A DNA stretch of 29,140 nt from a virus. Made by a program: the position numbers and the translations under genes. Below the pieces are notes generated by a model. That model was given only the letters and a program-made list of their open reading frames with translations, was not told where the DNA came from and did not search any database. The stretch lies in the IMG/VR virus record IMGVR_UViG_3300025168_000445, positions 1-29,140 of that record. The stretch is one strand, 5' to 3'. This document shows, piece by piece, positions 1 to 29,140 of this stretch; within the stretch, counting starts at the first letter, position 1, and each line of letters begins with the position of its first letter.

Positions 1-27
1 ATCACCACTAAAGGCGGTATAAGCCAT
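1..27 (-). CDS. Start of probable major capsid protein (partial)
   Basis: Only nine codons are in the window (MAYTAFSGD); the gene runs off the left edge. An AAAGGAG ribosome binding site lies at the right distance before the ATG at 27. It directly follows the scaffold gene in the late operon, the place where Mu-like and many siphophage head modules carry the major capsid gene. The product is inferred from position only. Confidence 0.5.
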
Positions 28-40
28 TTAAGACTCCTTT

Positions 41-622
41 TTATTTATTTTGTCGATAACCCGCAACAATTTTATCCCAATGCTTTGCTCGATCTTTCCT
101 GTCCATCTTGGTCCAATCTTGAGGAACCTCATTTGAAGGAACCGCAGGGTTATTAGCAATGGGTACACGAGGGTTATTTGGATTTAATTTTGTACTTAAG
201 ACTCGAAGTTTTGATAACGGAAGGTCACCAAAAGTTTCTTTGTCTTCTTCACTGAAATCAGCAAGGATCTGCTCTCTCATTTGTGCTTCATCACGTTGAG
301 CTTGTTCCACTATAGGTTCAAGTTCCGAGAGCTTCAACGCTCTCTCTTCTGCTAACTGCTGCCATTCATTTTGTTCTTCCATCTGCTTCTGACGGTCGGC
401 ATCAATTTGCTTTTGTAAAGTAGCAAGATCAGATTCACTTTGCTGTGCCCTGGCACGATACTTTTTGCTTTCTTGCACCAAGGAACCATAGTCGGGCAGC
501 TCTATGTCTTGGTTCTGGCTTTCATTAGGAGCCACCTCTGTCGATACTTTTGATTCTACAGGCGATCGAGTCCCTTCCGCTATCTGCGGTGATTCCACTG
601 GTGTGGTTGTTTCTTCGGACAT
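41..622 (-). CDS. Capsid scaffold protein
   Basis: A 193-residue acidic, charged protein. Residues about 1-45 are low-complexity (T, E, S, P). About 48-125 form a long Q/E/K/R-rich coiled coil (for example QESKKYRARAQQSE and EEQNEWQQLAEERA). The tail is a proline/asparagine linker followed by a basic end (DRKDRAKHWDKIVAGYRQNK). This shape, and the position between head morphogenesis genes and the putative capsid gene, match phage scaffolds that bind capsid subunits through a basic C-terminal helix and leave the maturing head. No protease domain is visible. The AAGGAGGAC site before the ATG is strong. Scaffold is assigned from architecture and synteny, not from a catalytic motif. Confidence 0.75.
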   Translation of the reverse strand: MSEETTTPVESPQIAEGTRSPVESKVSTEVAPNESQNQDIELPDYGSLVQESKKYRARAQQSESDLATLQKQIDADRQKQMEEQNEWQQLAEERALKLSELEPIVEQAQRDEAQMREQILADFSEEDKETFGDLPLSKLRVLSTKLNPNNPRVPIANNPAVPSNEVPQDWTKMDRKDRAKHWDKIVAGYRQNK

Positions 623-633
623 TCTGTCCTCCT

Positions 634-1155
634 TTATAAGGTTTCTGTTGTTCGGTTAGGACGCAAAGCATCCTCTATATTCTTATTGATTTGGTTTACA
701 AGAAGGCTTATAACCTTATCTCTTGCAACGTCCGGCAATGTTTTTTCACCAGCAATATCTCTCGCTGGCATATCTTCTGTCCCATTTTGATGTAAGTTCA
801 TTAATTTACCAGTCTCAATAACACCTTTATTTCTAGGGTGGATATCACCAGACTTGATACCATACGTTAATATTATATTTGACCTATTAAAACCACTACC
901 GCCTATCTTTTCAGGCTTTCTAGGCTTAAACTGACTAAACATTAAACCAGAGGCGGTCAAATTTGCTTTTGTACTATTGTACTTATCTGCTTTTTCAACC
1001 ATATACTTTCTTGTAAGTTTTTTAAATTTTTTCCCATCTGGACTTCTTGCTGTTTTAAAGATATACCCAACATGAAGATCCCTTGCTGTCTTAGTAAGCA
1101 TTTTTAAAAAAGATGTTCTAAACTGCATTATCTTTTCAAGACTTGGCATTTTCAC
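634..1155 (-). CDS. Virion morphogenesis protein, Mu gpG / P2 gpS-like
   Basis: Resembles the phage virion morphogenesis/tail completion family (Phage_tail_S; Mu gpG, P2 gpS). It has the family order of a basic segment (DGKKFKKLTRKYMVEKADKY), an LTASGLM step, then a glycine/isoleucine strand region and the closing block HQNGTEDMPARDIAGE, where the MPAR motif is typical. I place the start at GTG 1155 because GGAG lies 7 nt before it; a longer frame back to 1224 would overlap the upstream gene by 89 bp with no better site. It overlaps the gpF-like gene by 20 bp. In Mu the same order (portal, F, G, scaffold/protease, capsid) is found. The role is probably in joining head and tail. Confidence 0.7.
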   Translation of the reverse strand: MKMPSLEKIMQFRTSFLKMLTKTARDLHVGYIFKTARSPDGKKFKKLTRKYMVEKADKYNSTKANLTASGLMFSQFKPRKPEKIGGSGFNRSNIILTYGIKSGDIHPRNKGVIETGKLMNLHQNGTEDMPARDIAGEKTLPDVARDKVISLLVNQINKNIEDALRPNRTTETL

Positions 1156-1915
1156 GGCTATACTCCAATAATGTTTTTGCTTTTTTATACCTCTTTGGGT
1201 TTTTGTCAATATCTTGTTTAGCACTTGCGGTCACTTTTGAATCAGAACTCTGAGGAAGCCATTGATGCCTACAGTTAATACCACCTCCGTCACTTAGAGA
1301 ACCTGGATACTTAGATTCAATTTCTGTTTTAGTAATCCCACCAACGCTTAACATTACTCTGCATATTGGTCTCGTTTTCTCATCAAGCGGTCCATGATAA
1401 TACCATTTAGTCGTGGAAGAAAGACCTTCTGCCATTATATTAGTTACGCTTCGATTGTAGGTAGCTAATGTAGTAGCAACAATTCCTTCAACTCTCCTAG
1501 GGTTCAATGATAGCTTTGATGCTATTTTTTCTTTTAAAGAATTTCCTTTTAAATTTTGAGATATACCTTCAGATAGTCCTAATCGCACTTCCTCTCCAAG
1601 CCTTGTGCTATAATTAATAATTGCAGATTCTTGCATTTTTTGAAGTGCTAATAATTGAGTCTCTGTTATCTTGCCAAACTTAAACATATCATCTAAAAGA
1701 TATCCTGTGGCATCTAAATACCTATCTACGGCAATCTGCATCTGTAGGTCTTGCAACCAATAATCGGCAATACTAAGACCAGCCAATGTAGCTAATATTT
1801 GCTCAGAAGAAAGACCTTCTTCTTGAAGTTCAGATGTGTCTTTATAAAACTCTTCTAAAGATTGTTCTAGTTGAGATTGAAAGTCAACAACCGTTTGGTC
1901 GATGATCTGTTCCAC
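1136..1915 (-). CDS. Head morphogenesis protein, Mu gpF / SPP1 gp7-like
   Basis: A 259-residue minor head protein. The C-terminal part carries the hallmark of the Phage_Mu_F/SPP1 gp7 family: GPLDEKTRPICRVM, then a glycine-rich segment ending GGGINCRHQW with the Cys-Arg-His signature. The N-terminal half is helical. Members bind the portal and help scaffold-directed procapsid assembly or DNA ejection. It starts at a GTG a few bases after the portal stop, with only a weak ribosome binding site, so translation is probably coupled to the portal gene. Confidence 0.85.
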   Translation of the reverse strand: MEQIIDQTVVDFQSQLEQSLEEFYKDTSELQEEGLSSEQILATLAGLSIADYWLQDLQMQIAVDRYLDATGYLLDDMFKFGKITETQLLALQKMQESAIINYSTRLGEEVRLGLSEGISQNLKGNSLKEKIASKLSLNPRRVEGIVATTLATYNRSVTNIMAEGLSSTTKWYYHGPLDEKTRPICRVMLSVGGITKTEIESKYPGSLSDGGGINCRHQWLPQSSDSKVTASAKQDIDKNPKRYKKAKTLLEYSRENAKS

Positions 1916-1918
1916 TTA

Positions 1919-3271
1919 TTAACTTTCTAGGCGAGCTAATAAACGATTTTGAGATACTGGTTCTTGCGAATCTACTTGCTGTTGCTGCTGATTAAACTCT
2001 GCTCTTTGTTCTGGGGATGCATCGGGATTCATATAATCAAAATAATCTTGCTTTGATGCCAGTCCTTGCTCAAACCTCCAAGTCCATAAAGCAATCTCTG
2101 TGTCGGGAGTAAGTGCATAATTAGGCTCTAGGAAGTCAACAGAATATTCATCGGGTAACTTTGTCCCTGTCTCTACTTCCAATATTGCCTTGTCTATTTT
2201 ATATCTTCTCTGCTCCCAGGGTCTCCAAGTATCTTCTTTTTCTCCTGTGGTAATATCACGAGCTTCCATTTCTAAAATTGAAAGACTTGAAGCCGATGGA
2301 GCATTCCCAGCATCATCTCTTGCGTACTTTGCACGAATATGGTTATTGTTTAATGTAGACTCAACTAAGAATCTTGTTGAATCTATGATTTCTTGTAAAC
2401 TACCGCCTGAATTAGTTACTCCAAAATTCGCACCTTCAGGCAAATATAAAACCTGATCTGTTCCTATAGAAATTCGACTTGCATCGTCAACCCCAGTAAT
2501 ATATTTAATTCCAAGAGCTGAGTATCGTACCGCTAATTGTAATTCCACTTGTGCTACATTTACTGCCAGATCAACTTGAGCAACATCCATCGCATTGGCT
2601 ACCGAGTGATAATCTCTTATCGGTTGGTATCTATTGCAGAAAGTGACTGGCAAAACATCATAGGGGTTAATATCATGCTCGTTTACCGAAACTTTTTTAC
2701 CGTGTTCATCAATAAGGTAATGCTCACCTTGATATCCAGGTCTGCTTTCCGTCCACACAGCATGAACTGGTGTATTAATTCTTGCATTCCCCTGATACTC
2801 GATAGGGTAACAGATACCAATAGGCTTATCTCGACTATCTCCAGCTAAAAATAATGGAGTGTAGTGACTAACTGTCTCGTACTCTACTTTCCCTGTAAAT
2901 TCATTCCACCTTGAACGCAATGCCATTGTTCCTAATAAAAAAGTCAGCCTCTCTAACAATCTTCGATTAGCGTTAAGGCTCTCTATGTCAATTAAATTTG
3001 TATAAGACTCAGAAACTCGCATTCTAGGAGGTCGCTTGTAGGTCATTGACCTCATAGCACATACTCTGCGAGTAATATTCTGATTTAAGACAGGGACTTG
3101 TTCTAAGGTCTCTGATCTAAAGTATTTTGAAACGTATCGTTCAACATTAGCACCCTCATACCAATCCATAAGATAATCACGCTCACGAGTGCGTGAATCC
3201 TCAATGTATTTGAGGCTCTCTTTTAATGCTTCATTTATGGTAGACTGTGCTAAGTCAGGAATAGTTACCAA
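1919..3271 (-). CDS. Portal protein
   Basis: A 450-residue protein directly downstream of the large terminase. It has features expected of a portal: a helical N-terminus, a stretch describing wing/clip sheets (HAVWTESRPGYQGEHYLIDE), the long stem/crown helical region around residues 215-320, and a Gln-rich C-terminus (FNQQQQQVDSQE). The start is the unusual codon TTG at 3271, supported by a TGGAG site 7 nt upstream; it overlaps the terminase stop by 7 bp. The dodecameric portal forms the DNA entry channel and binds the terminase during packaging. Assigned by size, fold-like pattern and position; I do not recognise a particular subfamily. Confidence 0.8.
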   Translation of the reverse strand: MVTIPDLAQSTINEALKESLKYIEDSRTRERDYLMDWYEGANVERYVSKYFRSETLEQVPVLNQNITRRVCAMRSMTYKRPPRMRVSESYTNLIDIESLNANRRLLERLTFLLGTMALRSRWNEFTGKVEYETVSHYTPLFLAGDSRDKPIGICYPIEYQGNARINTPVHAVWTESRPGYQGEHYLIDEHGKKVSVNEHDINPYDVLPVTFCNRYQPIRDYHSVANAMDVAQVDLAVNVAQVELQLAVRYSALGIKYITGVDDASRISIGTDQVLYLPEGANFGVTNSGGSLQEIIDSTRFLVESTLNNNHIRAKYARDDAGNAPSASSLSILEMEARDITTGEKEDTWRPWEQRRYKIDKAILEVETGTKLPDEYSVDFLEPNYALTPDTEIALWTWRFEQGLASKQDYFDYMNPDASPEQRAEFNQQQQQVDSQEPVSQNRLLARLES

Positions 3272-4569
3272 TCTATAACTCCAGCGGTTCTTCTTCTAAT
3301 AGGGAATTGGTTTACGATGAAGTACCTAAACGCATCATTCATGTGATCAACTCGACCATCTTTTAAAGGCTCTTCCTTTAATCTTTGGTCTGTCCTATGC
3401 TCTGGGTATCTATAATTCTCATAACACTCAATAGACCCCTTACATTTATCACTTACATAAAAATGGCTATCTCCATTGGCATCTTCTATAAATGAACGAA
3501 CATGGGAAACACCGTTAGCTATATTCCTAGATATTCTATCAGTTTTATAGCGAACCCGAATTCCCTTTCTTCTAAATTGCTCTATATCTCCCATACCACT
3601 TTGGCTTTGAACACCTCCACCAGCGGGATCGCCAAAAAAAGCCTGAACTGGGTAGCTTTTTTGCAAAATCAACCTTGCTAGTTCATCTGTTTTTAAGTTT
3701 TCCTCAAAACATATCTCATCTATTTGATAAATTCGAGTGTCAGATTCCCTTTCCTCCACCTGATACCATCCAACGGCTGGCATCCTGAAACCGAAGTCGA
3801 TTGAACAGAATGTTGGTAAATCTGGGTTGTATTGTAATCCTTTAATAACATTCGTGTACCGTGAGAACGGATATACACGCCCCGTAAAGCTGACGAAGGA
3901 TGCTCCGTATTCTTGTTCCCAGGTTTCTTTTGTAAGCGTTTTTTTAATGTCATCTATGTCCTCCTTAAAGTACGGTGATTCCCATGAGGGATGTTGCCAA
4001 GATTCCCAATCTGGAAATTCTTTTGATTGCCCTCTGGTGTAACAATCATACATCCAGTTATGACCTTCTGGCGTGGTGGTCATTAGTGCCCATCCCTTTC
4101 TATCCGAAAGTGTAGGTCTTAAATATTGCTCCCATACTATCTTTTTTATCTTGGCGGCTTCATCAATTATCATCCAATCCAAGCCTTCTCCGACCAAACT
4201 ATCCACATTGTCACAACTGCGAATCCAAACCTCTGACCCTAAACCAGCCATCTTAAAATAATACACCTGACCACTTATTTCTTTCTTTGCCTCTACTGGC
4301 AATTTTAGCCTAAGTAATAAGTCATCTTTAACAATGCGAGCTATCTTATCACACAGTTCGTAATTAGGAGCTACTATCCAACCCCTGGTCTTAGGAGTTA
4401 ATATCCAAGGCTCTATTTCCCTTGCTGCTGCAAAACTCTTACCACTACGCCTACCTTGAATATTAATGCGAAATCTCGCACGACTACTATGAACTGCTGT
4501 TTGGTTAGGCGTTGGCTTGTATGATATTATGTTCCAAAATTTCTGCTTGTTCAGGATTTTCTTCTGCAC
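3265..4569 (-). CDS. terL: Terminase large subunit (packaging ATPase/nuclease)
   Basis: A 434-residue DNA packaging motor. The ATPase half has Walker A GRRSGKS (39-45), Walker B WMIIDE (132-137) and coupling motif TTTPEG (164-169). The RNase H-like nuclease half has acidic centres in SIDFGF (Asp258), FFGDPAGGG (Asp314) and HMNDAF near the C-terminus. It cuts concatemeric DNA and drives it through the portal. The start is GTG 4569, overlapping the small terminase gene by 65 bp; I see no better in-frame start before the Walker A region. Confidence 0.95.
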   Translation of the reverse strand: MQKKILNKQKFWNIISYKPTPNQTAVHSSRARFRINIQGRRSGKSFAAAREIEPWILTPKTRGWIVAPNYELCDKIARIVKDDLLLRLKLPVEAKKEISGQVYYFKMAGLGSEVWIRSCDNVDSLVGEGLDWMIIDEAAKIKKIVWEQYLRPTLSDRKGWALMTTTPEGHNWMYDCYTRGQSKEFPDWESWQHPSWESPYFKEDIDDIKKTLTKETWEQEYGASFVSFTGRVYPFSRYTNVIKGLQYNPDLPTFCSIDFGFRMPAVGWYQVEERESDTRIYQIDEICFEENLKTDELARLILQKSYPVQAFFGDPAGGGVQSQSGMGDIEQFRRKGIRVRYKTDRISRNIANGVSHVRSFIEDANGDSHFYVSDKCKGSIECYENYRYPEHRTDQRLKEEPLKDGRVDHMNDAFRYFIVNQFPIRRRTAGVIDW

Positions 4570-4903
4570 CTATTGCACTGTCCTCATAACCGCATTCTTT
4601 AAGTACGGTCTCTAAATTACCAGTTAAGTCAATTGATTGGCGGTCTGTCTGGGCTAAATAGTTCTTACCCAAGAAGATACTCATAGCTGCGTTGTTCTCA
4701 GCTAGTTTAAACTGTATCTGCCTTAACTTTATCTTCATCTTCTCTCTACCAGATAGCATCTCTGCCTTATAACGCTTCCTAACAGTAGATTCATCGCATT
4801 TAAAAAACTTTGCAATTTCTAATGTAGTGCATCCAAACTCTGCAAGATTCTCTACTTGATCAGAGTCTATTTTAATCTTGGGTCTTCCCATATTTTTAGG
4901 CAT
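4505..4903 (-). CDS. terS: Terminase small subunit
   Basis: A 132-residue protein immediately upstream of the large terminase. The N-terminal half is a helix-turn-helix (VENLAEFGCTTLEIAKFFKC followed by DESTVRKRYK), the DNA-recognition part of small terminases. The central part (KMKIKLRQIQFKLAENNAAM, then IFLGKNYL) is the oligomerisation helix typical of the class, and the C-terminus is acidic and probably contacts the large subunit. It starts at an ATG that overlaps the preceding stop (TAATG). Confidence 0.88.
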   Translation of the reverse strand: MPKNMGRPKIKIDSDQVENLAEFGCTTLEIAKFFKCDESTVRKRYKAEMLSGREKMKIKLRQIQFKLAENNAAMSIFLGKNYLAQTDRQSIDLTGNLETVLKECGYEDSAIGAEENPEQAEILEHNIIQANA

Positions 4904-5247
4904 TATTCTTCCTCATCGTCTACTAATAGGGGATTAGATGACTCCCAAAGAATTGCACACTTCATTAAAGCTCTTCTCCAGTAAGTCTTTGCAGATGAGG
5001 TTGATATGCCCAACTGCTCTCCAATTAAGGGAAATGTTATCATTTTGCATCTCAATTTAAATACTTGAAGCTCTCTTTCCGATAAGTTGTCATACGCTTT
5101 GTGTGCTGCGTGCTGAAGCCATCGTTCCTCTGGTGGTATAAGACCACTATTAAAAATATTTAGTTTAAATCTAAAAGCCGTAGATAAAGTAATGGCATCT
5201 TCAAGCCTTTCCTGGTCTTTGTCTGTGAGTAAAGGGAACTCTTCCAT
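4903..5247 (-). CDS. HTH protein, sigma region 4/LuxR-like (possible late regulator)
   Basis: First gene of the rightmost part of the late operon. The C-terminal half, LSERELQVFKLRCKMITFPL followed by IGEQLGISTSSAKTYWRRAL, reads as a sigma-70 region 4/LuxR-type helix-turn-helix. Such proteins often control late transcription in phages, and the position just upstream of the terminase genes fits that. I use the ATG at 5247; a TTG at 5280 would add eleven residues, but neither start has a convincing ribosome binding site. The C-terminus is very acidic (DDEEE). It could also be part of the packaging complex. Confidence 0.6.
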   Translation of the reverse strand: MEEFPLLTDKDQERLEDAITLSTAFRFKLNIFNSGLIPPEERWLQHAAHKAYDNLSERELQVFKLRCKMITFPLIGEQLGISTSSAKTYWRRALMKCAILWESSNPLLVDDEEE

Positions 5248-5280
5248 GTTGAGTGCAGAACTTAATAAATAATACGACAA

Positions 5281-5487
5281 TATGGGTGATTACAAAACGT
5301 ATCCAAAATAGTAGCCCAGCCTAAGACACGAACCCCCCCACCTGGAAAAGGCTTTCCTTGTGGTACCCTCTGAATGTCCATGAGTAGTAATGGAGTATTG
5401 AAACAAATGCCTTGAAAGCATTTGCTTTCTACTGTGGAATCCTAGTTTCATGGCTTAAAATTGGCTGAAAATGGCAGAAGTAGAACA
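5281..5487. promoter_or_regulatory. Divergent intergenic region with hairpins
   Basis: About 400 bp separate the minus-strand late operon from the plus-strand amidoligase cassette; only a 30-codon gene is seen in it. This part holds a perfect 7-bp inverted repeat, CAAATGC and GCATTTG at 5404-5424 (7-nt loop), and a GGAAA/TTTCC hairpin near 5343. Promoters for both directions should be in this region, but I cannot fix their -35/-10 boxes. Confidence 0.4.
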
Positions 5488-5580
5488 ATGAGCCAAACTA
5501 TTCAAACCGATTTAACTTTATCCGCTTTATTCCTTTTGTTGATTTATGCGGCAAAGTTTTTTCAAGAATGGAGCCTTTAA
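5488..5580 (+). CDS. Tiny single-helix membrane peptide, 30 aa
   Basis: ATG-to-TAA frame of 31 codons: a polar N-terminus (MSQTIQTDL), a hydrophobic helix (TLSALFLLLIYAAKFF) and a short amphipathic end. A weak purine stretch (GGCAGAAGTAGAACA) precedes the ATG. It is the first of four such peptides in the amidoligase region, which is the main reason to believe it is a gene. Function unknown. Confidence 0.4.
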   Translation: MSQTIQTDLTLSALFLLLIYAAKFFQEWSL

Positions 5581-5633
5581 AGACTCTAAAAGCGGCAAGA
5601 TTTTATGTGATTGATCATATATATATATGACTA

Positions 5634-5645
5634 GGATACATTATG
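5634..5645 (+). promoter_or_regulatory. Shared leader motif GGATACATTATG
   Basis: This 12-mer lies 43 bp before the amidoligase ATG. A near-identical copy (GGATACACTATG, 17190-17201) lies 38 bp before the other plus-strand early gene, at 17240. It is preceded by an AT dinucleotide run and TTGATC at 5611. The matched positions suggest a common promoter or activator site; the -10-like part is only a partial match to TATAAT. Confidence 0.4.
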
Positions 5646-5688
5646 TCTACTGCATTACATTTGAGCTCACTATATATGGAGTATACTA

Positions 5689-7065
5689 ATGCCAAGAGAG
5701 ACGATTCATAACTGCGAAGAATGTCAGGAGCCCCTAGACGGGGTTAAGTTTAGTTTTCAGGATGTTTACTACTGTGCTGAATGCTTTGAAGAACATATAT
5801 ACACATGCGAATCATGCGATGTATTAGTGCATGATAATGACATTAAAATTATGAGTGTAGGCGGCTCGGATACTGTGAACTGTACGCCCTGCATGGATAG
5901 ATTCTCTTTTGATTGTATAGAGTGTAGTGAATCTTATCATGTGAATGACTCCACAGAATTACATGATGGGGAGCGGATCTGTGAAGTGTGTTGCGAGAAT
6001 GGTGACTATTCGTGGTGTGATGAATGTCAAGAGCTTTACCACTGTGATTCAGTTACTTATAATGATGATGGTATATGGTGCGACGAATGCAAGCCTCAAA
6101 CGTCCTCCATTCATAACTATAGTTACCTACCTGATCCTTTACTATTTCATCATAATTTACATGGAACTAATAATTCAATGATTGAACCCAGAGATAAGAA
6201 AAACGAAATATATTTCGGGATTGAACTCGAAATAGATAGGGATGGTTACAGCAATCAAGACAAAAACGAGTTAGCTTCATCTATTTCAGGAGATGAGAGT
6301 ACATTTTATTGCAAAGACGATAGCTCTTTAAATTGTGGATTTGAGATAGTATCTCATCCGTTTTCTTGGGATTATTTCAAGAGCAATAAAAACGATTTTA
6401 AAAATAATCTAGATAAGGCTAGGGATGCGGGATACAGGTCACACGATACCACTACATGCGGAATGCATATCCATGTCAGTAAAAAGACCCTTAGCAATCT
6501 AGACATCTTTAAAATGGTGTATTTTGTTTACTCGAATGCTGATTTTATTAAGGTCGTATCTAATCGTAATTGGGACGACCTGAACAGGTGGTGCAGTTTG
6601 GATCTGGATAACCTATTAAATAGGTCAGGGATACATGGATCAAACCCATTAAAAAAGGCGAATAGAATCGGGAAACTTGCAAAGGCAAAGACAGGTACCC
6701 CAAAGTATACTGCGATCAATTTAAGTAAGTCGAATACAATTGAATTTAGAATATTTAAAGGGACTTTAAATTGGCGATCTTATCAAAAGAATCTGCAGTT
6801 TGTTCAGTCCTTGGTTCAGTGGTGCAAGAAAACATCTCTAAAACATATTCAGGATAAAGACGCAATATTTTCATATTTTGATTTTATCACTAAAGACCAA
6901 ACCAATTACGACAATTTGATATTATTTTTATTCAAAAAGTTTTATGCTATAGATCCGAGGTCCCAAACTTTGCCGCCACTCTATAAGCAGATGAAACATT
7001 TCGACCTTTACAATCGAATGAACTTTGACCAATTAACAAAAAGAAAAAAGGGGCAACAAAGATGA
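5689..7065 (+). CDS. Amidoligase (COOH-NH2 ligase) with four N-terminal zinc ribbons
   Basis: A 458-residue two-part protein. Residues 9-134 hold four consecutive CxxC...CxxC zinc-binding units (C9/12-C29/32, C40/43-C65/68, C76/79-C98/101, C110/113-C131/134), LIM/zinc-ribbon-like. Residues about 174-375 show the Amidoligase_2 pattern of the glutamine-synthetase-like ligase superfamily: FGIELEID (176-183), CKDDSS (208-213), GFEIVSHP (217-224), CGMHIHVS (257-264) and IEFRIFKGTL (351-360). Such enzymes use ATP to join a carboxylate and an amine; the substrate here is unknown. The zinc units probably hold a protein or nucleic-acid partner. A TGGAG site lies 7 nt before the ATG. The stop overlaps the start of a membrane peptide (ATGA), and the amidotransferase-like gene follows, a pairing known for this superfamily. 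Confidence 0.88.
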   Translation: MPRETIHNCEECQEPLDGVKFSFQDVYYCAECFEEHIYTCESCDVLVHDNDIKIMSVGGSDTVNCTPCMDRFSFDCIECSESYHVNDSTELHDGERICEVCCENGDYSWCDECQELYHCDSVTYNDDGIWCDECKPQTSSIHNYSYLPDPLLFHHNLHGTNNSMIEPRDKKNEIYFGIELEIDRDGYSNQDKNELASSISGDESTFYCKDDSSLNCGFEIVSHPFSWDYFKSNKNDFKNNLDKARDAGYRSHDTTTCGMHIHVSKKTLSNLDIFKMVYFVYSNADFIKVVSNRNWDDLNRWCSLDLDNLLNRSGIHGSNPLKKANRIGKLAKAKTGTPKYTAINLSKSNTIEFRIFKGTLNWRSYQKNLQFVQSLVQWCKKTSLKHIQDKDAIFSYFDFITKDQTNYDNLILFLFKKFYAIDPRSQTLPPLYKQMKHFDLYNRMNFDQLTKRKKGQQR

Positions 7066-7166
7066 TAGAATACATACTTAATCCATATTTATTAGTAAAC
7101 GTTTTATGGATGATCACGCTGATAAAAATAGCTTGTATAATAAAGGAGTCTAAAAAATGTGCATAG
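7062..7166 (+). CDS. Tiny membrane peptide between ligase and amidotransferase, 34 aa
   Basis: The ATG overlaps the amidoligase stop (ATGA) and has AAGGGG upstream. The frame ends inside the next gene at TAG 7166. The sequence MIEYILNPYL is followed by a hydrophobic helix (VNVLWMITLIKIACII) and a basic end (KESKKCA), predicting one membrane helix with the C-terminus inside. The start-stop overlaps on both sides argue that it is translated. No known family. Confidence 0.55.
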   Translation: MIEYILNPYLLVNVLWMITLIKIACIIKESKKCA

Positions 7167-7903
7167 CCATATTAAAGCCAAAAAACCGACAAGTAAAAAA
7201 AGCTACATTAAAACGATGCTTTGAGTCTAATCCAGATGGAGCCGGATTCATGTATGCTAAAGATAAAAAGCTCTATATAGAGAAGGGTTTTATGTCCTTT
7301 AATGCCTTCTATGAAAAGTATACAGAACTTGATTTATCCCCGCATCAAACATTAATCCATTTTAGAATAAAAACACACGGAGCTATTTCAAAGGATAATT
7401 GTCACCCTTTTATAGTGTCTGATAGGATTGGCTTTATTCATAATGGCATTATTGATATAGACACCAAAGGAAATGAATCTGATACAATGGCATTTAATAG
7501 AGAGTATCTAAAAAGAATCAACGATCTTGATAGGTGTATTTCTAACGTTGGAATTCAAGATCTTTTGTCTGATAGGATTGGCGGATCTAAATTAGTTTTT
7601 CTAGATAACCTAGGCAGAACAAATATAATCAATGAAGATCTCGGAGTCTGGGATCGTGGGATCTGGTATTCTAACCGATCCTATAAAGACAGCTTTTCAT
7701 TCAATGGTTATAAGTACCCAACGACCTATACAATCGATGCCTATGAGGATTCTACGGGGCTTTATAAGTGTTATGATTGCGGAGCCGATTTGATCGATGG
7801 ATTCGAAATTGATAACGAAATTTGCATAGATTGCATTGAATCTGATACTTTCTATAGTTCATTATTAAAGCAAAGCAAATCACAGACAGCGTACAGGATT
7901 TAA
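7157..7903 (+). CDS. Class-II glutamine amidotransferase-like Ntn hydrolase with C-terminal zinc ribbon
   Basis: A 248-residue protein. Cys2 directly follows the initiator Met, so Met removal would leave an N-terminal Cys nucleophile as in class-II (Ntn) amidotransferases. Supporting motifs are NPDGAGFMY (25-33), HFRIKTHG (68-75), NCHPF (81-85), FIHNGI (93-98) and ESDT (107-110). Residues 205-226 form a zinc ribbon (CYDC ... CIDC) that resembles those of the amidoligase. No synthase domain is fused, so it may release ammonia from glutamine for the ligase, or act as an amidase reversing its product. Start supported by AAGGAG 8 nt upstream. The class is clear; the substrate is not. Confidence 0.85.
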   Translation: MCIAILKPKNRQVKKATLKRCFESNPDGAGFMYAKDKKLYIEKGFMSFNAFYEKYTELDLSPHQTLIHFRIKTHGAISKDNCHPFIVSDRIGFIHNGIIDIDTKGNESDTMAFNREYLKRINDLDRCISNVGIQDLLSDRIGGSKLVFLDNLGRTNIINEDLGVWDRGIWYSNRSYKDSFSFNGYKYPTTYTIDAYEDSTGLYKCYDCGADLIDGFEIDNEICIDCIESDTFYSSLLKQSKSQTAYRI

Positions 7904-7999
7904 ATGATTATTACACTGATAGAGGTCTTTTTGATTCTTTGCGGCTTTATCTTATTCGCAAGTATTGGTAATAGGCTTTTTAAACAAAAAAAGGAGTGA
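7904..7999 (+). CDS. Tiny membrane peptide, 31 aa
   Basis: The ATG follows directly on the stop of the amidotransferase-like gene (TAAATG). MIITLIEVFLILCGFILFAS is a hydrophobic helix, followed by a basic end, IGNRLFKQKKE. Its last codons contain the AAGGAG ribosome binding site of the next peptide, so the two are probably coupled. No known family. Confidence 0.55.
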   Translation: MIITLIEVFLILCGFILFASIGNRLFKQKKE

Positions 8000-8002
8000 C
8001 CA

Positions 8003-8071
8003 ATGTCTCATATATTTGGAGGTATTCTCCTGATCATGATAATTCTATTAATCATTGATCTGATAGAATAA
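8003..8071 (+). CDS. Tiny membrane peptide, 22 aa
   Basis: A strong AAGGAG site lies 7 nt before the ATG. The product, MSHIFGGILLIMIILLIIDL plus Ile-Glu, is almost nothing but one membrane helix ending in glutamate. It is the last gene before the terminator. The good ribosome binding site is the best evidence that it is translated. Confidence 0.55.
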   Translation: MSHIFGGILLIMIILLIIDLIE

Positions 8072-8080
8072 CCAGCAAGA

Positions 8081-8112
8081 AAAAAACCACGCTCCCAGCG
8101 TGGTTTTTTTTT
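8081..8112 (+). terminator. Rho-independent terminator of the amidoligase cassette
   Basis: Perfect stem CCACGCT / AGCGTGG (8087-8093 and 8097-8103) with a CCC loop, followed by a run of nine T. A run of A before the stem can extend the pairing, so the site may also work on the opposite strand. Confidence 0.93.
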
Positions 8113-8743
8113 ACTTAACTATAAAACATATACCCTTATTTACTTTATTGATTTAGAGAGCATTCTACAGCCTTTCAATAGCTAAAAACGCTTTATATGT
8201 CTGTAGGGAATCGCGCAGGTATATATTGAATCATTGCAATATCTTCAAATAGCTTTAAGGTCCAGGACCATGAACTATAATCCCAGGATGCCCATTGTAA
8301 AACAGATTACCTGGTAAGGGGTCTGGGTTCCCTTAAGTGTGTTTTCTCGTCGAGAGATGTCTAAATTATTACGAATTTTTCTGTTATCCATAATATCGTT
8401 TAAAAATATTATGTATAATAGAAAAAAATGAGCTTGTTATCCATAATCTTATTTAAAAATATTATGTATAATAGAGATTTTCAATTTTTAGAGTAATTTT
8501 TTGTTTTTTTTTGAGTAGTGCTAAAGTTTTTTTTGATTTTCTCGACCAGAAATTCAAAAATTAGCCTATTTTGTCTAATAAATTCGTGTCTAGGGGTTTT
8601 GTGTTGATAGACTGCTTTTACCAGGTAAAGTAAATAGTATTTATAGGATATCATGCTGGTGAAGCGTTAACGACTGAGCGTTGAAACAATGATCATATAA
8701 TTATTTCACTATATCACGGGAATCTGCTTTAATAAATAAGAGC
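8113..8743. other. Gene-free AT-rich region rich in palindromes (possible origin or control region)
   Basis: No convincing gene in about 630 bp. It contains GGTCCAGGACC (8259-8269), TTACCTGGTAA (8307-8317), TCTCGTCGAGA (8345-8355), a 41-bp direct repeat (8382-8422 and 8435-8475), and TTTACCAGGTAAA (8617-8629). It also has an imperfect direct repeat around CTAGGGGTTTTGT at about 8581-8610 and 8732-8757. Such density suggests a replication origin or operator field; which one cannot be told from sequence alone. Confidence 0.5.
8382..8475. repeat. Two 41-bp direct repeats with internal inverted repeats
   Basis: Copies at 8382-8422 and 8435-8475 match at 38 of 41 positions with a 53-bp period. 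Each contains GTTATCCATA, whose reverse complement TATGGATAAC recurs at 17148-17157 in the HTH control region, and the perfect inverted repeat TATTAT-GT-ATAATA (8407-8420, 8460-8473). The layout looks like paired operators or promoters. Confidence 0.7.
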
Positions 8744-8962
8744 CTAGGGGTTTTGTTTATCTAATTTCCTACCCCAAGAATATTGTTCCCTTCGTTTCAT
8801 CTTATTAAAACACTTAGGTAATATCTCAACATTTGAATTATTTGAATAAACTGGGTAAATAAGTTTACAATTAGTTCTTTTCTCATTAATGGTTTTGGCA
8901 AACACGCACAACTTATCTTCATCATCTGAATGTTTACATTTGTCTAATGTTGAAAAACACAT
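8744..8962 (-). CDS. Small cysteine-containing protein, unknown
   Basis: A 72-residue protein, MCFSTLDKCKHSDDEDKLCV at the start, with four Cys (2, 9, 19, 32) and one more near residue 51, and a basic tail. The spacing CxxxxxxC...C suggests metal binding but fits no family I know. It is the last gene of the early minus-strand run, with the repeated half-sites at 8989-9042 just upstream. The ribosome binding site is poor. Confidence 0.45.
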   Translation of the reverse strand: MCFSTLDKCKHSDDEDKLCVFAKTINEKRTNCKLIYPVYSNNSNVEILPKCFNKMKRREQYSWGRKLDKQNP

Positions 8963-8988
8963 AACATACCCCCTAGTGTGTGTATAGG

Positions 8989-9042
8989 TGTCACTTTGGT
9001 CACTATTAAAGGCTCAAAGTGTCAATAGTGTCAATAGTGACA
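8989..9042. repeat. Iteron-like cluster of five TGTCACT half-sites
   Basis: In 54 bp there are two copies of the half-site in one orientation (TGTCACTTT 8989-8997; GGTCACTATT 8998-9007) and three in the other (AAAGTGTCA 9016-9024; AATAGTGTCA 9024-9033; AATAGTGACA 9033-9042). GTCACTATT and AATAGTGAC form a perfect 9-bp inverted repeat. The cluster lies between the primase-helicase gene and the small gene at 8744. Candidate binding site for an initiator or repressor. Confidence 0.65.
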
Positions 9043-9068
9043 GTATCCTGCACGCAGCCCCTTACTAT

Positions 9069-10946
9069 CTATGCTAATAAATTCCATAGCTCATTCTTCA
9101 TTATTTTATACGTTCCGTGGGACTTTTTAATAAGAGTTCCAAGCTCCGATTGACGTTTGATCCATCTAAATACTGACCTTCTTGTCATCTGATGATCTCC
9201 CAATACTCCTTCGATTTGAATAGTGGTTACTTCAATATCCCTATTAGATACTCCAACCAATTCCTCTAGCATCTCAAAGTTCTTATTCTTCTTAGGTTCC
9301 ATGTAATATACCTCTTCCCTGTGTGGCAATGGTCCAAGCCAATCAAACTTCAATTCCCCATCATCACCCTCCAACTTCATCCCGCAAGCCACATGAGTAA
9401 ACTCAGATGCCATTCTTGACTTAGTTATCTTGAACACCCTTAGTTTTTCATCAGGGTCTATCTCCGCACGAGCAATCTGTATGCAAAATTCGAGATTATC
9501 TGTTAATAACTTACCACCTCTAATATGCTCTTTTCTCAATGTAAAAGAATCGCCTCGTGGTTTATTATTATGATTGATAACCATGAACGATACCCCAAAC
9601 GTATCAATAAGCCCCCTAATAATAGAGACTACATCTTTAACCTCATGGTTCTTGCTAATATCCTTTCCTGTAGACGTATAGAGATTATCTACAATTACCA
9701 AGTCATACTGATCTCGTCTATTTGCCTGTAGATTACCCTTAAGGCTGTCCCACTTATCATTAAACAATCTCCCAAGGTCGCTTTTAAGCACTGTCTTAAG
9801 GTTCCCAATATTGCTACGAAGCTCATCTGGGTGATTATTTTGATAATATTTTAATACCTTTGGGACTCTTTGTTGTACCAAGCCGTCGTCCATTTCAAAT
9901 TGTATTAGTAATACTTTCCTGGGTCTTGGAACTTCAAAGTGAAGAAAGGGAACACCAATAGCTATTGATATAGCAAGCTGTAGAGCTAGAATAGACTTCC
10001 CTGTATTATCAGTTCCAGCTATCATAGAAAATCCTTTAGTGCATACTATATCTTTACAGATCCATTCGACAGGATCAATATCTAGTTGCATATAATCAGC
10101 AAGAGATATTTCCCCCCACCCTCCAAAATCGCTAGGGTCTTGTCCAAATTCATAGCCATGCTTATCAAGAGATAGAAATAATTGGTCTATTGCTCCACTG
10201 TCTCTAAAATAATCTGTAAGGTCATAAGCATTATCTTTATCTATCCAATTAAATACCTTTATATTAATATTTGGAAACTGAAGATTTATTTCCCTTGCTA
10301 CCTTCATCGCACCTTCCTTTCCAGGTTGATCGTTATCATAGCAGATCACAATATTCTTGAACCTCTCCACCTTACTTATATCTTTTGGTATTGCACCAGC
10401 CCCTGATGTAAAGGTTACTGCTTGAAGTCCATGACATAGTGCGGTGATTGCATCCTTTTCGCCTTCAGTTATCCAAAGATATGTATCAGCAATTCCTTTA
10501 TCTAATACAGCCTCAGGATATATCTTATTGCTCGCCTTACCAAACTGCCGACCTTTGTGATTCTTAATATGCTGAAGGTCTCCATTGTAATATATCCCGA
10601 ATTGTAGCTTTCCTGTACTTGTATACCCTACCGCCATTTCTGGGTTTAGTGCTATATCAGACCAAACCCCTACCAATCTCTCCCTTTCTAATACTATCTT
10701 AAAGTTCTCTCTTAGTCTTTCTTGTGCAGAATTATGATTGGCTTCAATAACCGCAACGCTTTTCTTTATTTCTCCGTTACTTATACGACCTTTATACCCA
10801 CAACTTTGTTTCTTGCAATGATATGATCCACTTTCTCCTGAGATAGCCAACGACCCAGGTGTGGCACATTCTGGGCATACTGCTTTGTACCAACCCTGGT
10901 TGCCACTTACCTTTGCATCTGGGAAAGTTTCAATTATATTAATCAT
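9069..10946 (-). CDS. Primase-helicase (zinc finger, TOPRIM, RecA-like ATPase, winged helix)
   Basis: A 625-residue replication protein. It has an N-terminal zinc ribbon (C24, C27, C44, C49) and a TOPRIM domain with Glu161 (WITEGEKDA) and YDNDQPG (203-209), the polymerase/primase metal site. The RecA-fold ATPase follows, with Walker A GTDNTGKS (311-318), Walker B LVIVD (416-420) and a conserved INHNNKPRG segment. The C-terminal part (about 575-618) reads as a winged helix (MTRRSVFRWIKRQSELGTLI). The ATPase resembles RepA/AAA_25 helicases more than T7 gp4. It likely primes and unwinds at the phage fork. The ATG overlaps the stop of the PAPS-reductase-like gene (ATGATTAA). Confidence 0.88.
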   Translation of the reverse strand: MINIIETFPDAKVSGNQGWYKAVCPECATPGSLAISGESGSYHCKKQSCGYKGRISNGEIKKSVAVIEANHNSAQERLRENFKIVLERERLVGVWSDIALNPEMAVGYTSTGKLQFGIYYNGDLQHIKNHKGRQFGKASNKIYPEAVLDKGIADTYLWITEGEKDAITALCHGLQAVTFTSGAGAIPKDISKVERFKNIVICYDNDQPGKEGAMKVAREINLQFPNINIKVFNWIDKDNAYDLTDYFRDSGAIDQLFLSLDKHGYEFGQDPSDFGGWGEISLADYMQLDIDPVEWICKDIVCTKGFSMIAGTDNTGKSILALQLAISIAIGVPFLHFEVPRPRKVLLIQFEMDDGLVQQRVPKVLKYYQNNHPDELRSNIGNLKTVLKSDLGRLFNDKWDSLKGNLQANRRDQYDLVIVDNLYTSTGKDISKNHEVKDVVSIIRGLIDTFGVSFMVINHNNKPRGDSFTLRKEHIRGGKLLTDNLEFCIQIARAEIDPDEKLRVFKITKSRMASEFTHVACGMKLEGDDGELKFDWLGPLPHREEVYYMEPKKNKNFEMLEELVGVSNRDIEVTTIQIEGVLGDHQMTRRSVFRWIKRQSELGTLIKKSHGTYKIMKNELWNLLA

Positions 10947-11712
10947 TGAATTTCTTTATGGTTAGGTGACAATCTATACCGCAAGAGATTTGAGGGTCTT
11001 TCTGCATATTGCCGACTTTGGGGTCTAACTCGTCTAAATACACTCTTTCTCCTTCCTTTTCGCCCGACCTATGCTTTAATATAGTGACACCAATCTCTCG
11101 CTCAAGCTCTGCCATCTTTTTAAATGTGTCTGGAAAGTCTATTCTTATTCTATTCCAATATCCCAAACCACCTTTTACGCAACCAACACAATTGTTATGG
11201 CTATATCCTAGTTCATACATTCTTGGCATCTTTATCCCCTCTTGCCATATAATCCCAAGACACTCATCTTTAGTTACCTGGTTATCAATTAGGGGAAACT
11301 CACACCTCATATCAATATTATGGTCTTCCAGTTTTTTCGCTCTTTTTGTTTCTTCATAGGTATACCCAAATATGTTAACTGCATCACAATAACCAGCACT
11401 ATCTCTTAATTTCATTTTTAATTCGTGCGTGCAATATGCGAATCCATATTGATTCGTAATAAACTTCTTTTGTTTGACTACATCGAAATGGTCTATGTAA
11501 TCTGGGTTCTTTAATATTTTGATTTCCTTATCGTACCACTTTTCACATTCACGAAGAAATACCATATTGCTTTCATGTTCCCCACCTGTGTCGCAATACA
11601 CTAAATCTACATCATCTCCGTATTTTTTTATTGATAGTTTTCCAGCTACTGCCGATGCTGCTCCACATGAAAACCACACCACCGCTTCATTTACCCTTCC
11701 GCCTATCTCCAT
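10939..11712 (-). CDS. PAPS-reductase-like nucleotide alpha-hydrolase
   Basis: A 257-residue protein of the adenine nucleotide alpha-hydrolase/PAPS reductase superfamily. The PP-loop is WFSCGAASAVAGK (13-25), followed by VDLVYCDTGGEHESN, a CTHELKMK segment and the C-terminal block NNCVGCVKGGLGYWNRIR with a CxxC pair. HRSGEKEG follows, and Cys residues near the end may complete a metal or Fe-S site. Many phages carry such genes; proposed roles include sulfur transfer and nucleic-acid modification, none certain here. It sits directly upstream of the primase gene with an 8-bp overlap and has GGGAG before the ATG. Confidence 0.8.
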   Translation of the reverse strand: MEIGGRVNEAVVWFSCGAASAVAGKLSIKKYGDDVDLVYCDTGGEHESNMVFLRECEKWYDKEIKILKNPDYIDHFDVVKQKKFITNQYGFAYCTHELKMKLRDSAGYCDAVNIFGYTYEETKRAKKLEDHNIDMRCEFPLIDNQVTKDECLGIIWQEGIKMPRMYELGYSHNNCVGCVKGGLGYWNRIRIDFPDTFKKMAELEREIGVTILKHRSGEKEGERVYLDELDPKVGNMQKDPQISCGIDCHLTIKKFND

Positions 11713-11831
11713 TTTCTATTTAACTCCCTTAATCTCTTATGTGCTGCTCCGTCTACTTTTATTTTACTATTTCCTAATAATCTATTGTAGATCCTTAATA
11801 TTGTTGTCTTCTTATCTTTACTCGTCACCAT
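11703..11831 (-). CDS. Small basic protein, 42 aa
   Basis: The ATG lies inside the end of the preceding membrane-protein gene, with GGAG 8 nt upstream; the TAG lies 10 bp inside the PAPS-reductase-like gene. The product is strongly basic (SKDKKTTILRIYNRLLGNSK, then AAHKRLRELNRKW), which suggests nucleic-acid binding. Translation is likely coupled on both sides. No family recognised. Confidence 0.6.
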   Translation of the reverse strand: MVTSKDKKTTILRIYNRLLGNSKIKVDGAAHKRLRELNRKWR

Positions 11832-11979
11832 TGTAATGCTCCACTATTTTATTATCGATCCATTGTTTTAAAATCGTTATTACACATAAAGATATAAGTG
11901 CCCCTAGTGCAAAGAAGAAGAAAGCCATTCCGAGTATCAAGAACTCCACACACCATTCCACTATATTAATTAGAAACAT
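11818..11979 (-). CDS. Small membrane protein, 53 aa
   Basis: Starts at the second of two adjacent ATG codons (11979), placed 6 nt after AGGAGG. One long hydrophobic helix (VEFLILGMAFFFFALGALIS, continuing LCVITIL) is followed by a charged end (KQWIDNKIVEHYNGDE). It overlaps the upstream membrane-protein gene by 14 bp and the 42-aa gene downstream. Function unknown. Confidence 0.65.
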   Translation of the reverse strand: MFLINIVEWCVEFLILGMAFFFFALGALISLCVITILKQWIDNKIVEHYNGDE

Positions 11980-12181
11980 CATGGTCCTCCTCTTTAATAT
12001 TCATCACTTCTAGGAAAATATCTAATTTTCTATTGATCACTAATAGTAGTATCCATATTTTCTTGAACCATATCCACACATACCACTTCATTAGAAAGTA
12101 GAATATTACTCCAAAGAATGCGACCATGATCACATCCATTACTCCTGTTATCATTATCTCGTGTAAGTACCATTTTGTCAT
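11966..12181 (-). CDS. Small membrane protein, 71 aa
   Basis: Two hydrophobic helices, about residues 10-32 (ITGVMDVIMVAFFGVIFYFL) and 34-50 (YVWIWFKKIWILLLVI), then an amphipathic and acidic tail (NIKEEDHDVSN). A GAGG site precedes the ATG. With the next gene it makes a membrane-protein pair in the early operon. Two-helix phage proteins may be holins, superinfection-exclusion or anti-defence proteins; nothing here decides, and no lysis enzyme lies next to it. Confidence 0.65.
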   Translation of the reverse strand: MTKWYLHEIMITGVMDVIMVAFFGVIFYFLMKWYVWIWFKKIWILLLVINRKLDIFLEVMNIKEEDHDVSN

Positions 12182-12182
12182 G

Positions 12183-12392
12183 TTAAATCCTCTTTCTATT
12201 TAGTGCTTTCCATAAAAAAGGCATCGCATCCCTAGAATAATACCAACCTTTAAGACTTGTGGGGTCGCAAGTAAGTTTATGTGCAATTATAAGTGGGTGT
12301 TTTTTAAGGTCATTTCCCCAATAATACATTACATTATCTAGGTCGTTGGGTAGTGGCTTATCACATACCGAACAATACATTTCACTATTCAT
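12183..12392 (-). CDS. Small zinc-binding protein, unknown
   Basis: A 69-residue protein with CSVC near the N-terminus (Cys7, Cys10) and a later HKLTC segment, possibly completing a zinc site, and a KGWYYSRDAMPFLWKALNRK end rich in aromatic and basic residues. A strong AAGGAG site precedes the ATG. No family recognised. Confidence 0.6.
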   Translation of the reverse strand: MNSEMYCSVCDKPLPNDLDNVMYYWGNDLKKHPLIIAHKLTCDPTSLKGWYYSRDAMPFLWKALNRKRI

Positions 12393-12440
12393 GTTATCTC
12401 CTTATTAATTATTTCGCCCACTCGGTAGCATCCACCTAGC

Positions 12441-13436
12441 CTAACCTACATCCTTTTTTGATGTGTTGCGTTTTAGTGAGCGAATTCTCTTCATTATCTC
12501 ATATGCCACTTGTGGGACTATTGCGTTTCCGAGTCCTTTAAGTCGGTCCACCCGATTGGAAACCCCATTAGCCACTCTACCCACATCGGGTTCAGCTTTC
12601 CATCGCTTGGTTTTAATTCCTTGTCTCTGATCACCACTGCCGCATTGAGTGATAAAGTACGCCTCTTCCCCAATGATTTCCTGTTCAATTGACTTTGGCT
12701 TCCCGTGTTCTTGCTGTCGTTTGTTGTCGGTGTCGGAAACATTTCTTTCATATGTACCGCTTGACTCAGATTCACGGAATGCATCGACCCTGGTTTCTGT
12801 TGGCTGCTCTTGAGTTTGCCTGTCCATGTGTCTGCTGTTGTTGGCGTTGGAAACATCGCTGCGAAGTGATGCAGACTCACTCCGTGCATTCCGCCCTCTT
12901 TTATATTCGTGTCTTTTCTTAGATTCTTTCCATCCCGATGATTCATCGTGTCTGGGGTAGGCACATATCCAGATCCTCTTTCTTCTATGCCAAGCTCCCA
13001 CTTCGTCTGCTCCAATAATTTGCCATTCACAATCGTACCCGATTTCGGTAAGGTCGCAGAGAACTCGTTCAATTCCTCTATGAATGAGCATTGGTACGTT
13101 TTCAATAATTGCGTATCTAGGTCGTACTTCGCTAATGATGCGATACATTTCTGACCAAAGACCAGACCTCTCTCCTTCAATCCCTACTCCTTTTCCAGCG
13201 ATAGAAATATCTTGACATGGGAAACCACCAGTAATGAGGTCAATGTCTTTAAAATTATTTCCATCAAGTTTTGTAATATCATTATGTATTGTGACACTAG
13301 GAAAATTCTTATTAAGAACTTTCTGAGCATACTTATCTATCTCGCAGAACCCAACCAGGTCAAGTTCATCACCCCAGTTCCACTGTGCTGCCAGTGCAAA
13401 GCCACCAATCCCACTAAATAAATCGAGCATTTTCAT
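12441..13436 (-). CDS. DNA (cytosine-5) methyltransferase
   Basis: A 331-residue C5 methyltransferase. Motif I is DLFSGIGGF (5-13, AdoMet site); Glu32 is motif II. Motif IV is GGFPCQD (70-76) with nucleophile Cys74. ENVP (112-115) is motif VI, HRRKRIWI (150-157) motif VIII, and GLGNAIVPQV (about 304-313) motif X. The stretch between VIII and X (about 160-290), where the target recognition domain should be, is polar and low-complexity (NANNSRHMDRQTQEQ, NVSDTDNKRQQEH), unlike a folded domain. This is the part that is also open in another frame. Target site unknown. It may protect phage DNA from host restriction. The nuclease-like gene at 13438 lies just upstream. Confidence 0.93.
   Translation of the reverse strand: MKMLDLFSGIGGFALAAQWNWGDELDLVGFCEIDKYAQKVLNKNFPSVTIHNDITKLDGNNFKDIDLITGGFPCQDISIAGKGVGIEGERSGLWSEMYRIISEVRPRYAIIENVPMLIHRGIERVLCDLTEIGYDCEWQIIGADEVGAWHRRKRIWICAYPRHDESSGWKESKKRHEYKRGRNARSESASLRSDVSNANNSRHMDRQTQEQPTETRVDAFRESESSGTYERNVSDTDNKRQQEHGKPKSIEQEIIGEEAYFITQCGSGDQRQGIKTKRWKAEPDVGRVANGVSNRVDRLKGLGNAIVPQVAYEIMKRIRSLKRNTSKKDVG
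12518..13180 (-). CDS. Second protein encoded inside the methyltransferase gene (220 aa)
   Basis: A 220-codon open frame lies wholly inside the methyltransferase gene on the same strand in another phase. It starts at TTG 13180, 6 nt after AAAAGGAG. Its product is not random-looking: SLAKYDLDTQLLKTYQ (15-30), FSATLPKSGTIVNG (40-53), RGSGYVPTP (68-76), two repeats MFPTPTTAD and MFPTPTTND (109-117, 147-155), and NPMWVEWLMGFPIGWTDL (197-214). From memory this is the pattern of a recurrent phage/bacterial family (SLARYDP..SSWKTSQ ... WPRSG ... PTPTA.D ... WVEWLMGFP) usually seen beside methyltransferases. Function unknown. It is either a true overlapping gene or a conserved shadow frame. Confidence 0.6.
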   Translation of the reverse strand: MKERGLVFGQKCIASLAKYDLDTQLLKTYQCSFIEELNEFSATLPKSGTIVNGKLLEQTKWELGIEERGSGYVPTPDTMNHRDGKNLRKDTNIKEGGMHGVSLHHFAAMFPTPTTADTWTGKLKSSQQKPGSMHSVNLSQAVHMKEMFPTPTTNDSKNTGSQSQLNRKSLGKRRTLSLNAAVVIRDKELKPSDGKLNPMWVEWLMGFPIGWTDLKDSETQ

Positions 13437-13437
13437 C

Positions 13438-13875
13438 TTAGGTCCACACAGGAAAGTCTAAGTAGTTATAGAACGAGTCTCTTTTCTTATTCTGATTATT
13501 CTTAGCTCTTTTAAAAGCTAATGATATTCTCTTTTGTCCTTCCCAAGGTACATAAGCTATCTTTTTGATTGGTGTAAAGAACACCGCAAAGACATCTATC
13601 TTATGATTTGCCTCTAGGTGCTTTCTAAAGTCTATCTCTACTGATGTTTCTGTTTTGGGCGAGTTGATTGTTTTAACCTGAACTTTTCTAAAGGTTGTTC
13701 CTGTATCTACAAGTATATCTACACCCTTATCATCCACTATTGGTCTATAGACATCGTACTCTGGATAATTAATGGTCAAATCGTGAATAACTGCTGTTTC
13801 CCCTATAATTCCACTCTTCATCGTAGAAAAGTGCCCCATATCCTCCTTTGTTGGAGGTTTCTCATCATAAGGCAT
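13438..13875 (-). CDS. PD-(D/E)XK nuclease-like protein next to the methyltransferase
   Basis: A 145-residue protein with the PD-(D/E)XK order: GETAV (Glu26), KGVDILV (Asp53) and KVQVKT (Gln66, Lys68), then a strand pair (IDVFAVFFTPIKKIAYVPWE) seen in group-I-intron endonuclease/PDDEXK_5-like proteins. It lies 2 bp upstream of the methyltransferase in the same operon. It could be a resolvase-like nuclease, a homing-type nuclease, or the restriction partner of the methyltransferase; sequence alone does not separate these. The small size favours a resolvase-like or nicking role. Confidence 0.7.
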   Translation of the reverse strand: MPYDEKPPTKEDMGHFSTMKSGIIGETAVIHDLTINYPEYDVYRPIVDDKGVDILVDTGTTFRKVQVKTINSPKTETSVEIDFRKHLEANHKIDVFAVFFTPIKKIAYVPWEGQKRISLAFKRAKNNQNKKRDSFYNYLDFPVWT

Positions 13876-13881
13876 ATCTAT

Positions 13882-14094
13882 CTATACCCCATAATCAGGC
13901 TCTGGAATGGGTAGGTCGGCTCCACAATCAGCACACACCACACCTTCTGAGACATTATTCTCAGGTTCACTTGGTTGATACTCCTCATTGTCATGTTCGC
14001 AATAAGTTTGATATATACAATCGTTACACATATTTTCATCCGCATCTCCTGTTAGTGCATTGTATTTAAACTCGCATTTTATGCAAGTAAACAT
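13882..14094 (-). CDS. Small zinc-ribbon protein, 70 aa
   Basis: Three CxxC pairs (C4/7, C23/26, C54/57) plus a Cys at 32, separated by an acidic linker (HDNEEYQPSEPENN). The last pair, CADCGADLPIP, resembles CYDCGADLIDG in the amidotransferase-like protein of the plus-strand cassette. GGAATT precedes the ATG. Probably binds two zinc ions; partner unknown. Confidence 0.65.
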   Translation of the reverse strand: MFTCIKCEFKYNALTGDADENMCNDCIYQTYCEHDNEEYQPSEPENNVSEGVVCADCGADLPIPEPDYGV

Positions 14095-14751
14095 TTATAA
14101 TTCCTTATGCAATCTGTAATTAGCAAGTGCATTTAAAAATATCCTAGCACCTAAGTCTAATGTCTCTCTTGTATATTGATAGTAGTGATAGTCCCCACTT
14201 TCCTTATCTAGTCTCAATATAACTCCGCCATCTATTTTTTTCTTTTTTGGGAACATTTCTTCATATATCAAGGTGTACATACCTAGTTGTACCTTCATTT
14301 CATCGTATACATTCTTACTTGTTTTAAGATCATATAATAAAGTCTCACCACCTACCTCAAATACTCCATCAGCAGTTCCACCAACCCTATGTTTTTCGCT
14401 AACTAGTTTTATTTCGGCAACTAAAAACTTTGGCTTTACTACTTCTCTAAACTTTTTAAAAGCATTTAAAGCATTATTTGCTCTCGTTTTTTGATTATCG
14501 GTGTAATCCAAACCAATCTCGTAGTCATCCTCATTAATATTTGCTTCACATAATGCATGAGCCAGAGTTCCTGTGTCAGCAGCATCAGCAGTAAAAGCAT
14601 GAGGGTCTTTACCACCTTTAGCCATCTTAATGCCCCAATTCATAAGTATGTTCTTATTCCATCCTAGTTCACTACCTAATATTGTAGTCACTGATGGCAC
14701 TATCTGCTTATCTTTTGTTTTATATCGTGTATGTATCTTAAACTTTGCCAT
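14095..14751 (-). CDS. RecB/Cas4-family PD-(D/E)XK exonuclease
   Basis: A 218-residue protein with the full RecB-nuclease pattern: VPSVTTIL near the N-terminus, GTLAHALCE (His65), VAEIKLVS (Glu113), VGGTADGVFEV (Asp128), LLYDLKTSK (Asp141, Lys143) and VQLGMYTLIYE (Gln155). Phage members act in recombination or processing of DNA ends. The ATG overlaps the upstream stop (TAATG). Its place near a single-strand DNA-binding protein and a resolvase-like nuclease suggests a phage recombination set. Confidence 0.85.
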   Translation of the reverse strand: MAKFKIHTRYKTKDKQIVPSVTTILGSELGWNKNILMNWGIKMAKGGKDPHAFTADAADTGTLAHALCEANINEDDYEIGLDYTDNQKTRANNALNAFKKFREVVKPKFLVAEIKLVSEKHRVGGTADGVFEVGGETLLYDLKTSKNVYDEMKVQLGMYTLIYEEMFPKKKKIDGGVILRLDKESGDYHYYQYTRETLDLGARIFLNALANYRLHKEL

Positions 14752-15074
14752 TATTTACCCCACTTATCTTCACTAACAATTTGTGCAATGATACCATATA
14801 CAGAAAGGTCTTGAAATGTGTCTTGTAAACTTTCCTTAACTGCGGTCTCACCCTTATTGTTATGTAATATATTTAATAATCTCTGTACCTTATCATTCAT
14901 CCGAATAGCCAGAGCCAACAAAGACAATTCTTTATTCCCACCCATAGATATATTACCAGGACCATAATCATGTTGTTTTTTAGCGAATAACTCGTATTGC
15001 TCTTTATTTAGTTTCTCAAACGTATACATAGTTTCTGGAAACTTTAATTCTATTATTTTAGTTACGTCTTGCAT
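14751..15074 (-). CDS. DUF1599/Nmad1-like protein
   Basis: A 107-residue protein matching the DUF1599 pattern as I know it: KKQHDYGPGNISMGG (32-46), AIRMNDKVQRL (56-66) and ESLQDTFQDLSVYGII (81-96). The family is called nucleotide modification associated domain 1 because of its company in phages that modify their bases; its own activity is not established. AAGGAA lies 6 nt before the ATG. The methyltransferase and the PAPS-reductase-like gene are in the same run. Confidence 0.75.
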   Translation of the reverse strand: MQDVTKIIELKFPETMYTFEKLNKEQYELFAKKQHDYGPGNISMGGNKELSLLALAIRMNDKVQRLLNILHNNKGETAVKESLQDTFQDLSVYGIIAQIVSEDKWGK

Positions 15075-15083
15075 TTGCTTTCC

Positions 15084-15338
15084 TTATTTTAAACAGCATC
15101 TTTTGTATTTTTTATTTGACCCACAAAAGCATTCCTGATTGCGTTTAATAAACTTTTTTGCTTCTTCTCTTGTTGTTGAAAAAGGGTCTTTTCCGTATTT
15201 TCTTTTGAACCCTCCATAACCGTTTTCTTTTCTAATGAGTTTTGTTTTGATACTGACATTTTTCTGATATTTCTCCTTCGTACCCATTCTGAATTGGGAT
15301 ACTTTTTCTTGTGATGCTTCGTTTTTGGCATTACTCAT
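15084..15338 (-). CDS. SEC-C motif protein, 84 aa
   Basis: The last residues CFCGSNKKYKRCC (70-82) are a SEC-C zinc motif like that at the end of SecA. The rest is basic and lysine-rich. In SecA this motif binds SecB and ribosomes; in small proteins its role is usually unknown. A strong AAGGAG site lies 4 nt before the ATG, which overlaps the upstream stop (ATGA). A second open frame on the same strand (15089-15331) is treated as a shadow. Confidence 0.78.
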   Translation of the reverse strand: MSNAKNEASQEKVSQFRMGTKEKYQKNVSIKTKLIRKENGYGGFKRKYGKDPFSTTREEAKKFIKRNQECFCGSNKKYKRCCLK

Positions 15339-15538
15339 TTATCTCCTTTATGTATCTTGCACAATGCTCTTTTTTTTCCATAGGTAGGAATACCTTTTGG
15401 GTAATAAGAGTATTGTCTTTCTCCATATAATGATATATCTGACCAGACACCATTACATTCAGGACAAACCATTAAGTAATCGTCTGCTTTCCCCGCAGTT
15501 CTTGCTCTTTTCTTCTTCGTAATCTGGGTAATGGACAT
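15335..15538 (-). CDS. Small zinc-ribbon protein, 67 aa
   Basis: A basic N-terminus (ITKKKRARTAGK) followed by CPEC (25-28) and CKIH (60-63), a likely CxxC...CxxH zinc site. GAGGAG lies 11 nt before the ATG. It overlaps the SEC-C gene start by 4 bp and the end of the gene at 15472 by 67 bp. No family recognised; DNA or RNA binding is plausible. Confidence 0.65.
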   Translation of the reverse strand: MSITQITKKKRARTAGKADDYLMVCPECNGVWSDISLYGERQYSYYPKGIPTYGKKRALCKIHKGDK

Positions 15539-15693
15539 AGGTGTAAATTCTCCTCTATTTTATTTTTTGATCTTGAGCGAGACGCACCGCAATAGATATG
15601 CCCTTTATGATGAGTACATAAAGCACATTCTATATGGTTAATTAATGGACACGGCTCAAACATTCCATTAGCCATTCGTAGTCTACAATGCAC
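15472..15693 (-). CDS. Small cysteine-rich protein (zinc-binding?)
   Basis: The frame opens at GTG 15693; ATG codons at 15675 and 15663 are alternatives. The core CPLINHIECALCTHHKGHIY carries Cys and His in a possible zinc finger, followed by a basic C-terminus (LPRLRRRKEQELRGK) that overlaps the next gene by 67 bp. The start overlaps the end of the resolvase-like gene. Ribosome binding site weak, so it is a moderate call. Confidence 0.45.
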   Translation of the reverse strand: MHCRLRMANGMFEPCPLINHIECALCTHHKGHIYCGASRSRSKNKIEENLHLCPLPRLRRRKEQELRGKQTIT

Positions 15694-15977
15694 TTAAACT
15701 CTTTAATATTATTACCTCTCATTGTTTTAATATCCGCATTACCTAAGTCAAAGTATTTAGGTATTGTCTTTCTACTCTTAGATTGTACCCTAACCTTTGC
15801 AAATCTATCATCTACATCCAGGTCTGGGTTCGTTATTAAAACATCGACATCGGATTTCTCGCCTATCGCCCTACCATCTGATGCAAAAGCACGAACTGCC
15901 TTAAGTCCGTGCTTTTCTGCAATCTCTAGACACTCTATCTCATGACGATAGCCCTTCTGTTTTGGCGATTTTAAAAT
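15642..15977 (-). CDS. Resolvase-like PD-(D/E)XK nuclease, ATT start
   Basis: A 111-codon frame directly behind the single-strand DNA-binding protein gene. It has the Holliday-junction-resolvase order: KGYRHEIECLEIAEKHGL (Glu13/15 in a helix), EKSDVDVLI (Asp43/45) and VRVQSKSRKTIPKYF (Gln65, Lys67). There is no ATG, GTG or TTG before this core. The only plausible start is ATT at 15977, with GAGGAG ending 8 nt before it, overlapping the previous stop by 7 bp. Upstream in frame there is a TGA five codons further. Likely resolves branched phage DNA before packaging. The nuclease fold is fairly clear; the start codon is the surprise. Confidence 0.75.
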   Translation of the reverse strand: MLKSPKQKGYRHEIECLEIAEKHGLKAVRAFASDGRAIGEKSDVDVLITNPDLDVDDRFAKVRVQSKSRKTIPKYFDLGNADIKTMRGNNIKEFKCIVDYEWLMECLSRVH

Positions 15978-16459
15978 GGTAACTTCTCCTCTACTTCATC
16001 AGGTTCTGTTCTATCAAATGGACAACTATCTCCGGCGTTATCCTCTAATACCTGAACAGCATCTAGGTACATAGAGATGTATTTATCAGCATTAACATTC
16101 GTCTGCTTTGCGGTAAATCGAACATTAACAACGTCGCCAAAGTTTGGTGCAGTTGGTATTTTTTCTTTCTTACCATTCCATATCTCTGGAAATGCAGTTT
16201 TGTCACGATGTAGAGTTGTTTTAAATGTCTGTTGTTCACCATACTCTTCATGTATTCTATTACCTGACAAACTTCTTTCTTTTCCGAACTCAGTTTGTAT
16301 CTTAGTTAAAATCGCCTTGAACTTCCCTTCGACCTTAACAGTAAGGTTATGATTCCCTTGATTGTCAAACTTAGTATCTAGGGTTTCAAGATGTGAAAAT
16401 ACTACAGGGACAGCCCCAGTTTTATACATTTTGCTCATTGGCTTTTCATTGGTTGCCAT
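15971..16459 (-). CDS. Single-stranded DNA-binding protein
   Basis: A 162-residue protein with alternating strands as in an OB fold (HNLTVKVEGKFKAILTKIQ, then PTAPNFGDVVNVRFTAKQ and YISMYLDAVQVLE) and an acidic tail ending DEVEEKLPF. An acidic tail ending in Pro-Phe is the interaction tip of bacterial SSB, and acidic tails also mark T7 gp2.5-type proteins. AAGGAG lies before the ATG. It heads the early operon of replication and recombination genes. Which SSB family it belongs to is uncertain. Confidence 0.75.
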   Translation of the reverse strand: MATNEKPMSKMYKTGAVPVVFSHLETLDTKFDNQGNHNLTVKVEGKFKAILTKIQTEFGKERSLSGNRIHEEYGEQQTFKTTLHRDKTAFPEIWNGKKEKIPTAPNFGDVVNVRFTAKQTNVNADKYISMYLDAVQVLEDNAGDSCPFDRTEPDEVEEKLPF

Positions 16460-16567
16460 ACGTTCTCCTTTTTTGTTATTTGTATAATTGAATTCACTGT
16501 TGTTAATGAAAACAATATTGTTAATAATATTATAATAAAATGTTTATGTATTAAAAATAATATATCG
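16460..16567. promoter_or_regulatory. Short AT-rich gap with 12-bp palindrome
   Basis: Perfect palindrome AACAATATTGTT at 16511-16522, followed by AATAATATTATAA. It lies upstream of the single-strand DNA-binding protein gene and is a candidate operator/promoter for the early minus-strand operon. On the minus strand TTGTTT and TTCAAT are 17 bp apart, a weak -35/-10 match. Confidence 0.45.
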
Positions 16568-16792
16568 CTAATCAGTGATTTCATAATCCAATCCATAATG
16601 TTCGCATTCTTTAATTACTAATGTTTTTAATAAATCCTGATCTAATTGCTTAAGACCCTGAACCTTATAAGACTCATTATTCCTACCTACAATAGTCATT
16701 ATATTATATCCTTTCCTGGCTACAGCACTTGTAAAGATTCTCTTTACCTCATGAATAGGATATCTATCATTGGGATGTATATATATATTCAT
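16568..16792 (-). CDS. Hypothetical protein, 74 aa
   Basis: A mixed alpha/beta small protein (MNIYIHPNDRYPIHEVKRIF, then NIMTIVGRNNESYKVQGLKQ). No ribosome binding site precedes the ATG, but it overlaps the stop of the 40-codon frame upstream (ATGA), so translational coupling may supply initiation. No family recognised. Confidence 0.55.
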   Translation of the reverse strand: MNIYIHPNDRYPIHEVKRIFTSAVARKGYNIMTIVGRNNESYKVQGLKQLDQDLLKTLVIKECEHYGLDYEITD

Positions 16793-16911
16793 AAGGGGAG
16801 AGAGGGTAAGCTGCGGAGCAAGGTAAATAACTCTCCCCCCTTTGATTTAGAATCCCCTATAAGCTGTAGTTGCGGTAGGAGATTCTTACGGAGATTTACA
16901 CATTTAAGCAT
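16789..16911 (-). CDS. Possible linking peptide, 40 aa
   Basis: A frame that starts inside the last codons of the HTH gene (ATGCTTAA) and ends in the ATGA overlap with the next gene, so it fills the gap exactly. The product (MLKCVNLRKNLLPQLQLIGD, then SKSKGGELFTLLRSLPSLPL) is not recognisable. The same DNA can form stems (GGGGAGAG/CTCTCCCC; AGAATC/GATTCT), so it may instead be a structured RNA. Confidence 0.35.
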   Translation of the reverse strand: MLKCVNLRKNLLPQLQLIGDSKSKGGELFTLLRSLPSLPL

Positions 16912-17095
16912 CAAATAATTCTTTATAATCTGTGTTTAAAACTTCTGCACATTGACCTTTATATAGGGCACTAAAATTACGCTTACCATGTATCATCTTA
17001 TGCATATAAGCCCTTGTAATTCCACACTTGCGACCTAGCCAAGCTATAGATCGCTCTTTTTCTGTTAAGACATCAAGCAATTTTTGATTAGTCAT
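16904..17095 (-). CDS. Cro/CI-type helix-turn-helix regulator, 63 aa
   Basis: A small protein that is almost only an XRE-family DNA-binding domain: KLLDVLTEKERSIAWLGRKC, then GITRAYMHKMIHGKRNF. The IAWLGRKCGITRAYMHKMI part is the helix-turn-helix. At 63 residues it is Cro-sized and lacks the extra domain of CI-type repressors. It faces the plus-strand gene at 17240 across a 144-bp control region, the usual layout of a phage switch. Confidence 0.8.
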   Translation of the reverse strand: MTNQKLLDVLTEKERSIAWLGRKCGITRAYMHKMIHGKRNFSALYKGQCAEVLNTDYKELFDA

Positions 17096-17239
17096 ATTTA
17101 AAACCTTTACATTTATTAATTTTTGTTATCAAAGTGTTGCCAAAGTATATGGATAACCAATACATAAATACAATATTTATTTTATTCTTGGATACACTAT
17201 GTTACCCCACTAACTTCTATTACAAATAAAGGAAGAAAA
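17096..17239. promoter_or_regulatory. Divergent control region with operator-like sites
   Basis: Between the HTH gene and the plus-strand gene at 17240. It has GTTATC (17125-17130) and GATAAC (17152-17157) as a 6-bp inverted repeat, CAAAGT twice, the decamer TATGGATAAC (17148-17157) that recurs inverted in the 8.4-kb repeats, and the leader motif GGATACACTATG (17190-17201). Likely the operator and back-to-back promoters of the switch. Confidence 0.55.
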
Positions 17240-17437
17240 ATGAGAAAATATACAATTAAAGAAAAAGATGTGTTGGTGGGGAAAGAAGTTGGTAGCTTTT
17301 TTTGCTCCAATGATTACGAAATTGAGAGAAAGATATTTATGAAAGAAGCTAAAACTAAAGTTGTTGATTACTATATAAAAGGAACGAGGAAAAACAAAAT
17401 ACTATTAACCTTAGTGAATTATAAACGTGAAGATTAA
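17240..17437 (+). CDS. Hypothetical small basic protein, 65 aa
   Basis: A lysine-rich protein (MRKYTIKEKDVLVGKEVGSF ... YYIKGTRKNKILLTLVNYK) with AAGGAAG before the ATG. The C-terminal strands suggest a small beta-rich fold. It lies just upstream of the integrase on the same strand and could be an excisionase or second switch protein by position, but no helix-turn-helix is seen and I do not recognise it. Confidence 0.6.
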   Translation: MRKYTIKEKDVLVGKEVGSFFCSNDYEIERKIFMKEAKTKVVDYYIKGTRKNKILLTLVNYKRED

Positions 17438-17450
17438 AAGCTGTCGTATC

Positions 17451-17475
17451 ATCAGACACATCAGACATCAGACAG
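17451..17475 (+). repeat. Three short direct repeats ATCAGAC before the integrase
   Basis: ATCAGAC occurs at 17451, 17460 and 17467, just before the GGGAG ribosome binding site of the integrase gene. Short direct repeats beside an integrase gene can be arm-type integrase or excisionase sites, or regulate its translation; no core att site was identified. Confidence 0.4.
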
Positions 17476-17484
17476 GGAGAACAA

Positions 17485-18582
17485 ATGGCAAGTTGTATAA
17501 AGATAAATAATAACAAGTGGCAAATTAGGTGGATAGACCACCGTCTTAAAACAAGACCAAGTAAAACTATTATAGGCACTAAGAAAGATGCTGAGAAAGA
17601 AGTAAGGTACTATTCTCGGAAGGAGTATGAATCAAAAAATAGCCCTATACTAAAGAATGTGAAGACAATAGCGACTATTAGTCGTTTGTCAGAATGGTAT
17701 TTTAGTAAAGGATTAAAGTGGAAGAATGCCCACCGTGAAGAGCCTCTTGATAAAAAGACAGTATATATATATGAGAAATCACTTAGGCAGTTTTCAAATG
17801 TTTTCGGTCCAAATTGTTTAGTAAGTTCTATTTCATCTATAAAGTATAGAGAACATTATTCAAATCGCAAGCTAAATGGTCTTAATGTTGATATTAGAGC
17901 AATCATTACTATAATAAATACTGCCATGTCTCATAGCGATAAAGTGGTGACAGAAATGCCAACAGAGCTATTCCAATTTAGCGTAAAGCATAGCACACCA
18001 TTCTATCTTGAATATAAAGATGCGGATGATATTCTATCCTTGGATATGGATAAGTATTATCAAGACAAGCCCTGGGGCTTTGAAAGGAATGAGTCAATGA
18101 TAATATTTACCCTGTATTTGCTTACAGGATGTCGTTTACAAGAGCTTTTAAACCTAGAGTGGGGTGATGTTGACTTTGTAGAAAAAAGCATCATAGTTAC
18201 AGGAAAGCGTAAAAAGGTTCGCAAGATATTTATTACAGATACTGCAACAGAAATATTCATGTCATTGACAAGCCGACCTAGACCAATGCCCTATACAGCA
18301 TCTAAGGTTCGTGATAGGCTTAAGGATATTAATAACGCATCTGGAATAAAGTTTACAACTCATAACTTAAGGTCAACCTGTGGTTCTTTCATGCTATCTG
18401 CTGGATGTTCTATTGAAGAAGTGTCTGAACATCTTGGGCATGATGACATTCAGACTACAAGAAAATGGTATGCTAGGATAATTGAAAAGAAAAGAAAGTC
18501 TGCAACACGGAAAATGCAAAACTTAACTCAGGGTATGTCTATTAAATCAAATAAATTGGGAAAATACCCAATCCTTAATTAA
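17485..18582 (+). CDS. int: Tyrosine integrase
   Basis: A 365-residue tyrosine recombinase with an N-terminal arm-binding part, a core-binding domain (about 62-165) and a catalytic domain. Catalytic residues seen: Arg217 in TGCRLQELLNLEWGDVDF, a lysine in the beta-hairpin near 240-246, His293 and Arg296 in HNLRST, His319 in HLGHDD, and Tyr329 in KWYARI. All are present, so it should be active in site-specific integration and shows that the phage is temperate. GGGAG precedes the ATG. It converges on the tail operon, and the stop codons of the two genes overlap in TTAATTAA. Confidence 0.95.
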   Translation: MASCIKINNNKWQIRWIDHRLKTRPSKTIIGTKKDAEKEVRYYSRKEYESKNSPILKNVKTIATISRLSEWYFSKGLKWKNAHREEPLDKKTVYIYEKSLRQFSNVFGPNCLVSSISSIKYREHYSNRKLNGLNVDIRAIITIINTAMSHSDKVVTEMPTELFQFSVKHSTPFYLEYKDADDILSLDMDKYYQDKPWGFERNESMIIFTLYLLTGCRLQELLNLEWGDVDFVEKSIIVTGKRKKVRKIFITDTATEIFMSLTSRPRPMPYTASKVRDRLKDINNASGIKFTTHNLRSTCGSFMLSAGCSIEEVSEHLGHDDIQTTRKWYARIIEKKRKSATRKMQNLTQGMSIKSNKLGKYPILN

Positions 18583-19676
18583 AATTCCTCTTCTATTCTC
18601 ATAGACACATTGTAATGATCGTGGGCTACTTGAGTCATGGTTAAGGAATCTTGACCAAACCTGGCGAACATGAAATCAGATTCTGCACCATCAGCGGCTG
18701 TGTCTTTGTCTATACAAAATATAAACGGTCTTGTCGGACCATCGGTCATGTTCCAAATATCAGAGACTACAGTGTCATCTGAATAAATATAAGTGCTGCT
18801 TTCTATTGGGAGTAACTCAGAACTATTTAAGAAAGAAAAATTTAAATCATATGTTATCCTACCTCCATATACTTTTTGAGCATCAGTAGCTAGAGTAAAT
18901 GGACTTTTTGAAGCAGACCCTCCAGTCCTTCCAAGATTCGTAGCAGATGCGTATCTTTGTCCCCCAACGGACTCTTGAATCTTTACTTTGTCATATGTGA
19001 TGTTGCGACTTAGCTCTAAGTCAGGACTGAATGGCATTTCAAACGACTCCCCAATCATGATCCCACCTAGAGTAAAATCCGTGCTTCCCCAGACTCTATC
19101 GTTCTCACTTCCAGTTCCAACTGAAGCATCAGCTTGTAGATTACCTTCAAATTGAATAGCCCAATAACGCAAATTCTTTTCTGTAAATTTAATAACTGTA
19201 GTCCCATCTGTGAGTGGAGTTATTACTACACTTTTATTTCCACTTGCAACATTGATATTATCAGCGTTTACAACTTCAGTTGTGGTGATGTTATTCCATT
19301 CAGCATCAGTATCTGGGTCTGTAGTATCAACATTAGCCCCATTCAAAGCGGTAACATCACTTGCAAGGTTACCAGCAAAAACTCTTATTTTCCCAATTGA
19401 TGTAGATAAGTTGTGATTTAAAATTGCAATGTAATTTTGCTTATGAGATGCGGTTGAAAATGCAAAAGTGCATAAGACATGACCGTCACCACTTGTATCA
19501 AAGGTGACTAGGTTCAATGGTTTTAAATCTAGTAAGTCTGCTACTGTCTTATCACTTGGAAGCCCTATGAAATCACCGCTAGTTGCCGTTACTGCTCCAA
19601 TAGCGGACCCACGACCTCGATGATAACCTATTAAGTCTGGATAAAACTTTGGTGTACGAATATTTTGATTAGCCAT
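18579..19676 (-). CDS. Tail-tip associated protein, unknown
   Basis: A 365-residue, beta-rich protein with few charged helices, last gene of the late operon. It contains repeated Asp/Thr/Asn-rich strands (NGANVDTTDPDTDAEWNNIT) and a closing strand block (DSLTMTQVAHDHYNVSMRIE). The upstream gene is the LamG tail protein, and its stop overlaps this ATG (TAATG, with AGGTAGGA before it). Position after the tape measure and tail-tip gene suggests a distal tail or receptor-binding role; this is inference. Confidence 0.65.
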   Translation of the reverse strand: MANQNIRTPKFYPDLIGYHRGRGSAIGAVTATSGDFIGLPSDKTVADLLDLKPLNLVTFDTSGDGHVLCTFAFSTASHKQNYIAILNHNLSTSIGKIRVFAGNLASDVTALNGANVDTTDPDTDAEWNNITTTEVVNADNINVASGNKSVVITPLTDGTTVIKFTEKNLRYWAIQFEGNLQADASVGTGSENDRVWGSTDFTLGGIMIGESFEMPFSPDLELSRNITYDKVKIQESVGGQRYASATNLGRTGGSASKSPFTLATDAQKVYGGRITYDLNFSFLNSSELLPIESSTYIYSDDTVVSDIWNMTDGPTRPFIFCIDKDTAADGAESDFMFARFGQDSLTMTQVAHDHYNVSMRIEEEF

Positions 19677-22417
19677 TATCCTACCTCTCGTGCTGTAATA
19701 CTCACTTTTCCAAGTGAGCGTTTTGTTTCTATTACCATATAATACTTACTTGCTGAAAACCTTGTTCCAAACATTTCTACTGGCATATCTGTAAATGTAA
19801 TTATATCCCCTGTCTCTAATTGACATCCTTTCATTGGATTGACTACATCGCAAGAGACCAATATCTTCATATCCCCAATAATGTTATTATAATAAGAATA
19901 AAAATCAGCGTTACAATCTGCATTTGCTGATGTTGGAATTGTTCCCACGTTCATGTCAAGATTGACTTGTTTAATGCCTTCTTTATCGCCAAGATTATAT
20001 TTAGCCCTATTTGCATTATTAGATATTGATTTATTTGCAAAATATTTTTGTTCTGCTGGGCTTAAATCGTTTGAAATATTCATTTTTGTAACAATACTAT
20101 TAATTCCAGTGGTGCTAATATTTACCTTATCAATGTCTTGGCTAGTTAAATTTAATGTCGCAGATAACTCGCTACTTTTCTTTACATGGATATACTTTAA
20201 AGTTCCTGTAGGTGTAAATTTTGCTACAAATCCAAATTCATATGCTATCTTATCAAGAGCTTGTTTTAAGTTTGTAGGTTCTAACTGCCAATATCTAACT
20301 TTCCAATTATCAATTGCTCTATCCGTATTTAATGAACTCCAGTTATCTGGGTCAGTACTAGATATACCAGCAAATCTTTGTAACAAATCACGGTGTGCAT
20401 CGTGTCCATGTGCTATTGCACCACTGTCCCAGGATGCAGTTAATCCATCTCCTCCAGAATATAAATATTTAAGATTACTTAGCTCTGAAGAATCTTGTTC
20501 ATCTTCGTCAGCATTTGTTCCTCTAAATATTCCCACTTCTGCTTCCATTTGTATATCTGAAACAGAAATTGTTTTACCAGACGCTCCATATATAAAAACA
20601 ACTGCAGAATTAAGATCAGTTGGGTAATCATCGGCTGCCGCCACATCTATTGTAGCGATGTTTGTAGCATTGGTATCCGTTACATTAATTGTCCCTGCAC
20701 TCACAGTGCTTCCAAAAACAACACTAGCACTTTGAAATGCAACATTAACTGTAACATTTCCTGTCTGTGACGCTTTAAAATAAATATAAACTTTTCTAAT
20801 TAATGTTGCAAAAAATTTTCTAGGTGGTCCAGCAAATCCAAGTACTAAACTTCCTGTGGTTGTTCCTGTGCCAGTTGTTGCTGCGGTTGCAACTGTGGTG
20901 CTATCTCCATCAAAGGCTTTGTATGTATCGGTAAATGTTATTATTGAGGTTGATACGTCTGAGAATTTACACCTTACAATTCCGTTGAATCTTTTATTTA
21001 AAGGAGAAATTAAAACATTAATATCCTCTTGAAGTTCTGTTTCATCCTTTATTGGGTGTGAACTTGTAAATGTAGATAGTGGTAAAAAATTAGCATCACC
21101 TAACCATAGGTTAACATGGCAATTAGAGCCATCTGCATACGACTTAGGCATTAATGTTGTTACATCATTTTGAGATGTGTTTACAACTGGTATTGGATAT
21201 AATGCAGTACCAACAAAGGTAGGCGATCCTGCCGTGCTAGTATTCGGAGTAAAATCCCCATACACAGTAGGTATGTACACATTATATTTACTTGATTTAT
21301 CTTGAGGAAATTCAATCTTATCCCAGGGTCTATGAGAATTTATCTGAATAGTAATGTTTTGGTCTTGGTTTAATTTCATATCAACAATTCTACCAGAAAA
21401 TATTTGTTGACAGCTACTTAAGGTGTCTTCTCCCTCAAATTGTGCATAAACACGGATTTCTTTATTGTGGTAATTATTAGTCCCGTTAAACAATAGTTTG
21501 TAGAAATCAGTTCCATGTATGTCAAAATTTGCACTCGTAACGCTTATGTTTCCTGTATTAGATGTTGACTCTACCAAATCAATACTATCTCTTATCGTAA
21601 TGTTTTTATTTAACACCGAACCATGATAGAACTCAGAACTAACAGTTGTATCCTTAAATGAAATTCCAAAAGCATGGATAAAGTTATCAAATCCATCGAT
21701 AGACCACGATGCGCCAGTGATAGTGCCAGAATTGCTATTAGAGCTTGAATCTGCAACACTAGCACCAGTGCCTTCGTCTAATTTCCAATAGGACACTAAG
21801 CCAGCATGTGTGCTATCAACTAATCTATTATAATAGTGTGATATCTCATCTGCTGTTCTTGCCGTATCCCACACACGAACATGAGCAAGCTCTCCATTAT
21901 ATCCATTGTTATTGGCAAAATTATTACCAATGGTTAGGTCAGCATCAGCACTTGTTCCACCAGTAGGGTCATTAGATGCGGTTTCTGTTTCTACTAATGT
22001 TCCATTCTTATAAAAATACGCTTCACCACTTGAATCATCCCTTACAACTGCTACATGAGTCCAAGTATCTGCACTAAGGTCAAAAGATGATGTAGTGTTT
22101 GATTCATTGCTACCGCTTCCGTACTCGTAAAACAATTGAAATTCGCCACCGCTTTGAAGATTAACATTAAATGATACATTTTCATCTGCATCTTCGCCAG
22201 AGCCAGCTGAAAGTTGAATGACCACACCGCCACCTATTGCATCAGCTTTACACCAAAATTCTACAGTAAAATTAACAAATGGTGTCGATAGAATATTTCC
22301 AAAATTTATATTATCATCAGAGCCATCAAAATCTAAACAGTTCTTATTATCAGCAGTAAACTCAAATAACCAGTTCTCATTTACATTAGAATTTACAGGA
22401 GGATTTGATAATGCCAT
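19676..22417 (-). CDS. Tail-tip protein with inserted LamG/concanavalin-like domain
   Basis: A 913-residue protein. After a short tail-type strand (NENWLFEFTADN) comes a LamG-like lectin fold, about residues 27-225, with the hallmarks LDFDGSDDNINFG, FTVEFWCKAD, WTHVAVVRDD, AYFYKNGTLV, LTIGNNF and ELAHVRVWDTARTADEI. The tail framework then resumes (AFGISFKDTTVSSEFYHGSV, IRDSIDLVESTSNTGNISVT). A second half rich in beta strands follows and ends near a region like tail hub domains (TGDIITFTDMPVEMFGTRFS). LamG domains bind sugars, so this may contact cell-surface glycans. It is encoded right after the tape measure. Confidence 0.8.
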   Translation of the reverse strand: MALSNPPVNSNVNENWLFEFTADNKNCLDFDGSDDNINFGNILSTPFVNFTVEFWCKADAIGGGVVIQLSAGSGEDADENVSFNVNLQSGGEFQLFYEYGSGSNESNTTSSFDLSADTWTHVAVVRDDSSGEAYFYKNGTLVETETASNDPTGGTSADADLTIGNNFANNNGYNGELAHVRVWDTARTADEISHYYNRLVDSTHAGLVSYWKLDEGTGASVADSSSNSNSGTITGASWSIDGFDNFIHAFGISFKDTTVSSEFYHGSVLNKNITIRDSIDLVESTSNTGNISVTSANFDIHGTDFYKLLFNGTNNYHNKEIRVYAQFEGEDTLSSCQQIFSGRIVDMKLNQDQNITIQINSHRPWDKIEFPQDKSSKYNVYIPTVYGDFTPNTSTAGSPTFVGTALYPIPVVNTSQNDVTTLMPKSYADGSNCHVNLWLGDANFLPLSTFTSSHPIKDETELQEDINVLISPLNKRFNGIVRCKFSDVSTSIITFTDTYKAFDGDSTTVATAATTGTGTTTGSLVLGFAGPPRKFFATLIRKVYIYFKASQTGNVTVNVAFQSASVVFGSTVSAGTINVTDTNATNIATIDVAAADDYPTDLNSAVVFIYGASGKTISVSDIQMEAEVGIFRGTNADEDEQDSSELSNLKYLYSGGDGLTASWDSGAIAHGHDAHRDLLQRFAGISSTDPDNWSSLNTDRAIDNWKVRYWQLEPTNLKQALDKIAYEFGFVAKFTPTGTLKYIHVKKSSELSATLNLTSQDIDKVNISTTGINSIVTKMNISNDLSPAEQKYFANKSISNNANRAKYNLGDKEGIKQVNLDMNVGTIPTSANADCNADFYSYYNNIIGDMKILVSCDVVNPMKGCQLETGDIITFTDMPVEMFGTRFSASKYYMVIETKRSLGKVSITAREVG

Positions 22418-25048
22418 CTAAGCCAATCCCTGACTAGAGGCTTTTGACAGTTGAGGAATTAATGTGTCCCTTACGAACTCATCATTACCAATCATATTCC
22501 CTTGAATATTTACAGTGACTCCACCGCCTTGCCCAGAGCGATTCATGTCTGCTAAGTTTTCAACTCCTATATTTTGCACAGCACTACGTTGCATAATAAA
22601 CTCTCCAGCCTGTGCCATAATAGGTACATTGTCTTGCCCCTGAACCATTCCCCCTGTTGCAAATCTTTGTATGCCATCATTTTTTATTAAGCCACCAGTG
22701 TGCCCAACAAACATTCCCAAACCCTGAACAATTGCCCCTGGTATCTGACCTCCAGGAGCCAACATCATTAAGGAACCTATCATTTGCATCATTTCACCTT
22801 TAGTCATTTCAGTGTTATCCCTAAGAGCTACCATTGCTCTTGAAGCTGCTAAAATTCCATTAGCTATTTGACTTGAATTAAGTGCCATATCTTTTAAAGG
22901 CTCCTCTTCTTCAAGTTCTGCTATTTTATTTTTCAATTCCTCTAGGACTAAAACTCTTTCTCGATCCGTTGCAATAAGTTCGTTATTGGCTTCTATTTCT
23001 AATATCAAAGTCTTTAGGCGTTTTATTTCCCCTTTGGTCGTGTTATCAAGTATTCTATTAAAAGTAGATTGTAGTGTGTTTTGAGCTTCCTGTTCTTCAG
23101 CTAGACCTGCTAATGCATCTTGATACATTTCAATTGCCGCTACTAAATCTTCTTCAGTTTTTGTTAAGGTTCTTTTAAGCTCTATTGATTTAAGATGAGC
23201 CAAGTCTGCTCCATTTAAAGCATCCATTTGAGACATAAGTGCGGTTAACTCTGAATTCAATGCTTCCTCACTGGCTTCTATAGAGTTTTTATATATCTCG
23301 TCATCCTCAATTCTTTTTTGAATTACAGGGTCGAGTTCTTCGTATGCTTTTTTTAATTCTGCTAAAACTATAGCTATTTCTTCTTTGCTACCAAATAGCT
23401 CACCATCCAATGTTATTTCTGCCATCGTAAGGCGAATCTGGTCTTGTTTATGTTCTGTGTTTTTTCCCAAAGCTGAATCAAAGGCTGATTGCAATCTTGT
23501 TCTGCGACTAACTATATCGGATGAATCCTCTATTAAACCAATTAATTTTTTCTCTTCTTTTGATAAAACCCTATTAAGAGAAATAGCTCTTTGGGATGCT
23601 AAATTTCTTCCATCCATTGCGGCTATATTAGCCTTTAATTGGTTATGCTCATCAATTAAGCCATCGATACTACTATCAAGAGATTCCTTTTCTTCTTTTT
23701 TCTTTTTTAAATTTGCTTGAAGTACAGGGTCGAGTTCTTCATATGCTTTTTTTAATTCTGCTAAAACTATTTTAACGTCTTCTTTTGTACCTAGCAATTC
23801 ACCATCTCTGAAAATCTCTGCCATAGTAAGCTGAATTTTCTCACGCTGTGCTTCACTGGTTTCTGATAGCGTTGATGAGAAAACTTCCTCAAGCCTTTTT
23901 CTTGTCTCTAGCTGATCTTCTAGCTTACTTAATGTATTAACTCTTTTTAGTTCTTCAACAGTTAGTAAACGTTGTGCCCTTACTTGAGCTACTGTTGCCT
24001 CAGTGGCTCCATAACTAGCAAATATCTCTGACCTGGTAGATGCAATCTTCTTATCCAATCCTTCGATATTCTTATCTACTTCCTCGGCAAGTGCTTCTAG
24101 TGACAATCTTTGCTTATCATAGGAATTAGTTTGAGCAGCTCCAGCTTCCTTTATTGCTTTTGTCGAATCACCAGAAAGAGACCTCATCCTTTTATTTGCT
24201 TTATTCATTGAATGAGTAAATCCTAAAAATGAATCTGAGGACATCGATCCAAATTCTTCAAAAAAGAATGCCCAAGATACCAGTGACTCCGATACAAATA
24301 GTTTTGTTTTTACTAAAAGAGTTTCTAATGGAATTGCAGTCCGACCTAATTGCTCTTCAAAGTCACCAAGTGTTAATGTCATCCCATCAAGCTCACCCAA
24401 GGGTGTATCTCTTATAGCCTGCGAAGCCCCTTTAAAATTATTATCAAGGGTCTTAAGCAAAAAGGCGGCTTCTGCAAGCGGTCCTTTTGCTTTTGCGGCT
24501 GCCAATGCAAACTCATCTATTACAAGACCAATTTGTTTTAATCTACTTGTCTCTCCAACAAAAGCCTTACCAAGCAATATGGCGGCAGACCTAAGATCAG
24601 TTCCCATAGCATCTGCCATATCCAAGACTCTTGGAGTAAGTTGAGCTATAGTATCTTCAGTTAATTGAAATGTTGCAAGAAGTGATTGAGCCATGATGAT
24701 CTCTTCATCGCCATGAGTGGTCACTTGCTGAAGGCTGGCAGCCAGTTCCATTAAGTTACCAGCAGCATCCTTACTCATTCCACTCATATTCTTGAGATTA
24801 TTTGTTAATAAGCTCTCAGCTTGTATCTGCTTTCTATATGATTCTATTAATTTTCCTGTAACCCTAGATATTGCTCCTATTGTAAAAGCATACAAAAGCA
24901 TATTGTTACGCAATGCACCAATACTTCTTTTTAAACCAGAGGTGGATATTCGCATCCTGTCCATCCCATCTTTGGTTTTTCTAATATGTGCTTGGGCTTC
25001 TGGAAAGCCCCTCATGTTTATATTTATATCAAATTGATTTCTTGGCAT
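22418..25048 (-). CDS. Tape-measure protein
   Basis: An 876-residue protein, the second-longest in the window. It has an N-terminal basic start, hydrophobic stretches in the first third (for example LLYAFTIGAISRVTGKLIES), a long alpha-helical coiled-coil middle with about 133-residue internal repeats, and a Gly/Met-rich hydrophobic C-terminus (MMQMIGSLMMLAPGGQIPGA). The C-terminal block AGEFIMQRSAVQNIGVENLADM is common in tape measures. It sets tail length; at about 1.5 angstrom per residue the tail would be roughly 130 nm. It overlaps the chaperone gene by 20 bp. Confidence 0.9.
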   Translation of the reverse strand: MPRNQFDININMRGFPEAQAHIRKTKDGMDRMRISTSGLKRSIGALRNNMLLYAFTIGAISRVTGKLIESYRKQIQAESLLTNNLKNMSGMSKDAAGNLMELAASLQQVTTHGDEEIIMAQSLLATFQLTEDTIAQLTPRVLDMADAMGTDLRSAAILLGKAFVGETSRLKQIGLVIDEFALAAAKAKGPLAEAAFLLKTLDNNFKGASQAIRDTPLGELDGMTLTLGDFEEQLGRTAIPLETLLVKTKLFVSESLVSWAFFFEEFGSMSSDSFLGFTHSMNKANKRMRSLSGDSTKAIKEAGAAQTNSYDKQRLSLEALAEEVDKNIEGLDKKIASTRSEIFASYGATEATVAQVRAQRLLTVEELKRVNTLSKLEDQLETRKRLEEVFSSTLSETSEAQREKIQLTMAEIFRDGELLGTKEDVKIVLAELKKAYEELDPVLQANLKKKKEEKESLDSSIDGLIDEHNQLKANIAAMDGRNLASQRAISLNRVLSKEEKKLIGLIEDSSDIVSRRTRLQSAFDSALGKNTEHKQDQIRLTMAEITLDGELFGSKEEIAIVLAELKKAYEELDPVIQKRIEDDEIYKNSIEASEEALNSELTALMSQMDALNGADLAHLKSIELKRTLTKTEEDLVAAIEMYQDALAGLAEEQEAQNTLQSTFNRILDNTTKGEIKRLKTLILEIEANNELIATDRERVLVLEELKNKIAELEEEEPLKDMALNSSQIANGILAASRAMVALRDNTEMTKGEMMQMIGSLMMLAPGGQIPGAIVQGLGMFVGHTGGLIKNDGIQRFATGGMVQGQDNVPIMAQAGEFIMQRSAVQNIGVENLADMNRSGQGGGVTVNIQGNMIGNDEFVRDTLIPQLSKASSQGLA
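23324..23770 (-). repeat. Internal repeat of the tape-measure gene
   Basis: A 48-bp segment at 23324-23371 recurs at 23723-23770 with one mismatch, 399 bp (133 codons) apart. Both encode IVLAELKKAYEELDPV within longer similar units (RLTMAEI..DGEL.G.KE). A degenerate third unit seems to follow (RVLVLEELKNKIAELEE). Tandem growth of the coiled coil would lengthen the tail. Confidence 0.8.
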
Positions 25049-25409
25049 CCTGTTCCTTCCTCAATATTGCTTTATATTCATCATCTATAGCCGAAAAGAT
25101 GACTAATCTTTCATATATAGCATCATCTATTGTTTGTGCTAATGGCAAGTTAAATCTTTTCATCGCCATATATTCTTCCATAAACATATTTGTCTCAGGA
25201 TTCATAAAATATTCAGAGTTTGAGCATAATAATAAGTTGTAATATAAATTAGCACCTGGAGTAAATTTACCTTGCTTATCTTCTCCAAGGATTCTATCTA
25301 TTTCAGCCCACAATTCTTTTTCATCATAGGTTATTTCTTTGTGCAACGTGGGGCTTTTGCACTTATAAGGAAAGGTATATTTTCGAGTGTCTGGCTTGAA
25401 ATAACTCAT
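25029..25409 (-). CDS. Tail assembly chaperone, downstream part (frameshift product)
   Basis: A 126-residue frame between the first chaperone gene and the tape measure. Its ATG at 25409 has only a weak site. Upstream it stays open to the A-run of the previous gene, so it is probably made mainly as the -1 frameshift extension, as in lambda gpGT. Helical and acidic in its centre (TIDDAIYERLVIFSAIDDEY). No family motif recognised; the role rests on gene order and the slippery site. Confidence 0.65.
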   Translation of the reverse strand: MSYFKPDTRKYTFPYKCKSPTLHKEITYDEKELWAEIDRILGEDKQGKFTPGANLYYNLLLCSNSEYFMNPETNMFMEEYMAMKRFNLPLAQTIDDAIYERLVIFSAIDDEYKAILRKEQDAKKSI

Positions 25410-25432
25410 CCAAATTCCAACTCTTGCCCTAA

Positions 25433-25693
25433 TTATTTTTTTTTAGAAGGTTCCTTGTATTGGTTATAGATAGCAAGCAATACTTCATCTATCTCATTAT
25501 CGCCCAAATCTTTTAATTCTTTTTCTGGACTACCAAAAGCAAATTCCATAACCCACTCTAATACATTATAAAATTTACCTATGTTAAATTCACCATCTGA
25601 TGTCGAATTCACTTCAAGGCGGTGAAGATGCCGCCTGTCTTTAAAAGATAGGTCTTTAACTTCAAACTCTCCATGATTTGTTTTTACTATCAT
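25433..25693 (-). CDS. Tail assembly chaperone, short form
   Basis: An 86-residue protein between tail tube and tape measure, the place of lambda gpG. It starts with a beta hairpin (MIVKTNHGEFEVKDLSFKDR) and continues with helices, as in several tail chaperones. It ends EPSKKK just before TAA; the AAA AAA AAA TAA run is a slippery site. Such proteins coat the tape measure during tail assembly and are absent from the finished virion. Confidence 0.7.
   Translation of the reverse strand: MIVKTNHGEFEVKDLSFKDRRHLHRLEVNSTSDGEFNIGKFYNVLEWVMEFAFGSPEKELKDLGDNEIDEVLLAIYNQYKEPSKKK
25436..25444 (-). promoter_or_regulatory. -1 programmed frameshift site (A AAA AAA)
   Basis: Nine A in the mRNA, in frame AAA AAA AAA before the stop TAA 25435. 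A -1 slip gives ATA ATT AGG and nine sense codons into the 25409 frame without a stop. The fused product would have about 221 residues. This matches the gpG/gpGT arrangement of siphophages. Confidence 0.78.
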
Positions 25694-25694
25694 A

Positions 25695-26687
25695 TTATGT
25701 TGCTATAATTGTTACTAATTTGCCGGCTGCCTCTGCTGTTGCTGCAAATGGTAACTCAACAAATACTCCACTATCTGTAATAGAATTTGAATGACCAGTA
25801 TATTTTGCAGTTGGTATGTCAAAATCTATAGATGACCCATCACCAATGCTAATATTTGCAGATAACCCAACAAGGAAATGTTCAGTAATTACCTCTGCTA
25901 CATTGTCATCTAATTTTACTGTAGTGCTTCCAGTAACTGATATCTGACCACCTCTCATGTAGGCACATGGTTCGCCATCAATACTATTTACGGTCTCATA
26001 TCCTACTCTTGTTGCAGGATTTGATATTGTCAAGCTAAAATTATTCATTACAACATCATCACCACCTACTTGAGTGGTTGTGCAATCAAAAAACCCCTTT
26101 GTAAAATCAACGGCAGTGTCATTTGCGGCTGTGCTTTCAGCACCTATCACTGGTTGAAAGCCGCTAAAGAAAGTACCACTAGCTGTTAGAAGTCCTCCAT
26201 TTGTTCCAGGGTCCATGCTCAATGTTAGCTCTTGCAATATAGCACTATGCATTAGTCTGTCGTGAGATGCATCTGGAGATGATAATACTACACAAGCATA
26301 TTCTCCTGTAGTTGCACCGTTCTCATAAGCAACAGTTGCTTGATTTCCAGCCATATCAACAACATCAGCCGGAGTAGCATCTTCACTTACCAATCGTAAC
26401 AATGTCTGTAATAAAACCTGATTCTCTACCACTAAGTTATCAAAAGACCAAGTGAAAGTTCCACCCTTATAGATTTTAACATGATCAGTAGGTCTTAAAA
26501 CTCTTTGCCCTGTCCTTTCCACATCTGCGGTTTGAAATCCAGCCGAGAAATCAATGTCATTTACCTCAGTTAATCTCATTTTATACAAAGTTCCACTAAC
26601 GTCATTTGTTCCTAGTGCATCTGATTGCAATGACACATAAGCCTCAAATTGTTTACCAGAATATACTGTTGGGTCTAGTGCAGCCAT
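25695..26687 (-). CDS. Major tail (tube) protein
   Basis: A 330-residue beta-rich protein just upstream of the chaperones and tape measure, the position of tail tube genes. Features include GTLYKMRLTEVNDIDFSAGF near the N-terminus, a central TWSFDNLVVENQVLLQTLLR and many Gly/Thr/Ala-rich strands, with an additional C-terminal region (ISVTGSTTVKLDDNVAEVIT) that could be a surface domain. AAGGAG lies before the ATG. Assigned by position and composition. Confidence 0.72.
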   Translation of the reverse strand: MAALDPTVYSGKQFEAYVSLQSDALGTNDVSGTLYKMRLTEVNDIDFSAGFQTADVERTGQRVLRPTDHVKIYKGGTFTWSFDNLVVENQVLLQTLLRLVSEDATPADVVDMAGNQATVAYENGATTGEYACVVLSSPDASHDRLMHSAILQELTLSMDPGTNGGLLTASGTFFSGFQPVIGAESTAANDTAVDFTKGFFDCTTTQVGGDDVVMNNFSLTISNPATRVGYETVNSIDGEPCAYMRGGQISVTGSTTVKLDDNVAEVITEHFLVGLSANISIGDGSSIDFDIPTAKYTGHSNSITDSGVFVELPFAATAEAAGKLVTIIAT

Positions 26688-26866
26688 TATTTTTTCTCCT
26701 TAGTTGATGACGGCTTTAGCCAGCCACCTTCCACCAATTTCTTTGGTGGGGTTTTTAATTCTACGGATTCTCCGTTTTTAAGTTTCTTTGCGTTTTCAGC
26801 ACCAAGACCATGATAATCATTGATTGCTGAAAACCCTGTTAATTTATCACTCATTTTGTATTTCAT
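26687..26866 (-). CDS. Small tail/neck-region protein, 59 aa
   Basis: Start set at ATG 26866, which overlaps the upstream stop (TAATG) and has GAGGTG 5 nt before it; eight more residues are possible upstream. The product (MKYKMSDKLTGFSAINDYHG, then KKLVEGGWLKPSSTKEKK) is basic. It ends at the A of the next gene's start. Small genes in this place often encode tail-tube-associated or assembly factors; function unknown. Confidence 0.6.
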   Translation of the reverse strand: MKYKMSDKLTGFSAINDYHGLGAENAKKLKNGESVELKTPPKKLVEGGWLKPSSTKEKK

Positions 26867-27300
26867 TAAAACACCTCTGTAGATATGCAACTGAATTGCA
26901 TTATTACGTTAGAAATAGTCGAGTCACTCTCAGACCTTTCAAAGTTTACGTTCACAATACGACCGTTATGCCACTTATAATTTCCACTTGGACTATATGA
27001 AATATTGTTATGCACTAATCTTTTCATCCTTTCTGCAATCTCAGTTAATTGCTTATAACTATTTTTAGTATAATTCCCACTCAATGTCAACTGGTAATTA
27101 ATTTCAATTATGTATTCTCTGGTTTGACCATTTGCCAATAGCTCTATCAGTAAGTCAGATAATGGCGTAAGTAAAAAACTTTGATTTGGTCTTTCCTCAT
27201 TTACATCAAGTGATATTAAGATTGAGAATTCATTTGCTATTAACGAATGTAAATTATCAATAACCCTATCGTAGATAACATTCTCATAAGTGATTGCCAT
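26866..27300 (-). CDS. Probable tail terminator / neck protein
   Basis: A 144-residue protein with an alpha/beta pattern as in tail terminators: an N-terminal helix (YDRVIDNLHSLIANEF), strands (REYIIEINYQLTLSG), a long helix (YKQLTEIAERMKRLVHNN) and a C-terminal strand (IVNVNFERSESDSTISNVIM) ending in QFSCISTEVF. It sits just before the tail tube genes. Assignment from secondary-structure pattern and gene order only. Confidence 0.6.
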   Translation of the reverse strand: MAITYENVIYDRVIDNLHSLIANEFSILISLDVNEERPNQSFLLTPLSDLLIELLANGQTREYIIEINYQLTLSGNYTKNSYKQLTEIAERMKRLVHNNISYSPSGNYKWHNGRIVNVNFERSESDSTISNVIMQFSCISTEVF

Positions 27301-27324
27301 CTACCTACACCCTAAAAGTTGACA

Positions 27325-28308
27325 TTATCTATAGATTTGACCAGATTTTATCTGACCAACTGGAATTGAAGAGCTTTGAAATGTAATTGCCCATTCATCT
27401 GAAGTGGAATTATAAACTCCAGGTGCAAATCTTATTTGTGCCCCATAAGCAAGGCTTTGATAGTCACCAGTTATAGTTTCCCCATCAATAACCTTATGTG
27501 TCTTTAATCCTGTGCTATCCTTTACATATACATCATACTTAACTGTACTTGCACTGCCAACAGCAAAAGTTCCTGTGGCTGATATAATAACCCTAACTTC
27601 ATCATAATCCGTAGTTGGGGGTTTATGCATTTTAATATCTTCAATATAGCCAGTTGTAGAGCCATTTACTGAAACTTCAGAAATAACTCCAGATTCTGAT
27701 CTAAAAGAAGTCTCGTTCCATAGGACATATTCCCTACGTTTTAACTTATCAAGTAAACCATTGCCATCGTCAGCTATTGCCATTACTTCTATAGCATCTG
27801 CTCTTTCTGGGTCTAGAGACCTTACCAGGTCAGCACAAGCAAGAATAGCGTTTATTCTTATAACAATAAAATCATATTCCCTATCCGATGCTCCTTGATA
27901 GGTAGTGTTACCTCTTTTATATATAGGTCTATTTAAATAAGACCTTATTCTATCTGCCTGTTCCTTACAAACAGTTGTCTTTAAGCCATCCCAATCTTGA
28001 CCTCCTTCAACAACTGCACTATTAAGAGCCGTAACACTCGAAGAGGTAACGAAGTATTGCAATACGTCTGTTGATGCCGTATACCCTGCTTCTCCGTTTG
28101 CATTTGGCGTGTCTGTAACCATTGTTACTTCCGCATTATCAACAAAAAGCTGGGACATATATCCAGTGCCACTTAATTGGTAAAGATTGCTAGTTGCTGT
28201 TGTAGCCCAATTAGGAGCTAGGACTCTTTTCCTATCATACTTATCTATGTCTCCAACTACCGCTTGAAGATCTGTTGTATTGTTACAAAATGCTGTAAAT
28301 CTGCTCAT
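27325..28308 (-). CDS. Head-tail connector-like protein with beta-rich C-terminal domain
   Basis: A 327-residue protein. The part about residues 110-200 is helical (EQADRIRSYLNRPIYKRG ... NAILACADLVRSLDPERADA) like the helix bundle of phage adaptor/connector proteins (Mu gp36, DUF1320-type). The C-terminal third (VSVNGSTTGYIEDIKMH to the end) is beta-rich. The position at the start of the neck genes fits. The family match is weak and it may be another virion component. Confidence 0.5.
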   Translation of the reverse strand: MSRFTAFCNNTTDLQAVVGDIDKYDRKRVLAPNWATTATSNLYQLSGTGYMSQLFVDNAEVTMVTDTPNANGEAGYTASTDVLQYFVTSSSVTALNSAVVEGGQDWDGLKTTVCKEQADRIRSYLNRPIYKRGNTTYQGASDREYDFIVIRINAILACADLVRSLDPERADAIEVMAIADDGNGLLDKLKRREYVLWNETSFRSESGVISEVSVNGSTTGYIEDIKMHKPPTTDYDEVRVIISATGTFAVGSASTVKYDVYVKDSTGLKTHKVIDGETITGDYQSLAYGAQIRFAPGVYNSTSDEWAITFQSSSIPVGQIKSGQIYR

Positions 28309-28490
28309 GCTATTGCTATCTCATCTCTATTATTAGGCAAAATGGTTACATCTGGTATCTTAGCGTTGTTTATTAGTGCTAGAATTAAACTCATTATAAC
28401 TACATCACAATCAGTTGCGTAAATACGTTCTAGTTCCTTTAATTGTTTCATTACTTCTATGATGTGTGCAATTTTCTCTGAATCATCCAT
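28305..28490 (-). CDS. Small acidic helical protein, 61 aa
   Basis: MDDSEKIAHIIEVMKQLKEL followed by a hydrophobic stretch (VVIMSLILALINNAKIPDVT), possibly a membrane-associated helix. The start overlaps the upstream stop, and the end overlaps the next start (ATGA). No family recognised. Confidence 0.55.
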   Translation of the reverse strand: MDDSEKIAHIIEVMKQLKELERIYATDCDVVIMSLILALINNAKIPDVTILPNNRDEIAIA

Positions 28491-28965
28491 ACTTACTTAC
28501 TATTTCCGCAAAGTGCTGTGGTGTTCCCGCACCTTTAGCGGTGTTGTAATACTGTTTCCATTGGATAGCCTGTTCTTCTAAAGTTCTTGGTAATGGTTTA
28601 GGAACTCTCCAATAATGCAACCTACAGAAAATTATCTGTGCTGCTAAATTTGTAGTTAAAATATATCGCCAATCATCTTCACTTGGTTCTATAAAATATT
28701 TCCAATCTAACATACAAGAATCTGCAACTTTCTTCATTAACGATTCCCTAAATTTTAAGAAATCATTACAGATTGATACACCAACCCAGGGTTCGATTTG
28801 CCAACAACCAACAGCGGGACCCTTTATCTGCTTAAGATAAACATACTTAGACTCTACTAAGCCAGTATTATAAACCAACTCTAATGCTTTAGGGTCAGCG
28901 TACTTTTTACCCAACTTATTAATAACATCACTAATGATGCCTTTCATTTGGCTTGAGTCAATCAC
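28483..28965 (-). CDS. Lysozyme/transglycosylase-like virion protein
   Basis: A 160-residue protein with YNTGLVESKYVYLKQIKGPA, then VGCWQIEP, resembling the catalytic Glu region and G.WQ.EP segment of lytic transglycosylase-like phage virion proteins. Later a helix (LAAQIIFCRLHYWR) and a short beta/loop region. It may degrade peptidoglycan during entry or lysis. The start is GTG 28965, overlapping the preceding stop (GTGA). Fold assignment is moderate. Confidence 0.55.
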   Translation of the reverse strand: MIDSSQMKGIISDVINKLGKKYADPKALELVYNTGLVESKYVYLKQIKGPAVGCWQIEPWVGVSICNDFLKFRESLMKKVADSCMLDWKYFIEPSEDDWRYILTTNLAAQIIFCRLHYWRVPKPLPRTLEEQAIQWKQYYNTAKGAGTPQHFAEIVSKYG

Positions 28966-29042
28966 TTGCGTTTCTTACTCATTTTACTTTTTTTCTTTTT
29001 AGTAAAGCCCGTTTTCTTTCCATATCCTTTTTTACTTGGCAT
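28962..29042 (-). CDS. Very basic peptide, 26 aa
   Basis: MPSKKGYGKKTGFTKKKKSK plus MSKKRK: about half of the residues are Lys or Arg. GGAG lies before the ATG. The TGA overlaps the next GTG start. A lysine-rich tiny protein in the head/neck module may bind packaged DNA or stabilise the head, but its function is unknown. Confidence 0.6.
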   Translation of the reverse strand: MPSKKGYGKKTGFTKKKKSKMSKKRK

Positions 29043-29136
29043 CTTCAAACTCCGCCATAACCTCTTTCATCTTTTCTACCATTTGATCATCTTTTTTTGA
29101 TGGCGTTAATTTAACAATCGTATTTAAGACTTTCAT
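29032..29136 (-). CDS. Small peptide, 34 aa
   Basis: MKVLNTIVKLTPSKKDDQMV followed by a helix (EKMKEVMAEFEDAK), a charged peptide. It overlaps the start of the basic peptide by 11 bp. The right edge of the window lies 4 bp before the ATG, so no ribosome binding site can be checked. Probably between the capsid gene and the connector genes. Confidence 0.45.
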   Translation of the reverse strand: MKVLNTIVKLTPSKKDDQMVEKMKEVMAEFEDAK

Positions 29137-29140
29137 AATA

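Follow-up and report, generated by a model that had tools for sequence, protein, structure and literature searches.

A conserved second frame in a viral C5-cytosine methyltransferase gene probably encodes the recognition part of a naturally split enzyme

M.EcoHK31I has reportedly been known as a two-part enzyme since 1995, and its small gene is nested within the large one in a different frame. For this enzyme (YGGCCR), one study assigns motifs I-VIII and X to the large polypeptide and motif IX to the small one, with the predicted recognition domain placed in the large subunit (PMC3404938), and another describes it as naturally split (PMC3439449). M.AquI (CYCGRG) also consists of two chains, the small one holding the later stretch of the recognition region together with motif IX; more generally, fragment complementation is well documented for C5 methyltransferases, and the C-terminal pieces of M.SssI that complement best have their start past motif VIII and ahead of the recognition domain (PMC3404938).

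The locus described here lies in a stretch of viral DNA of 29,140 bases (hereafter, the window), which also carries genes for terminase, tape measure, primase/helicase, exonuclease and PAPS reductase, among others. On the minus strand, the alpha frame (12441-13436; 331 aa) encodes a C5-cytosine methyltransferase with motifs I-VIII and X (PF00145, E = 1.3e-50; TIGR00675; phrog_363), and its catalytic domain matches M.HhaI and M.HaeIII both by profile and by fold. The catalytic motifs of PF00145 are all present: I, IV (PCQ), VI (ENV), VIII and X. Motif IV (GGFPCQ, with the catalytic Cys; 13212-13229) lies beyond the overlap described below and is kept in alignment A2, where G71, P73 and C74 are invariant and G70 and Q75 nearly so; motifs VI-VIII (ENVP ... 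HRRKRIWI) occupy 12966-13103; and motif X (LGNAIVPQ; 12510-12533) is likewise kept in A2, with helices at residues 295-304 and 308-330 in the structural model. A PD-(D/E)XK_5 nuclease gene at 13438-13875 ends one base before the start of alpha and may be a restriction partner or a mere neighbour.

The layout usual for PF00145, in which motif VIII is followed by the recognition region, motif IX and motif X in one chain, was not found in alpha. The model is confident for residues 1-165 and about 301-330, with a disordered stretch between them: disorder is predicted over most of residues 166-294, pLDDT is mostly below 50 over residues 166-278, and Foldseek aligns only about 165 columns with M.HaeIII and M.HhaI. 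As modelled, alpha is without a foldable recognition domain, and it is without a recognizable motif IX.

Nested in alpha, one base off on the same strand (the +1 phase), is a second frame, beta, of 220 codons plus TAG with a TTG start (12518-13180; phrog_1008, E = 1e-23), for which we propose the role of target-recognition subunit with motif IX. A candidate ribosome-binding site, AAAAGGAG (13187-13194), stands 6 nt ahead of the TTG within the alpha codons for GKGV. The segment encoding motifs VI-VIII of alpha doubles as the N-terminal part of beta, from the end of SLAKYD to LPKSG and further. The next segment (12603-12941) encodes the predicted disordered linker of alpha (residues 166-278); read in the frame of beta, it gives the proposed target-recognition region and its (M/F)PTPTxxD repeats. 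Beta motif IX (GKLNPMWVEWLMGFPIGWTD; 12542-12601) contains P198, W203, M205 and G206, which are among the seven invariant columns of alignment A1, and it is matched by the in-chain motif IX of single-chain relatives; the protein ends with GKLNPMWVEWLMGFPIGWTDL and a few further residues. The initial annotation had reported this stop-free frame and its spacing from AAAAGGAG, and the coordinates and phase, as well as both pairs of peptides that it read from the same bases in two frames, agree with the sequence.

Within the overlap, phases 0 and +1 contain no stop codon and phase +2 contains 22. With independent bases, the probability that the +1 frame is open is 2e-6, in keeping with the earlier rough estimate of 1 in 100,000 or rarer. 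When the synonymous codons of alpha were permuted, the +1 frame acquired 5.3 stops on average and stayed open in 3 of 10,000 trials (P = 3e-4); when codons were resampled from the codon usage of the window, it acquired 12.3 stops and was open in none of 20,000. Length alone is nonetheless weak evidence, because the window also contains a 224-aa antisense ORF (19953-20627) over a 913-aa gene (19676-22417), and it is conservation that decides.

A tblastn search with beta returned 70 phage records with identities of 27-49%, and almost all of the matches lay over a methyltransferase gene; at least 598 relatives were found in IMG/VR, and beta was also matched in sixteen bacterial contigs from several phyla. 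The overlap is thus widespread, as the initial annotation had suspected. In 118/118 fetched loci that have both proteins, a set that takes in loci selected by alpha alone, beta is in the +1 phase; the sole alpha-selected locus without beta (L102) encodes an HhaI-like single-chain enzyme. Over 16,290 codons from the 81 loci with a full alpha, the +1 frame contains 7 stops vs. 1037 in the +2 frame; five of the seven are close to the natural end of beta, leaving at most 2 internal. In L041 and L047, the first half of the beta frame is interrupted by a stop while alpha is intact; beta may be broken in these two loci or may start later. All 65 aligned beta proteins match phrog_1008, which is named DNA methyltransferase in PHROGs, and both frames are annotated in some GenBank records and only one in several others. 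A Pfam search with beta gave no credible match, and a PDB profile search gave only insignificant matches to glycolipid transfer protein. These counts support the claim of two proteins in two frames, and we regard the conserved overlapping gene as real and as much more widespread than the descriptions found in the literature.

Which frame is under selection was assessed in 15 independent close pairs, with alpha 80-99% identical. Over motifs I-IV, N/S was 0.26 for alpha and 5.9 for the +1 frame; over the linker, from motif VIII to the start of beta motif IX, it was 10.85 for alpha and 0.46 for beta; over beta motif IX, 2.92 for alpha and 0.40 for beta; and over motif X, 0.09 for alpha and 64 for the beta frame. 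In the linker, codon position 1 of alpha, which is the wobble position of beta, changes more than position 3 in 15/15 pairs, and the clade of the window itself shows the same pattern (window vs. L010: 36 N/3 S for alpha, 17 N/19 S for beta). Pairs that are further apart show less contrast in the linker, an effect to be expected should alignment and saturation interfere, and the constraint on beta motif IX stays strong (beta N/S of 0.4-0.5 at all distances). Over motifs VI-VIII alpha dominates and beta tolerates many amino-acid changes; the +1 frame of the nested loci has 2 stops in 6681 codons there vs. 185 in 8399 over motifs I-IV, and divergence at fourfold sites is halved in the closest pairs. 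Relatives whose motif IX is encoded by the alpha frame also show reduced synonymous change over motifs VI-VIII; they are an unclean control because 21 of the 34 keep the +1 frame open there.

The selected frame thus switches along the gene, from alpha in the first part to beta in the middle and back to alpha at the end, with each frame staying open through the territory of the other. The initial annotation had expected one frame to limit the other, and had named frequent breakage of the second frame without extra constraint as the outcome that would speak against two proteins; breaks in the second frame are very rare, and over the recognition region this frame is the more constrained one. The same annotation had seen a polar putative recognition region in the main frame: the polar stretch is there, but both pLDDT and N/S indicate that it is probably an unconstrained linker rather than a recognition domain. 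As selection in this segment follows beta, the polar middle of alpha appears to be a tolerated linker.

Single-chain phage C5 methyltransferases with PTPxxxD repeats (L138, L142, L145 and L161) point to what beta may be. After motif VIII these enzymes have, in one frame, LLPTPxASD repeats, PRLxAxFxEWMMGWPxGWVT and GNGVVPQQA. They have the catalytic motifs, the PTP repeats, motif IX (EWMMGWPxGW) and motif X in common with the window; they differ in that the recognition region (at least largely), motif IX and motif X all lie in the alpha frame of one chain, whereas the window distributes these parts over two frames. In hhalign, the beta profile matches the region of these relatives comprising recognition region and motif IX with a probability of 98% (E = 1e-13), and the alpha linker matches the same region with 0.1%. 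Since beta matches this region and the alpha linker does not, beta is most likely, judged by homology, the target-recognition region and motif IX of the enzyme itself and not an unrelated extra protein. Modelled alone, beta has low confidence (pLDDT 58), and a fold search with the model gave no match; such a lone fold suits a partner-dependent subunit and proves nothing.

Taken together, we consider the locus to encode a naturally split C5-cytosine DNA methyltransferase, with a catalytic alpha chain and a separately translated recognition chain, beta, from overlapping frames, and put the probability of this reading at about 0.82. Both frames are conserved, constraint switches by region, and beta is homologous in sequence to the recognition and motif IX region of single-chain relatives; translation start, assembly, activity and an anti-restriction role are what we infer for the enzyme. 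In the proposed mechanism, alpha would form the catalytic large domain, with motifs I-VIII binding AdoMet and carrying the catalytic Cys, and motif X would be rejoined through a disordered linker of ~120 residues, which would be no more than the beta gene read out of frame. Beta would form the small domain, made up of the target-recognition region and motif IX. The two chains would probably come from one message, with beta translated by internal initiation, probably at the TTG at 13180. AAGGAG-6-TTG or AAGGAG-9-ATG occurs in 21/101 nested loci, and the start and Shine-Dalgarno sequence are not enriched in the beta start region above the expectation from the alpha protein sequence and codon usage. 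Both chains would then assemble on DNA, beta selecting the sequence for methylation, and the enzyme would most likely guard phage DNA against host restriction.

A single-chain enzyme could also arise by recoding, if the ribosome, once past motif VIII, shifted from the alpha to the beta frame and perhaps returned ahead of motif X. In favour, the +1 frame holds the recognition region and motif IX at just the place that they would need to have in one chain, single-chain relatives exist, and the PRFect authors count methyltransferases among the genes known to frameshift (PMC10885494). However, the conserved SLAKYD ... LPKSG part of beta overlaps motifs VI-VIII and cannot share a chain with them, motif X would require a second shift back, and alpha is open throughout the region, although ribosomes that shift frame would have no need of this; we therefore regard recoding as unlikely. 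Still less probable is that beta is an independent protein of different function (e.g. anti-restriction or regulatory) overprinted on the methyltransferase. Its want of a structural match and of a Pfam family would fit such a role, but an unrelated beta would leave alpha without motif IX and a foldable recognition domain, would not account for the match to the in-chain recognition and motif IX region of single-chain relatives, and sits poorly with a beta that is always found over alpha in the loci examined (118/118).

Chance or a codon artefact as the source of the open frame was rejected on the shuffles, the stop counts and the N/S ratios. The related proposal that the second frame is an untranslated by-product of the conserved sequence and codon usage of alpha is, to our mind, the least credible of the three alternatives. 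AKYDPDT and WVEWLMG can partly be read as out-of-frame shadows of EVRPRY and VGRVADG, and the start signals are at chance level; yet synonymous shuffles almost never keep the frame open, stops are avoided far more strongly in the overlap than over motifs I-IV, and purifying selection over the alpha linker acts on the beta frame and not on alpha. The split enzyme with a separately translated beta remains the reading that we favour.

Relatives of the window show a range of layouts. The nested layout with motif X in alpha occurs in 105 fetched loci. In actinophage-type relatives (e.g. L127-L134), the +1 frame is limited to the recognition repeats and terminates close to motif IX, itself encoded in the alpha frame; in L003 and L124, the recognition region, motif IX and motif X are all in the second ORF, as in M.AquI; and others are single chains. 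In three loci (L042, L073 and L074), motifs I-IV are read in a third frame when compared with motifs VI-VIII, and alpha is either frameshifted or mis-assembled. C5 methyltransferases distant from that of the window, in Escherichia phage BEU35 (L166, 1088-1882) and Edwardsiella phage eiAU (L167, 1109-2530), likewise contain a +1 frame that is open over a long stretch and includes PTP repeats together with LNPAHSRWLMGYPPEW or LNPAHSRWLMGLPPEW, and in eiAU this frame continues into the next annotated methyltransferase. In Streptococcus phage Javan565 (L168, 1592-2272), the methyltransferase ends shortly past motif VIII and is overlapped by an ORF in the +1 frame that has WGMMRNGKCSTA and DILEEQVDERYFLS; this may be the same device with another type of recognition.

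We think it reasonably probable, with less assurance than for the window itself, that phage C5 methyltransferases include a very large family whose recognition half is a separate, overlapping +1 gene and whose annotated middle is filler. In this family, the position where the recognition half, motif IX and motif X come back into the catalytic frame would have moved repeatedly, so that phages could use the recognition subunits as separable parts. Phage genomes routinely show one annotated C5 methyltransferase at such loci; the nested frame either has no annotation, is called hypothetical or shares the name of the methyltransferase. Should beta indeed be the recognition subunit, an annotated alpha cloned or modelled alone would be an inactive enzyme, and specificity predictions from the middle of alpha would rest on filler. 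The family also offers a clear set of overlapping genes in bacteriophages, in which the selected frame switches within one gene and the same enzyme occurs in single-chain, split and nested layouts.

The two-polypeptide C5 methyltransferase is already known; what is new is the breadth of the arrangement, the switch in the selected frame and the existence of relatives that differ in the frame of the recognition half. In the limited set of literature consulted, we found no published description of the nested arrangement in phages. The ShiLan element (PMC11855218) resembles it in being a protein-coding second frame inside a phage methylase gene, but is a mobile, out-of-frame insertion of an HNH endonuclease unrelated to beta. 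In M.AquI the break lies inside the variable region, with motifs IX and X both in the small subunit, whereas the window keeps motif X in alpha; motifs IX and X were found together in the small chain neither in the window nor in the 105 loci of the same layout. A plasmid search for an EcoHK31I-like record returned 10 weak relatives, none annotated as EcoHK31I. The likeness drawn here to M.EcoHK31I is one of layout: the window likewise encodes two polypeptides, of which the large one has motifs I-VIII and X and the small one motif IX, and its small gene is nested in another frame. By this analogy, the system of the window would work like M.EcoHK31I. The two differ in the recognition domain, which was published as a predicted part of the large subunit of M.EcoHK31I and which constraint and homology place in beta in the window; if M.EcoHK31I belongs to the family of the window, our data would argue for reassigning its recognition domain.
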